Assembly (NCBI RefSeq): GCF_014635665.1
Contig: NZ_BMDG01000002.1
Coordinates: forward strand, 124,001 to 188,000
Direction of reading: 5' to 3'
Source of the DNA: Isoptericola cucumis
GTDB taxonomy: Bacteria; Actinomycetota; Actinomycetes; Actinomycetales; Cellulomonadaceae
Length of the DNA: 64,000 bases
Of this stretch, positions 1-64,000 are shown piece after piece. The position numbers and the translations under genes were made by a program. Position 1 is the first letter of the stretch, and each line of letters starts with the position of its first letter. The notes under the pieces are model-generated. The model did no database searches. It was not told the DNA's origin and saw nothing but the letters and a program-made list of their open reading frames with translations.

Positions 1-2
1 GG

Positions 3-1949
3 ATGGTGACGATCGGCGTCCTGGGGCCGATGACGGCCTGGGGCGACGACGGCGCGGACCTCGCGCTGCGCGGGCCGCGGCACCGTGAGCTGCTCGGCCG
101 GCTGGCCGCCGCCCGCGGCCGTGCGGTGAGCGTCGTCGCGCTGGTCGACGACCTCTGGGACGACCCGCCCCCGGGCGCCGTCGCCGCCGTGCGCACGTTC
201 GTCGCCGCGCTGCGCCGAGCGCTGGAACCGGACCGGGCGCCGCGTGCGCCGGCACGCCTGCTCGTGACGCAGGGGCCCGGCTACGCCCTGCGGCTCCCGG
301 CCGGCGCCGTGGACGCGGACCGCGCCGCGCACCTGGTCGGCGAGGCGGCGCACCTGCCGGCCGCCGCCGCCCTCGGTCGGCTGGACGCCGCGCTCGGGCT
401 GTGGCGGGGCGAGGCGTACGCGGGGGTGGACGCGCCGTGGGCGCACGCCGAGCGGGCACGCCTCGACGAGCTGCGGCTCGGCGCCGTCGAGCAGCGTGCA
501 GACGCCCTCCTGGCGCTGGACCGTACCCGGGACGCGGTCGCCGACCTGGAGCAGCACGTCGTGACGCAGCCGTGGCGGGAGGAGGGCTGGCGCCTGCTCG
601 CCCTGGCCCTGCACCAGGCGGGCCGGCAGGCCGACGCGCGTACCGTGCTCCGGCGCGCGCGTCGGACGCTCGCCGAGGAGCTCGGCCTCGACCCCGGGCC
701 ACGGCTGGCGCAGGCCGAGGCGCGGGTCCTGCGCGGCGAGGAGGCGGGCGGGCCGGACCTCTGGGCGCGGGCGGCGGACACGTTCGCCCGCACCACGACC
801 GGCGGCGCGTCCCGGCTCGAGCAGTCGGCGACCCTCCTGGGCGCGGCCGCGGTGGCGGGTGGGCTCGCCGAGTCGCGTGCCCAGCGGCTCGCGGTGCTGC
901 GGGCCGCGGAACGCCGGGGGGAGCCGGCCCGCACGGCCCGGGTGCTCGACGCGGTGCACGTCCCGAGCGTGTGGCCGGTGCCGGACGACGCGGCGGAGGC
1001 GGCGGCCGTGGCCGCCGTCGCCCGGCGCACGCTGCGCGCCCTCGGCCCCGGCGCCCGGGACCGGGTCCGTTCGAGGCTGCTCGCCACGCTCGCCACGGAG
1101 CTGCGGGGGTCACGGGGGAGCCTCGGCCCGGAGGCGGCCGCGGAGGCCGAGGCGCTGGCCCGGCGCACCGGCGACGCGGCGACGCTCGCCCGCGCCCTGG
1201 GCGCGCGGGCGCTCCACAGGGGCGACCGGGCCGGGCGCGCCGCCGAGCGCGACACGATCGGCGCCGAGCTCGTCGACGTCGCCGCCTCGGCCGGGCTCGC
1301 GACGGACGAGATCCTCGGTCACCTGGTGCGGGTGCAGGCGCGCACGGCGCTCGGCGACCTGGCCGGCGCAGCGGGCCACGCCGCCGCGGCGGGCCGGCTC
1401 GCGTCCGACCACGACCGGCCGCTCGTCGAGGTGCTCACGTCGTGGTGGACCGTCGTGCGCGCCGCGGCCGAGGGGGCGCCGACCGCCGAGGTCGAGGACG
1501 CGGTGCGGGCGGCGGCCGCCGGGCTCGCCGGCACCGGGATGACCGGCGTGCGGGACGGGCTGGAGACGATCGCGCTGCTGAGCCTGCGGGTCGGGCGGGG
1601 CGCCGCCGGCGCCGGTGCCGGGCTCGCCGCCGGCGCCGCTGGGCCGTACGCCGCCTGGGTCGCCCCGTGGACCCTGCTCGCGGCCGGACGACCCGACGAG
1701 GCGCGCCGCGCCCTCGCCCGGGTCGGCGACCCGCCGCCGGGGCTGCTCGTCGAGGCGCTGTGGGTGCTCGCCGGCAGGGCGGCCGTCGCGCTCGGCGACC
1801 GCCGGGTCGCGACGCGGGCGCGGGACGCGCTGGCGCCCGCGGCGGGTGAGCTGGCCGCGGGCAGCGGGCTGCTCACCGCGGGCCCGGTCGACGACCATCT
1901 CGCGGCGCTGGACCGGTTCCTCGCGGGGCCGCCCGGCGCCACGACCTGA
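3..1949 (+). CDS. SARP/BTAD-domain transcriptional regulator
   Basis: 648 aa. The N-terminus (IGVLGP, GPRHRELLGRLA, LVDDLWDDPPP, VRTFVAALRRAL) is the OmpR-like winged helix of SARP regulators. Residues about 95-245 form the bacterial transcriptional activator (BTAD) helical domain, ending in the typical EELGLDPGPRLAQAE. The remaining ~400 residues are Ala/Arg-rich helical, TPR-like sequence. There is no Walker A, so this is not an AfsR-type STAND ATPase. SARPs bind direct repeats near -35 elements and activate specialised-metabolism or stress genes; the target here is unknown. The ATG at 3 fits the usual start of the family, but anything upstream lies outside the window. The next unit, lysC-asd, is on the same strand but is unlikely to be its target. 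Confidence 0.85.
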   Translation: MVTIGVLGPMTAWGDDGADLALRGPRHRELLGRLAAARGRAVSVVALVDDLWDDPPPGAVAAVRTFVAALRRALEPDRAPRAPARLLVTQGPGYALRLPAGAVDADRAAHLVGEAAHLPAAAALGRLDAALGLWRGEAYAGVDAPWAHAERARLDELRLGAVEQRADALLALDRTRDAVADLEQHVVTQPWREEGWRLLALALHQAGRQADARTVLRRARRTLAEELGLDPGPRLAQAEARVLRGEEAGGPDLWARAADTFARTTTGGASRLEQSATLLGAAAVAGGLAESRAQRLAVLRAAERRGEPARTARVLDAVHVPSVWPVPDDAAEAAAVAAVARRTLRALGPGARDRVRSRLLATLATELRGSRGSLGPEAAAEAEALARRTGDAATLARALGARALHRGDRAGRAAERDTIGAELVDVAASAGLATDEILGHLVRVQARTALGDLAGAAGHAAAAGRLASDHDRPLVEVLTSWWTVVRAAAEGAPTAEVEDAVRAAAAGLAGTGMTGVRDGLETIALLSLRVGRGAAGAGAGLAAGAAGPYAAWVAPWTLLAAGRPDEARRALARVGDPPPGLLVEALWVLAGRAAVALGDRRVATRARDALAPAAGELAAGSGLLTAGPVDDHLAALDRFLAGPPGATT

Positions 1950-2059
1950 GACGCCCTTCGTCCGAGGCGCGGGCACGGTCTACCATCGTCGGGCCAACAT
2001 CCATCCCGGCGGGCCGTTGAGACAGACGGAGGCCGCGAGAAGAAGGTTGTGAAAACCGC

Positions 2060-3373
2060 ATGGCCCTAGTCGTGCAGAAATACGGTGGGTCGTCCGTTGC
2101 GGACGCCCAGTCCATCAAGCGCATCGCCAAGCGCATCGCGGAGGCGAGGCGAGCGGGGGACGACGTCGTCGTGGTGGTGAGCGCCATGGGCGACACCACG
2201 GACGAGCTCCTCGACCTCGCCGGGGAGATCACCCCGCTGCCGCCCAAGCGCGAGCTCGACATCCTCCTCACCGCCGGCGAGCGCATCTCGATGTCGCTGC
2301 TCGCGATGGCGATCACCAAGCTCGGCGTGAAGGCGAAGTCCTTCACCGGCCAGCAGGCCGGCCTCCTCACGGACGCCGTCCACGGCCGCGCGCAGATCGT
2401 CGACGTCGTGCCCCACCGCGTCCACGAGACGCTGAGCAAGGGGCAGGTGGCGATCGTCGCGGGGTTCCAGGGCGTCAGCCGCAGCAACGACGTCACGACC
2501 CTCGGTCGTGGCGGCTCGGACACGACGGCCGTCGCGCTCGCGGCGGGCCTCGGCGCCGACGTCTGCGAGATCTACACCGACGTGGACGGCATCTTCACCG
2601 CCGACCCGCGGGTCGCCTCGAGCGCCCGCAAGATCGACCGCATCACCTACGAGGAGATGCTCGAGCTCGCCGCCGGCGGGGCCAAGGTCCTCGCCCTGCG
2701 CGCGGTCGAGTACGCGCGCCGCTACGAGGTGCCCGTGCACGTGCGCAGCTCGTTCACCACCAAGACCGGCACCCTCGTCTCGGGCACGTACGGCGACCTG
2801 ATCGACCCGAACGCCCCCGCGGGCAGCTCCGCGGGCCAGGAGGAAGCGAAGATGGAAGACCCGATCATCTCCGGCGTCGCGCACGACGACAGCGAGGCCA
2901 AGATCACCGTCGTCGGCGTGCCGGACAAGCCCGGCATGGCCGCCCGCCTGTTCGAGGTCGTGGCCGGCGCCGGCGCGAACATCGACATGATCGTGCAGAA
3001 CGTCTCCGCCGCGTCGACCGGCCGCACGGACATCTCGTTCACGCTGCCGCACGCGAGCACGTCGACCACGATGGCGGCCCTGAACGCGGCCCGCGGCGAG
3101 ATCGGCTACGACTCGCTGGAGTCCGACGACCAGATCGGCAAGCTGTCCCTCGTCGGGGCGGGCATGAAGTCGAACCCCGGCGTCTCGGCGCGCCTCTTCG
3201 GCGCGCTGCGCGACGCGGGCATCAACATCGAGATGATCTCCACCTCGGAGATCCGCATCTCGGTCGTCACCCGGGCCGACTCGCTCCACGACGCCGTGCG
3301 CGCCGTGCACCACGCGTTCGACCTCGACTCCACCGACGGCGAGGCCGTCGTCTACGCCGGAACCGGGCGGTGA
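2060..3373 (+). CDS. lysC: Aspartate kinase (alpha subunit, full length)
   Basis: 437 aa, cytoplasmic. It phosphorylates L-aspartate to 4-phospho-aspartate, the first step to lysine/DAP, threonine and methionine. The N-terminal amino-acid-kinase domain begins [12 protein letters not shown] (KYGGSS nucleotide loop) and contains [22 protein letters not shown] and [13 protein letters not shown]. Two ACT domains follow (from about residue 265: [17 protein letters not shown] and [19 protein letters not shown]) and bind lysine/threonine for feedback inhibition. The stop is 6 nt before asd, so the two form an operon. The 110 bp upstream show no clear promoter; a TACCAT hexamer at 1981 is a weak -10 candidate. 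An in-frame internal start gives a separate beta subunit. Confidence 0.97.
2852..3373 (+). CDS. lysC: Aspartate kinase beta subunit (internal in-frame start)
   Basis: A perfect AGGAGGA (2838-2844) lies 7 nt before an ATG at 2852 that is in frame with lysC (codon 265). This would produce a 173-aa protein, starting [17 protein letters not shown], that contains only the two ACT domains. Overlapping alpha/beta aspartokinase genes are established in Bacillus and Corynebacterium, where the enzyme is alpha2beta2 and the interface holds the effector sites. The Corynebacterium beta subunit begins with a similar segment. Seen: the Shine-Dalgarno site, spacing and frame. Inferred: use in vivo. Confidence 0.75.
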
Positions 3374-4495
<1,122 letters not shown>

Positions 4496-4530
4496 CCGCG
4501 AGGTCGTTCATCGGTCGGCCGAGACCGCGA

Positions 4531-4567
4531 CGAGGCCCGACGGCGAGTGGATCGCCGTCGGGCCTCG
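4531..4567. terminator. Bidirectional terminator hairpin between asd and fic
   Basis: Perfect 16-bp inverted repeat (4531-4546 / 4552-4567) with a 5-nt loop, between the convergent ends of asd (+) and the Fic gene (-). There is no U-tract, as is common for actinobacterial terminators. Confidence 0.75.
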
Positions 4568-4586
4568 CGCGGTGGTGCCAGTGCCG

Positions 4587-5432
4587 TCAGGCCGTCGTGC
4601 GGGTCAGGACCCGAAGCACCCTGGGGGCAAAGAACCTGCGCTTGTATGCGGCGGCATCGACGACGTCGAGAATCCCGAGCTCGACGAGCTGACCGACGAG
4701 CTTGTTGGCCCGCCCGTAGGACACGCCGAGGTCGGCCTCGACCTTGCGCACCGTGAAGGTCGGGTTGGCGACGGCGAGATCGACGAGCGCATGGGCTGAA
4801 TCGGCCCGGAGGTGGGAGGCACGGACGACTTCCCTCAACTCCGCCTGGACCGCGACGAGCGCGACCATCTCGCGGCGGGTGTTGTCCGCCGCTTGCTGCA
4901 GTCCCTGGGCGAAGAACCTGACGTACGCGTCCCAGTCGTTGCCGGTGCTGACGCCGAGCAGCCGGTCATAGTACTCGCGCCGGCGGGCTTCGAACCATGG
5001 CGAGACCGTGAGGGTGGGTTCGGTGAGCACGCCCGTGCTCTGCAGGTGGAGCACGATCAGGAACCGACCGACGCGGCCGTTGCCGTCGCGGAACGGGTGC
5101 AACGTCTCGAACTGGTAGTGGGACATGGCCGCCGCCACGACGGGATCGATCGTCCTGCGGTGGTCGGCGCGCATCCAGTCGACGAGGTCGCGAACTCCGC
5201 CCTCGAGCAGAAGTCCGCCGGGTGGGGGGACGAAGCGTGCAGCCTCCACCGGAAACCTGATCGATGCCACGTCGTCGCGGCGGCCGATGACCACTTGACC
5301 GTCGCGAAGACGCCCGGACTGAGCCTCCAGCGGGGTGCTCGTCATGAGAATGCCCTGGAGCTCGCTGAGCATCGTCAGCGAGATGGGCCAGCCGTCGGCG
5401 ACGCGGGCGAAACCTGCGTTCGCCATCCGCAC
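4587..5432 (-). CDS. Fic-domain protein, N-terminally truncated (possible pseudogene)
   Basis: 281 aa from the only available start (ATG 5432; GTG 5438 is an alternative). The catalytic Fic motif HPFRDGNGRVGR (His about residue 112) is intact, preceded by the FETLHPF helix. The C-terminal third holds a winged-helix-like segment (KVEADLGVSYGRANKLVGQLVELGILD). Fic enzymes transfer AMP or other nucleotide parts to target proteins. Upstream of the ATG the same frame still reads family-like sequence (TAELVEILNYVR) but has no start before a stop at about 5540. An ATG at 5536 opens a neighbouring frame. So a frameshift and/or deletion has removed the usual N-terminal part, including the inhibitory (S/T)xxxE(G/N) helix. 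Either it is decaying, or it is an unrestrained Fic enzyme. Confidence 0.75.
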   Translation of the reverse strand: MRMANAGFARVADGWPISLTMLSELQGILMTSTPLEAQSGRLRDGQVVIGRRDDVASIRFPVEAARFVPPPGGLLLEGGVRDLVDWMRADHRRTIDPVVAAAMSHYQFETLHPFRDGNGRVGRFLIVLHLQSTGVLTEPTLTVSPWFEARRREYYDRLLGVSTGNDWDAYVRFFAQGLQQAADNTRREMVALVAVQAELREVVRASHLRADSAHALVDLAVANPTFTVRKVEADLGVSYGRANKLVGQLVELGILDVVDAAAYKRRFFAPRVLRVLTRTTA

Positions 5433-5530
5433 GTAGTTCAGGATCTCGACGAGCTCAGCGGTCGCGCCGGGTCGCTCCCACGGATCGTGACGAGTTCTCC
5501 GGGAGCGTCGTTCAGGAACATTTCGAGGTC

Positions 5531-5567
5531 CACCATGTCACTCTAGAACTGTTTGAGTGACATGGTG
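5531..5567. repeat. 13-bp perfect inverted repeat upstream of fic
   Basis: CACCATGTCACTC (5531-5543) and its exact complement (5555-5567) flank an 11-nt A/T-richer centre. It lies between the tetR stop and the Fic gene, both on the minus strand, and includes an ATG at 5536. It could be a tetR terminator, an operator, or the scar of an inserted element; there is no U-tract. Confidence 0.6.
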
Positions 5568-5593
5568 TCGAGCGGGATATCACTTGTGGACAA

Positions 5594-6367
5594 CTAGCGA
5601 CGTCTGCCCTGGCGCTCGACGTGCAGCTCGAGCCCGTCGAGGAAGCACGACAGGCCCAGCTCGAAGGTCCCCTCCCAGGTGCCCTGGAAGGCGTCCGTGT
5701 CCAGGGCGGCCATCGTGGGGTAGTCGCCCGACCGCATCGCCGGCTCCATGAACGGCAGCTGCGCCCCCCAGAACTCCTCGTCGTCGAGCCCGGACTCGGC
5801 CGACACCCGCTCGTAGAAGATCTGCTGGCGCACCGCCCCGACCACGAAGCCGTCCAGGGCGGTGACGAGGTCAAGCTTGTCGCGGCTGCTCAGCGGCAGG
5901 TCGGCGAGCCCGGTCATCGTGCGCTCGAGCCCGGCGACGTTGCCCGGGCCCAGCACCGGGCGCGCCATGTTCACCTCGAGGAGCCACGGGTGACGCAGGT
6001 AGAGCGCGCGCCCTTCCCGGGCGTCCGAGGAGAGCGTCTCCCGCCACGAGTCCGGGGGTGCGCCCGCGCCCGGCGCCGGCGCCAGCACGCGGTCGAGGAC
6101 GAGGGCGAGCAGCACCTGCTTGTCGGGGACGTAGCGGTAGAGAGTCATCGTGCCGACGCCGAGCTCGCGCGCGATGCGGCGCATCGACAGCGCGGCCGTG
6201 CCGTCGCCGTCGGCGATCTCGATCGCCACCTCGACGATGCGGTCGAGCGTGAGCCCGGGCCGGGGGCCGCGGCCCGCCGGGGCCCGCCCGTGCCAGAGCA
6301 GCTCGAGCGCCCGCGTCACGTGGGCGCGGGCGTCGGCGGGTGCGCGGTCGGCGGATCGGTCGCTCAT
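5594..6367 (-). CDS. TetR-family transcriptional repressor
   Basis: 257 aa. The N-terminal TetR HTH covers about residues 40-85 (LTLDRIVEVAIEIADGDGTAALSMRRIARELGVGTMTLYRYVPDKQVLL). The C-terminal region resembles the tetracycline-repressor-type ligand domain. The gene is divergent from a drug-type ABC transporter pair 99 bp away, the usual arrangement of a local repressor that releases on binding the exported compound. ATG 6367 gives a typical short tail before the HTH. Ligand unknown. Confidence 0.92.
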   Translation of the reverse strand: MSDRSADRAPADARAHVTRALELLWHGRAPAGRGPRPGLTLDRIVEVAIEIADGDGTAALSMRRIARELGVGTMTLYRYVPDKQVLLALVLDRVLAPAPGAGAPPDSWRETLSSDAREGRALYLRHPWLLEVNMARPVLGPGNVAGLERTMTGLADLPLSSRDKLDLVTALDGFVVGAVRQQIFYERVSAESGLDDEEFWGAQLPFMEPAMRSGDYPTMAALDTDAFQGTWEGTFELGLSCFLDGLELHVERQGRRR

Positions 6368-6408
6368 GGCACGAGCATGCTAGGCGCGAACAGGGTACAC
6401 CGCACGCA

Positions 6409-6438
6409 TTGACGACGGCCGCTGAGCGTCGTTAGATT
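6409..6438 (+). promoter_or_regulatory. Promoter with TetR-operator-like palindrome for the 6467 ABC operon
   Basis: A TTGACG (6409-6414) is separated by 18 nt from TAGATT (6433-6438). Inside the spacer, ACGACG (6412-6417) and CGTCGT (6427-6432) form a 6-bp inverted repeat, well placed for the divergent TetR protein to block RNA polymerase. A wider GGTAC/GTACC pair flanks the region. Confidence 0.5.
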
Positions 6439-6466
6439 GCGTACACCGTACCCAGCAGGAGGAGCC

Positions 6467-7438
6467 ATGCCACCGTCCGCACTCGCGATCCGCGCCGTCG
6501 GCCTGACCAAGCGCTACGGCGACGCCGTCGCCCTCGACGGCGTCGACCTCTCGGTCGAGAGCGGCACCGTCCACGGCCTGCTCGGCCCGAACGGCGCCGG
6601 CAAGACGACCGCCGTCCGCATCCTGACCACGCTGACCCGGTTCGACGCGGGAAGTGCCGAGGTCTCCGGGCACGACGTGCGGACCGCGCCCCGCATGGTC
6701 CGCCGTGCCATCGGGCTGACCGGTCAGCAGACCGCCGTCGACGACCTGCTCACCGCCCGGCAGAACCTCGTGATGTTCGGGCGGCTCTTCCGTCTCGACA
6801 AGGGCAGCTCCCGCCGCCGCGCGGACGAGCTGCTCGACCAGTTCAGCCTGTCCGGCGACGCCGACCGCACCCCCAAGAAGTTCTCCGGCGGGATGCGCCG
6901 CCGCCTCGACCTGGCCGCCTCGATGATCCTGGCGCCCCGGGTGCTCTTCCTCGACGAGCCCACCACGGGCCTGGACCCCGCCGGACGACGCGAGGTCTGG
7001 CAGGCGGTGCGCGAGCTCGCAGCCGGCGGCACCACGGTGCTGCTCACCACGCACTACCTCGACGAGGCCGACCAGCTGTGCGACCGGATCAGCGTCGTCG
7101 ACCACGGGCGCAACCTCGTGGAGGACACCCCGTCCGGCCTCAAGCGCCGCATCGGCGACGAGCGGCTCGAGCTCACCGTCGCCGACCCGGCGGACCTCGA
7201 CGAGGCGGCCCGCCTCGTCGAGAAGGTCACCGACGCCACCCCCGACCGTGCCGACGACGGCACCACCCTGAGCGTCCCCGTGCCCGACGGGGTGGGGGCG
7301 CTCACGGAGGTCGCCGCCGAGGTGCGCGCCGCCGGCCTGACGGTCGCCGACATCGGCCTCCGCCGGCCCACCCTCGACGAGGCGTTCCTGCAGCTCACCG
7401 ACCAGCAGCCCGACGCGACGAAGGAGCAGGTCCGATGA
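6467..7438 (+). CDS. Drug-type ABC transporter ATP-binding protein (DrrA-like)
   Basis: 323 aa. Walker A GPNGAGKTT (residues 40-48), signature FSGGMRRRLDLA, Walker B VLFLDEPTTGLDP and switch TTHYLDEADQLCDR. The C-terminal DUF4162-like tail ends RRPTLDEAFLQLT, as in daunorubicin-resistance ATPases. ATG 6467 is chosen because AGGAGGAG precedes it; the TTG at 6437 overlaps the promoter -10. ATGA overlap with the next gene makes a two-gene exporter with 7435. Confidence 0.94.
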   Translation: MPPSALAIRAVGLTKRYGDAVALDGVDLSVESGTVHGLLGPNGAGKTTAVRILTTLTRFDAGSAEVSGHDVRTAPRMVRRAIGLTGQQTAVDDLLTARQNLVMFGRLFRLDKGSSRRRADELLDQFSLSGDADRTPKKFSGGMRRRLDLAASMILAPRVLFLDEPTTGLDPAGRREVWQAVRELAAGGTTVLLTTHYLDEADQLCDRISVVDHGRNLVEDTPSGLKRRIGDERLELTVADPADLDEAARLVEKVTDATPDRADDGTTLSVPVPDGVGALTEVAAEVRAAGLTVADIGLRRPTLDEAFLQLTDQQPDATKEQVR

Positions 7439-8301
7439 CCGCCGTCCCCCAGGCGAACGCCGCCGGCGACGCCCCCGCCACCGAGACGCTCGTGGACCGC
7501 GCCCGCTGGGCGGTCAAGGACTCCTGGACCATCGTCGTGCAGGAGTTCCTGCACCTGGTCCACCAGCCCTCGACCTTCGCCTGGCAGCTCGGCATGCCGG
7601 TCGTCATGGTGCTGATGTTCGTCTACGTCTTCGGCAGCGCCATGGACGTCACCGGGATGGGCGCGGGGGTCGGCTACGTCGACTACGCGATGCCGGGCAT
7701 GTTCGCGATGACCATCGCCTTCGGCTTCATGAACACCGCGTTCCCCGTGGCCTTCAACAAGGAGAAGGGCTTCGTCGACAGGTTCCGCTCGATGCCGATG
7801 TCCTCGTCGGCGGTGGTGACCGGCCGCGGGGTCGCGGACATCATCCAGGCCGCGATCGACCTCGCCGTCATCGTCGGCATCGCGCTGCTCATCGGGTGGC
7901 GGCCCGGCGGCACGCCGGGCGAGACTCTCGCGGCCTTCGGGCTGCTGCTGTGGCTGCGCCTCGCGCTGATCTTCGTCGGCGTGTGGATCGGTCTGAGGGT
8001 GAAGAACACCGAGGCGGCCGGCAGCCTGTTCGCGATCGCGTTCCCGCTGGGGTTCATCTCCTCCGTCTTCGCGCCGCCGGACATGATGCCTGGCTGGCTC
8101 GGCGCGGTGGCCGCGTGGAACCCGGTGTCGTCCACCGCCTCCGCGATCCGCGAGCTGTTCCACACGCCGGGCGTCGAGCTCGCCACGAGCGGCTACTGGA
8201 TCGAGGGGCACGCCGTCGCCGGCGCGGTCGTGTGGCCGGCCCTGATCACGCTGGCCTTCCTCCCGCTGGCGGTGCGTCAGTTCCAGCGTCTTGGCCGCTG
8301 A
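7435..8301 (+). CDS. ABC transporter permease (ABC-2/DrrB type)
   Basis: 288 aa inner-membrane permease with about six hydrophobic segments. Visible: FAWQLGMPVVMVLMFVYVFG near the N-terminus, the ABC-2 stretch FNKEKGFVDRFRSMPMSSSAVVTGR, and the typical FAPPDMMPGWLGAVAAWNPVSS near the C-terminus. It overlaps the ATPase stop by 4 nt (ATGA) and is the membrane partner of the 6467 gene. Drug export is inferred from the family and the adjacent TetR. Its 3' end overlaps the convergent gene at 8246 by 56 bp. Confidence 0.93.
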   Translation: MTAVPQANAAGDAPATETLVDRARWAVKDSWTIVVQEFLHLVHQPSTFAWQLGMPVVMVLMFVYVFGSAMDVTGMGAGVGYVDYAMPGMFAMTIAFGFMNTAFPVAFNKEKGFVDRFRSMPMSSSAVVTGRGVADIIQAAIDLAVIVGIALLIGWRPGGTPGETLAAFGLLLWLRLALIFVGVWIGLRVKNTEAAGSLFAIAFPLGFISSVFAPPDMMPGWLGAVAAWNPVSSTASAIRELFHTPGVELATSGYWIEGHAVAGAVVWPALITLAFLPLAVRQFQRLGR

Positions 8302-8959
8302 GCCGGCGGTCGTCGCGCCGGCCGGGCCGCCGGCCGACGGTCGGCGCGACGACGACGATCGCGGCGGCGGCGAGCACGTGCCACGCCGCGTGCCCGAGGG
8401 GCGGGCTGCCGAGCACCGCCTCGTCGAGCCGGGCGCCGGGCCCTGTGCCGGACCACGGCCGGTCGGGGCGGGACAGCTCGGCGACGACGCTGCCGACCCC
8501 GAGGACGGCGAGCGCGCCGAGCAGGCGAGGGCGCAGGGCCGGCCGCGCCCGCGCGCGCAGCAGGACCGCCACCACCGCGACGGCCGCCGTCGTGCCCTGC
8601 GCGACGACGGACGCCACGGGCCAGACGGCGGCGAGGACGACGTCGGCCGCCGTCGGGGCGAGCCACCACCAGGCCCGCATCCGCCGGCTGGTGAGGTCGG
8701 CGACGGCGTCCGCGGCGATCAGCGCGTAGGTGCCCAGCAGGGGCGGGTCGTGGACGACGGGGTTCCACGACGGTGCCGGGCCGTGCTGCACCACCGACCC
8801 GACGCCGACCAGGACCGCGAGCACGCCGAGGCACGCGCGCGCCCGGACCGTGCCGGGCTCGGTGTCGGGCGCGGCGCCGCCCGCGCGCGCGGTCGCGACG
8901 ATCCACGCGCCCGCGACGACGAACGCGAGGCTCGACCAGACGTCCGGCGACCCCGCCAT
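8246..8959 (-). CDS. CREST-superfamily-like membrane protein (ceramidase-like)
   Basis: 237 aa, about seven hydrophobic helices. The spaced polar residues of the alkaline ceramidase/PAQR/Per1 (CREST) superfamily are visible: Ser and His in GVGSVVQHG (S55, H59), an Asp in the next segment, and HxxxH in GHAAWH (H190, H194). The start WSSLAFVVAGAWI resembles bacterial ceramidase-like proteins. A metal-dependent lipid amide hydrolase activity is a family-based guess. It is convergent with, and overlaps, the ABC permease gene. A GGAGG lies only 1 nt before the ATG, so translation may be leaderless or weak. Confidence 0.65.
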   Translation of the reverse strand: MAGSPDVWSSLAFVVAGAWIVATARAGGAAPDTEPGTVRARACLGVLAVLVGVGSVVQHGPAPSWNPVVHDPPLLGTYALIAADAVADLTSRRMRAWWWLAPTAADVVLAAVWPVASVVAQGTTAAVAVVAVLLRARARPALRPRLLGALAVLGVGSVVAELSRPDRPWSGTGPGARLDEAVLGSPPLGHAAWHVLAAAAIVVVAPTVGRRPGRRDDRRLSGQDAGTDAPPAGGRPA

Positions 8960-9028
8960 GCCTCCAGTGTCGTGGGCGGTGTCACGTGCTCTCTCGGCGA
9001 GAGGGGTTGCGCCGACCCGAGGTCCTAT

Positions 9029-9052
9029 GGTTCATTAGTCGAGTAATGAACC
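9029..9052. promoter_or_regulatory. GntR/YtrA-type operator upstream of the ABC operon
   Basis: Perfect 9-bp inverted repeat GGTTCATTA-N6-TAATGAACC, an AT-rich island in very GC-rich DNA, 34 bp before the GntR start. It is most likely the autoregulatory operator of the 9086 regulator. Confidence 0.75.
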
Positions 9053-9085
9053 AACCGACCAACGAACCGACGTGAGGAGGCCCGC

Positions 9086-9472
9086 GTGTTCGACGGACCG
9101 GAGCCGATCTACGTCCAGATCGCACAGATGATCCGGGCGCAGGTGCTCGCCGGCGATCTCGCGGAGGAGGAGCAGGTCATGTCGACGACCCAGTTCGCCA
9201 CGACGTTCCGCATCAACCCGGCCACCGCCGCCAAGGCCTTCACCGGCCTGGTCGAGGAGGGCGTGCTCTACAAGCGGCGCGGCCTCGGCATGTTCGTGGC
9301 ACCCGGCGCACGCGAGCGCCTGATGGAGACGCACCGCACGGCCTACTTCGACGACGTGCTGGCCCCCGCCCTCGCCCAGGCCGACGTCCTCGGCATCTCG
9401 ACCGACGAGCTCGTGGCCTACGTGCTCGGGACGGACGGCCATCGACCCCCCACCACCACGGAGGAATCATGA
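9086..9472 (+). CDS. GntR-family (YtrA subfamily) transcriptional regulator
   Basis: 128 aa. Residues 5-75 form the GntR winged helix (GPEPIYVQIAQMIRAQVLAGDLAEEEQVMS, then FRINPATAAKAFTGLVEEGVLYKRRGLGMFV). Only a short helical tail follows, which is the hallmark of YtrA regulators that head ABC-transporter operons. GTG 9086 follows AGGAGG. Its stop overlaps the next ATG (ATGA), so it is the first gene of a six-gene operon. It probably binds the palindrome at 9029. Confidence 0.92.
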   Translation: MFDGPEPIYVQIAQMIRAQVLAGDLAEEEQVMSTTQFATTFRINPATAAKAFTGLVEEGVLYKRRGLGMFVAPGARERLMETHRTAYFDDVLAPALAQADVLGISTDELVAYVLGTDGHRPPTTTEES

Positions 9473-10464
9473 CCCCCGCACCCTTCGGCGCGCGTCTGGA
9501 CGACGTCGTCGTCCGGTTCGGCGCGCAGCGCCGCATGACCGCTGCCGGGACCACCGTCAAGGACGACGCCACCACCGCCCTGGACGGCGTGCACCTGACG
9601 GTCCGCCCCGGCGTGATCACCGGGGTCCTCGGCCGCAACGGCGCCGGCAAGTCGACCCTGCTGTCCCTGCTGGCCGCGTTCGCCCGCCCTACGAGCGGGT
9701 CCCTGCGCGTCGGCCCCGACGGGGCGCTCGAGGAGCCGTGGGAGAACGCGTGGGTCACGGCGAACGTCCAGCTCGTGCGCGAGAGCGGCGACCTGCAGGA
9801 CGAGGAGAAGGTCTCCGAGTCGCTCAAGTACTACGCGGACCTGCGTCCGTACTGGGACGCCGACCTCGCCGGCCGGCTCCTCGACCTGTTCGAGGTCGAC
9901 GTGCGCAAGAAGCCCGAGGCGCTGTCGCGCGGCAAGAGGTCCGCGGTGGGTGCCACCATCGGGCTGGCCGCGCGTGCCCCGCTGACGATCTTCGACGAGG
10001 TCTACCTCGGCATGGACGCCCCGACGCGATACGCGTTCTACGACGAGATCCTCGCCGACTACGCCGAGCACCCGCGCACCATCCTGCTGTCCAGCCACCT
10101 GGTCGAGGAGGTCGAGCGGCTGTTCGAGGACGTCGTCGTGCTGCACCGGGGCAAGGTCCTGCTCGCGGAGACCGTCGAGGAGATGCAGGGCCGCGGCTTC
10201 AGCCTCACGGGCCCGGTGGCCGCGGTCGAGGAGATCGCGGCCGGCCGGCGCGAGCTGCACCGCCAGCGCCTCGGCTCGACCGTGCAGGTCACGCTCGAGG
10301 GCGCGCCGGACGGCACCGCCGCAGCGGCGGCCCGGGCGGCCGGGGTCGAAATCGGGAGCCTCCCCCTGCAGGACCTGTTCGTCCGGCTCACCCAGTCGCC
10401 GCGCGACGGCGCCCGAGCGTCGGCCGACGCGGCCGGCGTCCGTGGCGGGGAGGCGGGACGATGA
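9469..10464 (+). CDS. ABC transporter ATP-binding protein (YtrB-like)
   Basis: 331 aa. Walker A LGRNGAGKST, Walker B LTIFDEVYLGMD and switch LLSSHLVEEVERLFED. The signature is degenerate (ALSRGKRSAVGATIG instead of LSGGQ), typical of the GntR-linked ATPases. The middle (PYWDADLAGRLLDLFEVDVRKKPEALSRGK) matches that group. Four-base overlaps join it to both neighbours. Its likely partners are the two paralogous membrane proteins that follow. Substrate unknown; some relatives respond to cell-wall antibiotics. Confidence 0.9.
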   Translation: MTPAPFGARLDDVVVRFGAQRRMTAAGTTVKDDATTALDGVHLTVRPGVITGVLGRNGAGKSTLLSLLAAFARPTSGSLRVGPDGALEEPWENAWVTANVQLVRESGDLQDEEKVSESLKYYADLRPYWDADLAGRLLDLFEVDVRKKPEALSRGKRSAVGATIGLAARAPLTIFDEVYLGMDAPTRYAFYDEILADYAEHPRTILLSSHLVEEVERLFEDVVVLHRGKVLLAETVEEMQGRGFSLTGPVAAVEEIAAGRRELHRQRLGSTVQVTLEGAPDGTAAAAARAAGVEIGSLPLQDLFVRLTQSPRDGARASADAAGVRGGEAGR

Positions 10465-11243
10465 GCGCCGAGACCATGACCGTCGCCCGCGCCGAGCGCG
10501 ACGCGTTCGTCGCCCAGGCGCACGGCCGCGCCGTGCGTCGGGTCCTGCGGACGCTCGCCGTCGGCCACCTCTTCATGGGGGCGATCTACTGGGGCATCTT
10601 CCTCGTGATCACGATCGCGCTGCCCCTGGTCGTCCGCGCGGCGGGCGGCGAGATCAGCGGAGGAGCGATGACGGGCGCCGAGTTCTCGGCGCGCTGGTTC
10701 GCGTTCTCGCTGGGCGTCGTGCTGCTCACGATGCTCCTCGTGGCGCACCTCGCCGCCGGCGGGACCCGGCGGACCCTCTGGGTCGGGTCGGTCGGTGCCG
10801 CGCTCGTGGCGGGTGTCGCCTACGGCGTCCTGAACGCGGTCGGGCTGCTCGTGGAGCGTGGCATCTTCCGCTCCCTCGGCTGGGAGTGGGACCGGCTCGG
10901 CAGCGCGCTCGTCCCGCAGGACGACTGGTTCGTCGTGAGCGCCGCGGCGGAGGCGCTGGCCGTCGCCGTGTACGTGCTCGTCGGGGCGGCGATCGCCGCC
11001 GGCTACTACAGCCGGGGCATCCTGCGGGGCACCCTGCTGATCGTCCCGGGAGTCGTGATCCTCGCCCTCGTGGACACGGTCACGCGCACGGGTGCGCTCG
11101 ACGAGGCCGCCACCGCGCTGTTCAGCGACGCCGTGCCGTCGTCCGCCGCCGTCGGGCTCCCGGCCGGGCTGCTCGTGGTGGCGGGCTCGGCGGCCTGGCT
11201 CTGGTCGCACCTGCGCGCCGTCACGCTGCGGCCGGCGAGGTGA
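10461..11243 (+). CDS. Membrane protein of GntR-linked ABC operon (first paralogue)
   Basis: 260 aa with about five hydrophobic helices (HLFMGAIYWGIFLVITIALPL, FAFSLGVVLLTMLLVAHLAAGG, VAGVAYGVLNAVGLLV, LAVAVYVLVGAAIAAGYY, and a C-terminal helix). It has no known catalytic motif. It shares AHLAAGGTRR and overall layout with the next gene, so the pair arose by tandem duplication. ATGA overlap with the ATPase suggests it is the transmembrane half of that transporter. Confidence 0.8.
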   Translation: MSAETMTVARAERDAFVAQAHGRAVRRVLRTLAVGHLFMGAIYWGIFLVITIALPLVVRAAGGEISGGAMTGAEFSARWFAFSLGVVLLTMLLVAHLAAGGTRRTLWVGSVGAALVAGVAYGVLNAVGLLVERGIFRSLGWEWDRLGSALVPQDDWFVVSAAAEALAVAVYVLVGAAIAAGYYSRGILRGTLLIVPGVVILALVDTVTRTGALDEAATALFSDAVPSSAAVGLPAGLLVVAGSAAWLWSHLRAVTLRPAR

Positions 11244-11248
11244 CCGCC

Positions 11249-12022
11249 ATGACCACGACACACGCGACCGGCGTCCCGACCTCCTCGTCCGCCCGGGCGC
11301 ACCACCACCGGGTCGCGACCGCGGCCGCCCGCCGCCGAGTCATGCGGGTCCTGCTCGTCGCGGGCGTCTGGTTCTGGGGGTTCTGGGCCCTGCTGGTCGT
11401 CGGCGCGCCACTGGCCGTCGACCGGTGGGGTGGGGAGCTCGAGGGTCTCACCTACGACGCCGCGGGCGGGCCGGCCCGCTGGGTCGGCTTCGCCGTCGGC
11501 CTCATCACGACGGCGGTGCTGCTGACCGCGCACGTCGCGGCGGGCGGGACCCGCCGGTCGTACCGCGACGGGGTGCTGCAGGCCGCGGCCGTCGTCGGCG
11601 TGGTCTTCGGGGTGCTCTTCGTCCTGCTCTCCGTCGCCGAGGAGCGGCTGTACTCCGCGATCGACCGGACGTGGCAGGGGAGCGCGGGGCCGCTCGACCT
11701 GGACACCCCCGTCGGGCTGGCCGTCACCGCGGTGGGCGAAGGACTCGTCGTCGTCACCTACGTGGTGGTCGGGGTCGCGATCCAGGCGGGATACCGCACC
11801 TTTGGCGCCTGGCGCGGGACGCTCCTGATCGTCCCGCTCCTCGTACCGTGCGCCATCGCGGACGTCGCCACCCGGACCGGCCTGGCCGGCCTGCCCCTGC
11901 GGGGCGGTTACGACGACGTCGCCCTCGGGGTCCTCGGCACCGTCGTCGGCGGGGCCGCCGCCGCGGTGCTGGCCGCCGTCGTCGCCGGGCGGCTGCTCCG
12001 CACCGTCCCGCTGCGGCCATGA
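11249..12022 (+). CDS. Membrane protein of GntR-linked ABC operon (second paralogue)
   Basis: 257 aa, about five helices (VLLVAGVWFWGFWALLVVGAPLAV, FAVGLITTAVLLTAHVAAGG, AAAVVGVVFGVLFVLLSVA, GEGLVVVTYVVVGVAIQAGY, and a C-terminal helix). AHVAAGGTRR aligns with the preceding paralogue. ATG 11249 is preferred because GAGG lies 8 nt before it; an in-frame GTG at 11240 would overlap the previous stop. It probably makes a heterodimeric membrane unit with its paralogue. About 100 bp separate it from the second ATPase. Confidence 0.8.
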   Translation: MTTTHATGVPTSSSARAHHHRVATAAARRRVMRVLLVAGVWFWGFWALLVVGAPLAVDRWGGELEGLTYDAAGGPARWVGFAVGLITTAVLLTAHVAAGGTRRSYRDGVLQAAAVVGVVFGVLFVLLSVAEERLYSAIDRTWQGSAGPLDLDTPVGLAVTAVGEGLVVVTYVVVGVAIQAGYRTFGAWRGTLLIVPLLVPCAIADVATRTGLAGLPLRGGYDDVALGVLGTVVGGAAAAVLAAVVAGRLLRTVPLRP

Positions 12023-12126
12023 CCCGCCGCGAGGTCGTCACGTCCCCGGACGGCCGACGACCGCTCCCTACCGACCAGCAGCACGCACCGTCCACCAGGA
12101 CTGACCGAGAGAGAAGGAGGCCCGAG

Positions 12127-13131
12127 ATGGCCGACCCCATCGTGGAGGTGTCCCACCTCCGCAAGACGTACGGCGAGAAGGTCGCCGTGGACGACGTGTC
12201 GTTCGCCGTCCAGCCCGGCGAGATCTTCGGGATCCTCGGCCCCAACGGCGCCGGGAAGACCACGACCGTCGAGACGCTCGCCGGGCTGCGCACCGCCGAC
12301 CGCGGCACCGTCCGCGTGCGCGGCATCGACACGCAGCGCGACCCCGCCGCCGTCCGGGACATCCTGGGCGTGCAGCTCCAGGAGGCCGCGCTGCACGACA
12401 AGATCACCGTGCGGGAGGCGCTGACCCTGTTCGCCGGGTTCTACGCCAACCCCGCAGACCCGGACGACCTCCTCGCGATGCTCGACCTCACGCCGCACGC
12501 CGACCGCCGGTTCGCCAAGCTGTCCGGCGGGCAGAAGCAGCGCCTGTCCATCGCGCTCGCGCTGATCGGCAACCCCGAGATCGCGATCCTCGACGAGCTC
12601 ACCACCGGCCTCGACCCGCAGGCCCGGCGCAACACGTGGGAGCTCGTGGAGCGGGTGCGGGACTCGGGCGTCACCATCCTCCTGGTCACGCACTTCATGG
12701 AGGAGGCCGAGCGACTCTGCGACAGGCTCGTCATCATCGACGCCGGGAACGTCGTCGCCGAGGGCACGCCGCGTGAGCTGATCGACGGGCTCGAGGGCGG
12801 GCACACCGTCGTCGTGCGGTTCGCCCCCGAGGACGTCGAGCGAGGGCGCCGCGAGCTCGGCGTCCTGGTCGACCGGGACCCCGAGGTCGAGGGCGCGCAG
12901 CAGGTCGGGGGCTCGCCCAGCGAGCTCGCGGTCACGGGCACCCGTCGCGTCCTGTTCTCGCTGGTCCCCGCTCTCGCCGCGGCCGACCTCGTGCCCGAGG
13001 ACGTCCGCACGGTCGCCCGGTCGCTCGAGGACGTGTTCCTCGCCCACACCGGGCGGGCCTACACCACGGAGTCCGGCGACGCCGGCGCACCCACCGACAC
13101 CGCTCTCGTCACCGAAGGAGGCCGGTCATGA
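12127..13131 (+). CDS. ABC transporter ATP-binding protein (drug/lipid type)
   Basis: 334 aa. Walker A GPNGAGKTTT, signature KLSGGQKQRLSIALAL, Walker B IAILDELTTGLDPQ (Leu where DEPT is usual) and switch VTHFMEEAERLCD. The C-terminal part ends RSLEDVFLAHTGR, as in exporter ATPases that pair with ABC-2 permeases. A good Shine-Dalgarno site (GAAGGAGG) precedes ATG 12127. Overlaps the next gene by ATGA. It probably belongs to the GntR operon, though the 104-bp gap could hold its own promoter. Confidence 0.93.
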   Translation: MADPIVEVSHLRKTYGEKVAVDDVSFAVQPGEIFGILGPNGAGKTTTVETLAGLRTADRGTVRVRGIDTQRDPAAVRDILGVQLQEAALHDKITVREALTLFAGFYANPADPDDLLAMLDLTPHADRRFAKLSGGQKQRLSIALALIGNPEIAILDELTTGLDPQARRNTWELVERVRDSGVTILLVTHFMEEAERLCDRLVIIDAGNVVAEGTPRELIDGLEGGHTVVVRFAPEDVERGRRELGVLVDRDPEVEGAQQVGGSPSELAVTGTRRVLFSLVPALAAADLVPEDVRTVARSLEDVFLAHTGRAYTTESGDAGAPTDTALVTEGGRS

Positions 13132-13946
13132 CCGCCACCGCCACCGCCACCCCCACCCGGGTGCGCCCGTCCGGCACCGGATGGCGCGGGTTCGGGCGAC
13201 TGCTGCGCACCGAGACCGCCGTCTGGCTGCGCGACTCGGCGTCCGTGTTCTTCGGGGTGCTCTTCCCGACCGTGCTCCTCGTCGGCGTCGGGTTCGGCAT
13301 CCCGGGGATGCGGGAGCCGATGACCGACGACGTCCCGCCGGACTCGATCTGGTACGGCGTGACGCCGATCGCGACGTACCTGCCCACCGTGCTCGCCATG
13401 GCGATCGGCACGCTCGCGATCCTGTCCCTGCCGGTCACGTTCGCGACGTTCCGCGACAAGGGCGTGCTGCGCCGCCTGTCCACGACGCCGATGCGGCCGC
13501 AGGCGATCATCGTGGCGCACCTGGTCATCAACGTCGCCACGACGTTCGTCGGGGTGGCGCTGGCCCTCGTCGTGGCGCAGGCGGCGTTCGGCATCGTCCG
13601 GCCGGAACAGCTGGGCGTCGTCCTCGGCGCGTTCGTGCTCGGGATGCTCTCGTTGTTCTCGCTGGGCATGCTCCTGTCCGCCCTGGTGAACAAGCCCTCC
13701 ACGGCGAACGCCGTGGCCTCCCTCGTCTACTTCCCGCTGCTGTTCCTCGCGGGGCTGTGGACGCCGGGGCCGATCATGCCGGACGTCGTGCGCCAGATCG
13801 GGCAGTTCACCCCGATGGGCGCGGCCGCGCAGGCGATGGACACCGGCTGGTTCGGTGAGGGGTTCCCGCTGTCGCAGTACGTCGTGATGGTGGTGTGGAC
13901 GGCGGTCCTGCTGCCGCTCGCGATCAAGCTGTTCCGCTGGACCTGA
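13128..13946 (+). CDS. ABC transporter permease (ABC-2 type)
   Basis: 272 aa. Six hydrophobic segments, including SVFFGVLFPTVLLVGVGFGI, TYLPTVLAMAIGTLAILSLPV, the loop FRDKGVLRRLSTTPMRPQAI, and PLLFLAGLWTPGPIMPDVVRQIGQFTPMGAAAQAM near the end, which is the classical ABC-2 signature region. It is translationally coupled to the 12127 ATPase and is the last gene of the operon; a strong terminator follows. Confidence 0.93.
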   Translation: MTATATATPTRVRPSGTGWRGFGRLLRTETAVWLRDSASVFFGVLFPTVLLVGVGFGIPGMREPMTDDVPPDSIWYGVTPIATYLPTVLAMAIGTLAILSLPVTFATFRDKGVLRRLSTTPMRPQAIIVAHLVINVATTFVGVALALVVAQAAFGIVRPEQLGVVLGAFVLGMLSLFSLGMLLSALVNKPSTANAVASLVYFPLLFLAGLWTPGPIMPDVVRQIGQFTPMGAAAQAMDTGWFGEGFPLSQYVVMVVWTAVLLPLAIKLFRWT

Positions 13947-13966
13947 CGCCACGATGCACGCCGGCC

Positions 13967-14003
13967 GTGCCTGAGCAGGGCGACGAACGCCCTGCTCAGG
14001 CAC
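13967..14003 (+). terminator. Terminator hairpin after the ABC operon
   Basis: Perfect 16-bp inverted repeat (13967-13982 / 13988-14003) around the loop ACGAA, 20 bp after the permease stop. Confidence 0.8.
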
Positions 14004-14016
14004 GACCGATGGGCGG

Positions 14017-14022
14017 TAAGGT
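14017..14022 (+). promoter_or_regulatory. -10 element (TAAGGT) of a leaderless transcript
   Basis: TAAGGT ends 8 nt before ATG 14031 and no Shine-Dalgarno site is present, so the transcript probably starts at or beside the ATG. Confidence 0.4.
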
Positions 14023-14030
14023 GCGGCGTC

Positions 14031-14987
14031 ATGCGCAAGGTTGCGGAGCTCGCAGGCCGATGGTTCGCCGTGCTGGTGCTGCTGGGCGGCATCGCCGGCC
14101 TGGCCGCGCCGACGGCGCTCGAGCCGATCGCGGGGCACATCCCGCTGCTCCTCGGGATCATCATGTTCGGCATGGGGCTCACGCTCCGCGGCGCCGACTT
14201 CGTGCTGGTGCTGCGCCGCCCCTGGGCGGTGCTGCTCGGCGTCGTGTGCCAGTTCACGATCATGCCGCTGCTGGCCTGGGGGATCGGGCACCTGTTCGGC
14301 CTGGACGGCACCGCGATGATCGGCATGATCCTCGTGGGGGCGGCCCCGGGCGGGACGGCGTCGAACGTCATCGTGTACCTCGCGAAGGGGGACACCGCGC
14401 TGTCGGTCACGCTGACGTCCGTCTCCACCCTGCTCGCCCCGCTGCTCACCCCGGCGCTCGTGCTGTGGCTCGCGGGCACCGACCTCGACGTCACGTACGG
14501 GTCGCTCGTGGGCTCGATCGTGCAGGTCGTGCTGATCCCCGTGCTCGCGGGCCTGCTGGTGCGCGCGTTCGCCGGCGGCCTCGTGGAGCAGTACATGCTG
14601 CCGTACCTGCCGCTGGTCTCCGTGGCGGGGATCGTCGTCGTGGTGGCCGGCATCGTGGCCGCGAACGCCGACGCCGTGCTCAGCACCGGGCTGCTGGTGG
14701 CGCTCGCGGTGATCCTGCACAACAGCCTGGGCCTGCTCCTCGGCTACGGCGTGGCCCGGGCGGCCGGCCTGGAGGAGACCGCACGACGGGCGGTCAGTGT
14801 CGAGGTCGGCATGCAGAACTCCGGCCTCGCCGCGAGCCTCGCCACCACCCACTTCACCCCGGCGGCGGCGCTGCCGGCCGCGCTGTTCTCGGTGTGGCAC
14901 AACATCTCCGGGTCGCTCCTCGCCTCGTACTGGGCCCGGCGTCCGGTGCGCGAGCCAGCCCGGGCGGAGCGCGTCACGGGCGCCTAG
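14031..14987 (+). CDS. Bile acid:sodium symporter (BASS) family transporter
   Basis: 318 aa, nine to ten transmembrane helices. Family motifs: GIIMFGMGLTLRGADF, GAAPGGTASNVIVYLAKGDTALSV (the conserved crossover region) and the late EVGMQNSGLAASLATTHF. BASS proteins are secondary transporters of organic anions, such as pantoate, pyruvate or bile acids. The substrate here is not predictable. A monocistronic start behind a terminator suggests its own promoter. Confidence 0.92.
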   Translation: MRKVAELAGRWFAVLVLLGGIAGLAAPTALEPIAGHIPLLLGIIMFGMGLTLRGADFVLVLRRPWAVLLGVVCQFTIMPLLAWGIGHLFGLDGTAMIGMILVGAAPGGTASNVIVYLAKGDTALSVTLTSVSTLLAPLLTPALVLWLAGTDLDVTYGSLVGSIVQVVLIPVLAGLLVRAFAGGLVEQYMLPYLPLVSVAGIVVVVAGIVAANADAVLSTGLLVALAVILHNSLGLLLGYGVARAAGLEETARRAVSVEVGMQNSGLAASLATTHFTPAAALPAALFSVWHNISGSLLASYWARRPVREPARAERVTGA

Positions 14988-14990
14988 CGT
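14985..14990 (+). promoter_or_regulatory. -10 element (TAGCGT) overlapping the BASS stop codon
   Basis: TAGCGT contains the TAG stop of the BASS gene and ends 7 nt before GTG 14998. This fits a leaderless transcript of the amidotransferase. Confidence 0.4.
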
Positions 14991-14997
14991 TCGAGCC

Positions 14998-15729
14998 GTG
15001 AGGCCGTTCCTCTTCCTCGGCACGCGGGCCGAGGACGTCGCCGCCGACGGCGAGCACGAGGCCGTGCTCCGGTACTCCGGGCTGCCGCCGCAGGCCCTGC
15101 ACCGCGTCCGTCTGGAGCGCGAGCCGATGCCGCCGGTCGCCCTCGAGGAGTACTCCGGCGTGATCGTCGGCGGCGGGCCGTTCAACTCGTCGGACCCGCC
15201 GGCGGACAAGTCGGCCGTGCAGCGGCGCGTGGAGCGGGAGATGGCGGCGCTGCTCGACGACGTCGTCGACCGCGACTTCCCGTTCCTCGGCGCGTGCTAC
15301 GGCGTCGGGACGCTCGGGACGCACCTGGGCGCCGTCGTCGACCGGGCGTACGCCGAGCCCGTCGGGCCGGCGGAGATCGAGCTCACCGCGGCCGGGACCC
15401 GCGACCCGTTGCTGGCGGGGCTGCCCCGCCGCTTCACCACATACCTGGGCCACAAGGAGGCGGTGCGCGAGCTGCCACGGTCCGCGACCGTGCTGGCGAG
15501 GTCGGCCGGGGCGCCCGTGCAGATGTTCCGCACGGGCCGGAACGTCTACGCCACCCAGTTCCACCCCGAGCTGGACCTGGCCGGGATCGAGCAGCGGGTC
15601 GAGGTCTACCGGTCCTACGGGTACTTCCCTCCCGAGGAAGGGGAGCGGATCGTCGCGCTGGCGCGCCAGCACCGGGTCACCGAGCCGATGCGCATCCTGC
15701 GGAACTTCGTGACTCGGTTCGCCCGCTGA
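14998..15729 (+). CDS. Class I glutamine amidotransferase (GMP-synthase-like)
   Basis: 243 aa. Nucleophile elbow FLGACYGVG (catalytic Cys), catalytic His-Glu in ATQFHPELD, and an oxyanion segment IVGGGPFN. This is a free-standing GATase domain without a fused synthetase, like the GuaA-amidotransferase-like family (often annotated glutamine amidotransferase-related). It may donate ammonia, or cleave gamma-glutamyl compounds as PuuD-type proteins do. GTG 14998 directly precedes RPFLFLGTR. A 19-bp terminator follows. Confidence 0.9.
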   Translation: MRPFLFLGTRAEDVAADGEHEAVLRYSGLPPQALHRVRLEREPMPPVALEEYSGVIVGGGPFNSSDPPADKSAVQRRVEREMAALLDDVVDRDFPFLGACYGVGTLGTHLGAVVDRAYAEPVGPAEIELTAAGTRDPLLAGLPRRFTTYLGHKEAVRELPRSATVLARSAGAPVQMFRTGRNVYATQFHPELDLAGIEQRVEVYRSYGYFPPEEGERIVALARQHRVTEPMRILRNFVTRFAR

Positions 15730-15754
15730 TCGTTCCCGCGGGACGTCGCACACG

Positions 15755-15796
15755 TGTCAGGCCGAGCGCGGGGCTCACCCCGCGCTCGGCCTGACA
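15755..15796. terminator. Bidirectional terminator, 19-bp perfect stem
   Basis: Perfect inverted repeat 15755-15773 / 15778-15796 with a 4-nt loop (CTCA), between the convergent amidotransferase and M6 protease genes. Confidence 0.85.
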
Positions 15797-15810
15797 ACTC
15801 GGAGGGCGGG

Positions 15811-18129
15811 TCAGCCCTGGCGCTTCGGAGTCTTGACGTCCAGGGTCATGACGCCGTTCTTCCCGTTCACCTTCTTGACCTTGATGGTCGTGCCCGAGCC
15901 GGCGACGATCACAGACCCCTGGGGGTTGGTCTCGTCGTAGTAGGCGTGCGGGTCGGAGTCGTCGAAAACTCGCTCCGCCTTGTTCGCCCACGTGCGCAGC
16001 GTCGTCATGCCGGCCTCGGTCTCCAGGTGGAGGTCGAACGCGTCGGACTTGCCGACGCCGAACGTCGCGTCGAACGCCTGGATACGGTTGCGGGCGAGCG
16101 CGCCGTCGGACCAGCGCAGCGCCTGCGCGTTCGCGTCCACCGGCAGGGCCTGCCCGCCGCCCGGGTGCTGCGACGTGTTGTTGTCGCCGTAGAAGCTGTT
16201 CGCGTACCAGACCAGCAACCCGTCCTGGTAGGGGTAGTGCTCCACCGTGTTCGGCCTGGTCGTCGTCCAGCCGAAGTTGTACGGCCCGGTCTTCAGGGTC
16301 GCGTCGTAGCCCGCGTACTGGCGGTTCTCGGCGACGTAGTAGTGCGTGAAGTCCACGTCGTACGTGCCCTCGGGCCCGACGACCGTGAACCCGTCGTTGG
16401 TCCAGCCCTCGGCGCCGTCCGAGAAGTCCTCGGAGAGGGCGTCGCCGACGGCGACGTCGTCCACGACGAGACCCTTCTCGTTGAGACCGCCGTCGCTGGC
16501 GTACCGGAAGCGGACCGACGCCGTCTGGCCGGCGTACTCGGACAGGTCGGCCGTCAGGTCGACCCAGCCGTCCGACGTGCCCGAGATGCCGCCGTTCGCG
16601 CCCTCGTCGGAGACGTTGGTCGTGAGCGTCGTCCACTCCTCGCCGCCGTCGGTCGAGATCTCGGCGTACGCGTGGTCGTAGTCCTGCTCGATGTCGTACC
16701 AGGCCTTCGCCGTGAGCGAGGCGCCGTCGGGCACCGTGAGATCCGGCGAGGCGAGCGTGTAGTCGGCGTTGCTGCCCGTACCGGAGTACGCCATCTCGCC
16801 GTCCCAGGGCTCGACGCCGAGGTCGACCTCCCGCGTGCCGTCCGGCAGGTTCACGACCACCGCCTGTGGTTTCGTCGTGGCGTGGTACGACGGGCCGAGC
16901 TTGACCGCGGCCCGCTCGCCCTGGTCGACCGTCGTGTAGTCCAGCCATCCCAGGAACATCTTCTCGGTGGCGCCCATGTGGTTCGGCGTCGTGCCGATGC
17001 TGTCCTCGCCGTGGCCCAGCCACGAGCCCGAGCTCATGAGGTTCCAGAAGCCCGTGCCGTTCTCGCCGCCGTTCGTGTCGTAGTAGTCCGGCAGGCCGAG
17101 GTCGTGCCCGAACTCGTGGGCGAAGACACCGAGGCCGCCGTTCTCCGGCTCGGTCGTGTAGTCGCGGATCCAGAGGTCGGAGTCGCCGATCTTGATGCCG
17201 CCGGCGGGCTCGTACCCCTCGGGGCCCTCGCCGGCCTGCTCGCCCTGGGGGTTCACCGCCCAGCGGTGCGACCAGATCGCCGACTCGGGGGCGCCGGCCT
17301 CCTCGCCCTCGCCGGCGTGGATCGCCTGGAAGTGGTCGATGTAGCCGTCGGCCTCGTCGAAGACCCCGTCGCCGTCCAGGTCGTAGCGGTCCCAGACGTC
17401 GAACGACTTCAGGTACTCCGTGATCTCCTCGGCCGTCTTGCCCTGCTCGAGCTGCTGGTCGTACCAGGCGTCGGCCGAGTCCTGGACGAAGCGTGTCATG
17501 TCGGCGTTCGATTCGGTCTGCCCGTACGACGCCGCATTGTGCGGCACGGTGACCCAGTCGGACACGTCGCCCTGCAGGTCGAAGCGGCCCGACGACATCT
17601 CGTCGTACACGCCCGCGAACGACTCTCCGCCCTGGTCCTCCAGGCCCGTGAAGAACATCTGCTTGAAGTGGTCCGAGGAGAAGTCGGGCTCCCAGTAGGT
17701 GGAGTTGTCGCTACGGGTGGGCTCCGGGATCTCGTTGTGGAGCGGGCCCGCCGCGGGAGCGTCGGGGAACCGCTCGTCGGGCTGGTCGCCGAACTCGACG
17801 AGGAAGCTCAGCAGCTGTGCCGTCTGCTCCGTCTCGTACTCGACCCACTGGTTCTTGCCGACCTTCACGGACTTCGAGGTGTTGTTCCCCGTGCCGCGGG
17901 TGGTGACCTTCGCATCGCCCGTCACGACACGGTCGACCGCCTCCTGCTTGAGCGCCTGCCGCTTGTCGGCGAGCACGTCGGGGCGGTCGTCCTGCTTGAC
18001 GTGCGCGGGAGTGTCGTGGGTGGGTGGGGCGTCGGAGGGTGGTGACGCCGCGGCGACGCCAGGGGCGACGACGGCCGCGGACAGCATGACGGCCGCGACG
18101 CCGAACGCGGTGGTGGTGCGTACTCTCAC
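15811..18129 (-). CDS. Secreted M6 (immune inhibitor A-type) metalloprotease
   Basis: 772 aa. Sec signal peptide at the start (RVRTTTAFGVAAVMLSAAV, cleavage near VAAASP). A propeptide-like region follows, then the zinc site HEFGH (residues 338-342) in FAHEFGHDLGLPDYYD. The conserved M6 context PEPTRSDNSTYWEPDFS and SSGSWLGHGEDSIGTTPNHMGA is present. The C-terminal half has the MAM/beta-sandwich-like domains of InhA proteins (WTNDGFTVV, YVAENRQYAGYDATLKTGPYNFGW). It degrades extracellular proteins. GTG 18129 has GGAGG 7 nt upstream. Monocistronic. Confidence 0.95.
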   Translation of the reverse strand: MRVRTTTAFGVAAVMLSAAVVAPGVAAASPPSDAPPTHDTPAHVKQDDRPDVLADKRQALKQEAVDRVVTGDAKVTTRGTGNNTSKSVKVGKNQWVEYETEQTAQLLSFLVEFGDQPDERFPDAPAAGPLHNEIPEPTRSDNSTYWEPDFSSDHFKQMFFTGLEDQGGESFAGVYDEMSSGRFDLQGDVSDWVTVPHNAASYGQTESNADMTRFVQDSADAWYDQQLEQGKTAEEITEYLKSFDVWDRYDLDGDGVFDEADGYIDHFQAIHAGEGEEAGAPESAIWSHRWAVNPQGEQAGEGPEGYEPAGGIKIGDSDLWIRDYTTEPENGGLGVFAHEFGHDLGLPDYYDTNGGENGTGFWNLMSSGSWLGHGEDSIGTTPNHMGATEKMFLGWLDYTTVDQGERAAVKLGPSYHATTKPQAVVVNLPDGTREVDLGVEPWDGEMAYSGTGSNADYTLASPDLTVPDGASLTAKAWYDIEQDYDHAYAEISTDGGEEWTTLTTNVSDEGANGGISGTSDGWVDLTADLSEYAGQTASVRFRYASDGGLNEKGLVVDDVAVGDALSEDFSDGAEGWTNDGFTVVGPEGTYDVDFTHYYVAENRQYAGYDATLKTGPYNFGWTTTRPNTVEHYPYQDGLLVWYANSFYGDNNTSQHPGGGQALPVDANAQALRWSDGALARNRIQAFDATFGVGKSDAFDLHLETEAGMTTLRTWANKAERVFDDSDPHAYYDETNPQGSVIVAGSGTTIKVKKVNGKNGVMTLDVKTPKRQG

Positions 18130-18260
18130 GATTTCCTCCAGGGATGTCGGAGCGCGCGGTCACCATCGACCGCGCGGGCCTGGCGCGCCTGCGGTTCGTC
18201 CGGGCACGCGTGGCCGAGGACACACAACCAGAGAAACGGGATCCACGCGAGAGATCGGCG

Positions 18261-18647
18261 TCAGCCCGCGGCGTCGTAGGCCTCGCGGACCCAGCCGGCG
18301 AGCTCGTCGTCCAGCTCGGCCGGGTCGTGCACCTCCACGTGGTGCACCCACACGCGCGACGACGGGTGCGCGACCTGCCTCACGCGCGGGGAGGCGAGCT
18401 CCCGGCCCAGGCTGAACGACACTACCGCGGGGGCGTCGACGTGGTCGCGCACGCCCACCCACGGCGGCCAGACGAAGGCGAAGCCCCGACGACGGCGGAA
18501 CGCGACCTGTGTCTTCGTGGTGCGCACCTGCACGTCGTCGCCCGTGACGTCGGCCACCAGGCGGGCGAACGCGTCGTGGATCGCCAGCCCGTCGGGGGAG
18601 TGCGCGAACAGCTCCTCGGGCGTCGACGGCGTGGCGGGGGTCGGCAT
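18261..18647 (-). CDS. DUF5655-like small protein
   Basis: 128 aa. PEELFAHSPDGLAIHDAFARLVADV, QVRTTKTQVAFRRRRGFAFVWPP and SRVWVHHVEVHDPAELDDELAGWVREAYDAA match the pattern of DUF5655 proteins, which also occur as domains at the ends of other proteins. Function unknown; the fold is thought to bind nucleic acid or small ligands, but that is not established. The start was placed at ATG 18645-18647, where the domain begins; longer frames upstream run into the aro leader region. Confidence 0.75.
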   Translation of the reverse strand: MPTPATPSTPEELFAHSPDGLAIHDAFARLVADVTGDDVQVRTTKTQVAFRRRRGFAFVWPPWVGVRDHVDAPAVVSFSLGRELASPRVRQVAHPSSRVWVHHVEVHDPAELDDELAGWVREAYDAAG

Positions 18648-18777
18648 CCTGACCTCGGCAGACGGGCGGCGAGCGGGTGGTCGTGACCCGGCCGACGGTA
18701 CGCGCCCGGCGGCCGCCCGCCACCCGGCCCGAGGGGGCGGACCCGGCCGTCCACGTCGCCCGGATGGTGGACGCCGG

Positions 18778-18806
18778 TGGACGGCCGCCGGGACGGCGCG
18801 TACCGT
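18778..18806 (+). promoter_or_regulatory. Promoter of the DAHP-synthase leader transcript
   Basis: TGGACG (18778-18783), 17-nt spacer, TACCGT (18801-18806). Seven nt later is GTG 18814 of the leader peptide, so the leader mRNA is predicted to be leaderless. Confidence 0.6.
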
Positions 18807-18813
18807 CCTTCCC

Positions 18814-18879
18814 GTGGACACCCGTTGGTATTGGCGCTTTACGCCGGCTCCGGTAGGAGCTCGGCGGGCTGACGCCTGA
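18814..18879 (+). CDS. Aromatic leader peptide of DAHP synthase attenuator
   Basis: 21 codons: V/M-DTRWYWRFTPAPVGARRADA, with Trp-Tyr-Trp in a row and a Phe two codons later, in an organism where Trp codons are rare. Ribosome stalling at these codons when charged aromatic tRNAs are low would favour an alternative RNA fold over the terminator at 18906-18936. No Shine-Dalgarno site precedes it, but a -10 hexamer lies 7 nt upstream. The downstream gene, aroF, starts at 19039, as expected for attenuation of the first step of aromatic synthesis. Confidence 0.75.
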   Translation: MDTRWYWRFTPAPVGARRADA

Positions 18880-18905
18880 CCGACACCCACTCCGGAGCCA
18901 GCACA

Positions 18906-18936
18906 GGGCCTGGGACGCTGCACGCGTCCGGGGCCC
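18906..18936 (+). terminator. Attenuator terminator hairpin
   Basis: GGGCCTGGGACG (18906-18917) pairs with CGTCCGGGGCCC (18925-18936), with one mismatch and one G-U, around a 7-nt loop. It is followed by TTCGTCGTC and lies 26 nt after the leader-peptide stop and 100 nt before aroF. Confidence 0.65.
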
Positions 18937-19038
18937 TTCGTCGTCAGACGAGCCGCTCCGGTCGGGCATGGGCCACGGTTCTCGGGCGACGACGCGCTTC
19001 CCCGCCCCGATCGCCCCGTCACGACCAGGAGCCCCACG

Positions 19039-20175
19039 ATGACCACGTCTTCCGCCGCCACCGCCCGCACCGCGCCGTCCGAACCCGTCCGGCCCGATAC
19101 TGAGCTGATGGCCGAGACCTCCGACCTGCGCGTCCGCGCGCTCGACCCGCTGCCCGCCCCGGGCGAGATGCGGGCCGCGCTGCCGCTGGGGACCACCCGC
19201 AGCGACCTCGTCACGACGTCGCGCCGCGAGGTGCGCGACGTGCTGCGCGGCGAGGACGACCGCCTGCTCGTCATCGTCGGCCCGTGCTCGGTGCACGACC
19301 CGGCCGCCGCCCTCGACTACGCGCGCCGGCTGGCGCCGGTGGCCCGCGAGCTGTCCGACGACCTGGTCGTCGTGATGCGGGTGTACTTCGAGAAGCCGCG
19401 CACGACCGTCGGCTGGAAGGGCCTCATCAACGACCCGCACCTGGACGGCTCGCACGACGTGCACCACGGGCTGCGCCTGGCGCGCGAGGTGCTGCTCGGC
19501 GTGCTCGACGCCGGCGTGCCCGCCGCGTGCGAGTTCCTCGAGCCGACCAGCCCGCAGTACATCGCCGACGCCGTGACCTGGGGCGCGATCGGCGCGCGCA
19601 ACGCGGAGTCGCAGGTGCACCGCCAGCTCGCGTCGGGCCTGTCCATGCCGGTGGGCTTCAAGAACGCGACCGACGGGGACGTGCGGATCGCCGTCGACGG
19701 CTGCATCACCGCGGACAGCGAGCACACGTTCTTCGGCGCGGACGCGCAGGGGCGCGCGGCCGCCGTCGAGACCACGGGCAACCCGGACTGCCACGTCATC
19801 CTGCGCGGCGGGCGCGGGGGACCGAACTACTCCGAGGGCGACGTCGCGGACGCGCTGGCGGTCGCGCGCACGTCGGGGCTCGGCGGGGCCGTGGAGGCCG
19901 GGGTGGTCGTCGACGCGTCGCACGGCAACTCGGGCAAGGACCACGTGCGCCAGGGCGAGGTCGTGCGTGAGATCGCCGCACGCCTCGCCGACGGCGAGCA
20001 AGGCATCACGGGCCTGATGATGGAGAGCTTCCTGGTGGCGGGCGCGCAGCAGCCGGGCCCGCTCGACGGGCTGGTCTACGGGCAGTCCGTCACCGACAAG
20101 TGCCTCGACTGGGACAGCACCGCCGACCTGCTCGGCACGCTGGCCGCCGCCGTCCGCGAGCGTCGCGAGGCCTGA
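19039..20175 (+). CDS. aroF: 3-deoxy-7-phosphoheptulonate synthase (class I DAHP synthase)
   Basis: 378 aa. Condenses phosphoenolpyruvate and erythrose-4-phosphate in the first shikimate step. Class I motifs: VIVGPCSVHDPAAAL, FEKPRTTVGWKGLINDPHLDGS, ARNAESQVHRQLASGLSMPVGFKNATDG, CHVILRGG, VDASHGNSGKDHVRQ and SVTDKCLDWD. The first ~35 residues are a low-complexity extension. ATG 19039 has AGGAG upstream. The leader peptide and terminator before it indicate transcription attenuation by aromatic amino acids; feedback inhibition is likely but cannot be read here. Confidence 0.96.
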   Translation: MTTSSAATARTAPSEPVRPDTELMAETSDLRVRALDPLPAPGEMRAALPLGTTRSDLVTTSRREVRDVLRGEDDRLLVIVGPCSVHDPAAALDYARRLAPVARELSDDLVVVMRVYFEKPRTTVGWKGLINDPHLDGSHDVHHGLRLAREVLLGVLDAGVPAACEFLEPTSPQYIADAVTWGAIGARNAESQVHRQLASGLSMPVGFKNATDGDVRIAVDGCITADSEHTFFGADAQGRAAAVETTGNPDCHVILRGGRGGPNYSEGDVADALAVARTSGLGGAVEAGVVVDASHGNSGKDHVRQGEVVREIAARLADGEQGITGLMMESFLVAGAQQPGPLDGLVYGQSVTDKCLDWDSTADLLGTLAAAVRERREA

Positions 20176-20229
20176 CGGCGCCGAACCGCGGCGAGCGTCT
20201 CGGTGTGACGCGGGGCACGACCGGCTGAC

Positions 20230-20256
20230 CCATCCGGGAGCGTCCCGGCACCGAAC
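20230..20256 (+). promoter_or_regulatory. SigK-type promoter of sigK (autoregulation)
   Basis: CCATCC (20230-20235), 15 nt, CCGAAC (20251-20256). The same pair and spacing recur before the fasciclin gene and dipZ. The -10 ends 7 nt before GTG 20264. As I recall, SigK promoters of M. tuberculosis have CCATCC and CCGAAT elements. Confidence 0.8.
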
Positions 20257-20263
20257 CCCTTGC

Positions 20264-20851
20264 GTGTTGCGGCAGACTGTCCTCGTGCCGCCTCCCACGA
20301 CCACGCCGGTCGACGCCGCGCTCGTCGCGTGCGCGGACGGCGACCCGACCACGTTCGGGCCCGTCTACGACGCGCTCGCGCCCGTGGCGTACGGCACGTC
20401 GCTGGGGGTGCTGCGCGACCCCGACCATGCCGCCGAGGTGACCCAGGAGGTGATGGTGGAGGTGTGGCAGACAGCGGCGCGGTTCGACCCGGCCCGCGCC
20501 TCCGCGCGCACCTGGGTCGTGACGCTCGCACGCCGCCGGGCGGTGGACCGGGTCCGCGCCGAGCAGTCCCGGCGGCACCGGGACCAGCGCGACCTCGACA
20601 CGACCGTCGCCGGCGCGCCCCGCGACGTCGTCGCCGACGACGTGGAGCGCCGGCTCGAGGGTGCGGCGGTGCGCCGCTGCCTCGAGTCGCTGACGCCGAC
20701 GCAGCGCGAGGCCGTGGTCGAGGCGTACTACGGCGGGCGCACGTACCGGGAGGTCGCCGAGCGGCTCGGCGCCGGGCTGCCCACGATCAAGAGCCGGATC
20801 CGCGACGGCCTCGGCCGCCTGCGCGACTGCCTGGGGGTGGCCCGTGGCTGA
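20264..20851 (+). CDS. sigK: ECF RNA polymerase sigma factor SigK
   Basis: 195 aa. Region 2 (FGPVYDALAPVAYGTSLGVLRDPDHAAEVTQEVMVEVWQTAARFDP, then RTWVVTLARRRAVDRVRAE) and region 4 (LESLTPTQREAVVEAYYGGRTYREVAERLGAGLPTIKSRIRDGLGRLR), typical of SigK-group ECF factors. GTG 20264 is chosen because it sits exactly where a transcript from the CCATCC/CCGAAC promoter should begin; GTG 20285 is the other candidate. The gene overlaps rskA by 8 nt and should be held at the membrane by it. Its targets are probably itself, the fasciclin gene and dipZ. Confidence 0.92.
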   Translation: MLRQTVLVPPPTTTPVDAALVACADGDPTTFGPVYDALAPVAYGTSLGVLRDPDHAAEVTQEVMVEVWQTAARFDPARASARTWVVTLARRRAVDRVRAEQSRRHRDQRDLDTTVAGAPRDVVADDVERRLEGAAVRRCLESLTPTQREAVVEAYYGGRTYREVAERLGAGLPTIKSRIRDGLGRLRDCLGVARG

Positions 20852-21563
20852 CGACGACACGGCCCGCGTGGCCTGGGACCTGCTGCCGGCGTACGCGCTG
20901 GACGCGGTCGACGACCTGGAGCGCCGGGCCGTCGAGCGCCTGCTCGGGTCCGACCCGCAGGCTCGACGTGCCCTCGACGAGTACCGCGACGTGGTCGCGG
21001 CCTTCACCGTCGACGAGGCCCCGCCCGCTCACCTGCGCGGCGAGGTCCTGGCCCGCGTCGCCCGCACGTCGCAGACGGCGCCGCGTGGCCCGGTGACCGC
21101 GCCGGCGCGACCGCCCCGGCGGCGTCGTGCGCTGGTGGCGGCGCTCGCGGCCGCGGCGGCCGTCGCGGTCGCCGTCCCGACGACGATCGCCGTGCGGGAG
21201 CACGGGGAGACGGTCCGCCTGGAGGCGCAGGCCGACCGGGTCGCGCAGATGCTCGCCGACCCGGACGCCCGCCTCGTGACGGGACCGATCGCCGGGGGTG
21301 GCGAGGCGACGGCGCTGGTCTCGGGTGACGACGTGCTCGTCAGCGCCGCCGGGATGCCCGACCCGGGCGAGGGGCACGACTGGCAGCTGTGGGTCGTGGC
21401 CGGCGGCTCGCCCGAGTCGGCCGGCCTGATGCCCGCCGCCACGGGCGGCGTCTCGCGGGCGCTGGTCGAGGGCGGGGCGGGCGAGGTCGTGGCCGTGACG
21501 CTGGAGCCTGAGGGAGGGTCCGAGCAGCCGACGACGGACCCCGTCGTCGCGCTCGAGACCTGA
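20844..21563 (+). CDS. rskA: Anti-sigma-K factor RskA
   Basis: 239 aa, single-pass membrane protein. The N-terminal helical domain (LLPAYALDAVDDLERRAVERLLGSDPQARRALDEYRDVVAAFTVDEAPP) binds the sigma factor. A transmembrane helix follows at about residues 93-115. The extracytoplasmic RskA C-terminal domain (GDDVLVSAAGMPDPGEGHDWQLWVVAGGSPESAGLMP) comes after it. Regulated proteolysis of RskA releases SigK in mycobacteria. GTG 20844 overlaps the end of sigK, implying coupled translation. Confidence 0.93.
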   Translation: MADDDTARVAWDLLPAYALDAVDDLERRAVERLLGSDPQARRALDEYRDVVAAFTVDEAPPAHLRGEVLARVARTSQTAPRGPVTAPARPPRRRRALVAALAAAAAVAVAVPTTIAVREHGETVRLEAQADRVAQMLADPDARLVTGPIAGGGEATALVSGDDVLVSAAGMPDPGEGHDWQLWVVAGGSPESAGLMPAATGGVSRALVEGGAGEVVAVTLEPEGGSEQPTTDPVVALET

Positions 21564-21628
21564 TCCCGCCGGCGCCGCGACACCGCGTGCGCGAGCGGCT
21601 GCGCCGTGAGCCGTCGGAGCGCACGACG

Positions 21629-21661
21629 AGGGCCGCCGCACCCCCTGCGTGCGGCGGCCCT
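21629..21661. terminator. Terminator hairpin 1 between rskA and fasciclin gene
   Basis: Perfect 12-bp inverted repeat (21629-21640 / 21650-21661), 9-nt loop. Confidence 0.65.
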
Positions 21662-21676
21662 GCGAGCCTCGTGGTA

Positions 21677-21707
21677 CGGGTGCACCGACCTCCCGTCGGT
21701 GCACCCG
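21677..21707. terminator. Terminator hairpin 2 between rskA and fasciclin gene
   Basis: Perfect 13-bp inverted repeat (21677-21689 / 21695-21707), 5-nt loop, 7 bp from the fasciclin stop. Together with hairpin 1 it separates the convergent genes. Confidence 0.75.
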
Positions 21708-21714
21708 GGTCCGG

Positions 21715-22407
21715 TCACATCGGCGGCATGAGCACCGAGTCGACGAGGTAGACGGTCGCGTTCTGCGTCATGACGCCACCGCAGACGATGTTCGCGTCGT
21801 TGACCTTCATCTCGTCGCCGGAGCCGGTGACCTCGACGGTGTCGCCCTGCACGGTCTCGTGCTCGCCGGCGATGTCCTCGGGCAGGATCTGGCCGGGCAC
21901 CACGTGGTAGGTGAGCACCGTGGTCAGCAGGTCCGCGTCGGTCGACAGCGTGTCGAGCGTCTTCTCGTCCACCGCGGCGAACGCGTCGTCGACCGGGGCG
22001 AAGACGGTGAACTCGTCGCCGTTGAGCGTGTCGACGAGGTCGACGTCCGGGTTGAGCTCGCCGCTCACCGCGGAGGTCAGCGTGGTGAGCATCGGGTTGT
22101 TGGACGCCGCCACGGCGACGGGGTCGGTCGACATGCCGGTGATCGAGCCGGCGCCCTCCGGCACCTCCTCGGCGTAGGCGTCACAGCCCGCGCCGACCAG
22201 GTTGGCGGCGGGGTCCATCTCCATGTTCTCGTCCATGTCCTCGGAGCCTTCCTCGGCCCCCTCGGACTCGGCGGGCGACTCCTGCGTCGTCGACTGCTCG
22301 GAGGCCGGGTCCTCCGTGCCCGAGTCGGAGGAGCACGCGGCGAGCCCCAGCAGGGCCAGGGTGGCGAAGCCGGCGGCGGCGGTGCGGGTACGAGTGCGAA
22401 CGTTCAT
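21715..22407 (-). CDS. Fasciclin-domain lipoprotein (MPT83/MPT70-like)
   Basis: 230 aa. Lipobox LLGLAAC with the acylated Cys at residue 25, then an acidic Ser/Glu-rich linker and one FAS1 domain ([76 protein letters not shown]). MPT83 and MPT70 of M. tuberculosis are SigK-regulated fasciclin proteins beside dipZ, the same context as here. ATG 22407 has GGAGAGA upstream; a GTG at 22452 lies 5 nt after the SigK-type -10 and could give a longer form. Cell-surface adhesion or redox-linked roles are inferred. Confidence 0.93.
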
Positions 22408-22457
22408 CGGTCTCTCCTTGCGTCGTCGCCCCACGTCTCCGGGGCGCTTCACCGGAG

Positions 22458-22484
22458 GTTCGGAGCCGGATCCTGGCCGGATGG
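22458..22484 (-). promoter_or_regulatory. SigK-type promoter of the fasciclin gene
   Basis: On the minus strand, CCATCC (22484-22479), 15 nt, CCGAAC (22463-22458). Same sequence and spacing as at sigK and dipZ. Confidence 0.8.
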
Positions 22485-22498
22485 GTCCCGACCGGGAT

Positions 22499-22525
22499 CC
22501 ATCCGGACGGGGCGCCGCTCCGAAC
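22499..22525 (+). promoter_or_regulatory. SigK-type promoter of dipZ
   Basis: CCATCC (22499-22504), 15 nt, CCGAAC (22520-22525). The -10 ends 7 nt before ATG 22533, so the mRNA is predicted to be leaderless. Confidence 0.8.
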
Positions 22526-22532
22526 GACGGGC

Positions 22533-24389
22533 ATGGAGACCTTGGTCCTGATCGGTCTGCTCGGTGGCCTCATCACCGGCATCTCGCCGTGCATCCTGCC
22601 GATGCTGCCGGTGATCTTCTTCGCCGGCGGCGTCCAGGGCGCACGTCCCGCGACGTCGCTGCGTTTCGACGTGCCGACGGCCGTGCGCACCGGTGCGGGC
22701 GGCAGCGCCGTCTCCGTCCTCGATCCCCCTGCGCCGTCGGGAGCCGGGCCTGCCGCCCGGCCGCGGGCGCGAGCGCGGTCGTGGCGCCCCTACCTCGTCA
22801 TCGCGGGCCTGGTGCTGAGCTTCAGCGTGATGACGCTGCTGGGCTCGCTGATCCTCGGCGCGCTGGGTCTTCCGCAGGACCTGCTGCGGTGGGTCGGCAT
22901 CGCGCTGCTGGCGGCGCTCGGGATCGGGATGGTCGTGCCCCGGTTCGAGGAGGTGCTGGAGCGACCGTTCATGCGTCTCGCGTCGCTCGGCTCTCGCCGC
23001 GGCCGGAGCGGGTCCCCGAGCCAGGACCGGGGCGCGTTCCTGCTCGGGCTGGGCCTCGGCGTGCTGTACGTCCCGTGCGCGGGCCCGGTGCTGGCGGCGA
23101 TCACGGTCGCCGGCGCCACGGGCGAGATCGGTCCGGGGACGGTCGCCCTCACGGTGTCGTTCGCCGTCGGGGCGGCGATCCCGCTGCTCGTCTTCGCGCT
23201 CGCCGGGCGCAGGGTCGCAGAGCGGGTGGCCTCGTTCCGCCGGCACCAGCGGGGGATCCGGGTCACGGGCGGCGTCGTCGTGCTCCTGCTCGCGGGGGCC
23301 CTCGCGCTGAACCTGCCGGCGCAGCTGCAGCGAGCGCTGCCCGACTACACCGGCGCGCTCCAGCAGCAGGTGGACGAGAACGCCTCCGTACAGGAGGCGC
23401 TGGACCTCGGCGGCATCGTCACCGACGCGAACCGCGAGCTGTCGAACTGCTCCAACGGGTCGACCGAGCTCGCGGACTGCGGGACGGCGCCGCCGCTGAC
23501 GGGGATCACGCAGTGGCTGAACACGCCGGGCAACCAGGCCCTGGACCTGGCGGACCTGCGGGGCAAGGTCGTGCTGATCGACTTCTGGACCTACTCGTGC
23601 ATCAACTGCCAGCGCGCGATCCCGCACGTCAACGCCTGGTACGAGGCCTATCGGGACGCCGGCCTCGAGGTGATCGGCGTGCACACGCCGGAGTTCGCCT
23701 TCGAGCGCGAGACCCGCAACGTCGTCGCGGGCGCGCGCGACCTCGGCGTCGAGTACCCGATCGCCCAGGACAACTCCTACTCCACGTGGACCGGCTACCG
23801 GAACCGGTACTGGCCGGCCGAGTACCTGATCGACGCCGAGGGCACCGTCCGCTACATCAAGCACGGCGAGGGCGACTACGCCGTGACCGAGCAGCACGTC
23901 CGCGACCTGCTGCGGGCGGCCGACCCGGGCGTCGAGCTCCCCGCGCCGACCGACGTCGATGACGCCACCCCGGGCGACGAGACGACCCCGGAGACCTACC
24001 TCGCGCTGAACAAGGTCTTCAACTACTCCGGCGGCCCGAAGTACGGCTCCGGGGAGCAGGCCTACGAGCACCCGGACGAGCAGCCGACGGACACGTTCTC
24101 CCTCGGCGGCACCTGGGAGGCGGACTTCCAGGGCGCGACCGCGGCCTCGGACGACGCGACCCTCCGGCTGGCATACCGGGCGACGGACGTCTTCGCCGTC
24201 CTCGGTGGCGAGGGCACCGTGACGGCGCGGGTGCTCGACGAGGACGGCTCCGTGCGGGAGGAGCGCGAGATCGACGTCACCGGGAACCCGACCCTCTACG
24301 ACGTGCTGCGCGGGGACGGGCAGACCGAGGGCACCGTCGAGCTCGACGTGCCCGAGGGCGTGTCGGTGTACACGTTCACCTTCGGCTGA
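22533..24389 (+). CDS. dipZ: DipZ: CcdA-like membrane protein fused to thioredoxin domain
   Basis: 618 aa. Residues 1-270 are a CcdA/DsbD-type electron-carrier membrane domain with the paired cysteines C20 ([11 protein letters not shown]) and C182 ([11 protein letters not shown]). Residues ~335-475 form an extracytoplasmic thioredoxin-like domain with CINC (C356, C359) in [19 protein letters not shown]. The last ~140 residues are the beta-rich C-terminal domain of DipZ proteins. It passes reducing power across the membrane, probably to surface proteins such as the divergent fasciclin lipoprotein. Two extra cysteines (C316, C326) lie in the linker. SigK control is inferred from the promoter. 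Confidence 0.93.
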
Positions 24390-24401
24390 CGGGCGCCCGG
24401 T

Positions 24402-24450
24402 CGTCTCTGTCGGTCAGGATTCACCCGTGGAGTCCTGACCGGCAGAGACG
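24402..24450 (+). terminator. Terminator after dipZ
   Basis: 18-bp inverted repeat (24402-24419 / 24433-24450) with one G-U pair and a 13-nt loop. Confidence 0.75.
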
Positions 24451-24469
24451 TCTGCGGCGTTCCGGGGCC

Positions 24470-24475
24470 TATGCT
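24470..24475 (+). promoter_or_regulatory. -10 element (TATGCT) of a leaderless transcript
   Basis: TATGCT ends 6 nt before GTG 24482; no Shine-Dalgarno site. Confidence 0.4.
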
Positions 24476-24481
24476 CGCCGC

Positions 24482-25105
24482 GTGCGCAACGACGGGCGTC
24501 CTGGGGTGTGGCGGGTGCGGCGCTCGACCTTGCTGATCGTCGGGGTCCTGGTTCTCCTGGCCGCCGCCCTTGCCGGGTGGTGGGGGTTGTCGGCGAGCGC
24601 CGGGGTGCGGTCGGGCTCGTTCCAGACGGGGAGCACGGGCCACCCGGACGAGTGCGCGTTCCCCGACGACGACTTCTGGGCCCTCTTCGCCCGGGACGAG
24701 GAGGTCGTCGCCATGCTGACGGTGCGTGGCGACCCCCGATGGTCGGTCGAGGTGACGAGCCTGCGTCCGGAGGCGTTCCGGTTCGACCGCCGCGTCGTCG
24801 GGCCCGACGACGGCTTCACGTTCCACGACCCGTCGGACGGGCCGCCGCCCGAGGTGGAGACCACGGACCGGGTCGTCATCCCGCCCGGCAGCGAGGCCGC
24901 GCTGTGGATCGTCTCCCCGCTCGACGACGACGCCACCGGAGGGGCGGACGCCCGCGTCGGGGTGGATCAGGCGCCCATGCGGGTCCGGTCGCTCGGGATC
25001 GCGCGGGACTCGACGATCGACTTCGACCGGACCCTCTGGGTCAGCGGGCTGGACAGCGACTCCGCCGAGTTCCGGAGCCAGCTCGAGGGACTCTGCGCGC
25101 GCTGA
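24482..25105 (+). CDS. Hypothetical membrane-anchored protein
   Basis: 207 aa, not recognised. A basic N-terminus is followed by one transmembrane helix (residues ~16-38, LLIVGVLVLLAAALAGWWGL), so the rest probably lies outside the membrane. The outer part is beta-rich and acidic, with two cysteines (one in DECAF, one in the C-terminal LEGLCAR) that could form a disulfide. It sits after the dipZ terminator on the same strand and is convergent with the 25121 gene. No clue to function. Confidence 0.75.
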   Translation: MRNDGRPGVWRVRRSTLLIVGVLVLLAAALAGWWGLSASAGVRSGSFQTGSTGHPDECAFPDDDFWALFARDEEVVAMLTVRGDPRWSVEVTSLRPEAFRFDRRVVGPDDGFTFHDPSDGPPPEVETTDRVVIPPGSEAALWIVSPLDDDATGGADARVGVDQAPMRVRSLGIARDSTIDFDRTLWVSGLDSDSAEFRSQLEGLCAR

Positions 25106-25120
25106 CGGTTCCGGTCGCGC

Positions 25121-26521
25121 TCACGACCAGCCCTCCGCCGCCTGCACCCACGGGCCGACGCGCACCTCGGCGCCGTCGAGCACGTCCAGCCCGCCGGCGT
25201 CCCCGCCGTCCGGGGACGTCGGTGTCAGGGGTACAGGGTCCGCGCCGGGGACGGGGACGACGTCCACGACGGTCGTGACGTCCGGGTCGTTCGTCGTTGA
25301 CGTCGCACGCCACTGCACGGTGGCCATCGCCCGCTCGCCGGGGGGCACGACGACGCGGCCGGGCACGACGCCGGGCGCCGACGGCTCGACGGTCACGTCG
25401 CGCTGCGGCGCGCCGCCCGAGCTCCGGAACACCAGGCCGGGCACGCCGTCGAGGGCGCACGGCCGGTCGGCGACGTTGCGGGCGAGGACCGCGAGGTAGC
25501 GGCTCCCGGCGGCGGCGTCCGGCGTGCTCAGGGACAGCTCGAGGTCCTCGGCCGCGCAGGCGGCCGGTCCGTCGCGGCCCTCGTCGGGCCAGGGCTCGAC
25601 TCCCGCCGGCAGGGGCACGGTGTGCTCCTCGGGCTCGGGCGGTGCGGACCGGGCGACCCAGCCCTCGACGCTCGTCTCGTAGCCGGGCTCCCACAGCGTG
25701 TACGCGAGGGGCGCGCCGCCGACGGTGCGCCGCGGGTCGTCCAGCCAGCGGGTGAGGGCGTCCGTCTCGGGCGACGTCGCCGGCCCGGCCAGGTCGACCT
25801 GGAGGCCCAGGACCACGCCGTCGGCCACGACCGTGCCCTGGGGAGCCTGCGCGCCCACGGAGACGGACGCGACGCCCGGCAGTGCGGCCGCCTCGACCGC
25901 GAGCCGCGCCACCGCCGCGTCGGGCACCCGGCCGGACGTGTCGTACCGCAGGGTGCCGTCGGCGGTGCGCAGGGAGGCGGCGATCTCCCGCTCGGCGGCG
26001 GTCTGGGCGAGCCGGACGAGCGCGTCGCCGTCGGGCGTGTCGGCGCTGGCACCGCTGACGCGCGTCGCGCCCGCCTGCCACAGCACGTAGGCGTCCTCGA
26101 CGGCGGACGCGTCGCCGTCCTCGGCCACCGACGCCGTCAGCGGGTACACCTCGACACCGTGGACGGTTCGCGGGCTCCCGGCGTGCACCGTCGTGGCGTG
26201 GGACAGCTCGCGCACCCCGGTGACCTTGGCCGCGGCGAGCTGAGCGTCCGCCAGCGCGGCGGCCTCCCGGGCTGCCTCGGGCGTGAGCCCTTCGGCGAGC
26301 ATGACCTCCGCGACGGCGCGGCCGACGTCGCCGTCCTTCGCGTCGTCCAGCGTCACCTCGTAGCCGGTCACGCCCACGGACACGACACCGGGGACGTCGG
26401 CGGCCCGCCGCGCGGCGTCCCGCAGCTCGTCCGGGACCGGGTCCCAGGGGCGCCATACGACGATCGTCGCTGCCATCAGGACCAGGGCCGCCACCAGCAC
26501 GAACGTCCGTCGACGGGTCAC
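25121..26521 (-). CDS. Membrane-anchored protein with C-terminal DUF4232-like domain
   Basis: 466 aa. N-terminal signal anchor (RRRTFVLVAALVLMAATIVVW). Two repeated alpha/beta segments follow (DVPGVVSVGVTGYEV and ALPGVASVSVGAQAP), as in proteins that contain BON/forkhead-like repeats. The last ~150 residues (CAAEDLELSL, GSRYLAVLARNVADRPCALDGVPGLVFRS) match the DUF4232 pattern, with its conserved Cys pair. Extracytoplasmic; function unknown. It is convergent with the 24482 gene and divergent from the glycan operon at 26672. Confidence 0.75.
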   Translation of the reverse strand: MTRRRTFVLVAALVLMAATIVVWRPWDPVPDELRDAARRAADVPGVVSVGVTGYEVTLDDAKDGDVGRAVAEVMLAEGLTPEAAREAAALADAQLAAAKVTGVRELSHATTVHAGSPRTVHGVEVYPLTASVAEDGDASAVEDAYVLWQAGATRVSGASADTPDGDALVRLAQTAAEREIAASLRTADGTLRYDTSGRVPDAAVARLAVEAAALPGVASVSVGAQAPQGTVVADGVVLGLQVDLAGPATSPETDALTRWLDDPRRTVGGAPLAYTLWEPGYETSVEGWVARSAPPEPEEHTVPLPAGVEPWPDEGRDGPAACAAEDLELSLSTPDAAAGSRYLAVLARNVADRPCALDGVPGLVFRSSGGAPQRDVTVEPSAPGVVPGRVVVPPGERAMATVQWRATSTTNDPDVTTVVDVVPVPGADPVPLTPTSPDGGDAGGLDVLDGAEVRVGPWVQAAEGWS

Positions 26522-26609
26522 GACGGAAGCCTGCCAGACCCGCGGGTGCGGACCACGCGGGGAACGGAGCGGGACGGGGCGCGGACTGTGGAGATCCTGC
26601 GTGCCGGAC

Positions 26610-26640
26610 GGATGAGAGCTCCCTCATGGTCGGCTCATCC
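26610..26640. promoter_or_regulatory. Inverted repeat upstream of the glycan operon
   Basis: GGATGAG (26610-26616) and CTCATCC (26634-26640) flank 17 nt; an inner ATGAG/CTCAT pair lies within. It is a candidate operator for the divergent genes at 26521 and 26672. A TTGACT at 26641 is too close to the start codon to be a normal -35. Confidence 0.35.
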
Positions 26641-26671
26641 TTGACTCAGGCAACGCCTTCAGGGTTCCAGG

Positions 26672-28021
26672 ATGCGACAGATCACAGCCGTCGACGACGC
26701 CGGGGAGCGCCCCGCCCGGCGCCGGGTGGCGTTCTACTCCCACGACACGCAGGGGCTCGGCCACGTGCGCCGTACGTCGCTGCTCGCCCGTGCGGTCGTG
26801 GAGGCGGACCCGGACACCGACGTCCTGCTCCTGACCGGCGCGGCGGAGGCGACGGGCCTCCCGCTGCCCGAGCGGACGGAGGTCGTGACGCTCCCGCGCA
26901 TCGGCAAGGACCCCGAGCGCGGCTACGGCCCGCGTGCGTGGGGCGGCTCGCTCGACGACGTCGTCCGGGTGCGGGCCGGGGTGCTCGACGGCGCGCTCGC
27001 GGCGTTCCGGCCCGACGTGCTCGTCGTGGACAAGGTGCCGCTCGGCGTCGGCGGCGAGCTGCTGCCGGCGCTGCGCCGCCTGCGCCGGCAGGGCGGCACC
27101 GCCTGCGTGCTCGGCCTGCGCGACGTGCTCGACACCCCGGACGTCGCCGTCCGCGAGTGGCGCGAGCAGCGCAGCACCTCGGTGATCGAGCAGCTCTTCG
27201 ACGAGGTGTGGATATACGGCGACGCGCGCGTCTACGACCCCCTCACCGAGTACGCGCTGCCGCCCCAGGTCGCCCGGCGCACGGTGTTCACCGGGTACCT
27301 CGGTCGCGGTCGCGCGTCCACCACCCCCACGGGACACCTCGGTCGCGGTCGCGCGTCCACCACGCCCGTCACGCCCGACGACCCGTACGTGCTGTGCCTG
27401 GTCGGCGGCGGGCAGGACGGTGCCGAGCTCGCCGAGTCGTTCGCGGCGGCGCCGCTGCCGGCCGGAACGCGCGGCGTCCTCGTCACGGGCCCGTACCTGC
27501 CGGCCGACGTCCGCACCCGGCTGCACGACGCCGCACGGGCCCGGGACGACCTCGACGTGCACGCGTTCGTGCGCGACGTCGTCCCGCTCGTCGAGGGGGC
27601 GTCGGCGGTCGTGACGATGGGCGGCTACAACTCCGTGTGCGAGGTGCTCGCCTCCGGCCGGCCGGCGCTCGTCGTGCCGCGCACCCGACCGCGCGCGGAG
27701 CAGCTCGTGCGGGCCCGGCGCCTCGCGGACCTCGGGCTCCTGGACGTGCTCACCGGCGCGACCACCCCCGAGCGGCTCGGCTCCTGGGTCGCCCGCGCCA
27801 CGGGCCCCGCCCGGGCGACCGCGCTGCGGCGCCCCGTCGTCGACGTCGACCTCGACGGGCTCTCCCGCGTCCCGGCGCTCGTCGCGCGGCTGGCGTCGGT
27901 CGCGCGACGCACGCCCGGCGCCGTCCGCCCCGCCGCGAACCCCGCCGCGACCGCCGCGGCTCCCGACATGCCCACGTCCCTCGCCCGCGACCCCCAGGAG
28001 GCGCACCGTGCCACGGCCTGA
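26672..28021 (+). CDS. Glycosyltransferase, GT28/MurG-like
   Basis: 449 aa, GT-B fold. The N-terminal acceptor domain opens VAFYSHDTQGLGHVRRTSLLARA (GxGH loop). The C-terminal donor domain carries VTMGGYNSVCEVLASGRPALVVPRTRPRAEQLVRA, the GT28-type nucleotide-sugar site. Between them is a 13-residue tandem duplication (LGRGRASTTP twice, DNA 27297-27363). First gene of a six-gene overlapping operon (26672-36641) with two more glycosyltransferases, an ABC exporter, a double phosphotransferase and UDP-glucose dehydrogenase. Overlaps the next gene by 14 nt. Acceptor unknown; a cell-envelope or secreted glycoconjugate is inferred. Confidence 0.88.
   Translation: MRQITAVDDAGERPARRRVAFYSHDTQGLGHVRRTSLLARAVVEADPDTDVLLLTGAAEATGLPLPERTEVVTLPRIGKDPERGYGPRAWGGSLDDVVRVRAGVLDGALAAFRPDVLVVDKVPLGVGGELLPALRRLRRQGGTACVLGLRDVLDTPDVAVREWREQRSTSVIEQLFDEVWIYGDARVYDPLTEYALPPQVARRTVFTGYLGRGRASTTPTGHLGRGRASTTPVTPDDPYVLCLVGGGQDGAELAESFAAAPLPAGTRGVLVTGPYLPADVRTRLHDAARARDDLDVHAFVRDVVPLVEGASAVVTMGGYNSVCEVLASGRPALVVPRTRPRAEQLVRARRLADLGLLDVLTGATTPERLGSWVARATGPARATALRRPVVDVDLDGLSRVPALVARLASVARRTPGAVRPAANPAATAAAPDMPTSLARDPQEAHRATA
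27297..27363 (+). repeat. Tandem 28-bp repeat inside glycosyltransferase gene
   Basis: Two identical 28-bp copies (27297-27324, 27336-27363), period 39 bp, so the frame is kept and 13 residues are duplicated. The segment 27333-27352 also occurs exactly, in reverse complement, in the intergenic repeat at 45834-45853. This suggests a dispersed repeat has inserted in frame. Confidence 0.75.
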
Positions 28022-29291
28022 CACCACCCCGACCCCGAGCCCCTTCGACGTCGGCCCCGGCGCCGGCCTGCGGGTCGGCTACGTGACCAAGATGTACCCG
28101 CGCTTCTCCGAGACGTTCATCGTCAACGAGATCCGCGGCCTCGAGCGGCGCGGTGCGCGGATCGAGATCTTCTCGCTGCGCGCCCCCGTCGACACCCGGT
28201 TCCACGCCGCCCTCGCGCAGGTCGCCGCACCCGTGCGCTACGTGCCGCGGGCGCCCCGGGCGTCCGACGCCTGGGCCGCCCTGGCCGCCCTGCACGACCG
28301 GCTCGACCTGCGGGAGCTGCCCGCGGGCGTGCTCGCCGACCTGCTCGCCGCCGACCCGGAGGACGCCGTGCAGGCGCTCGAGGTCGCGACCGTCGCGCAC
28401 GACACCGGCCTCACGCACCTGCACGCCCACTTCGGGTCGGTCGCGACGACGGTGGCGCGCCTCGCCGCCGGCGTCCTGGGGATCGGCTACACGTTCACGG
28501 CCCACGCGAAGGACATCTTCCACGAGTCGGTCGACCCCGAGGACCTGCGGGTCAAGCTCGCGGGCGCGCGCGCCGTCGTCACGGTGAGCGACCACAACGT
28601 CGCCCACCTGCGCGAGACGTTCGGCCCCGCCGCGGCGGGCGTGCGGCGCGTGTACAACGGCCTCGACCTGGACGAGTACGCCCGCGCGACGGCGCCCCGG
28701 CTGCCCGGCCGTGTGTGCGCCGTCGGCCGGCTCGTGGAGAAGAAGGGCTTCACCGACCTGGTCGACGCCGTCGCGCTCCTGGCCGCGGACGGCAGCGACC
28801 TGCACCTCGACCTCGTCGGCACGGGCCCGCAGGAGGCCGAGCTGCGCGAGCGTGTGGCGGCCGCCGGGGTCGCCGGTCGGGTCACGTTCCACGGCCCGCT
28901 GCCGCAGGACCGGGTGCGCGACGTCGTCGCTCGCGCCGCCGTCCTCGCGGCCCCGTGCGTGCTCGGTACCGACGGGAACCGCGACGGCCTGCCCACCGTG
29001 CTCCTGGAGGCGATGGCCCTCGGCACGCCCGTGGTGTCCACGCCGGTCACCGGCATCCCCGAGGCCGTGCACGACGGCGAGACGGGCCTGCTGGTGCCGC
29101 CCGGCGACGCCGCCGCGCTCGCGGCCGCGCTGGGCCGGGTGCTCGACGACGACGGCCTCGGCGTGCGCCTCGCGGACGGCGCCCGGTCGCTGGTCGAGGC
29201 GGAGTTCGACGTGGCCCGCACGTCGCGCCGGCTGATGGAGGTGCTGCGGGCGGCGTCGTCGTCGCCCGCCGAGGCCCGGAGCGCGGCATGA
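28008..29291 (+). CDS. Glycosyltransferase family 4 (WcaL-like)
   Basis: 427 aa, GT-B. The start YVTKMYPRFSETFIVNEIRGLERRGARIEIFSLR is typical of exopolysaccharide GT4 enzymes. The donor site is visible in VGRLVEKKGFTDLVDA and LEAMALGTPVVSTPVTGIPEAVHDGETGLLVPPGD (with the conserved Glu of GT4). Cytoplasmic, membrane-associated. GTG 28008 overlaps the preceding gene by 14 nt; the stop overlaps the next ATG. Donor may be UDP-glucuronate made by the 35202 enzyme, an inference from the operon. Confidence 0.92.
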   Translation: MPRPDTTPTPSPFDVGPGAGLRVGYVTKMYPRFSETFIVNEIRGLERRGARIEIFSLRAPVDTRFHAALAQVAAPVRYVPRAPRASDAWAALAALHDRLDLRELPAGVLADLLAADPEDAVQALEVATVAHDTGLTHLHAHFGSVATTVARLAAGVLGIGYTFTAHAKDIFHESVDPEDLRVKLAGARAVVTVSDHNVAHLRETFGPAAAGVRRVYNGLDLDEYARATAPRLPGRVCAVGRLVEKKGFTDLVDAVALLAADGSDLHLDLVGTGPQEAELRERVAAAGVAGRVTFHGPLPQDRVRDVVARAAVLAAPCVLGTDGNRDGLPTVLLEAMALGTPVVSTPVTGIPEAVHDGETGLLVPPGDAAALAAALGRVLDDDGLGVRLADGARSLVEAEFDVARTSRRLMEVLRAASSSPAEARSAA

Positions 29292-30580
29292 CCGCCCCCA
29301 CCACCGACCCCGTGACCGCCACGGGCGACCCCCGGGCGACCGTGCGGCGGGCGGCGTACGTGAGCGTCGACCCCGGCGTCCCGGTGTTCGGGCGCAAGGG
29401 CTCGTCCGTGCACGTCCAGGCGGTGCTGCGCGAGCTGGTGCGCGCGGGCGTCGAGGTGCACGTCGTCACGACGCGCCGCGGCGGCGACGTCCCGGCCGAC
29501 CTCGCCGGGATCGCCGTGCACGAGGTCCCGGTCGCCCGCAGCGCGACCACCGCCGAGCGCGAGAAGGCCCTGCAGGTCGCCGACGGCCGGGTGGGTGCGC
29601 TGCTCGACACGCTGCGCGCCGCCGGGCCGCTGGACCTGGTGTACGAGCGGTACTCGCTGTGGGGCAGGGCGGCGACCGGGTGGGCGCGCGACGCCGGCGT
29701 CCCCAGCGTGCTGGAGGTCAACGCGCCGCTGGTCGCCGAGCAGCGCACCCACCGGGAGCTGGTCGACGAGGCGGGCGCCGAGCGGTGCGCCCGTGCGGCG
29801 ATCGGCGCCGCGACCGCCGTCGTCGCGGTGAGCCGGCCCGTCGCGACCTGGGCCGCCGAGCGTGCCGGGTCGCGCTCCGGCCACGTGCACGTGCTGTCCA
29901 ACGGCGTCGACACGGCGCGGATCACCCCCGCCCCCGCGGGCAGGGCCCCCGCGAGCGGCGCGGCCCGCGACGCGTTCACCGTGCTCTTCGTCGGCACCCT
30001 CAAGCCGTGGCACGGCCTGGACGTGCTGGTCGACGCCTTCGCCGACGTGCGGCGGCGCGTGCCCCGCGCGCGCCTCCTGCTGGTCGGCGACGGGCCCGAG
30101 CGCGAGGCCGTGCTGGACAGGGCGCGCGCGCTCGGCGCCGGCGACGCCGTCACCTCGACGGGCGCCGTCGCGCCGGCCGAGATCCCGCCGCTGCTGCACC
30201 GTGCCGACGTCGCCGTCGCGCCGTACCCCGCGCTCGACGACTTCTACTTCTCGCCGCTGAAGGTCTACGAGTACCTCGCGGCCGGGCTGCCCGTCGTGGC
30301 CAGCGCCGTGGGCGAGCTGCCCGGCGCGCTCGGGCACGGCAGCACCGGGCGCCTGGTCCCGCCCGGCGACCCGACGGCGCTCGCCGACGCGCTCGTGGAC
30401 CTCGCCCGCGAGCCGCGGGCCCGCACGGTCCTCGGCGCCCGGGCGCGGGAGGCGGCCGTGGAGCGGCACGACTGGTCCGTCGTCGTGGACCGCGCGCTCG
30501 CGCACGCCGGCGTGACGACGCACACGGCCGTCGGGGCGGCCGTCGGGGCGGCCCGGCCGGGGGAGGCGCACCGTGGCTGA
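29288..30580 (+). CDS. Glycosyltransferase family 4
   Basis: 430 aa, GT-B. The N-terminus YVSVDPGVPVFGRKGSSVHVQAVLRELVRAGVEVHVVTTRRGG carries the Gly-rich acceptor loop. The C-terminal donor domain has LFVGTLKPWHGLDVLVDAF, LLLVGDGPEREAVLDRA and SPLKVYEYLAAGLPVVASAVGELP (GT4 Glu in KVYEYLA). The N-terminal ~15 residues are Thr/Pro-rich. ATGA coupling to the previous gene and an 8-nt overlap with the ABC exporter place it in the same operon. It is not a close paralogue of the 28008 enzyme. Confidence 0.9.
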   Translation: MTAPTTDPVTATGDPRATVRRAAYVSVDPGVPVFGRKGSSVHVQAVLRELVRAGVEVHVVTTRRGGDVPADLAGIAVHEVPVARSATTAEREKALQVADGRVGALLDTLRAAGPLDLVYERYSLWGRAATGWARDAGVPSVLEVNAPLVAEQRTHRELVDEAGAERCARAAIGAATAVVAVSRPVATWAAERAGSRSGHVHVLSNGVDTARITPAPAGRAPASGAARDAFTVLFVGTLKPWHGLDVLVDAFADVRRRVPRARLLLVGDGPEREAVLDRARALGAGDAVTSTGAVAPAEIPPLLHRADVAVAPYPALDDFYFSPLKVYEYLAAGLPVVASAVGELPGALGHGSTGRLVPPGDPTALADALVDLAREPRARTVLGARAREAAVERHDWSVVVDRALAHAGVTTHTAVGAAVGAARPGEAHRG

Positions 30581-32369
30581 GCCCCGCGCCTCCCGGACGT
30601 CGGTGCGCGCCGCGGGCCGCGCCTTCTCCCGGTTCTGGCCGCACCTGCGCCACCACGTGCGCCCCGAGCGCCGGCTGCTGGTCCTGGGCAGCCTCGCGAT
30701 GCTGGCCGAGGTCGCCATGCGCCTGCTGGAGCCGTGGCCGCTGAAGTACGTCGTCGACGGCATCGTGGCCTCCACCGGGTCGTCGGTGGCGGGCCCGGCG
30801 CCGGCCAACCTGCCCGTCGTGCTCCTGCTCGCCGCGGGCTCGCTGCTGGTGATCGTGCTGCTGCGCGCCGGCGCCGCCTACGCGATGACGGTGTGCTTCG
30901 CCCTCGCGGGCAACCGCGTCCTCACCGGGGTGCGCGCCGACCTGTACGACCACCTGCAGCGCCTCAGCCTCCGGTTCCACGACGGCTCCACCACGGGGGA
31001 CCTCGTCACGCGCCTCACCGGCGACGTCGGGCGCCTCAAGGAGGTGTCGGTGACCGCGATGCTGCCGATGCTCGGCAACGTCGTGACCCTCGCCGGCATG
31101 ATCGTGGTCGTCGCGATCCTCGACCCGGTGCTCGCCCTCGTGATGCTCGTCGTCCTGCCCGTGTTCCTGCTCACGAGCACGCGCCTGTCGCGGCGCATCC
31201 GCCACGTCTCGCGCGACCAGCGCAAGGCCGACGGCCAGCTGGCGTCCCTCGCGACCGAGACCCTGAGCGCCGTCAAGGTCGTCCAGGCCTACTCGCTCGA
31301 GGACCGCATGCGCGCCGGGTTCGCCCGCTCCAACACGTCGTCGCTGCGCGAGGGTGTGCGCGCCAAGCGCCTCGCGGCCGGGCTCGAGCGCTCCACCGAC
31401 GTGCTCGTCGGCGCCGCCACCGCCGTCGTGCTGTACGTCGGCGCGCAGCGCGTGCTCGACGGCGCCCTCACGCCCGGCGAGCTCACCGTCTTCCTCACCT
31501 ACCTCAAGGCCGCGTTCAAGCCCATGCGCGACCTGGCGAAGTACACCGGCCGGATCGCCCAGGCGGGGGCGTCGGCCGAGCGCGTCGTCGAGGTGCTGGA
31601 CCAGCGGCCCGAGGTCGTCGACGCGAGCTGGGCACGGCCGCTGCACCGCGTGCGCGGCGACGTGCGCTTCGAGGACGTCTGGTTCTCCTACGTCCCGGGC
31701 CTCCCCGTGCTGCGCGGCCTCGACCTGGCGGTGCGCCCCGGCGAACGGGTCGCGATCGTCGGCGCGTCCGGGGCCGGCAAGTCCAGCCTCGCCGCGCTGC
31801 TGTCCCGCCTGCGCGACCCCGAGTCGGGCGCGGTGCGCTTCGACGGCCACAACCTGCGCGACCTCACGCTCGACAGCGTGCGCCGGTCGGTCGCCGTCGT
31901 GCTGCAGGAGAGCGTCCTGTTCCGCGGCACCGTGCGCGAGAACATCGCCGCCGCGGTGCCGGACGCGACCGACGAGCAGGTCGAGCGCGCGGCCCGGGTC
32001 GCCGGGGCGCACGCCTTCGTCACCGCCCTCCCCGACGGGTACGACACCGTCGTGGGGGAGCGCGGCGGCACCCTCTCCGGCGGGCAGCGCCAGCGCCTCG
32101 CCATCGCGCGGGCCGCGATGCTCGACGCCCCCGTCGTCGTCCTCGACGAGGCCATGACGGGCCTGGACGAGCAGACCGAGCACGAGGTCGTCGACGCCCT
32201 CGGACGCCTCACCCGCGGCCGCACGACCTTCGTCATCACGCACGACCTCGACGCGGCCCGCGACTGCGACCGCGTCGTGCGGCTGGAGGACGGCCGCGTC
32301 GCCGCGTCCGGGCCGCCGCACGTCGTCCTCGGCCCCGCGGGGCAGAAGGAGGTGGGCAGCCGTGGCTGA
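30573..32369 (+). CDS. ABC exporter (fused membrane and ATPase domains)
   Basis: 598 aa, homodimeric exporter half. Residues ~25-320 hold six transmembrane helices (VLGSLAMLAEVAMRLLEPWPLKYVVDGI, VTLAGMIVVVAILDPVLALVMLVVLPVF). The ATPase domain (~360-590) has Walker A GASGAGKSS, Q-loop VLQESVLFRGTVRENI, signature TLSGGQRQRLAIARA, Walker B VVVLDEAMTGLDEQTE and H-loop VITHDLDAARDCD. This MsbA/lipid-flippase-like type is often linked to glycolipid or oligosaccharide export. Being embedded among glycosyltransferases, it probably flips or exports the product of this operon. Confidence 0.92.
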   Translation: MAEPRASRTSVRAAGRAFSRFWPHLRHHVRPERRLLVLGSLAMLAEVAMRLLEPWPLKYVVDGIVASTGSSVAGPAPANLPVVLLLAAGSLLVIVLLRAGAAYAMTVCFALAGNRVLTGVRADLYDHLQRLSLRFHDGSTTGDLVTRLTGDVGRLKEVSVTAMLPMLGNVVTLAGMIVVVAILDPVLALVMLVVLPVFLLTSTRLSRRIRHVSRDQRKADGQLASLATETLSAVKVVQAYSLEDRMRAGFARSNTSSLREGVRAKRLAAGLERSTDVLVGAATAVVLYVGAQRVLDGALTPGELTVFLTYLKAAFKPMRDLAKYTGRIAQAGASAERVVEVLDQRPEVVDASWARPLHRVRGDVRFEDVWFSYVPGLPVLRGLDLAVRPGERVAIVGASGAGKSSLAALLSRLRDPESGAVRFDGHNLRDLTLDSVRRSVAVVLQESVLFRGTVRENIAAAVPDATDEQVERAARVAGAHAFVTALPDGYDTVVGERGGTLSGGQRQRLAIARAAMLDAPVVVLDEAMTGLDEQTEHEVVDALGRLTRGRTTFVITHDLDAARDCDRVVRLEDGRVAASGPPHVVLGPAGQKEVGSRG

Positions 32370-35205
32370 CCGCACGCTCGACCGCCCGCCCTTCGATCTC
32401 GCCGGCGCGCCTCGTCCCGCCGGCGGGACGAGCCCCGCGGACGGCGCCGTCGCCGCGCGCGACGGCGCGATCCCCGCGCTCGGCGAGGTCCTCGACGTCG
32501 CGGCGCTCGCCGACCGCCTGACGACGGCGACCGGTGTGCGGGGCGCGCTGGGGAGCCCGTACCTGCGGTACAAGCGGGGCACGAGCTGCCTGCTCGCGGC
32601 CCGCTGGACGCCCGGCGACCGGCACGGCGGCGTGCAGCACCTGCTGGTGCGGGCGTTCGCCGGGCACGCGCTGCCCAAGCTCGGCAAGGCGGTGCGGCAC
32701 GCGCTGCCGCACGAGCTCGTGCACGTCGACCGCGACGCGGGGGTCGTCGTGACGACCTGGACCGCGGACCGTGACCTGCCCGGCACCCGGGCCGTCCCGC
32801 GGCAGGGCGACGACGACCCCGCCCCCGGCGCGCCGGTCCCCGGGGCGCGGCTGCTGCGGCACAACCCGGAACGCCGCGCCGTGCTGCGCCTGGACGGTGA
32901 CGCTGCGCTGGAGGTCCTCGCGGGTCTCGGCGCGGACGGGAGTGGAGCCGACGTCGACGGCACGCGCGAGACCCCGGTGCCCGCCGACGCCGGCCGCGCG
33001 CCGTCGGTGCTCGTGCGGCTCTCGCGGCCCGCGGACGTCGGGCGGACGCTCGCCGGGTACCGCCTGCTCGGCGCGAGCGGGGTGCGTGCGCCGCGCGTCC
33101 TCGCGCACGACGCCGAGCGGGGGGTCGTCGTCACGCAGTGGGTCGCGGGCGAGCCGCTCGACGGGCTCGACCTGGCCGGCGTCCTCGACGAGCGCGCCCT
33201 GCGGGCCGTGGGCGCCGCCGCGGCGACGCTGCACACGTCGGTCCTGTCGGTCCCGGGGACGGGGCCGGACGGCGGGCACGTCACGCCCCCGCGCGCCGCC
33301 GCGGCCGCGGCCGCGGTCACCGGGCTGCTGCCGTGGTTGGCGGGGACTGTCGGCCCGCTGGCGGACGCCCTCGACCGGACCCGCCCGGCGACCGGCGCCG
33401 GCGTGCCGGTGCACGGCGACCTCTCCCTCGACCAGCTGGTGCGGGCCCCGTCGGGCGAGCTGTGGCTCGTCGACGGCGACGCCGCCCGCCTGGGCACGCC
33501 CGAGGACGACCTCGGGTCGCTGGCGGCCGCCCTCGTCCGCGCGCACGACGACGTCGCAGCCGCGGCCGACCGGCTCGCGGTCGTCCTCGACGGGTACGGC
33601 GCCGCGGGGGCGCCCGGCCTCGACGCGACCGCCCTGCGTCGTGCCACCGCCGAGCACCTGCTGCGGCGCGCGCCCGAGCCGTTCCGACGGCGCGAGGCGG
33701 GATGGGCCGCGACCACCGAGCGGCTCGTGGCGCTCGCCGACGAGGTCGCCCGGGGCCGTGGCCGCGAGCTGGGCATCGTCCTCGACCGCCGTGCGACCCG
33801 CCCAGCCGGGTCCGCGCCGGCCGGGGCGCCGCCGGCGTCCCCGGCCACGCCGGGACGGGCGCAGCCGGACCTCTCGACCGGCCAGGTCCCTGCGTCGCCG
33901 CGGGTGTCCGGTCCGGTCCGGCCCGCGGAGGGGATCCGGTTCGCGCCGGTCGCCCTGGCCCTGGCGGACCGGCTCGCCGAGGACGGCGGGCGGCTGCGCG
34001 CGGCGGTGCCGCGCCCGGGCGGGCCGCTGCTCGTCGTCGGGGCCGACCGGGACGGCGCGCTGGTCGCCGGCCGGTGGGACGAGGACCGCGCGGCGGCACG
34101 CTACGCCCACCGGGTCGGGGCGGAGCCGGCGCGGGTCGCCGCCGGCGGCCTCGTCCTGCTCCCCGGCGGGCACGACCCGGACCTCCCGGGCCTGGGCGAG
34201 CGCCTGCGCCCCGGGGCCGTGCTCGTCGCGCACCGCGCCGGGCGCCGCGCCGTCGTCCGCGATCCCGCCGGCACGTACACCAAGGTGACGCGCCCGGGCC
34301 GCGAACCCGCCGACGTCGCGGTCCCGGCCGGTGCCTTCGCCACGCCGGTCGTCGTCGACCACGGCCCCGGCCGCGTCACGACCGCGCCGCTGCCGGGCCG
34401 CACGCTGCACGACCTGCTGGGCGACCCGACCGTCTCGCAGCCGGCGCTCGACGCCGTGGGCCACGCCGTCGGCCGCGGACTGCGGCGGCTGCAGGAGACC
34501 GCCGGGCCCACGGGCCAGGTGCCGGGCGACGTCGACGGCCCGTTCGGGGGTAGCGACGTCGACGGACGGGCGGCGGGACACGGCGTCGACGCCGAGGTGG
34601 CCGTCGTCCGGCGCTGGTGGCAGCTCGCCGCGGCGCACGGCGCGACGGACGACGCGACCGCGGCCGCCATCGTCGACCACGTGGCCCGCGCGCTGGCCGT
34701 CGTCGCACCGCGGCCCGCGGTCCCCGCCCACCGCGACCTGCACGACAAGCAGCTGCTCGCCGACCCCGGCGCGCCGGACCGGGTCGGTCTGCTCGACCTC
34801 GACCTCGCGACGACCGCCCACCCCGGCCTGGACCTGGCCAACCTGCTGGTCCACCTCGAGCTGCGCGCCCTCCAGGGCCTGTGCGGGCGGCGCCGGGCCG
34901 CGTCGGTCGCACGAGCCGTCGTCGCCGGCTACGCCACCGTCGACGCGGGGGCGGCGTCGTGGCTTCCCGACGCCGGGGACGTCACCTCGTGGGCCACGGC
35001 CGCGCGGGCCCGGCTGGCGGCCGTGTACGCGTTCCGGCCCGCGCCCGGCGACGTGCCCGGGCTGCTGTCGGCCGGGCTGGCCCGGCCGCTCACCCTGCCG
35101 GACGTCGCGCCCGGCGGGCCGCTCCGCCCCGACCGCACCGACCGCACCGACCGCACCGACCGCACCGACCGCACCGCCGACCGACCCGACCAGGAGGACC
35201 GATGA
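32362..35205 (+). CDS. Double APH-like phosphotransferase fusion
   Basis: 947 aa with two kinase-like domains. The first has Brenner loop VPVHGDLSLDQLV (His at residue 351) and metal motif LVDGDAARLG. The second has VPAHRDLHDKQLLA (His at residue 790) and GLLDLDLATTAHPGLDLANLLVHLEL. An N-lobe-like segment with possible ATP-binding Lys (TYTKVTRPGR) precedes the second. A Pro/Ala-rich linker (about residues 475-530) joins them. The C-terminus is a DRT repeat tail. Aminoglycoside/choline/hydroxyl kinases share this fold; in this operon the likely substrate is a sugar or glycan hydroxyl, or one domain may be a pseudokinase scaffold. GTG 32362 overlaps the ABC gene. Confidence 0.85.
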   Translation: MADRTLDRPPFDLAGAPRPAGGTSPADGAVAARDGAIPALGEVLDVAALADRLTTATGVRGALGSPYLRYKRGTSCLLAARWTPGDRHGGVQHLLVRAFAGHALPKLGKAVRHALPHELVHVDRDAGVVVTTWTADRDLPGTRAVPRQGDDDPAPGAPVPGARLLRHNPERRAVLRLDGDAALEVLAGLGADGSGADVDGTRETPVPADAGRAPSVLVRLSRPADVGRTLAGYRLLGASGVRAPRVLAHDAERGVVVTQWVAGEPLDGLDLAGVLDERALRAVGAAAATLHTSVLSVPGTGPDGGHVTPPRAAAAAAAVTGLLPWLAGTVGPLADALDRTRPATGAGVPVHGDLSLDQLVRAPSGELWLVDGDAARLGTPEDDLGSLAAALVRAHDDVAAAADRLAVVLDGYGAAGAPGLDATALRRATAEHLLRRAPEPFRRREAGWAATTERLVALADEVARGRGRELGIVLDRRATRPAGSAPAGAPPASPATPGRAQPDLSTGQVPASPRVSGPVRPAEGIRFAPVALALADRLAEDGGRLRAAVPRPGGPLLVVGADRDGALVAGRWDEDRAAARYAHRVGAEPARVAAGGLVLLPGGHDPDLPGLGERLRPGAVLVAHRAGRRAVVRDPAGTYTKVTRPGREPADVAVPAGAFATPVVVDHGPGRVTTAPLPGRTLHDLLGDPTVSQPALDAVGHAVGRGLRRLQETAGPTGQVPGDVDGPFGGSDVDGRAAGHGVDAEVAVVRRWWQLAAAHGATDDATAAAIVDHVARALAVVAPRPAVPAHRDLHDKQLLADPGAPDRVGLLDLDLATTAHPGLDLANLLVHLELRALQGLCGRRRAASVARAVVAGYATVDAGAASWLPDAGDVTSWATAARARLAAVYAFRPAPGDVPGLLSAGLARPLTLPDVAPGGPLRPDRTDRTDRTDRTDRTADRPDQEDR
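35131..35175 (+). repeat. Five perfect 9-bp tandem repeats (GACCGCACC)
   Basis: 45 bp, in frame, encoding repeated Asp-Arg-Thr near the C-terminus of the double kinase. It is a slippage-prone microsatellite; the 9-bp unit keeps the frame, so the copy number could vary without breaking the operon. Confidence 0.9.
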
Positions 35206-36641
35206 CCACGCACCAGGACACCACGCCCACGGTGACGAGCCCTGTCACGAGCCCTGTCACCAGTCCCGTGACGCCCGCGACGACGCCGAGCCCCGGCCGC
35301 GTGACCGTGATCGGCACCGGATACCTCGGCGCGACGCACGCCGCGTGCCTGGCGGAGCTCGGGTACGAGGTGCTGGGCCTCGACACCGACCCGGCCAAGG
35401 TCGCGGACCTGGCCGCCGGCCGGCTGCCGTTCTACGAGCCCGGCCTCGCGGAGCTGGTGGAGAAGCACACCGCCGCCGGCCGGCTCGCGTTCACGACCGA
35501 CCCGCGGGCGGCGGCGGAGTTCGCCGACCTGCACTTCGTGTGCGTCGGCACGCCGCAGCGCCGCGACTCCATGGCCGCCGACACGAGCCACGTCACGGCG
35601 GCCGTCTCCGCGCTCGTGCCCCACCTGCGTCGCGACGCCCTGCTGGTCGGCAAGTCCACGGTCCCCGTGGGCACGGCCGCGGCGCTGCAGGCGCTCGCCG
35701 ACGACGCCGCGCCCGACGGGGTCGAGGTGGCCGTGGCCTGGAACCCCGAGTTCCTGCGCGAGGGGCGCGCCGTCGAGGACACGCTGCGCCCCGACCGCAT
35801 CGTCGTCGGCGTCACCGACCCGCTGCACGAGAAGGTGCTGCGCGAGTTGTACGCGCCAGTCGTCGACGCCGGCGTGCCGTTCGTCGTGACCGACCTCGCC
35901 ACCTCCGAGCTGGTCAAGGTGGCCGCGAACGCGTTCCTCGCCACGAAGATCTCGTTCGCCAACGCGATCGCCGAGCTGTGCGACGCGGCGGGCGCCGACG
36001 TCGTGGCGCTCACGGACGCCATCGGCCGCGACGCGCGCATCGGTCACCAGTTCCTCAGCGCCGGCCTCGGGTTCGGCGGCGGCTGCCTGCCCAAGGACAT
36101 CCGCGCGCTCATGGCCCGCGCGGGGGAGCTGGGCGTCGACGAGGCGCTGACGTTCCTGCGCGAGGTCGACGCGATCAACATGCGGCGCCGTTCGCGCACC
36201 GTCGCGCTGGCGGTCGAGGAGTGCGGCGGCAGCGTGCTGGGTCGTCGGATCGCCGTGCTGGGCGCCGCGTTCAAGCCCGGCACCGACGACGTGCGGGACT
36301 CGCCCGCGCTCAACGTCGCCGCGCAGCTGCAGCTCCAGGGCGCGCACGTGCGGGTGCACGACCCGCGCGCCAACGCGACGGCGGCGCGCACCTTCCCGAC
36401 CCTCGGCTACGCCGACACGGTCGAGGAGGCCGTCACCGGCGCCGACCTGGTGCTGCACCTCACCGAGTGGGAGGAGTTCCGGGCGCTGGACCCCGCCGCG
36501 CTCGAGCCCGCGCGTCGCGTCGTCGTCGACGGGCGCAACGCGCTCGACGCCGACCGCTGGTCGGCCGCCGGCTGGCGTGTGCGCGGGCTGGGCCGCCCCG
36601 CCGTCCCCGCTCGCGCGGCGACGGCCCCCGTCAGCGGGTGA
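35202..36641 (+). CDS. ugd: UDP-glucose 6-dehydrogenase
   Basis: 479 aa. Oxidises UDP-glucose to UDP-glucuronate with two NAD+. Rossmann motif VTVIGTGYLGATHAACLAELG, the catalytic Cys in GFGGGCLPKDIRAL, WNPEFLREG, the central NAFLATKISFANAIAEL, and the C-terminal FKPGTDDVRDSPALNVA. The first ~35 residues are a Thr/Pro/Val repeat (TSPVTSPVTSPVT) that is not part of the fold. GDP-mannose or UDP-ManNAc dehydrogenase cannot be fully excluded. Last gene of the glycan operon, supplying an activated uronic acid. Its end overlaps the convergent reductase gene by 11 nt. Confidence 0.88.
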   Translation: MTTHQDTTPTVTSPVTSPVTSPVTPATTPSPGRVTVIGTGYLGATHAACLAELGYEVLGLDTDPAKVADLAAGRLPFYEPGLAELVEKHTAAGRLAFTTDPRAAAEFADLHFVCVGTPQRRDSMAADTSHVTAAVSALVPHLRRDALLVGKSTVPVGTAAALQALADDAAPDGVEVAVAWNPEFLREGRAVEDTLRPDRIVVGVTDPLHEKVLRELYAPVVDAGVPFVVTDLATSELVKVAANAFLATKISFANAIAELCDAAGADVVALTDAIGRDARIGHQFLSAGLGFGGGCLPKDIRALMARAGELGVDEALTFLREVDAINMRRRSRTVALAVEECGGSVLGRRIAVLGAAFKPGTDDVRDSPALNVAAQLQLQGAHVRVHDPRANATAARTFPTLGYADTVEEAVTGADLVLHLTEWEEFRALDPAALEPARRVVVDGRNALDADRWSAAGWRVRGLGRPAVPARAATAPVSG

Positions 36642-37875
36642 ACGCCTCCAGCTCGGCGCGGGGGACGTCCCGGCGCGACCGGATCAGCTCCTCGACGTCG
36701 TCCATCCGCTCCCAGACGTTCACCGCCATGGCGGCGTGCACCGCGCCGTCGCGCAGCCAGAACGCCACGAGCTCGACGTCGTCGACGGAGCCGCTGAGGA
36801 CGAGTTCGTACCCGCCCCTGCGCAGGTCGACGAACCCCTTGTACTCCATGCCGACGTCGTACTGGTCGCTGAAGAAGTAGGGCAGGACGTCGTACGGGGT
36901 GTCGTCGCCGAGCAGCGCGCGGCCGGCGTGCGTGCCGGACTCGAGGGCTGTCGCCCAGTGCTCCACGCGCAGCGGGCGGCCGTAGTGCGGCGACGGGATG
37001 GAGGCGATGTCCCCGGCGGCGAGCACGTCGGGGTGCGAGGTGCGCAGGGCGGGGCCGACGACGACGCCGCCGCCCTGGTCCCGGGAGCGCAGGCTGAGCC
37101 CGGCCGCCTCGGCGAGGCCCACGTTGGGCGTCGCGCCGACGCCCACCACGACGATGTCGGCGGGCAGGGACGTGCCGTCGTGCAGCTCGACGCCGGTGAC
37201 CCGGCCTTCCGCTCCGACGATCGCGATGGCCTCGCCGCGACGCAGGTCGACACCGTGGTCGGTGTGGACGCGCCCGTAGAGCGCGCCCATCTCGGGCCCG
37301 AGCACGGGTTCCAGCGGGTGTTCGTCGAGACCCGCCACGGTCACGTCGAGCCCGAACGACCGGGCCGACGCCGCGACCTCCATCCCGATCCACCCGCTGC
37401 CGATCACGACCAGCCGCCCCCCGTTCTCCAGGGAGGCGGGCAGCAGCGTGGCCGCGATCAGGTCGGCGTCCTCGACGGTGCGCAGGTAGTGCACGCCCGC
37501 GAGGTCGCGGCCGGGGATGTCGAGCATGCGCGGCGACGACCCGGTGGCGAGCAGGAGTCGGGAGAACGGCAGCACCGCCCCGTCGGCGAGCGTCGCGCGG
37601 TGCGCACCGAGGTCGAGCCCGACGACCGTCGCCGACGTCCGCAGGTCGACGTCGTGGTCGGCGTACCAGTCCTCGTCGAGCGGGAACAGCGCGTCGCGCT
37701 CGGCCTGTCCGCGCAGGTATTCCTTGGACAGCGGCGGCCGCTCGTAGGGGGCGCACGGCTCGCTGGTGACGACGAGGAGGCCGACGTCCGCGTCCCGCTC
37801 GCGCACCGCCTCGGCGGCCTTGGCCGCGGCGAGCCCGCCGCCGACGACGAGGATGGGTTCTGGGGACGACGGCAT
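36631..37875 (-). CDS. FAD-dependent pyridine nucleotide-disulfide oxidoreductase (ferredoxin-reductase type)
   Basis: 414 aa. FAD site ILVVGGGLAAAKAAEAVRE, the YERPPLSKEYLRG motif of ferredoxin/rubredoxin reductases, NAD site LVVIGSGWIGMEVAASA, second FAD site VLAAGDIAS, and a C-terminal Reductase_C domain (QYDVGMEYKGFVDLRRGGYELVLSGSVDDVELVAFWL). It probably feeds electrons from NAD(P)H to a ferredoxin for a P450 or Rieske oxygenase; no such partner lies nearby. ATG 37875 is chosen for AGGAG upstream. Monocistronic, convergent with ugd. Confidence 0.92.
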   Translation of the reverse strand: MPSSPEPILVVGGGLAAAKAAEAVRERDADVGLLVVTSEPCAPYERPPLSKEYLRGQAERDALFPLDEDWYADHDVDLRTSATVVGLDLGAHRATLADGAVLPFSRLLLATGSSPRMLDIPGRDLAGVHYLRTVEDADLIAATLLPASLENGGRLVVIGSGWIGMEVAASARSFGLDVTVAGLDEHPLEPVLGPEMGALYGRVHTDHGVDLRRGEAIAIVGAEGRVTGVELHDGTSLPADIVVVGVGATPNVGLAEAAGLSLRSRDQGGGVVVGPALRTSHPDVLAAGDIASIPSPHYGRPLRVEHWATALESGTHAGRALLGDDTPYDVLPYFFSDQYDVGMEYKGFVDLRRGGYELVLSGSVDDVELVAFWLRDGAVHAAMAVNVWERMDDVEELIRSRRDVPRAELEAFTR

Positions 37876-37967
37876 GGCTGCTCCTGACGACGTGCGAATG
37901 CAGGTCCGACCCAGTGTGGCCGCCCCACCAGCGTCCCGCACAGGTGCCGTCTCCACAGCCCGAGCCC

Positions 37968-37973
37968 TAGGGT
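37968..37973 (+). promoter_or_regulatory. -10 element (TAGGGT) of a leaderless transcript
   Basis: TAGGGT ends 8 nt before ATG 37982; no Shine-Dalgarno site. Confidence 0.35.
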
Positions 37974-37981
37974 GGTCGGCC

Positions 37982-38623
37982 ATGACGGCAGAACGGCCTG
38001 GGGAACCCGTGCGGCACGAGCCGAGCCCGCAGGAGCTGACCGACTTCGACGCCGTTCCGGAGGGTGACCAGCAAGGTGCTGAGCGCGCCGTCCTTGTCGC
38101 TGGTGCCGTCGGGGTCGGGGTCGGGGTCGGGGTGGTGGCGCCGCAGGTCTGGGCGGACTACCCGTGGATGGCGTGGTGGGACTCGTCGATCTGGCTGGGG
38201 ATGATCTTTGTCGTCCCGCCGGTGGCGGCCATCGTCGGCGCGATGCGCGCGCACTGGCTGCTCCCCGGTTCGGTGCTGTGGCCGGCCACCGTGCTCGTCA
38301 TCGTCATCGCCTTCTGCACCCCGGTGGCGGCCATGTGGGGCGGAGGCCCCGGGGCATCGGCCGGGGCGTTCCTGATGATCGTCGGCCTGGTCCTGTGGGA
38401 CGACCGCCCTCGACGCTGGCAGCTGGTCGGGTGGGGGTTCCTCGTGTCGTGCCTGTCGCTCGTGGGGACCACGGGCCTCATCGCCCACGTGGTGCCCGAC
38501 GGCTGGTGGTCACCTGCCGCGAGCGGACTCAACCTCATCGCACTGGCGTTCCTGGTCCACCGGGCCGTTCGGACGCGAGGCGTTCGGTGGCGTTGCCCGG
38601 CGCGTTGGGCGGCTTCACGGTGA
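37982..38623 (+). CDS. Hypothetical multi-pass membrane protein
   Basis: 213 aa, not recognised. A ~40-residue acidic cytoplasmic start is followed by about five to six hydrophobic helices: a Gly/Val run (AVGVGVGVGVVAP), IWLGMIFVVPPVAAIVGAM, VLWPATVLVIVIAFCTPVAAMW, GAFLMIVGLVLW, LVGWGFLVSCLSLVGTTGLIAHVV and SGLNLIALAFLVHRAV. No charged pore motif or catalytic residues. Own promoter likely. Confidence 0.7.
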   Translation: MTAERPGEPVRHEPSPQELTDFDAVPEGDQQGAERAVLVAGAVGVGVGVGVVAPQVWADYPWMAWWDSSIWLGMIFVVPPVAAIVGAMRAHWLLPGSVLWPATVLVIVIAFCTPVAAMWGGGPGASAGAFLMIVGLVLWDDRPRRWQLVGWGFLVSCLSLVGTTGLIAHVVPDGWWSPAASGLNLIALAFLVHRAVRTRGVRWRCPARWAASR

Positions 38624-39050
38624 ACCAGGACTCGGCCGTCGGCCCAGAGGATGGCTGTCCCGGGACCGTCTCTGCCCACGTCTCCCACAACCGAAGGGGC
38701 ATCCCTCCACGCCCGAGAACACGTACATGTTCGCTGACGGGCGTCGCCGCGCCCGCCGTTGCCTGCCCGACCGGGCTACGGCAACACAGGCCTGCTGATC
38801 TAGTCCTGGTCGTCGGCGGACTCCGCCTGGACCTTGGCGACGGCGTCGCGCGCGGCCGCGTACTGCCGCTCGATGTACGCCTCGAGGTTCGACCGCTCGG
38901 AGCGAGTCCGACATCGCGCAGATGTGTCGATCCTCTCGACTGCCGCTAGTCTCCGGTGTCGTTCCGCGCTCACTGTCGCGTCGCCGAATCACAGACATCC
39001 GTGTTCCGGGTCCCACGCCGAGCGCGCCGCCGGACGAAGGAGACGCGAAC
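38624..39050. other. 427-bp interval with one possible small gene
   Basis: Between the membrane protein and the amidase. The only coding-like stretch is the minus-strand frame 38800-38973 (separate entry). The first ~175 bp hold nothing I can identify. Confidence 0.6.
38800..38973 (-). pseudogene. Possible small helical/ribbon-helix-helix-like ORF or remnant
   Basis: 57 codons from GTG 38973. The part LAAVERIDTSARCRTRSERS, followed by NLEAYIERQYAAARDAVAKV, resembles the two helices of CopG/VapB-type antitoxins (pattern ..R(T)RSE....EAYIERQ). The N-terminal strand of that fold is missing. It could be a decayed antitoxin or a chance frame. It is divergent from the amidase gene 77 bp away. Confidence 0.35.
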
Positions 39051-41024
39051 ATGGCACGGCACGCACGGCACGCACGGCTGACTACCCCGCCAACGCGTTC
39101 GGTGGTCGGCAAGGCGATCACTCTGGGCATCGTCCCCGCACTCGCTCTGAGCGCTCTCGGCCCCACAGCGACGGCACTGACCACGGACCAGACGCCCGAG
39201 CGCGCCACCGGCGCCACCGACTCCGCCCTCGCGGACGCGGCGACGACCGACGCATCGATCGAGACGCTCGCGGTCACCGAGGCGCCGGCCGTCGAGACCG
39301 AGCGCGTGGCAGACGTCACCGAGGCCGCCCCGGAACCCGCAGCCGAGGCGGCGACCGTCGAGGAGGGGGTCGTCGTGCTCGACACGACCGACACAGCCGG
39401 CCGGGCGGCAGGGACCGTCGAGGCGCCCGACGGCTTCCAGACCGTCGGCGCGGCCTGGCCGCGGGAACTGGGCACTACGGTTCCCGAGCTTCAGGTGCGG
39501 ACCCGCTCCAGCGACGGGACCTGGACCGGGTGGACCCACCTCGAGATGCAGTCCGATGGCGCCGACGAGGAGTCCGCCATCGCCTCATCCGCCCCGTTGT
39601 ACGTGGGCGAGTCCGACGCGGTGCAGATCGCCACGGTCGACCCTCGCCGGAGCGTGCCCGTGGGCGTCGAGCTGACTCTCGTGTCCTCGGATCAGGTGAC
39701 CACGGAGGCCGCGACGACCTCGGGCGCCGTGGCCGCAGCTGCGGAGACGGTCGGCCCCACGATCATCACGCGCGACGAGTGGGGTGCGAACCCGCAGTGC
39801 GATCTCGGCGAGGACTACACGGGTGCGACGTGGCGGCCAGCCCCGGGTGGCCTCAAGGCGGCGTCCGTGCACCACACCGTGAATCCCAACGACTACGACA
39901 CGGTGGCCGAGGCGATGCAGGCCATCAAGAACGACCAGGTGTACCACCAGCAGACGAACGGCTGGTGCGACATCGGCTACAACTTCCTGGTCGACAAGTG
40001 GGGCAACGTCTACGAGGGCGCTGCGGGCAGCATCGACGAGGCGATCATCGGCGCGCACACGGGCGGTTTCAACACCGGCACGGTCGGCGTCGCGATGCTC
40101 GGCACCTTCACCGCCGAGGCCGGCATGACGCCGACCGGGGCGCAGCAGGCGGCGGTCGCCGACATCGCGGCGTACCGGCTGGCGGAGTACGACGTCGCAC
40201 CGACCGGGAGCGTCACTCTGACGTCCGCGGGCAAGACCGCCGGCGGCCGCTTCGAAGCGGGCACCCAGGTGCCGCTCGACAGGATCTTCAGCCACCGCGA
40301 CACCCACTTCACGGAGTGCCCCGGCGAGATGGGCTATGAGGTGCTGCCCGCGATCCGGGCGCAGGCCGCGGAGCGCGCCGTCGTCCATCTGTCGGCGGAG
40401 GCGGTCGCCAACCTGGTGCAGTCGATCTACAAGGACGCCCTCGGTCGCGAGGCGACGGTTGGCGAAGTCGCGTTCTGGCAGGCGGACGTGGCCGCGGACG
40501 GTCCGACGCGTCTCATCGCCGCGATGGAGGCCTCCACGAAGTACCGCAAGGCACGCATCGTGAACGCGTACAAGCGCCTGCTCGGATTTACCCCGACGGC
40601 CGCGCGGATCGACGCGGAGCTCCGGCTGATCGTCAGCGGGCAGACGGTGGACGAGGTCGACATGCGGCTCATGAGCTCGAGCACGTACTACCGGGCCGAG
40701 GGCGGGACGGACGCCGCATACGTCCGCGCACTGTACGCCGAGATGCTCGGCCGCGTGCCGACGAAGTCGCAGACCACCCTGTGGACCGGCCGCCTGGCCA
40801 CCCAGGGCCGGGCCGCCGTCGTGCGGTCGATCTGGAACAACCCTCAGGCGACCAGCAGGCGGGTCGTCGCGGCCTATCAGCACTACCTGGGGGTGAACCC
40901 GACGTCAGGCCAGTCCTCGTACTGGGTCGAGCGTCTCTCGGCGAACGACCGCAGCGACGCGGCGATGCGGGCCGCAATCACCGCCACGGACAAGTACGCC
41001 GCCCGCGCGGACGCGCGGTACTGA
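39051..41024 (+). CDS. Secreted PGRP-type N-acetylmuramoyl-L-alanine amidase with DUF4214 repeats
   Basis: 657 aa. Signal peptide (VVGKAITLGIVPALALSALG). An Ala/Glu/Thr-rich linker and a beta-sandwich-like region (LQVRTRSSDGTWTGWTHLEM) follow. The PGRP/Amidase_2 domain starts IITRDEWGANPQC; zinc ligands are H274 (SVHHTV), H415 and C423 (FSHRDTHFTECPG). The last ~230 residues contain about three DUF4214 units (YKDALGREATVGEVAFWQ, YAEMLGRVPTKSQTTLW, YQHYLGVNPTSGQSSYWV). It cleaves peptidoglycan stem peptides outside the cell; DUF4214 may mediate surface binding. ATG 39051 has GAAGGAG upstream. Confidence 0.93.
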   Translation: MARHARHARLTTPPTRSVVGKAITLGIVPALALSALGPTATALTTDQTPERATGATDSALADAATTDASIETLAVTEAPAVETERVADVTEAAPEPAAEAATVEEGVVVLDTTDTAGRAAGTVEAPDGFQTVGAAWPRELGTTVPELQVRTRSSDGTWTGWTHLEMQSDGADEESAIASSAPLYVGESDAVQIATVDPRRSVPVGVELTLVSSDQVTTEAATTSGAVAAAAETVGPTIITRDEWGANPQCDLGEDYTGATWRPAPGGLKAASVHHTVNPNDYDTVAEAMQAIKNDQVYHQQTNGWCDIGYNFLVDKWGNVYEGAAGSIDEAIIGAHTGGFNTGTVGVAMLGTFTAEAGMTPTGAQQAAVADIAAYRLAEYDVAPTGSVTLTSAGKTAGGRFEAGTQVPLDRIFSHRDTHFTECPGEMGYEVLPAIRAQAAERAVVHLSAEAVANLVQSIYKDALGREATVGEVAFWQADVAADGPTRLIAAMEASTKYRKARIVNAYKRLLGFTPTAARIDAELRLIVSGQTVDEVDMRLMSSSTYYRAEGGTDAAYVRALYAEMLGRVPTKSQTTLWTGRLATQGRAAVVRSIWNNPQATSRRVVAAYQHYLGVNPTSGQSSYWVERLSANDRSDAAMRAAITATDKYAARADARY

Positions 41025-41040
41025 GAACGACGGTCCACAC

Positions 41041-41074
41041 CGGCGGGGCGCACCGTGCCCGCGTCGCCCCGCCG
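41041..41074 (+). terminator. Terminator after amidase gene
   Basis: Perfect 10-bp GC stem (41041-41050 / 41065-41074), 14-nt loop, 16 bp after the stop. Confidence 0.6.
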
Positions 41075-41153
41075 TGCCGCACCCGCTTCGGCCTGACCTA
41101 GATCGCGGGCACCGTGTCACTGATGTCGCCAGGGCGGCGCGGCCGTCGAGTAG

Positions 41154-41339
41154 ATCTCCGACGTCGGGCACTCGGACACCTCGACCACGGAATGGATCTG
41201 TCGGCACGAGCTGCGGCCCGTGATCCAGGACGGCGCGACCTTCCTGAACACGTTCGCCACCATCGACGTCGTCGCCCCGGACTGGCATATGGAGCCGCTG
41301 TTCATGATGGCGGGTAGCAACCGTGCCGCCGGCGCGTAA
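41154..41339 (+). pseudogene. Truncated coding remnant (61 codons, no start)
   Basis: An open frame with protein-like composition (TTEWICRHELRPVIQDG, then FLNTFATIDVVAPDWHMEPL) ends in TAA 41337. It is preceded in frame by TAG 41151 and more family-like residues, and has no usable start. It looks like the 3' end of a lost gene; family not recognised. Confidence 0.4.
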
Positions 41340-41387
41340 GCCCCCAGTCGCGCCTCAACGGCCATCTCAGGGCCTCCGGGCAAGGCG

Positions 41388-41431
41388 AAAGGCCCCCTGG
41401 TCTCAGCGTTTCCGCTGGCCAGAGGGCCTTT
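41388..41431 (-). terminator. Terminator of tRNA-Pro
   Basis: Imperfect long stem with A/T ends (AAAGGCCC... / ...GGGCCTTT), immediately 3' of the tRNA on the minus strand, ending in a run of T: a canonical intrinsic terminator. Confidence 0.8.
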
Positions 41432-41435
41432 CTGG

Positions 41436-41512
<77 letters not shown>

Positions 41513-41604
41513 AAGGACTTGCTCCATGCACGCGGACTCTCGTCCTCCTGCGGAAGCCTGCCCAGAATAGCCGACGATCCGGCCAGGACGAAAACGAGAT
41601 CCGG

Positions 41605-42516
41605 CTACCGGGCGGTGAACGTGAGCAACGTCGCCTCCGGGCGGCACGCGAACCGCACGGGCGCGTACGGGGAGGTGCCCGCCCCGGCCGAGACGTGCAG
41701 CCACGACGAGCCCGCGCCGCCGGCCTCGTCGGGTCGCGGGCCGGGCCAGCCGTGCAGCCCCTTGGCGCGCCTGCGGTCGATGTCGCAGTTGGTCACGAGC
41801 GCCCCGACGCCGGGCAGGCAGAGCTGGCCGCCGTGCGTGTGCCCGGCGAGGATCACGTCCGCGCCGTCGTCGTGCATCTGGTCCAGCACCCGCGTGTACG
41901 GGGCGTGCGAGACGCCGAGGTGCAGCACCCCGTCGTCGTCGGCGCCGGTGTCCGGCCGTTCCGCACGGGCGGGGAACTCGTCACGGTCGAGGTGCGGGTC
42001 GTCCACCCCCACCAGCGACAGGCGTCGCCCGTCCGCCACGACCACGTCGCGGCGGTTGGTGAGGTCCTTCCATCCCGCGTCGCGCATCGCGGCACCGAGT
42101 TCGTCGCCGGGCAGGTCGGGCTCGCGGCGGATGATGACGCGGGCGTCGGGCAGCAGGTAGCGCGCGGGGTTCTTCGGGCGCGGCTCGTAGTAGTCGTTCG
42201 ACCCCATGACGAACGCCCCCGGCAGGGCGAGCAGCGGCTCGAGCGCGTGCAGCACCGGCCCGAGGGAGTCGCGGTGCGCCAGGTTGTCGCCGGTGTCGAC
42301 GACGAGGTGCGGTTCCAGCGCGGCGAGCGACCGCACCCAGTCGATCTTGCGTTGCTGCGACGGCGTCAGGTGCAGGTCCGAGACGTGCAGCACCCGCAGG
42401 TCGGGCTCACCCGGCGGCAGCACCGGGAGGCTGACCCGGCGCAGCGTGTAGAGCTTCGTCTCCAGGTGCGCGTACGCGAGGCCCGCCGCCCCGGCCGCGA
42501 CCAGACCACCCAGCAC
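41605..42516 (-). CDS. Calcineurin-like metallophosphoesterase (YkuE type)
   Basis: 303 aa. An N-terminal membrane helix (LGGLVAAGAAGLAYAHLET) precedes the phosphoesterase core: VLHVSDLHLTPSQ (DxH), VVDTGDNLAH (GDN), MGSNDYYEP (GND variant), LGVSHAPY (H) and ILAGHTHGGQLCLP (GHTH). All five metal motifs are present. GTG 42516 lies just after the PBP stop, so it is the second gene of a PBP-phosphoesterase operon, as in the ponA2-Rv3683 pair of M. tuberculosis. Substrate unknown, possibly a phospholipid or UDP-sugar precursor. Confidence 0.93.
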   Translation of the reverse strand: MLGGLVAAGAAGLAYAHLETKLYTLRRVSLPVLPPGEPDLRVLHVSDLHLTPSQQRKIDWVRSLAALEPHLVVDTGDNLAHRDSLGPVLHALEPLLALPGAFVMGSNDYYEPRPKNPARYLLPDARVIIRREPDLPGDELGAAMRDAGWKDLTNRRDVVVADGRRLSLVGVDDPHLDRDEFPARAERPDTGADDDGVLHLGVSHAPYTRVLDQMHDDGADVILAGHTHGGQLCLPGVGALVTNCDIDRRRAKGLHGWPGPRPDEAGGAGSSWLHVSAGAGTSPYAPVRFACRPEATLLTFTAR

Positions 42517-42536
42517 CTGGCCGGTGCGTGCGGGGG

Positions 42537-44915
42537 TCAGCGGTCGTCCCCGGAACCGCCCAGGGCGCCCCAGTCGCCGGAGGTGATGGCGTCCCAGGCG
42601 GCGCTGGCGTCGCTGCGGCCGTTGCCCTTGCCCTTGTCGCCGCCGTTGCCGCCGCCCTCGTTGCCGCCGCCTTCGTTGCCGCCGCCTTCGTTGCCGCCGC
42701 CCTCGTCGCCGTCGTCACCACCGTCGTCACCACCGGTGGACGGGGGCGGGGGAGGCGGCGGGGCCGCGCCGACGAGCGCCGGGTCGGGGGCGCCGAAGCT
42801 CTCCATCGGCATGCCCGCGCTGGCGGCGTTCATGTAGTTGTTCCACGCGGGTGCCGCGACGTCGGAGCCGTACAGCGGCTCGTGGTACTGCCCGTTCACG
42901 GTGATCCCCATGTGAGGGATGTTGCCCTCGACGTCGCCGACCCACACCGAGGTGGACAGCTGCTTCGTGAACCCGGTGAACCACGTGTGCCACGAGAGCT
43001 GCGTGGTACCGGTCTTGCCGGCCGCCGGCCGGCCGCCGTCCAGCCCGTGGCCGGACGCCGTACCGATCTTGAGCACGTTCTCCATGGCCGACACCACGGT
43101 GTTCGCGACGTTCTCCGGCAGCGCGTTCTCGTCGCAGTTGCCGCCGGGGAGCTCGTAGTCCTTGCCCCCGGGGCCGGTCACCTTGGTGATCGCGACCGGC
43201 TCGCAGTAGGTGCCGCCGCTGGCGAGCGTCGCGTACATGGCGGCCATGAACAGCGGCGTCGACTCCTGGGTGCCCACGATCATCGGGGCCTGGATGTCGA
43301 TGTCGGTCTTCTTCGGGTCGTAGATGGTCTTCTTCTGCACGCCCGAGTTGGTGGGACGGAAGCCCATCTTCCAGGCCGTGTCGCGCATGTCGCACAGGTT
43401 GAGCTGGTAGCCCATCGCGGCGTACGCCGTGTTCACCGACCGGTAGGTCGCCTCGAGCGCGGACAGGTTGCTGTAGGCGACGCCCTCGGAGTTGGCCGGC
43501 GCCCACGGCTCCGCGGCACCCAGGGTCCCGACGCACGGGGTGTTGAAGTTCTGCGGCCAGCGCGCCACCTTGGCGGCAGAGACCGTCTCGTTGAGGGTGT
43601 GCCCCTCGCGCAGCCACTCCGCCAGCACGATCGGCTTGAAGTTCGAGCCGACCTGGAAGCCCTTGGAGGCGCCGTGCGTCGGGTCGGCGTTGTAGTTGAG
43701 CAGCGTGGTCTTGTCGTCGCTGCCCTGCGGCGGCGTGTACGGCACGTTCTGCGCCATCGCGACGATCTTGCCCGTGCCCGGCTCGACCGAGGCGATCGCC
43801 GCCTCCAGGCCGCTGGAGTCCTCGGCGGGCACGGCCTCGCGGACGGACTGCTCGGCGGCCTTCTGCTTCTTCGGGTCGAGGGTGGTGGTGATCTCCAGCC
43901 CGCCCCGGTACAGCAGCGCCTGCCGGTCGCTGCGCGTCTCGCCGAACGCCGGGTTGTTGACGATGTCCTTGATGACGTAGTCGCAGAAGAACGCGGCGCC
44001 GTCGGCGGCGTGGCAGCCGATCTCGACCGGCTTGACGTTCAGCGTCTCCTTGATCGTCAGCGCCTGGGCCTCGTCCCGCTCCTCCGTGGAGATGTGCCCG
44101 AGCTTCCACATGTTCTGCAGCACCAGGTTGCGGCGGACCTTGGCCTCCTGCGGGTTGACCGTGGGGTCGAACCGGCTGGGGGACTTGGTGATGCCGGCGA
44201 TGGTGGCGGCCTCGACGACGCTCAGGTCGGCGGCGTGCTTGCCGAAGTAGTACCGGGCCGCCGTCTCGACGCCGTAGATGCTCTTGGAGCCGAACTGGGC
44301 CACGTTGAGGTAGCCCTGCAGGATCTCCTCCTTGCCCATCTTCTGCTCGAGGGCGATCGCCATCTTGGCCTCGCGCAGCTTGCGGCTGATCGAGTCCTCC
44401 TTGGCCTGGATGACGCCGAACGGGTCGTCGTCCTGCAGCGCCTGCTCGATGAGCATGTTCTTCACGTACTGCTGCGTCAGCGTCGAGGCGCCCTGCGTCG
44501 CGTGGCCGGCGACGTTGTTCGCCAGCGCGCGGGACATGCCGCGCATGTCGATGCCGCCGTGCTCCCAGAACCGCTCGTCCTCGATCGCGATGACGGCGTT
44601 CTGCATCGGCTCGGAGACCTTGTCGAGCGGGACCACGATCCGGTTCTGCGCGTAGAACGTCGCGAGCTGCTTGCCGTCGGCCGCGTAGATGCGGGACTGC
44701 TGCGACAGCGGGCTCGGCTCGAGCTCCGCCGGCAGCTCGTCGTACACCTCCACGGTGCTGTCGGCCGCGGCGTTGGCGCCGGCCACGGCCGGGATCACCA
44801 GGCCCGCCGTCAGGACGCCTCCTGCCACGGCCGCGAGGACGAACGCGAGCAGCAGGGCGACGAGCTGCGTCGCCGGCATCGTACGAGTGATGCGGCGGGG
44901 ATCCTGGTTCGCCAT
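42537..44915 (-). CDS. Class A penicillin-binding protein (PonA2-like)
   Basis: 792 aa. One transmembrane helix (residues ~20-45), then a GT51 transglycosylase domain (EDERFWEHGGIDMRG with catalytic Glu; GASTLTQQYVKNML). The transpeptidase domain has SxxK in GSNFKPI, SxN in RSVNTAY and KTG in AGKTGTTQ. The C-terminus is Pro-rich, then four GGGNE units (DNA repeat at 42645), then a short tail. It polymerises and cross-links peptidoglycan. ATG 44915 is chosen because a TATCCT -10 lies 7 nt upstream and the helix starts soon after. No PASTA domain is evident. Confidence 0.95.
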   Translation of the reverse strand: MANQDPRRITRTMPATQLVALLLAFVLAAVAGGVLTAGLVIPAVAGANAAADSTVEVYDELPAELEPSPLSQQSRIYAADGKQLATFYAQNRIVVPLDKVSEPMQNAVIAIEDERFWEHGGIDMRGMSRALANNVAGHATQGASTLTQQYVKNMLIEQALQDDDPFGVIQAKEDSISRKLREAKMAIALEQKMGKEEILQGYLNVAQFGSKSIYGVETAARYYFGKHAADLSVVEAATIAGITKSPSRFDPTVNPQEAKVRRNLVLQNMWKLGHISTEERDEAQALTIKETLNVKPVEIGCHAADGAAFFCDYVIKDIVNNPAFGETRSDRQALLYRGGLEITTTLDPKKQKAAEQSVREAVPAEDSSGLEAAIASVEPGTGKIVAMAQNVPYTPPQGSDDKTTLLNYNADPTHGASKGFQVGSNFKPIVLAEWLREGHTLNETVSAAKVARWPQNFNTPCVGTLGAAEPWAPANSEGVAYSNLSALEATYRSVNTAYAAMGYQLNLCDMRDTAWKMGFRPTNSGVQKKTIYDPKKTDIDIQAPMIVGTQESTPLFMAAMYATLASGGTYCEPVAITKVTGPGGKDYELPGGNCDENALPENVANTVVSAMENVLKIGTASGHGLDGGRPAAGKTGTTQLSWHTWFTGFTKQLSTSVWVGDVEGNIPHMGITVNGQYHEPLYGSDVAAPAWNNYMNAASAGMPMESFGAPDPALVGAAPPPPPPPSTGGDDGGDDGDEGGGNEGGGNEGGGNEGGGNGGDKGKGNGRSDASAAWDAITSGDWGALGGSGDDR
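42645..42704 (-). repeat. Four 15-bp tandem repeats in the PBP tail
   Basis: Four copies of a 15-bp unit differing only at one C/T position, encoding the EGGGN repeats. In-frame unit, so length variation is tolerated. Confidence 0.9.
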
Positions 44916-44922
44916 GCGGTCC

Positions 44923-44928
44923 AGGATA
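44923..44928 (-). promoter_or_regulatory. -10 element (TATCCT) of leaderless PBP transcript
   Basis: On the minus strand, TATCCT ends 7 nt before ATG 44915. The 7-bp inverted repeat ATCCTGG/CCAGGAT (44901-44907 / 44921-44927) overlaps it. Confidence 0.45.
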
Positions 44929-45032
44929 CGGGCTCGGTTCCAGTCGGCACGGCCGCCGGCGGGCCGCGCGTGTGCAGGTCCTGTGGACCCCTCGTCGTGG
45001 CGTCGTGGGCTGTGCAGGGCGTCCCGGCTGGT

Positions 45033-45038
45033 TACGAT
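45033..45038 (+). promoter_or_regulatory. -10 element (TACGAT) of a leaderless transcript
   Basis: TACGAT ends 6 nt before ATG 45045. Confidence 0.4.
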
Positions 45039-45044
45039 CGCCGC

Positions 45045-45209
45045 ATGGCTACCACGTGGGAGTACGCGACCATCCCCCTGCTGATCCACAACACCAAGGC
45101 GATCCTCGACCAGTGGGGCTCCGACGGGTGGGAGCTCGTCCAGGTCGTCCCCGGCCCCGACAGCACCAACCTCGTGGCCTACCTCAAGCGGCCCACGGGC
45201 GACCAGTGA
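45045..45209 (+). CDS. DUF4177 small protein
   Basis: 54 aa. WEYATIPLLIHNTKAILDQWGSDGWELVQVVPG is the DUF4177 pattern (WEYkv... ilN.. G.dGWELV). Function unknown. It is paired with the RidA gene by a GTGA overlap; the equivalent pair Rv3678A/Rv3678c occurs in M. tuberculosis. Confidence 0.9.
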   Translation: MATTWEYATIPLLIHNTKAILDQWGSDGWELVQVVPGPDSTNLVAYLKRPTGDQ

Positions 45210-45679
45210 CGTCCGGCCCCGAGGCCCGCCTCGCGGAGCTCGGCATCACGCTGCCCGAAGTCGCGGCCCCCGTGGCCGCGTACCAGCCCGCCGTGCGCTC
45301 GGGGCGGTACGTCTACACCGCCGGCCAGCTGCCGTTCGTCGCCGGCGCCCTGCCGACGACGGGCAAGGTGGGCCAGGGTGAGGGGCTCGTCACCCCCGAC
45401 GACGCCGCCGGCCTCGCCCGGACCTGCGCCCTCAACGCGCTCGCCGCGGTGCGGTCGCTCACCGGCTCGCTCGACGGCGTCCGCATCGTCAAGGTGACGG
45501 GTTTCGTCGCGTCCGACCCGTCGTTCACCGGTCAGCCGGGCGTGCTCAACGGCGCCTCGACGGTGCTCGGGGAGATCTTCGGGGACGCCGGCACCCACGC
45601 GCGGTCTGCCGTGGGCGTCGCCGTCCTGCCGCTCGACGCCCCGGTCGAGGTGGAGCTGATCGTGGAGCTGGCCGAGTAG
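45206..45679 (+). CDS. RidA/YjgF-family protein
   Basis: 157 aa, the longer RidA subfamily. Conserved SGRYVYTAGQLPFVAG, NALAAVRSLTGSLDGVRIVKVTGFVASDPSF, and the C-terminal ARSAVGVAVLPLDAPVEVELIVELA. Archetypal RidA enzymes deaminate reactive enamines/imines and carry an Arg in the late R-x-x-V segment, present here as ARSAVGV. GTG 45206 overlaps the DUF4177 stop. Confidence 0.92.
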   Translation: MTSGPEARLAELGITLPEVAAPVAAYQPAVRSGRYVYTAGQLPFVAGALPTTGKVGQGEGLVTPDDAAGLARTCALNALAAVRSLTGSLDGVRIVKVTGFVASDPSFTGQPGVLNGASTVLGEIFGDAGTHARSAVGVAVLPLDAPVEVELIVELAE

Positions 45680-45732
45680 TCGCGCCCCGCCCGCTCGCGC
45701 ATCGCCTCCCGCGCGGCTGAGCCGATGCACGA

Positions 45733-45835
45733 GCAGGCGGGAACGGCATGCTTCGCGCGGTCGTAGAAGTCCCGAAGTGGAGGGCGCCCTGGCGCCCGTG
45801 AACGCGACCGCGCGAAGTATGCCGTTCCCGCCTGC
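45733..45835. repeat. Long inverted repeat element (31-bp arms)
   Basis: Arms 45733-45763 and 45805-45835 are complementary over 31 bp with one mismatch (G-U in RNA). Inside is a second perfect hairpin, GGGCGCC/GGCGCCC (45782-45797). It lies between the convergent ridA and crp genes. The flank 45834-45853 repeats a 20-mer found at 27333-27352. Could be a terminator, a REP/BIME-like element or a small MITE. Confidence 0.8.
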
Positions 45836-45882
45836 GACCGCGACCGAGGTGTCGGCCGGAACCGAGGTGCCGGAACCGTGGA

Positions 45883-46560
45883 TCAGCGGGCCCGGCGCTC
45901 CAGGCGGTCGAGGTCCAGCAGCACGACGGCGCGGCCCTCACGACGCACCCAGCCCCGGGTGGCGAAGTCGGCCAGCGCCTTGTTGACGGTCTCGCGCGAC
46001 GCGCCGACGAGCTGCGCGAGCTCCTCCTGCGTGAGGTCGTGCGCGACGCGGATGCCGTCGTCGTTGGGCTCACCGAAGCGGCTGGACAGGTCGAGCAGCG
46101 CCTTCGCCACGCGGCCGGGCACGTCGGAGAAGACCAGGTCGGCCAGGGTCTCGTTGGTGCGGCGCAGGCGGCGGGCCAGCGCGCCCAGCAGCGTCGTCGC
46201 GACGCTGGGGTGGGCGGCGATCCACTGCACGAGCGCCTGGTGGCGCAGCTCGTAGACGAGGGCGTCGGACACGGAGGAGGCGGTCGCCGTGCGGGGGCCC
46301 GGGTCGAACAGGGAGAGCTCGCCGAACATCTCGCCCGGGCCGAGGATCGACAGCAGGTTCTCCCGGCCGTCGCTCGAGCGCCGCCCGAGCTTGATCTTGC
46401 CCTGCGCGATGACGTACAGGCGGTCGCCGGGCTCGCCCTCGCGGAAGAGGACGTCCCCCCGGCTGAGCTCGACGGGGATCATGGACTCGAAGAGCGCCTT
46501 CGTCTCCTCGGATTCCATGTCCGCGAAGAGAGGGGCGGAGAGCACGACGGTGTCGTCCAC
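45883..46560 (-). CDS. crp: Crp/Fnr-family regulator (GlxR/Rv3676-like)
   Basis: 225 aa. N-terminal cyclic-nucleotide-binding barrel (LFREGEPGDRLYVIAQGKIKLGR, GEMFGELSLFDPGPRTATA) and C-terminal Crp HTH (DLTQEELAQLVGASRETVNKALADFATRGWVRREG). GlxR/Crp is the global cAMP-responsive regulator of actinobacteria. GTG 46560 is chosen because AGGA lies just upstream and the length equals that of orthologues. Next to nth, as in M. tuberculosis. Confidence 0.93.
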   Translation of the reverse strand: MDDTVVLSAPLFADMESEETKALFESMIPVELSRGDVLFREGEPGDRLYVIAQGKIKLGRRSSDGRENLLSILGPGEMFGELSLFDPGPRTATASSVSDALVYELRHQALVQWIAAHPSVATTLLGALARRLRRTNETLADLVFSDVPGRVAKALLDLSSRFGEPNDDGIRVAHDLTQEELAQLVGASRETVNKALADFATRGWVRREGRAVVLLDLDRLERRAR

Positions 46561-46700
46561 AGGATTCCTCACGTGGTTCGGGGGCGGCCGTCCCGGATGT
46601 CGGGCGGGTCGTCCGGCTGATGTCAAGGGGTTGTGTTCCAGTTCTCAGTCTGCCTCACCGCACCAAATCGCGTCGGGAAGACCGTGTCGGACGTCGTCGC

Positions 46701-46706
46701 TAGGCT
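46701..46706 (+). promoter_or_regulatory. -10 element (TAGGCT) of leaderless nth transcript
   Basis: TAGGCT ends 6 nt before GTG 46713; no Shine-Dalgarno site. Confidence 0.45.
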
Positions 46707-46712
46707 CCGAAC

Positions 46713-47444
46713 GTGCCGACGACATCTTCGACCACGACGACCCCGACGGGCGAGTCCCGGCTCGCGCTGGTGCGCCGGGCGCGCCGCATCGACCGGGAGC
46801 TCGCGGTCACGTACCCGGACGCGCGGGCGGAGCTCGACTTCACGACCCCGCTCGAGCTGCTGGTCGCGACGGTGCTGTCGGCGCAGACCACGGACGTGCG
46901 GGTCAACGCCACGACGCCGGCGATCTTCGCCCGGTACCCGGACGCGGAGGCGTACGCCTCCGCCGACCCGGCCGAGATGGAGGAGCTGTTCAAGCCGCTG
47001 GGCTTCTTCCGCGCCAAGACGCGCGCGGTCATCGGGCTGGGGCAGGCGCTGGTCGAGCGGTTCGACGGCGAGGTGCCCGCGCGGCTCGAGGACCTGGTGA
47101 CGCTGCCGGGGGTGGGTCGTAAGACGGCGAACGTGGTGCTCGGCAACGCGTTCGGTGTCCCCGGCATCACGGTCGACACCCACTTCGGGCGCCTGGCCCG
47201 GCGGTTCGGCTGGACGGCGCAAGAGGACCCGGTCAAGGTCGAGCACGAGGTGGGGGAGCTGTTCGACAAGAAGGACTGGACGATGCTCAGCCACCACCTC
47301 GTCTGGCACGGGCGGCGGGTGTGCCACGCCCGCAAGCCGGCCTGCGGGGTGTGCCCGGTGGCGCGCTGGTGCCCGTCGTACGGCGCGGGCGAGGTGGACC
47401 CCGTGGCCGCCGCGAAGCTGGTCAAGCCGGGCCCGCGGGGCTGA
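46713..47444 (+). CDS. nth: Endonuclease III (DNA glycosylase/AP lyase)
   Basis: 243 aa. Helix-hairpin-helix [14 protein letters not shown] with catalytic Lys, catalytic Asp in [15 protein letters not shown], and the [4Fe-4S] loop with Cys-x6-Cys-x2-Cys-x5-Cys ([18 protein letters not shown]). Removes oxidised pyrimidines in base-excision repair. It is divergent from crp (152-bp shared upstream region) and convergent with the alpha/beta hydrolase. Confidence 0.96.
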
Positions 47445-47474
47445 CGCCCCGGGCGCAGGCCGGTCTGACGCCGG

Positions 47475-48419
47475 TCAGCGTGGCGTGGCCGCCACGCGCG
47501 GCAGCCACTCGAGCAGCAGCTCGCTGACCTGGTCGGGCGCCTCCTCGGGCAGGTAGTGCCCGGCGCCGTCGATCCGCTCGAGGCGCAGGTCCCGCACCAG
47601 GGCGGCGGAGTCCACGTCGGCGGACTCGGGGTCCAGGATGCCGTCCGCCGTGCCGTGCAGCTGGAGCGCGGGGACCTCGACGGGCTGTCGCACCGCCGCG
47701 AGGTACCGGCGTCCGTCGGGCCGGGGCGTCGAGCGCACGGTCCAGCGCAGCGACTCCATCACGGTGTGCGCGGCGAACGGGACGCGCATGACGGTCCGGT
47801 AGAGCTCGACGTCGTCCGCGGGCAGGGGGCGCGCCGTCCCGAGGTCGAGGACGCGGGCGACGAGGTCGCCGTCGACGAGCCGGCGCTCGGGGAACGTGGG
47901 GAGCTGGTAGAACGCCAGCTGGCGGCGCGCGGCCCGGGTGAGCAGCCGCGCCCCGGAGACGTGCAGGCGGGCGGGGTGCGGTGCGGAGACCGCCCCGACG
48001 GCGGCCGTGACGGCCGGCTGCAGGCTCGCCATCGACCATGCGACGGCCCCGCCGGTGCCGTGCCCGACGACGACGGCCCGCTCGTGCCCGAGCGAGCGCA
48101 CGACGCCGGCGACGTCGCGGGTGCTGGTGGGGACGTCGTAGCCCGACGGCGGCTTGTCGGACGCGCCGACCCCCCGCAGGTCCATCGCCGCGACGCGGTA
48201 GCCGGCGTCGGCCAGCGCCGTCAGCTGGTGGCGCCACGCCCACCAGAACTGGGGGAAGCCGTGCAGCAGCACCACCAGGGGGCTCGCGACGCCGGCCCGG
48301 CGCTCCGGCCCGGCGACGGCGACGTGGAAGCGCGACCCGTTCGCGGGCACGAGCTCGTGCGTCCAGGGCCCCTCGACGAGGGCGCTGGAGAAGTCGCTGG
48401 AGTCCGACATCGCGGTCAT
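47475..48419 (-). CDS. Alpha/beta hydrolase, EphE-like, with unusual nucleophile site
   Basis: 314 aa. Epoxide-hydrolase-like core: oxyanion motif LVVLLHGFPQFWWAWRHQL, MDLRGVGASDKP, acid region LHGTADGILDPESADV and the late His in IDGAGHYLPEEAP. The nucleophile elbow reads VVVGHGTGGAVAW, with Gly where Asp (GHDWGG) or Ser is expected, so the classical nucleophile is absent. Same position as ephE (Rv3670) near crp-nth in M. tuberculosis. It may be non-catalytic or use another residue. Start 48419 is supported by TAGGTT 7 nt upstream. Confidence 0.85.
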   Translation of the reverse strand: MTAMSDSSDFSSALVEGPWTHELVPANGSRFHVAVAGPERRAGVASPLVVLLHGFPQFWWAWRHQLTALADAGYRVAAMDLRGVGASDKPPSGYDVPTSTRDVAGVVRSLGHERAVVVGHGTGGAVAWSMASLQPAVTAAVGAVSAPHPARLHVSGARLLTRAARRQLAFYQLPTFPERRLVDGDLVARVLDLGTARPLPADDVELYRTVMRVPFAAHTVMESLRWTVRSTPRPDGRRYLAAVRQPVEVPALQLHGTADGILDPESADVDSAALVRDLRLERIDGAGHYLPEEAPDQVSELLLEWLPRVAATPR

Positions 48420-48426
48420 CCGGTCG

Positions 48427-48432
48427 AACCTA
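48427..48432 (-). promoter_or_regulatory. -10 element (TAGGTT) of leaderless transcript
   Basis: On the minus strand, TAGGTT ends 7 nt before ATG 48419, in the 79-bp gap after glnR. Confidence 0.4.
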
Positions 48433-48474
48433 CCGGGTCGGTCCGCAGGGCCGCCCGCGGACGCGCGGCGCCCG

Positions 48475-48496
48475 GCGGGTGTCGTCGCTCACCCGC
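48475..48496 (-). terminator. Hairpin directly after glnR
   Basis: Perfect 7-bp stem GCGGGTG/CACCCGC (48475-48481 / 48490-48496), 2 bp past the glnR stop. Confidence 0.45.
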
Positions 48497-48498
48497 GG

Positions 48499-49251
48499 TC
48501 AGCGGTGCGGCGTCGCGCGGGCGCCCCCGGGCGGCGGCCCGGACACGTGCTCGACGTCGTCGCCCCCACGGGGCTCCTTGGGTGGGTCGAAGCGGTAGCC
48601 GACGTTGCGGACGGTGCCGATGAGCTGCTCGTGCTCGGGCCCGAGCTTGGCGCGCAGGCGTCGCACGTGCACGTCCACGGTGCGGGTGCCGCCGTAGTAG
48701 TCGTAGCCCCAGACCTCCTGCAGCAGCTGGGCGCGGGTGAAGACCCGGCCCGGGTGCTGCACGAGGTACTTGAGCAGCTCGAACTCCTTGTAGGTGAGGT
48801 CGATGGGACGACCGCGCAGGCGGGCGGTGTAGCCGCCGGCGTCGATGGTGAGCTCGCCCGCGGCGATCTCCTGCGGTCCGTCGTCGACCGGCCCGTGGGC
48901 GGACCGCTCGACGACGAGCCGCAGCCGCGCCTCGACCTCGGCGGGGGACGCGGTGACCAGCAGCAGGTCGTCGGCGCCCCACTCGTGCGTCACGACCGTC
49001 AGCCCGCCCTCGGTGAGGACGAGGACGAGCGGCACCGTGAGGCCCGTGGCGTGCAGCAGGCGGCAGGTGGTGCGGGCGGCGACGAGGTCGCGCCGGGCGT
49101 CGAGCAGGACGACGTCCGAGTCCGGGGCGTCCACGAGCGCCGACGGCTCCATCGGCAGCACGCGCACCCGGTGGCTCAACAGCCCGAGCGCGGGCAGCAC
49201 CTCGACGGAACCACCGGTCGCCGTGGGCGTGAGGATCAACAGATCTGCCAC
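48499..49251 (-). CDS. glnR: Nitrogen regulator GlnR (OmpR-type orphan response regulator)
   Basis: 250 aa. The N-terminal receiver-like domain ([38 protein letters not shown]) lacks the usual acidic phosphorylation pocket, as in known GlnR. The C-terminal winged helix [36 protein letters not shown] and TVRNVGYRF is almost diagnostic for GlnR. It controls glnA, amtB and other nitrogen genes in actinobacteria. GTG 49251 follows AGGAGGTG. The last ~25 residues are a disordered tail. Confidence 0.95.
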
Positions 49252-49468
49252 GGCACCTCCTCCCGTTCGCGGGCTGCTGCCCGACAGGTGCGCCCCGCAG
49301 GTGCGTCCGACAAGTTACCGCGGCTGCGGTGTGCGCCACACCTGGGCGGACCTGGTTGTGCGGCGCGCGCCGGCGCGCCGTGTCCCCGCAGTGTGCCCCG
49401 AACCGTGTTACCGGCGTGTGAAGCGCCGGTTGCCGGGACGTGTGCGCGTGTCTGGGACACTCGTCGTC

Positions 49469-50206
49469 GTGACCGTGACCACCCGAGCCGTCTCCACCAC
49501 CGTGCTCGCCGCCGTCGTCGCGGCCGCCGCCTACCTCGGCACCGACGTCCTGGCGGCGGTCGCGGCCGTCCTGGTGCTCCTCGTCGCCGTCGGGTGGGCG
49601 CCCCTGCTGCGGCTCCCGGCCCGCGGCGGGACGGCGGTCGTCGTGGGCCTGACGGGCGTGGGCGGCGTCGCCGTCGCGTGGGTGACGCGGGGTGAGCCGG
49701 TGCTGCGGTACCTGCCGCTGGTGGTCGCGATGGGCCTGGTCCTCGCGTTCGTGGCGGAGATGCTCCGGCGCGGCGGGCGGGCCCGGCTGGTCGAGTCGGT
49801 GAGCGGCACCGTCAGCGGCGTCGTCGTCGCCGTCGCGTGCGCGGGCTGGGTGGCGGCCGGCCGGACCGAGGCGGGCTCGGCGCTGGTCGTGACCAGCGCC
49901 GTGGGGCTCGCGGTCGCGTCGGCCGTCTCGGCGCTGCCCGTCGCACGGGGGTGGGCGGGGTCGCTCGTCGGGGTCGCGCTGGGCGGCGCGGCCGCCGCGG
50001 GTGCGGCGACGGCGGTGCCGTCGGTCGACCTGGTCACCGGGGCCGTGGCCGGTGTCGTGTCCGGTCTCGTGGTGGCGGTGCTCCGCCTGCTGTTCGAGCG
50101 CCAGCCCGCCCTGTCGAGCCGGTGGGCCGCGGTCGCCGCGGTCACGACGCCCGTCGCCGTGAGCGGCATCCTGGTGTTCGTCGTGGGGCGACTCGTCCTC
50201 GGTTGA
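49469..50206 (+). CDS. Hypothetical multi-pass membrane protein
   Basis: 245 aa, eight to nine short hydrophobic helices, very rich in Val/Ala/Gly (VLAAVVAAAAYLGTDVLAAVAAVLVLLVAVGW, VVVGLTGVGGVAVAWV, LPLVVAMGLVLAFVAEMLRRGG, SGVVVAVACAGWVAAG, and others). The late FERQPALSSRWAAVAAVTTPVAVSGILVFVVGRLV is a recognisable tail of actinobacterial proteins found near glnR, but the function is unknown. Start GTG 49469; the end is convergent with yceI. Confidence 0.75.
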   Translation: MTVTTRAVSTTVLAAVVAAAAYLGTDVLAAVAAVLVLLVAVGWAPLLRLPARGGTAVVVGLTGVGGVAVAWVTRGEPVLRYLPLVVAMGLVLAFVAEMLRRGGRARLVESVSGTVSGVVVAVACAGWVAAGRTEAGSALVVTSAVGLAVASAVSALPVARGWAGSLVGVALGGAAAAGAATAVPSVDLVTGAVAGVVSGLVVAVLRLLFERQPALSSRWAAVAAVTTPVAVSGILVFVVGRLVLG

Positions 50207-50218
50207 GATGTAGGGCGG

Positions 50219-50893
50219 TCAGGCCGGGCGCGCCACCACGCCGGCCATGTTGATGGCCTCGCCGGCGAGCTCGATGCGGACCTTCTTGGCGACGAGCACG
50301 CCGCCGGCCTCCAGCGGCACGTTCCACAGCAGGCCGTACTTCTCCCGCTCGAACTCGGCCGTGGCACTGAACCCGAAGATGTCGCGGCCGTACGGGTCGC
50401 GCCCGGCCCCGCCGAACTCGGCGTCGAGCGCGATCGGGTGGGTGACCCCCCGGATCGTGAGCTCCCCGTGGAGCACGAACTTTGCGGAGGTCTTGAGCGC
50501 CGCGGGGGCGGTGTCGGCGCGGCCCGGGGTGCGGCCCTTGAGGCGCGCCCAGGAGAAGATCGGGTCCACCTCGGTGTGCCACTCGATGCCGGTGCTGCGG
50601 AAGTCGATCGTCGGGAAGTTCTCGACGTCGAGGAAGTCGGCACTGCGCAGGTGGGCGTCGCGGTCCGGGAGGTGGGAGTCGATCGACGAGGCGTCCAGCG
50701 AGGCCGTGACCGACGAGGCCATCGGGTCCTCCGCGACGTGGATCGTCGCCCTGCCGGCGGCGAACTCCCCGCGCACGGGGCTCACCATCATGTGCATCAC
50801 GAGGAATCCGAGTCGCTTGTGCTCGTCGTCGAGCACGTACGAACCGGCGGCCGGGATCACGAGGTCGTTCCAGGTCCGGGTGGGCGAGGTCAT
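50219..50893 (-). CDS. YceI-family protein
   Basis: 224 aa. SYVLDDEHKRLGFLVMHMMVSPVRGEFAAGRATIHV, ASLDASSIDSHLPDRDAHLRSADFLDVENFPTIDFRST and LHGELTIRGVTHPIALDAEF are the YceI lipocalin-like barrel that binds isoprenoid lipids. There is no signal peptide, so this is a cytoplasmic form. ATG 50893 has GGAGA upstream; a longer frame from TTG 51022 lies over the promoter region. An AACGTT-centred TTGAA repeat near 51010-51022 may be a MarR-type site. Confidence 0.92.
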   Translation of the reverse strand: MTSPTRTWNDLVIPAAGSYVLDDEHKRLGFLVMHMMVSPVRGEFAAGRATIHVAEDPMASSVTASLDASSIDSHLPDRDAHLRSADFLDVENFPTIDFRSTGIEWHTEVDPIFSWARLKGRTPGRADTAPAALKTSAKFVLHGELTIRGVTHPIALDAEFGGAGRDPYGRDIFGFSATAEFEREKYGLLWNVPLEAGGVLVAKKVRIELAGEAINMAGVVARPA

Positions 50894-51040
50894 GGATGAG
50901 TCTCCGGTCGCGGCGGGGTCGGTTGCCGCGACGTCAGGCGGCAGACCGGGGCGGTCGGTGATCGGGCCGGTCCGCGTCGCGAGGTCCACGGCGGGTGCAG
51001 GAGCAGATGCTTCAACGTTCAATCTACGGCACCGGGACCG

Positions 51041-51059
51041 GCGGGCGACAGTCGCCCGC
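51041..51059. repeat. 19-bp near-perfect palindrome upstream of yceI
   Basis: GCGGGCGAC-A-GTCGCCCGC, 9-bp arms with a single central base. Too tight for an RNA hairpin loop, so a DNA-binding site (operator) is more likely than a terminator for the upstream dsrE gene. Confidence 0.6.
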
Positions 51060-51151
51060 AGACGTGGTGGCGGAGTTCACACGAGCGGCGCGAACGGGTG
51101 CGCCGACGGCGTGGACGGACCCGGCGCACCGGCGTGCGCACCGGCGCCGGC

Positions 51152-51538
51152 TCAGTACACGAGCGCCTGGGCGCCCGGGCGCAGCACCTCCTCCGTGAAG
51201 ACGGCGGCCCCCGCGATCCGGACCTCGGGCAGGACGTCGTCGGCCGTGATCTCGCGGCGGGCGGCGCACTGCGTGCACAGCGTCACGGTGCCGGCGGCCA
51301 GCACGGCCTCGAGCAGGTCGGAGGCGGGGGCGGCGTGGTCCAGCGTCAGCTCGTCCGCGCGGCCGGGGACGGCGAACCAGGCCGACTCCCCGGTCAGCCA
51401 CAGGCTGACCTCGACGCCGGAGGCGACGGCCGCCGCCGCGACCGTGAGGGCCTGGTTCGCGGCCTCCGGGCGGTCGAGGCCGGAGGTCGTCTTGATCACG
51501 AGCGTGCGGGCGGGCGCCGGGGCGGGGGAGCTGCTCAT
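51152..51538 (-). CDS. DsrE/DsrF-like family protein
   Basis: 128 aa. TLVIKTTSGLDRPEAANQALTVAAAAVASGVEVSLWLTGESAWFAVPG is the DsrE-fold start. A Cys pair in VTLCTQCAARREI is placed where sulfur-carrier DsrE proteins have their active Cys. Probably sulfur transfer or a peroxiredoxin-like role. ATG 51538 follows a TAGGGT hexamer by 8 nt (leaderless). Confidence 0.88.
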   Translation of the reverse strand: MSSSPAPAPARTLVIKTTSGLDRPEAANQALTVAAAAVASGVEVSLWLTGESAWFAVPGRADELTLDHAAPASDLLEAVLAAGTVTLCTQCAARREITADDVLPEVRIAGAAVFTEEVLRPGAQALVY

Positions 51539-51546
51539 GTCGGGCG

Positions 51547-51552
51547 ACCCTA
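51547..51552 (-). promoter_or_regulatory. -10 element (TAGGGT) of leaderless dsrE-like transcript
   Basis: On the minus strand, TAGGGT ends 8 nt before ATG 51538. Confidence 0.4.
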
Positions 51553-51603
51553 CCGACCGTGCGCCCGGGCCGGGCCTGGTGGGTGCCGCCGGTGACGGCT
51601 GGG

Positions 51604-51609
51604 TAGGAT
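51604..51609 (+). promoter_or_regulatory. -10 element (TAGGAT) of leaderless small-protein transcript
   Basis: TAGGAT, close to the consensus TATAAT pattern, ends 6 nt before ATG 51616. Confidence 0.5.
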
Positions 51610-51615
51610 CGCAGC

Positions 51616-51729
51616 ATGTCTATCGAAGCTCTCGAGGCCGTGTTCACCGGCCTGCTGGTCGTCGTGTCGGTCACGATCGTCTGGTTCGCCGGCTACGTCG
51701 TCTACAAGCTGTTCCAGGGCCAGCGCTGA
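51616..51729 (+). CDS. 37-aa single-pass membrane protein
   Basis: Short acidic start (MSIEALEAVF), one transmembrane helix (GLLVVVSVTIVWFAGYVVY), then a basic KLFQGQR end. A TAGGAT -10 lies 6 nt before ATG 51616, and the stop TGA overlaps the ATG of the next gene (TGATG), implying coupled translation. Function unknown; the length resembles subunits or regulators of membrane complexes. Confidence 0.7.
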   Translation: MSIEALEAVFTGLLVVVSVTIVWFAGYVVYKLFQGQR

Positions 51730-52292
51730 TGCCCTTCGCCTTCCCCGAGGGCCTCGCGCCCGAGGTGTACCCGCTGGCCTGGCTGGTGGGCCGCTGGCGC
51801 GGCGAGGGCGTCATCGAGTACCCCGGGATCGACGAGACCCCGTTCGTCCACGACCTCGTGTTCGACCACGACGGCGGCCCGTACCTGCGTGTCGAGTCCA
51901 CGCTGCGGGTGCGCTCCGCGGCGGTGGCCGACGGCGAGGGCGACGACGACGCGGCCGACGAGCCCGACACCGTCTGGTCGACGGAGACCGGCTACTGGCG
52001 CGTGTCCAGCGACCGGCCCGACGGCCTGGACGACGACCGGCACGCGCTGGAGGTCCTGCTCACCGACGCGTCGGGCCGGCTGTCGCTGTTCCTCGGCGTG
52101 GTCGGCAACGGCCGGGTCGACCTGGCCACGGACTTCGTGGCCCGCACCTCGACCGCCGCGGAGGTCACCGCGGCCAAGCGCCTGTACGGCCTGGTCGACG
52201 GGCAGCTCATGTGGGTCGAGGAGCTCGCCGCCTTCGGCCACCCGCTCGGGTCCTACGCCTCGGCGAAGCTCGACCGGGTCACGGAAGTCTGA
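51729..52292 (+). CDS. Nitrobindin-like heme-binding beta-barrel protein (FABP family)
   Basis: 187 aa. LAWLVGRWRGEGVIEYPGID carries the GxWxGxG signature of nitrobindins (THAP4-like domain). The C-terminal heme-ligand His is in FGHPLGSYASAKLDRV. Actinobacterial nitrobindins bind ferric heme and react with NO or peroxynitrite. An acidic insert (GEGDDDAADEPD) is present near residue 75. The start overlaps the 37-aa gene; the stop lies within a 14-bp tandem repeat. Confidence 0.9.
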   Translation: MPFAFPEGLAPEVYPLAWLVGRWRGEGVIEYPGIDETPFVHDLVFDHDGGPYLRVESTLRVRSAAVADGEGDDDAADEPDTVWSTETGYWRVSSDRPDGLDDDRHALEVLLTDASGRLSLFLGVVGNGRVDLATDFVARTSTAAEVTAAKRLYGLVDGQLMWVEELAAFGHPLGSYASAKLDRVTEV

Positions 52293-52320
52293 TCACGGAA
52301 GTCTGATCACGGAAGTCTGA
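52279..52320 (+). repeat. Three perfect 14-bp tandem repeats across the nitrobindin stop
   Basis: TCACGGAAGTCTGA repeated three times (52279-52292, 52293-52306, 52307-52320). Each copy contains the TGA; the first supplies the actual stop. It ends 12 bp before the ygfZ ATG. Confidence 0.95.
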
Positions 52321-52332
52321 GGTGGAGGCCTG

Positions 52333-53484
52333 ATGGACAGCCCGCTGCTCGCCCGCCACGGTGCGGTCCCCGCGACGGGTGCCGACGCCGGCATCGCGTG
52401 GCACTACGGCGACCCGGTCGCCGAGCAGCGCGCGCTCGCGCGCGGGGGAGCCGTCGTCGACCAGTCCCACCTGGGCGTGGTCCGGGTCGCGGGCCCCGAC
52501 CGGCTGGGCTGGCTGCACTCGATCACCTCCCAGGACGTGCAGGCGCTGCCGCCGCGCACCTCCACCGAGCTGCTGGTGCTGTCCCCGCAGGGCCACGTCG
52601 AGCACTCGGCCGGCGTCGTGGACGACGGCGAGGCGACCTGGCTGATCACCGAGGGCGACCACGCCGAGCCGCTCGCCGGGTGGCTCGAGCGCATGAAGTT
52701 CATGATGCGTGTGGAGGTCGCCGACGTCAGTGCCGAGTACGCCGCGATCGGCGAGCCCGTCGCGGCCGAGGGCACCGACGCCGAGCCGGTCACCTGGTGG
52801 GACCGGTGGCCCACCGTCCTCGCCGGCGGCACCCGGTACGGCCCGCCCGCGGACGAGCACCCCGGCGCGGAGCGGTCCTGGCGGCTCGTGCTGGTGCCGC
52901 GCGCCGACCTGGCCGCCGCCGTCGCGGAGCGCGAGGACGCGGGCTGGACCCTGGCGGGGACCTGGGCCACGGAGGCGCTGCGGGTCGAGGCCTGGCGTCC
53001 GCGCCTGTCGCACGAGGTCGACCACCGCAGCGTCCCGCACGAGCTCGACTGGCTGCGCACCGCGGTGCACCTGAACAAGGGCTGCTACCGCGGGCAGGAG
53101 ACCATCGCGCGGGTGCACAACCTGGGCCGCCCCCCGCGCCGCCTGGTGCTGCTGCACCTCGACGGCTCCCAGCACGTCGTGCCCGACGCCGGCGCCGAGG
53201 TCCGCCAGGGCGGTCCCGACGGGCGCGCGGTCGGCACGGTGACGACGGTCGCCCGGCACCACGAGCTCGGTCCCGTCGCGCTCGCGGTGATCAAGCGGTC
53301 CGTGCCCGAGGACGCCGAGCTGACCGTCGTCGGCGAGGTGGGCGGCAGCGAGCTGCAGGTGGCCGCCGCCCAGGAGGTCGTCGTGCCCGGCGACGGCGTG
53401 TCGGCCGACCGGCCGGAGGCGCACGGTCCGCTCGCGCGCGGGCTCACCCCGCGCGGCCCGGACGCTCCGCAGAGCCTGCTGTGA
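52333..53484 (+). CDS. ygfZ: Folate-binding Fe-S cluster protein YgfZ
   Basis: 383 aa, GcvT fold. VVDQSHLGVVRVAGPDRLGWLHSITSQDV is the GcvT-like start and LNKGCYRGQETIARVHNLGRPPRRLVLLHL holds the diagnostic KGCYxGQE motif with its Cys. YgfZ uses tetrahydrofolate in the assembly or repair of certain iron-sulfur enzymes. The C-terminal part has SELQVAAAQEV and an Arg/Pro-rich tail. Same strand as nitrobindin, 40 bp apart, probably one unit. Confidence 0.93.
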   Translation: MDSPLLARHGAVPATGADAGIAWHYGDPVAEQRALARGGAVVDQSHLGVVRVAGPDRLGWLHSITSQDVQALPPRTSTELLVLSPQGHVEHSAGVVDDGEATWLITEGDHAEPLAGWLERMKFMMRVEVADVSAEYAAIGEPVAAEGTDAEPVTWWDRWPTVLAGGTRYGPPADEHPGAERSWRLVLVPRADLAAAVAEREDAGWTLAGTWATEALRVEAWRPRLSHEVDHRSVPHELDWLRTAVHLNKGCYRGQETIARVHNLGRPPRRLVLLHLDGSQHVVPDAGAEVRQGGPDGRAVGTVTTVARHHELGPVALAVIKRSVPEDAELTVVGEVGGSELQVAAAQEVVVPGDGVSADRPEAHGPLARGLTPRGPDAPQSLL

Positions 53485-53535
53485 CGCCGCCGCGGTGAGG
53501 CCGGTGGCGGGTCGACGAGGGGCGGTCGGGTCGGC

Positions 53536-54768
53536 GTGAGCTCCCAGGGCGCGGGACGCGAGGGCGACGCGCCGGTGGCCCGTGCCGGCGCCGCCGCGCG
53601 CGCGGCCCTGCGCACCCTGCCCCGGCGCATCCGCGTGCGGCAGGGGATCTCCCGCGTGCGCATGTCGTTCTGGCCCGTGCTGCAGGCGGCGCTCGCCGCG
53701 GGCGTCGCCTACGGCATCGCCACCGTGGTGCTGGGCCACACCCAGCCGTTCTTCGCCGCGATCGCCGCGTGGGTGTGCCTCGGGTTCAGCTTCGACCGGG
53801 AGCTGCGCAAGGTGGCGGAGGTCGCGGTGGGCGTCGCGCTCGGCGTCGCGCTGGGCGACTTCATGGTGCACCTCATCGGGTCGGGCTGGTGGCAGATCGC
53901 CCTGGTGATGGGGCTCTCGGCGACGATCGCCCGGTTCATCGACCGCGGGGCGCTCGTGACCATCCAGGCGGGGGTCCAGGCGGGCGTCGTCGTGGGCCTG
54001 CCCGCGTCGGTGGCCACGAACGGGGCCTTCGGGCGCTGGACGGACGCCCTGGTGGGCGGCGGTGTCGCCCTGCTCGTCGCGCTGATCACCCCGGGCGACC
54101 CGCGCCGCCGCATCCGTGCCCTCGCGCAGGACGGGACGCGCGAGCTGGCCCTGACCCTGGAGTCGGTCGCGCGCGGGCTGCGCGACGGCGACGCCGACGA
54201 GCTGGCGGCGGCCCTGGTGCGGGGGCGGGCCGCCGAGAAGGTGCTCGAGGAGTGGCACGACGTCGCGACGAAGTCCGACGAGATCGCCCGGGTGAGCGTC
54301 AACCGCGTGCACCGCGGGGAGATCACGCGGCTCGCCGCCCAGGCGGTGCTGGTCGACCGCGCCATGCGGAGCGTGCGCGTGCTGGCCCGGCGCACCCCTG
54401 CCGCGCTCCGGTCGCTCGGCGCGCTCGAGGACGACGACACCGACCATCGCGTGGCCGCGGTCCCGCTCGCCGGGGGGATGCCGTCCCCGCCGGAGGTCGA
54501 CCCGGTGGCGGACCCGGTGGCGGACCTCGTCGTGCGCTTCGCGCACGGCGTCCGGCTGCTGGCGTCGGCCCTCGGCTCGGGGTCCGGCATGGCGCAGGCG
54601 CGCGACGCGCTCGCCGAGGTCGCGCGCGACGTCGACCCCCGCACCGTCGGGGAGGGGCACTGGCAGGTGCAGTCCCTCGTCCTGCTGCTGCGCTCGCCCG
54701 TCGTCGACGCGCTCGAGGCGGCAGGCATGCCGCCGGACACCGCGCGCGTCACGCTCCCGGAGATGTAG
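53536..54768 (+). CDS. FUSC/aromatic-acid-exporter-type membrane protein
   Basis: 410 aa. A basic start, then five to six helices in residues ~38-195 (VLQAALAAGVAYGIATVVLGHTQPFFAAIAAWVCLG, VAVGVALGVALGDFMVHLIG, IALVMGLSATIARFIDRGA, GGGVALLVALITPGDPRRR). A long cytoplasmic helical domain (~200 aa) follows, as in FUSC/ArAE proteins. It may export aromatic or other hydrophobic acids. GTG 53536 start; convergent with the MFS gene. Confidence 0.85.
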   Translation: MSSQGAGREGDAPVARAGAAARAALRTLPRRIRVRQGISRVRMSFWPVLQAALAAGVAYGIATVVLGHTQPFFAAIAAWVCLGFSFDRELRKVAEVAVGVALGVALGDFMVHLIGSGWWQIALVMGLSATIARFIDRGALVTIQAGVQAGVVVGLPASVATNGAFGRWTDALVGGGVALLVALITPGDPRRRIRALAQDGTRELALTLESVARGLRDGDADELAAALVRGRAAEKVLEEWHDVATKSDEIARVSVNRVHRGEITRLAAQAVLVDRAMRSVRVLARRTPAALRSLGALEDDDTDHRVAAVPLAGGMPSPPEVDPVADPVADLVVRFAHGVRLLASALGSGSGMAQARDALAEVARDVDPRTVGEGHWQVQSLVLLLRSPVVDALEAAGMPPDTARVTLPEM

Positions 54769-54787
54769 CCGGCGACCGGCGCGCGGG

Positions 54788-56806
54788 TCAGCGGTGCTCG
54801 ACGACGTCCGTGTCGTCGGCCAGGAGCTGGTGCGTGAGCTGCTCGACGAGCGCGTCGACCTCGGGCTCGTCGCCGCCGGGCCACTCGGCGACGTACCGGC
54901 GCAGCCGCTCGCGCTCGGCCTCGCGGATCTCCTCGGCGACGGCGTCGCCGGCCGGCGTGGCCAGCACGGCGTCGCCGTCGACCTCGACGAGGCCCCGGTC
55001 CCGGAGCGACTCGGCGACGCGGCGCACCGTGTCCGGCGAGACCTCCGTGCGCTCGGCCATGAGCTGCACCGAGCGCTTCCGCTTGAGCGAGACCCGCGTG
55101 ACCATCCAGGACTCCTCGGGCGACAGGTCGGTGCCGCGCGCCACCAGCTCGTACACGCGCAGCGGGTCCTGCTTGCCGACGCGGCGCCACAGGATGAGGC
55201 GCAGCTCCTCCAGCGAGGTGCGGCCCGAGCCGAGCGCGAAGGCCGCGCCCGCCGCGTGCCCGGCCGTCTCGGCGTCCCCGGCGCGGGTCGCGGTGCGCAG
55301 CTCGACCTCGGGCAGCAGCCAGGCCAGCCCGAAGGCGAGGATTGCCACCGGCACGGCCCACAGGAACACGCCGTGCAGGGCGTCGGCGTACCCGTCGAGG
55401 AACCAGTCCTGCACCTCGGGCGGGCACTGCGCGACGACCTGTGACGACGCGGACAGCGCCTCCGGGCTGCAGGGCCCCTGGGCGGCGACGGGCACGGAGG
55501 TGCTCAGCCCGGACGTGAGCCGGTTCGCGAAGACGGTGCCGAAGACGGCCACCCCGACGGACGAGCCGATGGTGCGGAAGTACGTGGCCCCGGACGTGGC
55601 GGTGCCCAGGTCGCGGTAGCTCACGGCGTTCTGCACGGCGATGACCAGCACCTGCGTCACCATGCCGAGCCCGGCCCCCAGCACGAACATGCTGAGCCCC
55701 GCCTGGAGGGTGGTGGTGTCCCGGCCCATGAGGGACAGCAGGTAGAGCCCGACGGCGGTGACGCCCGTGCCGATGATCGGGAAGTGCTTGTAGCGCCCGG
55801 TCCGGGAGATGAGCTGGCCCGACCCGATGGACGTGATGAGCATGCCGAGCATCATCGGCGTCATCTCGAGGCCGGACTCGGTGGGGCTCGAGCCCTTGAC
55901 GGTCTGCAGGTACAGCGGCAGGTAGGTGATGGCGCCGAACATCGCAAAGCCGACGACGAACCCCACCACCGCGGCGACCGAGAACACCTTGCTGCGGAAC
56001 AGGTGCAGCGGGAGCACGGGCTCGGGTGCGCGCCGCTCGACCACGACGAACGCGACGAGGGACACGACGGCGAGCGCCACCATCGCGTACACGGGCCCGG
56101 AGCTCCACTCCCAGGTGGTGCCGCCGAGGCTGGTGACCAGCACGATCGACGTCGAGATGGTGGCCAGCAGGACGATGCCGGCATAGTCGACGCGCGGCTT
56201 GCCGCCGGCGTCGATGTGGGGGAGCACGGAGGCGACGACGAGCAGCGCGACCACGCCGATCGGGATGTTGATGTAGAAGACCCAGCGCCAGTCGAGGTTG
56301 TCGACGAAGAAGCCGCCGAGCAGCGGGCCGGCGACCGACGAGACGCCGAAGACGGCGCCGAACAGGCCTTGGTAGCGGCCGCGCTCCCGCGGCGGCACGA
56401 CGTCGCCGATGATCGCCTGGGACAGGACCATGAGGCCGCCGCCGCCGATGCCCTGGACGGCGCGCCACACGATGAGCTGGCCCATGGTCTGCGACGTGCC
56501 GGACAGGATCGAGCCGATCAGGAAGATGACGATGCAGGCGATGAACAGCGCCTTGCGCCCGTAGAGGTCGCCGAGCTTGCCCCACAGCACCGTGGTGGCG
56601 GTGCTCGCCAGCATGTACGACGTCACGACCCACGACAGGTGCTCCGCCCCGCCGAGGTCCGAGACGATGGTGGGCAGCGCCGTCGCGACGATGGTCTGGT
56701 CGAGCGCGGCGAGCAGCATCGCGAGCATGAGCCCGCCGAAGATCGCCCAGACTTTGCCCTGGGGCAGCGCCTGCGGGTCGGTCGGCGGCGCGCTCGGTGC
56801 GGTCAT
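54788..56806 (-). CDS. MFS drug exporter (DHA2/14-TM) with C-terminal winged-helix domain
   Basis: 672 aa. Residues ~15-510 are a 14-helix EmrB/QacA-type H+ antiporter: LLAALDQTIVATALPTIVSDLGG (motif D1), GKLGDLYGRKALF (motif A) and RAVQGIGGGGLMVLSQAIIGDVV (motif C region). Residues ~524-672 form a MarR-like winged helix (LRVYELVARGTDLSPEESWMVTRVSLK, VQLMAERTEVSPDTVRRVAESLRDRGLVEVDGD), fused directly to the transporter. It is divergent from a PadR repressor. ATG 56806 is where the MFS homology begins. The fused domain could sense drug or tune expression. Confidence 0.9.
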   Translation of the reverse strand: MTAPSAPPTDPQALPQGKVWAIFGGLMLAMLLAALDQTIVATALPTIVSDLGGAEHLSWVVTSYMLASTATTVLWGKLGDLYGRKALFIACIVIFLIGSILSGTSQTMGQLIVWRAVQGIGGGGLMVLSQAIIGDVVPPRERGRYQGLFGAVFGVSSVAGPLLGGFFVDNLDWRWVFYINIPIGVVALLVVASVLPHIDAGGKPRVDYAGIVLLATISTSIVLVTSLGGTTWEWSSGPVYAMVALAVVSLVAFVVVERRAPEPVLPLHLFRSKVFSVAAVVGFVVGFAMFGAITYLPLYLQTVKGSSPTESGLEMTPMMLGMLITSIGSGQLISRTGRYKHFPIIGTGVTAVGLYLLSLMGRDTTTLQAGLSMFVLGAGLGMVTQVLVIAVQNAVSYRDLGTATSGATYFRTIGSSVGVAVFGTVFANRLTSGLSTSVPVAAQGPCSPEALSASSQVVAQCPPEVQDWFLDGYADALHGVFLWAVPVAILAFGLAWLLPEVELRTATRAGDAETAGHAAGAAFALGSGRTSLEELRLILWRRVGKQDPLRVYELVARGTDLSPEESWMVTRVSLKRKRSVQLMAERTEVSPDTVRRVAESLRDRGLVEVDGDAVLATPAGDAVAEEIREAERERLRRYVAEWPGGDEPEVDALVEQLTHQLLADDTDVVEHR

Positions 56807-56939
56807 GCGGTGCCCTCCCGGCGTGGGGGCGGACGCCGTGGTCCGCCGCGGTGGTGCCTGCGTCCCGTCACGCACGTTGCCACGACCACGGCAGGTCGGC
56901 ACCCGGAACCGTCTCGGTCGTCAACCACCCGTTGTCGTC

Positions 56940-56964
56940 AGGTAGTGGATGAGATACAGTACCT
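56940..56964. promoter_or_regulatory. PadR operator candidate overlapping the promoter
   Basis: AGGTAGTG (56940-56947) and CAGTACCT (56957-56964) form an 8-bp inverted repeat with one mismatch. It covers a TACAGT -10 (56955-56960) that ends 7 nt before GTG 56968. Confidence 0.5.
56955..56960 (+). promoter_or_regulatory. -10 element (TACAGT) of leaderless padR transcript
   Basis: TACAGT ends 7 nt before GTG 56968; no Shine-Dalgarno site. Confidence 0.5.
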
Positions 56965-56967
56965 GTC

Positions 56968-57345
56968 GTGATGCAGCGAGATGAGCTCCCGACGGCGGAC
57001 GACGCGTTCTCCGCCGACCTGCTGCGTGGTCACACCGACACGATCGTGCTCGCGACGCTGCGTCGTGGGGACCGCTACGGCTTCGAGATCTACAAGACGA
57101 TCCGCGACGCCACCGGCGGCGCGCACGAGATCAAGGAGGCCACGCTCTACGCGACGTACCGCCGCCTGACCAAGGACGGGTTGGTCGAGGCCTACTGGGG
57201 CGACGAGTCCCAGGGCGGGCGCCGCAAGTACTACCGGATCACCGACGCCGGCCGCGCCGTCTACCGGCGCAACGTCGCGGCGTGGGTCGCCACCCGCGAC
57301 GTCGTCGACGCCCTCCTCAGCACAGACAAGGACACCCCCCGATGA
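56968..57345 (+). CDS. PadR-family transcriptional regulator
   Basis: 125 aa. LRGHTDTIVLATLRRGDRYGFEIYKTIRDATGGAHEIKEATLYATYRRLTKDGLVEAYWGDESQGGRRKYYRITDAGR is a complete PadR winged helix. The short C-terminal part marks PadR-s2 proteins. It is coupled by ATGA to a membrane gene with an N-terminal helical prefix, a common pair, and is divergent from the MFS exporter. GTG 56968 (or ATG 56971) starts the protein; it probably represses both directions. Confidence 0.93.
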   Translation: MMQRDELPTADDAFSADLLRGHTDTIVLATLRRGDRYGFEIYKTIRDATGGAHEIKEATLYATYRRLTKDGLVEAYWGDESQGGRRKYYRITDAGRAVYRRNVAAWVATRDVVDALLSTDKDTPR

Positions 57346-58277
57346 CCACCGTCCACCGCCTGCTCGACGACGCCTTCGCCGGCGTCGAGCCGTCCCCCGA
57401 GGTCCAGGACCTCAAGGAGGAGATCCGGGCGAACCTCGAGGCGCGGGCCGCCGAGCTCGAGTCCGCGGGGGCCACGCCCGACGCCGCCGCCCGGCGCGCC
57501 TTCGACGAGCTCGGCGACGTGCGGGCGATCGTCGCCGACGCCCAGGCCGACGTCGCCGAGGAGACGGGCGGCGCCCCGCGCACCGCCCTGCAGGCGGCCC
57601 TCGCGGCCGCCGAGCAGCACCGGGTGCGGCCGACGCCGCGCTTCGTGCTCGGCGTCGTCCTCGCGTCGCTGGTCCTCGCGGCGGCCGTCGCGGTCGCGGC
57701 GCTCGCCCCGGCCGGCGTGCTCGCCCTGCCGGGGATCGCGGTCGCCGCGCTCCTGCTGACGGCGTCCAGCGCCGCGGGATTCGTCGTGGGCCTCTCCCTC
57801 TCGCGCGAGACGACGACGAACCACCCGATGCCGCAGGGTCGCGCCGGCGGGTACTACCTCGCCTCCGGGCTCGGGGCGTTCGGGCTCCTGCTGGCGCTGT
57901 TCACCGCCCTCGGGACGTTCGGGGCGTGGGTGTACGTCGTCGCGGGGGGTGCCGTCGTCGTCGGCGGGGTGCTCTTCACGATGCTCGGCGTCACGCAGAC
58001 CAACCGGAAGAAGGCCTGGGTGCGGGACGTCGCACGGGCGCAGGCCGCCGAGGGCCACTTCGACCGCTTCGACCGGGACCCGGCCGCCGCCGCGCGGTTC
58101 GGGGTCTACACGCTCGTGATCTGGCTCTCGGCGTTCGTCGTGTTCGTGGTCCTCGGCCTCACCGTCGGCTGGGCCTGGTCCTGGCTGACGTTCGTCGTCG
58201 CCCTCGCGGTGATGATGCTCGTCCTCGCGCGGATGCTCTTCACCTCGCCGGGGGAGGGCGCGCGCGACCAGCGCTGA
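57342..58277 (+). CDS. Membrane protein with permease-prefix-like N-terminus (PadR partner)
   Basis: 311 aa. Residues 1-75 are a charged helical segment (LLDDAFAGVEPSPEVQDLKEEIRANLEARAAELESAGATPDAAARRAFDELGDV) of the permease prefix domain 1 type. Six hydrophobic helices follow. Such proteins are regularly encoded after PadR genes; function is unknown. A 13-bp terminator follows. Confidence 0.85.
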   Translation: MTTVHRLLDDAFAGVEPSPEVQDLKEEIRANLEARAAELESAGATPDAAARRAFDELGDVRAIVADAQADVAEETGGAPRTALQAALAAAEQHRVRPTPRFVLGVVLASLVLAAAVAVAALAPAGVLALPGIAVAALLLTASSAAGFVVGLSLSRETTTNHPMPQGRAGGYYLASGLGAFGLLLALFTALGTFGAWVYVVAGGAVVVGGVLFTMLGVTQTNRKKAWVRDVARAQAAEGHFDRFDRDPAAAARFGVYTLVIWLSAFVVFVVLGLTVGWAWSWLTFVVALAVMMLVLARMLFTSPGEGARDQR

Positions 58278-58311
58278 CACCACGCACTGACCCAACGCAC
58301 CGACACAAGAA

Positions 58312-58343
58312 GGTCCCCGGGCGACTGCCATCGCCCGGGGACC
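58312..58343 (+). terminator. Terminator after the PadR operon
   Basis: Perfect 13-bp stem (58312-58324 / 58331-58343), 6-nt loop. Confidence 0.8.
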
Positions 58344-58435
58344 GGTGACCCGGGGTCCGGCGCTCGGCCGCACCACGGACGCACTCCCAGCCTACGGGCG
58401 TGCGCCGGACCCTCCGACCGCACAGGAGGAGAACC

Positions 58436-59488
58436 ATGAGCACGACCCCGAACGGGTCGGCGCCGGCGATCGACGCCTCGATCGACGTGCGCGGCCTGAC
58501 CAAGACCTACCGCTCCCCAGGACGGCGGGGCCGCGAGGTCCGCGCCCTCGCCGGCCTCGACCTCGCCGCCGCACCCGGCACCGTGCTGGGGCTGCTCGGC
58601 CCCAACGGCGCCGGCAAGTCCACCACCGTGAAGATCCTCGCGACGCTGTCGCGGCCCGACGCCGGCAGCGCCCGCGTGGCCGGGCACGACGTCACGCGGG
58701 ACCCGGCCGCCGTCCGCCGCGCCATCGGCTACGTGGCGCAGCGCCCCGTGACCGACCCGATGGGCACCGGGCGCGAGAACCTCGTGCTCGCCGGGCGGCT
58801 GCAGGGCCTGTGCGCCCGCGCCGCGCGGAGCCGCGCCGACGAGCTGCTCGAGCGCTTCGGCGTCGCGCACGCCGCCGACCGGCTCGTGAAGACCTGGTCC
58901 GGCGGGATGGCGCGCAAGCTCGACGTCGCCGTCGGCCTGGTGCACCGCCCGCAGGTGCTGTTCCTCGACGAGCCCACCACCGGGCTCGACCCCGAGGCGC
59001 GCACCGCCATGTGGGCGGAGATCGAGCGCATGGCGGCCGGCGACGGCATGACCATCCTGCTCACCACCCACTACCTGGACGAGGCCGACCGGCTCGCCGA
59101 CCGGGTCGTCATCGTCGACGCCGGCCGCGTCGTCACGTCGGGCACGCCCGACGCCCTGAAGGACGAGCTGCACGGCGACGGGATCACCGTCGAGCTGGAG
59201 GACGGCACCGCGCAGGCCGCGGCCCGCGCCGCGGCGGCCGTGCCGGGCGTCGTCGACGTCGTCGCCGACGGCCGCACCCTGCGGGCCCGCGCCGAGGCCG
59301 GCGCCACCGCGCTGCCCGCGCTGCTCGCCGCGCTCGACGCGGCGGGCCTCGACGTCCGGGCGGCCGGGCTGTCCCGGCCCACGCTCGACGACGTCTACCT
59401 CGCCCGCACCGGCCGCAGCCTGGAGGAGGCCCACCGGGCCGCGACCCCTGCCGGCCGGGACACCGACGTCGAGGAGGTGGCGGCATGA
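58436..59488 (+). CDS. Drug-type ABC transporter ATP-binding protein (DrrA-like)
   Basis: 350 aa. Walker A LGPNGAGKST, signature KTWSGGMARKLDVAV, Walker B VLFLDEPTTGLDPEARTA, switch TTHYLDEADRLADR, and a DUF4162-type tail ending RPTLDDVYLARTGRS. ATG 58436 has AGGAGGAG upstream. It is coupled by ATGA to the permease. It is a paralogue of the 6467 ATPase. No regulator is adjacent except PadR two genes upstream. Confidence 0.94.
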   Translation: MSTTPNGSAPAIDASIDVRGLTKTYRSPGRRGREVRALAGLDLAAAPGTVLGLLGPNGAGKSTTVKILATLSRPDAGSARVAGHDVTRDPAAVRRAIGYVAQRPVTDPMGTGRENLVLAGRLQGLCARAARSRADELLERFGVAHAADRLVKTWSGGMARKLDVAVGLVHRPQVLFLDEPTTGLDPEARTAMWAEIERMAAGDGMTILLTTHYLDEADRLADRVVIVDAGRVVTSGTPDALKDELHGDGITVELEDGTAQAAARAAAAVPGVVDVVADGRTLRARAEAGATALPALLAALDAAGLDVRAAGLSRPTLDDVYLARTGRSLEEAHRAATPAGRDTDVEEVAA

Positions 59489-60306
59489 GCACGCCGACGA
59501 GCACGACGACGAGCATGCCGGCGACCGGCACGCTGACGCAGACCGTGCTGCTCACCGGGCGGCAGGCGCGCCAGGGGATGCGCATCCCCGTGTTCATGGT
59601 GATGAACCTGCTGCAGCCGATGATCTGGCTGCTGCTGTTCGGCCAGCTGTTCCGGTCCGTGATCGAGATCCCCGGGTTCGCCGGGGGAGCGGACGTCACG
59701 TACCTCGAGTACCTCACCCCCGGCGTCGTGATGATGACGGCGATGGGCGGCGCCGCGTGGGCGGGCACCACGTTCGTGCAGGACATGGACCGGGGCGTCA
59801 TGGACCGCTTCCTCGCCTCGCCCACCAGCCGCGGCGCGCTGCTCGGCGCGACGATGGCCTGGTACGCGCTGCTCGCGTGCGCGCAGGCGCTCGTGGTCGT
59901 GGGGGTGGCGTGGGTCGGCGGCGCCCGGTTCCCGGGCGGCTGGCCGGGGATCGCGGTCATGCTCGTCGCGGTGGCGCTGCTGAGCTGCCTGTTCGCGGCG
60001 CTCTCCGGCGCGGTCGCGCTGCTCACCCGCCAGCAGGAGGCCCTCATCGGCGTCTCCCAGCTGCTGACGATCCCGCTGATGTTCCTGTCGTCGGCGGTGA
60101 TGGACCCGTCCCTGGCGCCCGACTGGATCGCCACCGCCGCGCGGTTCAATCCGTTCGACTGGGCGGTCGTCGTGGCCCGCGAGGCGCTCCAGGGGTTCGC
60201 CGACCCCGGTGCCGTCTGGCTGCACCTGGGCCTGCTCGCTGCAGCGGTCGCGGCCATGGCGGGGCTCGCGACGCTCGCGTTCCGCGCCTACCGGCGCGCG
60301 ATCTGA
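59485..60306 (+). CDS. ABC transporter permease (ABC-2/DrrB type)
   Basis: 273 aa. Six helices: FMVMNLLQPMIWLLLFGQLF, the loop MDRGVMDRFLASPTSRGALLGA, and LLTIPLMFLSSAVMDPSLAPDWIATAARFNPFDWAVVVAREALQG near the C-terminus, as in DrrB exporters. Partner of the 58436 ATPase. A 29-bp perfect palindrome begins 13 bp after its stop. Confidence 0.94.
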   Translation: MSTPTSTTTSMPATGTLTQTVLLTGRQARQGMRIPVFMVMNLLQPMIWLLLFGQLFRSVIEIPGFAGGADVTYLEYLTPGVVMMTAMGGAAWAGTTFVQDMDRGVMDRFLASPTSRGALLGATMAWYALLACAQALVVVGVAWVGGARFPGGWPGIAVMLVAVALLSCLFAALSGAVALLTRQQEALIGVSQLLTIPLMFLSSAVMDPSLAPDWIATAARFNPFDWAVVVAREALQGFADPGAVWLHLGLLAAAVAAMAGLATLAFRAYRRAI

Positions 60307-60318
60307 CGTCGCCCTGAC

Positions 60319-60378
60319 GCCGAACAGGTGGTTGTCGTCGTATTGCGCCCGCAATACGACGACAACCACCTGTTCGGC
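60319..60378. repeat. 29-bp perfect inverted repeat with 2-nt loop
   Basis: Arms 60319-60347 and 60350-60378 match without error; the centre is CC. Much longer and tighter than the other terminators here. It lies between the ABC permease and the toxin-antitoxin pair, and could be a terminator or a dispersed palindromic element. Confidence 0.85.
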
Positions 60379-60414
60379 ACGACGGAGGTGCAGACGGCGG
60401 GAGCGGGCGGGCGG

Positions 60415-60420
60415 TACGGT
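60415..60420 (+). promoter_or_regulatory. -10 element (TACGGT) before the antitoxin gene
   Basis: TACGGT ends 8 nt before ATG 60429. Confidence 0.35.
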
Positions 60421-60428
60421 CGTGCGTC

Positions 60429-60719
60429 ATGGAGGTCTCCGTGAGCGCGCTGCGCGCCGAGCTGAAGTCGTGGATCGAGAAGGCCCGCGCCGGCGAGGAG
60501 GTCGTCATCACCGAGCGCGGCGTGCCTGTCGCGCGCCTGTCCGCCGTCGAGACGGCCGATCTCGTCGCCGGGCTGGTGCGCGACGGGCTGCTCACGCCCG
60601 CGGACACCGAGCGCCCCGTGCACGCCGTGCCCGAGGCCGACCCCGCTGTGAACGGCTCACGACCGGCCGCGCGGACGCCGTCGCGCATGTCCGACCTGGT
60701 GCGCCGCATCCGGCGCTGA
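60429..60719 (+). CDS. Phd/YefM-family antitoxin
   Basis: 96 aa. VSVSALRAELKSWIEKARAGEEVVITERGVPVARLSAV is the Phd/YefM DNA-binding and dimerisation fold. The C-terminal ~50 residues, with SDLVRRIRR at the end, would wrap the toxin. It is followed 25 bp later by a PIN-domain toxin; such Phd-VapC pairs autoregulate through the antitoxin. Confidence 0.92.
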   Translation: MEVSVSALRAELKSWIEKARAGEEVVITERGVPVARLSAVETADLVAGLVRDGLLTPADTERPVHAVPEADPAVNGSRPAARTPSRMSDLVRRIRR

Positions 60720-60744
60720 CACCGGAACCGAAGGACGGAGCACG

Positions 60745-61170
60745 ATGGCCCTCGTCTACCTCGACGCCAGCGCCCTGGTGAAGCTCTGCGTGCGCGAGCC
60801 CGGCTCGCGGCTCGCCAGCGCGCTGTGGAACCGGGCCGACGTCGTCGCGACCTCCCGCGTCGCCGACGCGGAGGTCCGCGCGGCCCTCGCCGCGGGGGAG
60901 CGGGCCGGCGTCCTCGACCCGCTCGCCCGCCGCCGCGGCACCGCGACGTGGGAGACGCTGTGGCCGGCGCTGCACGTGGTCGAGGTGACGCGGGACCTCG
61001 GCGACCGCGCGGCGGACCTGCTCGCCACCTGCCCGGTCCCGCTGCGCGGCGGCGACGCGCTGCACGTGGCCAGCGCGCTCTCCCTCGCGCACGACGACAC
61101 CGTCGTCGCGGCCTGGGACGAGCACGTCGCGGGGGCGGCGCGCTCCGTCCGGCTCCGCGTCCTCCCGTAG
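60745..61170 (+). CDS. PIN-domain toxin (VapC type)
   Basis: 141 aa. Acidic Mg2+-binding residues at D7 (VYLDASAL), E43 (VADAEVRAAL), D104 (LRGGDALHVASAL) and D125 (VAAWDEH): a complete PIN ribonuclease active site. It probably cleaves a tRNA or rRNA when freed from the antitoxin at 60429. Confidence 0.92.
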   Translation: MALVYLDASALVKLCVREPGSRLASALWNRADVVATSRVADAEVRAALAAGERAGVLDPLARRRGTATWETLWPALHVVEVTRDLGDRAADLLATCPVPLRGGDALHVASALSLAHDDTVVAAWDEHVAGAARSVRLRVLP

Positions 61171-61173
61171 GCT
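61168..61173 (+). promoter_or_regulatory. -10 element (TAGGCT) of leaderless DUF2516 transcript
   Basis: TAGGCT overlaps the vapC stop codon (TAG) and ends 7 nt before GTG 61181. Confidence 0.45.
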
Positions 61174-61180
61174 CGTCCCC

Positions 61181-61513
61181 GTGCTCGGATCCCTCCAGTT
61201 CCTCGTCCTCGCGGCGCTCGCCGTCGTCGTGCTCGTCGTGCAGGCCGTCGCGTTCGTCGACGCCGCGCGCCGCCCGGCGAACGCCTACGTCTCCGAGGGC
61301 AAGCTGAAGAAGAACATCTGGCTGATCATCCTCGGTGTCGCCGCGGTGATCGGCTTCCTCGGCCTGCCGCCGGCCATGATGACGTCGACGTCGTTCTTCA
61401 ACGTCATCGCCGTCGCGCCCGCGATCATCTACTGGGTCGACGTGCGCCCCAAGATCCAGCCGTACGGCACGGGCGGTGGCCGCCGCCCGCAGGGCCCCAC
61501 GGGCGGGTGGTGA
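61181..61513 (+). CDS. DUF2516 membrane protein
   Basis: 110 aa, three helices (FLVLAALAVVVLVVQAVAFVDAARR, IWLIILGVAAVIGFLGLP, FFNVIAVAPAIIYWVDVRP) and a Gly/Pro tail. The FVDAARRP, KLKKNIWLIIL and WVDVRPK segments fit DUF2516, an actinobacterial family of unknown function. GTG 61181 is probably leaderless. Overlaps the asparaginase start. Confidence 0.88.
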   Translation: MLGSLQFLVLAALAVVVLVVQAVAFVDAARRPANAYVSEGKLKKNIWLIILGVAAVIGFLGLPPAMMTSTSFFNVIAVAPAIIYWVDVRPKIQPYGTGGGRRPQGPTGGW

Positions 61514-62619
61514 CGGTGGCCGGGGAGGCGCCCGGGATCACCCGGGAGGTCGCGCCCGTCGCCCGCGGCGCCGTGCCGCTCGCCGAGGTGGTGCGCGGCG
61601 GCCTCGTGGAGTCGGTGCACCTCGGACACCTCGTCGTGCTCGACCCGCGGGGCGAGGTGCGCCTCGCCCTGGGTGAGGTGACGACGACGATCTGGCCCCG
61701 CTCGTCGGTCAAGCCCCTGCAGGCGGCGGCGATGGTGCGCGCGGGCCTCGACCTGCCGGAGCGGCTGCTCGCGCTGGCGGGCGCCAGCCACGACGGAGCG
61801 GCCGTGCACCGCGACGGCGCGCGGGAGATCCTCGCGGGTGCCGGCCTCGACGAGTCGGCCCTGCAGAACACGCCCGACCTGCCGCTGGACCCGGCCGAGG
61901 CGCTCGCCTGGCAGCGCGCCGGCCACGGGCCCGAGCCGATCACCCAGAACTGCTCCGGCAAGCACGCCGCGATGCTCGCCACCTGCGTGGCCCGGGGCTG
62001 GGACACCGCGACCTACCGGGAGACGTCGCACCCGCTGCAGCAGACGATCCGCGCGACCGTCGCGGAGGCGACCGGCGACGACGCCGCCGGGATCGCCGTG
62101 ACCGTGGACGGCTGCGGCGCCCCGCTGTTCTCCACCACGCTGCTCGGCCTCGCCCGGGCGTTCTCGCGGCTCGCGGCGGCCCCCGGGCGCGAGGACGCGG
62201 AGCCCGGCGTCAGTGCTGCGGACGGCCGGCGAGCCGACGGCCTCCGGCCGCACCTCGCCCGGGTGGCGCGGGCGTTCGCCGCGCACCCGGAGCTCGTCGC
62301 CGGCGAGCGTCGCGACGCGACCGCCGCGATGCGCGCGGTGCCCGGGCTCGTCGCCAAGGACGGCGCCGACGGCGTGTACGCGGCGGGCCTGCCCGACGGC
62401 TCGGCCGTCGCCTTCAAGGTGCTCGACGGCGCGTCGCGGCCCCGCCCGGCGGTGCTGGCCGCCGCGCTGCGGGCCGCGGGGGCGCTCGAGCTCCCCGGCA
62501 CGGACCGGGCCCGGGCGGAGGCTGGGCTGGCGGCGCTCGCCGACGTGCCGGTGCTCGGCGGCGGCGTGCCGGTCGGCCAGGTCCGCGCGGTGTTCTCGGC
62601 GGACGGGGTGCTCGCGTGA
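61507..62619 (+). CDS. L-asparaginase II family protein
   Basis: 370 aa. [19 protein letters not shown] (nucleophile Ser and Lys), the ALAGASHDG segment, [19 protein letters not shown] (Cys-Ser-Gly-Lys) and [23 protein letters not shown] match the Rhizobium etli-type asparaginase (PF06089). It hydrolyses asparagine to aspartate and ammonia; activity on other amides is possible. GTG 61507 or 61510 overlaps the DUF2516 stop; the end overlaps dtd. Confidence 0.92.
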
Positions 62620-63041
62620 GGGCGGTCGTGCAGCGGGTCACGCGGGCGAGCGTGACGGTCGACGGCGAGGTCGTGGGCGCGATCGGCCGCCCGGGCCTGC
62701 TGGCCCTGGTCGGTGCGACGCACGACGACGGCCCGGAGCAGGTCGCGACGGTCGCGCGCAAGATCGCCGAGCTGCGCATCCTGCGGGGCGAGCGGTCGGC
62801 GTCCGACGAGGGCGCCCCCGTGCTCGTGGTCAGCCAGTTCACCCTGTACGCCGACGTGCGCAAGGGCCGTCGGCCCACCTGGAACGCGGCTGCCCCCGGG
62901 CCGGTGGCGGAGCCGCTGGTGGACGCCGTCGTGGCGGACCTGCGCTCGCGCGGGCTGGAGGTCGCCACCGGCCGGTTCGGCGCCGACATGGCCGTGGAGC
63001 TGGTGAACGACGGCCCCGTGACGATCCTGGTGGAGGCCTGA
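62616..63041 (+). CDS. dtd: D-aminoacyl-tRNA deacylase
   Basis: 141 aa. Starts [21 protein letters not shown]. The catalytic [15 protein letters not shown] motif (S73-Q-F-T) and the Gly-cisPro motif [11 protein letters not shown] are both intact. Removes D-amino acids (and glycine from tRNA-Ala) from tRNAs. GTG 62616 overlaps the asparaginase stop (GTGA), so it is coupled to it. Confidence 0.96.
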
Positions 63042-63065
63042 CGGCCCCTGATCGGCCCTGACGCG

Positions 63066-63818
63066 TCAGCCGGAGGTGCGGCGCCGGCGCACGGCCGCGA
63101 CCGCGACTCCGCCGACGACGACCAGGCCGGCGGCGATCGCGACGAGGCCGGCCACCTCGGCGCCGGTCTGCGGCAGGAAGCCGGCGCCGGGCGCCGCCGC
63201 CTCCTGCGGCCCGGGTGGCGCGGCCTCCCCGGGCACCGGGGCGCCGACCGTCTCGCCGGGATCCGGGTCCGCGCCGTCGGGCGGCGAGGAGGGCGGCACG
63301 CCGGGCGGGTCCGTCGCGCAGCTCGGCGAGGACGGCGGGTAGGCGGCGGTGGCCGTCATCTCGGGGTTGACCTGGAACAGGACGTCCACGGACGGGCGCA
63401 CCCAGTCGTACTCGTCGCCCTCGACCCACACCCCGTCCTCCAGCCGCCAGCCGGGCCAGTCGATCGGGGTGCCGTCGGTGTCCGCGACGGCTCCCGGCCA
63501 CAGCACCCGCCCGGACAGCGGCAGGCCGGTCAGCACGACGTCCTCGCCGGCGGGATTGATCCAGGTGAGCGTGAGGGAGTCGCTGTCGGTGCCGGTGGCC
63601 GTCACCGCGTAGCGCAGGTACGGCACGTCGCCGTCGCAGATCGGCTGCAGCACGTCGGCGGTGAGCGTCGGCTCCTCGGGCGGCGGGTACTGGGTGCCGG
63701 TCGGGCTGGGGTCGGCGTCCGCCACCGCCGCCTGCGCCCCGGTGATCCCGATGCCGGCGCCCACGAGGAGGCCGACCGCGACGCGAGCCGCCGAGCGGGC
63801 TGTGACTGCCGTGGACAT
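63066..63818 (-). CDS. LPXTG-anchored surface protein
   Basis: 250 aa. Signal peptide (AARVAVGLLVGAGIGITGAQAAVADA). A beta-sandwich-like middle (PICDGDVPYLRYAVTATGTDSDSLTLTWINPAG), in which two Cys may pair. A Pro/Ser/Asp-rich wall-spanning linker follows, then the sortase signal LPQTG (residues 215-219), a hydrophobic helix and an RRRR tail. Cell-wall attached by sortase; no sortase gene is in the window. ATG 63818 has GGAG upstream. Ligand unknown; the dtd gene is convergent. Confidence 0.88.
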   Translation of the reverse strand: MSTAVTARSAARVAVGLLVGAGIGITGAQAAVADADPSPTGTQYPPPEEPTLTADVLQPICDGDVPYLRYAVTATGTDSDSLTLTWINPAGEDVVLTGLPLSGRVLWPGAVADTDGTPIDWPGWRLEDGVWVEGDEYDWVRPSVDVLFQVNPEMTATAAYPPSSPSCATDPPGVPPSSPPDGADPDPGETVGAPVPGEAAPPGPQEAAAPGAGFLPQTGAEVAGLVAIAAGLVVVGGVAVAAVRRRRTSG

Positions 63819-63925
63819 CTGTGCTCCCTCGCCGGTACGGGTGGTTCCTCGCTCGATCACGCTAGCGGCGGCGCGCCCGGCCCAGGCCGTCGTCACCCGG
63901 GTGAAAGTGCTGGCAGCGGCCGCAT

Positions 63926-64000
63926 TCACCCGCAGGCCGGGACCTCGACGTCGAGCAGGCCGCCCTGCGTCGTCGTCGGGGTCGACCACACCTCGAGCCG
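63926..64000 (-). CDS. 3' end of a gene cut by the window edge
   Basis: The last 24 codons (RLEVWSTPTTTQGGLLDVEVPACG) and a TGA at 63926-63928. The remainder lies beyond 64000. Too short to identify; together with the LPXTG gene it could form a two-gene surface-protein unit. Confidence 0.55.
   Translation of the reverse strand, partial: RLEVWSTPTTTQGGLLDVEVPACG

Follow-up and report, generated by a model that had tools for sequence, protein, structure and literature searches.

The locus described here raises the question of whether a sigma factor gene of Isoptericola cucumis and the genes beside it form a regulon like that of SigK and RskA in mycobacteria and, if so, how the mRNAs of such a regulon would begin. 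The window analyzed is the whole stretch of 64,000 nucleotides that holds the locus. An initial annotation had proposed a SigK-RskA regulon of sigK, a fasciclin gene, and dipZ, and gene identity, promoter conservation, and co-occurrence now back this proposal. We consider it highly probable that an orthologous SigK-RskA regulon, together with a predicted architecture of its mRNA 5' ends, is the best explanation overall.

In the locus, aroG is followed in turn by sigK and rskA (+), the gene of a fasciclin lipoprotein (-), and dipZ (+). The sigK gene lies at positions 20264 to 20851 of the forward strand, with GTG 20285 as an alternative to the start codon GTG 20264, from which translation would be leaderless if the mRNA came from the promoter P1 described below. 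Its product passed the NCBIfam model NF007228 narrowly (226.8 bits; cut-off, 226), and its best PDB match was the SigK structure 4nqw (E = 7e-42); together with the cysteine alignment given below, these matches identify a SigK-family ECF sigma factor. Directly behind it and overlapping its end is rskA (20844 to 21563, forward strand), which encodes an RskA-type membrane anti-sigma factor scoring well over the cut-off for PF10099 (74.2 bits) and just at the cut-off of 27 for PF22618 (27.0 bits); a search of RskA against solved PDB chains gave no match. The MPT70/MPT83-type fasciclin lipoprotein (21715 to 22407, reverse strand; PF02469) resembles the MPT70 structure 1nyo (E = 1e-57 in the PDB search). 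DipZ (22533 to 24389, forward strand; PF02683, PF00578, and PF17991) has a CcdA/DsbD-type membrane domain, an extracytoplasmic thioredoxin domain, and a C-terminal domain, and it matched the solved DipZ structures 5cyy and 2hyx with E values of 7e-120 and 1.1e-119. We take the structures 4nqw, 1nyo, and 5cyy/2hyx to be those of M. tuberculosis proteins.

SigK-type promoters, with a -35 box CCATCC and a -10 box CCGAAC separated by 15 nucleotides, were found at sigK and at the homologs of mpt83/70 and dipZ. P1 of sigK-rskA occupies positions 20230 to 20256 of the forward strand (predicted +1, 20264), the fasciclin promoter occupies 22458 to 22484 of the reverse strand (predicted +1, 22450), and the dipZ promoter occupies 22499 to 22525 of the forward strand, with the predicted +1 at the A of ATG 22533. 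The latter two stand back-to-back, as had been proposed, in a region of 125 bp between the fasciclin and dipZ start codons (22408 to 22532), and only 14 bp separate their -35 boxes. The pattern CCATCC-N13..19-CCGAAY has exactly three matches in the window, each with N15 and CCGAAC, compared with a mean of 0.06 in 100 dinucleotide shuffles, none of which reached three. Across the whole genome, CCATCC-N15-CCGAAC likewise has three matches, all of them in the sigK-fasciclin-dipZ locus, and the backward pattern used as a control has none; over 58 genomes, including this one, the backward control matched once in each of three genomes. The claim of the initial annotation that there are only three such sites was thus borne out, and the genome scan it had suggested for unrelated intergenic matches also came out in its favor. 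The wider N12-19 pattern gave seven matches in the genome, and the four outside the locus all had a spacer of 14. One of these lies within a long reading frame that resembles a subtilase (named by eye), and the other three lie within or across predicted reading frames, for which reason we rejected the four as further regulon members in this genome. One of these latter three (L006) has an in-frame ATG 4 nt downstream.

The same promoter recurs in the family, whose sigK (n = 30), fasciclin (n = 25), and dipZ (n = 23) genes we examined. When one mismatch is allowed, it precedes all of these genes except one sigK gene (29 of 30), and it is exact before 23 sigK, 24 fasciclin, and 16 dipZ genes. The spacer is 15 nt in 28 sigK, 22 fasciclin, and 23 dipZ promoters and 16 nt in the rest. 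In the one family sigK locus that lacks the motif directly upstream (L057), it is found before the preceding gene. Before the -10 box, sigK promoters read GC followed in most cases by A or G, and fasciclin promoters read CT or TT. A scan of 80 named SigK loci for exact matches to CCATCC-N10..21-CCGAA[CT] gave 85 (78 with N15, 4 with N16, and 3 with N11), and the backward pattern gave 1. At least one N15 site was present in 58 of the 80 loci, within 500 bp upstream of sigK in 45 of them, and an exact N15 site was absent from the remaining 22. The last letter of the -10 box at N15 sites was C in 35 of 35 cases in named family loci, whereas among the 43 sites of other named loci, 37 end in T and 6 in C. 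The 15-nt spacer reported for the three sites of this locus stands (3 of 3), and the ending AAC instead of AAT, correctly seen earlier, is a clade preference. One family fasciclin promoter ends in T. We also looked for a single SigK residue that might explain C versus T but could not single one out, since many alignment columns differ between the two groups and are confounded by ancestry.

The genes of the regulon also occur together. Among the 58 genomes, a SigK-type gene is present in 33 when the cut is set at E values below 1e-30 (weaker ECF matches occur in every genome, and a broken copy in G022 was excluded). All 26 genomes with a strong fasciclin match (1e-20 or better; G001 and G032, whose matches span a signal peptide's length, were not counted) are sigK-type genomes, and the 25 other genomes have no such match (Fisher test, 2e-10). 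Full-length dipZ (E value below 1e-100; at 1e-3, 53 genomes match, most through the thioredoxin domain only) is likewise confined to sigK-type genomes, 18 of 33 of which have it (Fisher test, 2e-6). With this distribution, dipZ is an optional member of the regulon. CHRD-type genes, which are discussed next, occur in 17 sigK-type genomes and also in G015 (86% complete), not counting a 64-residue match in G030.

In relatives, the regulon seems to extend further. Twenty sites outside the sigK loci, picked by eye from the genome-scan matches, precede 11 CHRD-type genes, 4 DUF4383 genes, 1 DUF1775/YcnI gene, and 4 regions without a clear target. Independently of this choice, examination of 19 of 20 CHRD matches gave 13 exact sites and 2 more with one mismatch, and the site precedes all 13 full-length CHRD copies of the family. 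The Pfam score for CHRD in two members was 22.2, below the cut-off of 24.1, and 34.3, above it. Among 32 DUF4383 matches, 30 of which had a locus, 7 had an exact site and 2 more had a site with one mismatch. DUF4383 is a family with many paralogs. In the sigK locus of G019, exact sites precede both a CHRD gene and a DUF4383 gene (each included in the foregoing counts), and a site with one mismatch precedes a Ferritin_2 gene. Controls in which the letters of the motif were permuted reached high maxima for the CHRD and DUF4383 site counts because some permutations are equivalent to the motif. CHRD and DUF4383 queries had no match in the I. cucumis genome, so that nothing is added to the three promoters known there.

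The distances between promoters and start codons suggest how these mRNAs may begin. In all 23 family copies of dipZ, the end of the -10 box is followed by 7 nt and then ATG, and those seven letters vary widely. This short and constant distance, in place of a leader, leads us to predict that initiation occurs at or beside the eighth nucleotide after the -10 box and that the dipZ mRNA, starting with the ATG itself, is leaderless. Outside the family, 15 dipZ starts were readable (2, plus 13 from 20 further loci). Three of these show the 7-nt distance (L230, L234, and L235), with boxes that have two or three mismatches, and they are probably of mycobacterial family by their gene order. The other 12, namely, 10 of the 13 readable starts in the 20-locus set (from other families) and two further distant dipZ genes, do not have this spacing.

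The other mRNAs of the regulon may begin with, or close to, a stem-loop. That of the fasciclin mRNA (22427 to 22446, reverse strand) starts at +5 and has 7 pairs, one of them G-U, and a 6-nt loop; in the family, the best stem of the fasciclin leaders begins at +4 to +7. A stem score that 10% of 6000 random windows from the same loci pass was passed by 16 of 29 sigK, 23 of 25 fasciclin, 9 of 12 CHRD, and 3 of 5 DUF4383 leaders but by none of the 23 family dipZ copies; the 13 sigK leaders that failed include that of I. cucumis. When the 29 family sigK leaders were folded in silico, 14 formed a GTCCCGG-type stem beginning at +1, and another three (L053, L084, and L092) formed one beginning at +2 or +3. 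Folding of sigK leaders compared with shuffles gave a mean z of -0.53 and was significant in 4 of 29, because GC-rich DNA folds well anyway. Such z-scores are too weak in DNA of this kind to prove the sigK stem, and we used position and covariation instead.

Compensatory changes, as expected of a 5' RNA stem-loop, were found in the CHRD leaders. Six cells of the alignment changed on both sides of the stem, compared with a shuffle mean of 1.9, and none of 500 shuffles reached this number; covariation was 0.377 versus 0.220, and slid controls were lower. These values apply to 8 of 12 leaders that were chosen for carrying the stem, one of them shifted by a base, and the rows are related sequences and hence not independent. 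The stem of L169 is identical in sequence to that of L168. Three leaders without this stem at +1 (L163, L054, and L166) were omitted. A mixed set of sigK and CHRD leaders (n = 16) also covaries, with two rows shifted by a base and the rows partly nonhomologous.

Upstream of sigK there is a second promoter-like element. The sigK leader is short here and in the closest relative, G010, and the predicted +1 at 20264 coincides with an in-frame GTG. The sequence CAGACT (20273 to 20278, forward strand), a candidate -10 box of a promoter P2, lies 6 nt before GTG 20285. The corresponding pattern A.ACT-N6-RTG precedes 27 of 30 family sigK genes, the best result among 256 four-letter patterns (median, 0), and the remaining three genes have A.ACT at N7 instead. 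It is possible that CAGACT is a housekeeping -10 box giving a second, basal, and leaderless sigK mRNA, where the type of sigma factor is our reading of the letters. In ten relatives, the letters TCGA also occur 17 nt upstream; they are absent in the window.

These readings have to be weighed against others. One or several other ECF sigma factors might recognize the three sites, with SigK as one user only. ECF promoters generally overlap, and the SigK query has five matches in this genome, SigK included, so that other ECF-like genes are at hand. Yet four congeners that are 99 to 100% complete and lack sigK (G001, G004, G011, and G014) keep other ECF-like genes while holding 0, 0, 1, and 0 exact sites, and they have neither full dipZ nor a strong fasciclin match. 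We regard this possibility as very unlikely and take SigK as the probable reader of the sites. As for dipZ, its mRNA might have a leader after all, with transcription starting elsewhere or translation beginning downstream and with the 7-nt spacing simply inherited. An in-frame TTG does occur 9 nt further in, in 5 of 23 family copies, and dipZ sequences share descent; however, the seven nucleotides vary freely among species while their number is constant, and the fasciclin and sigK leaders differ in length. Moreover, the ATG lies at the same distance from the -10 box in a Dactylosporangium sigK (L125) and in two Micromonospora kinase-like genes (L096 and L097). A dipZ mRNA that is not leaderless thus seems rather improbable to us.

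More weight attaches to the question of whether the stem-loops are DNA dyads, i.e., operators for some other regulator at the start site, rather than RNA elements. Taken alone, the sigK stem hardly varies among 12 aligned leaders, as would be expected of a protein site. In addition, among the 16 sigK leaders that passed the score, 10 have a best DNA stem that extends past the predicted +1 in the upstream direction by one or two pairs; either the position of +1 is accurate only to within a base or two, or the element is a DNA dyad. On the other hand, the stem letters differ among sigK, CHRD, DUF4383, and fasciclin leaders while the position near +1 is constant, and CHRD stems have changed on both sides with G-U pairs retained. 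We consider operators doubtful on balance and continue with RNA stem-loops, which may protect the 5' end of the mRNA.

Conserved cysteines allow some speculation about the signal. The two cysteine codons of sigK (20678 to 20680 and 20828 to 20830) encode residues at the positions aligned with the paired cysteines 133 and 183 of M. tuberculosis SigK. The pair was kept in 59 of 70 chosen SigK loci, and the same 11 loci lack both residues, including two aligned Nocardia sigK genes (L106 and L120) that differ in this from the gene described here. The two cysteines of the fasciclin protein are present in 34 and 35 of 35 aligned sequences, and DipZ has six conserved cysteines, one N-terminal position being readable in 23 of 25 sequences owing to gaps. 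According to PMC7509140, oxidized SigK cysteines stabilize the SigK-RskA complex, reduction frees SigK, and RskA is processed by Rip1, a site-2 protease. It is plausible that reducing conditions would free SigK and that DipZ would in turn hand electrons to surface thiols, forming a loop, and a role of the fasciclin protein as a redox client would fit its conserved cysteines.

In the mechanism that we propose, RskA would keep SigK at the membrane, and freed SigK would initiate transcription at the three CCATCC-N15-CCGAAC promoters. Its targets would be its own sigK-rskA operon, amounting to positive autoregulation, and the genes for the MPT70/83-type fasciclin lipoprotein and for DipZ, which is predicted to move electrons outward to surface thiols. 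The dipZ mRNA would begin at its ATG without a leader. A short stem-loop, possibly protective, would stand at the 5' end or close to it in the fasciclin mRNA and, in roughly half of the relatives examined, in the sigK mRNA, and the second -10-like element before the sigK start may yield a basal leaderless sigK mRNA.

The mycobacterial SigK promoters have the same boxes, and the mycobacterial regulon shares with this one the sigma/anti-sigma pair, the two redox cysteines of SigK, and close homologs of MPT70 and DipZ. It differs in that all genes lie in one locus here, the -10 box ends in C, and there is one fasciclin gene instead of two, with CHRD and DUF4383 genes added in relatives. In five Nocardia and Rhodococcus sigK loci (L102 and L106 to L109), either sigK or the fasciclin gene is also preceded by a CCATCC-N15 site, but the -10 box is CCGAAT in all five. 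Leaderless actinobacterial mRNAs have the start codon at +1, and mRNAs of the ompA type have a protective 5' stem-loop; here, by prediction from sequence, both forms are tied to the regulon of one sigma factor. According to PMC7509140, the mpt83-sigK-rskA cassette with its SigK site is conserved even in Gram-negative bacteria, and the Nocardia sequenced there are without mpt83 and have a truncated rskA. The initial annotation had emphasized finding the circuit in a distant actinobacterium; its recurrence holds, with dipZ as an optional part, but its novelty does not, given that published cassette.

Overall, it is well supported that the locus is an ordinary member of a published regulon. The predicted leaderless dipZ mRNA, the stems near +1, the second promoter-like element of sigK, and the extra members in relatives had no place in the initial annotation. 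In an incomplete search of partly accessible literature, we found no description of leaderless dipZ, of stems in SigK-dependent mRNAs, or of CHRD and DUF4383 genes under SigK, and we provisionally regard this mRNA 5'-end layer as new. We further speculate, tentatively, that SigK in this family imposes an architecture on most of its regulon, such that mRNAs are leaderless or have a 5' stem-loop that arose separately in unrelated genes, with promoter and mRNA end selected as a unit for a shared long-lived or translation-coupled fate. With only three promoters, this soil relative opens a tuberculosis-type regulon to study. If the predicted starts and stems are true, the targets of one sigma factor would, unusually, have mRNA 5' ends under a common constraint, and CHRD and DUF4383 proteins could be placed in a functional setting at the cell surface.

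Behind dipZ, the window carries two hypothetical genes, one without a Pfam match (24482-25105) and one matching DUF4232 (25121-26521). The dipZ match in another genome, G266, falls into two adjoining pieces flanked by two fasciclin genes (locus L244:4461-6070), so that either the reading frame is broken or the assembly is faulty there.

Extra or damaged copies of sigK were found in two other genomes. G019 encodes a second SigK-like paralog with 54 to 56% identity to the window SigK (L054:2338-2865), located ~5 kb away from its closer sigK; the RskA search at this locus matched beside the closer sigK only, with none beside the second paralog. In G022, a sigK stretch containing three in-frame stops is followed by an rskA match (L071:674-1461), and a genome-wide motif scan of this genome recovered no exact N15-CCGAAC site.

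Upstream of sigK, a predicted lipoprotein gene with its own SigK site is present at L057:7344-8630 and likewise at loci L098, L099, L103, and L149, with predicted products of 429 to 485 amino acids; the L057 product, the copy tested, had no Pfam match. In Micromonospora, SigK sites lie 7 nt before the ATG of putative Ser/Thr kinase genes (L096:7383 and L097:7349; judged by eye), which are located behind rskA, and this site-to-ATG distance is again the predicted leaderless spacing seen at the family's dipZ genes.

Two further SigK sites precede genes classified by eye, one a putative ferritin-like gene in Georgenia subflava (L149:2686) and one a putative CHRD-type secreted protein gene in Micromonospora endolithica (L122:2461). 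Because the latter site precedes a CHRD-type-looking gene, CHRD membership in the SigK set may extend to a further family.
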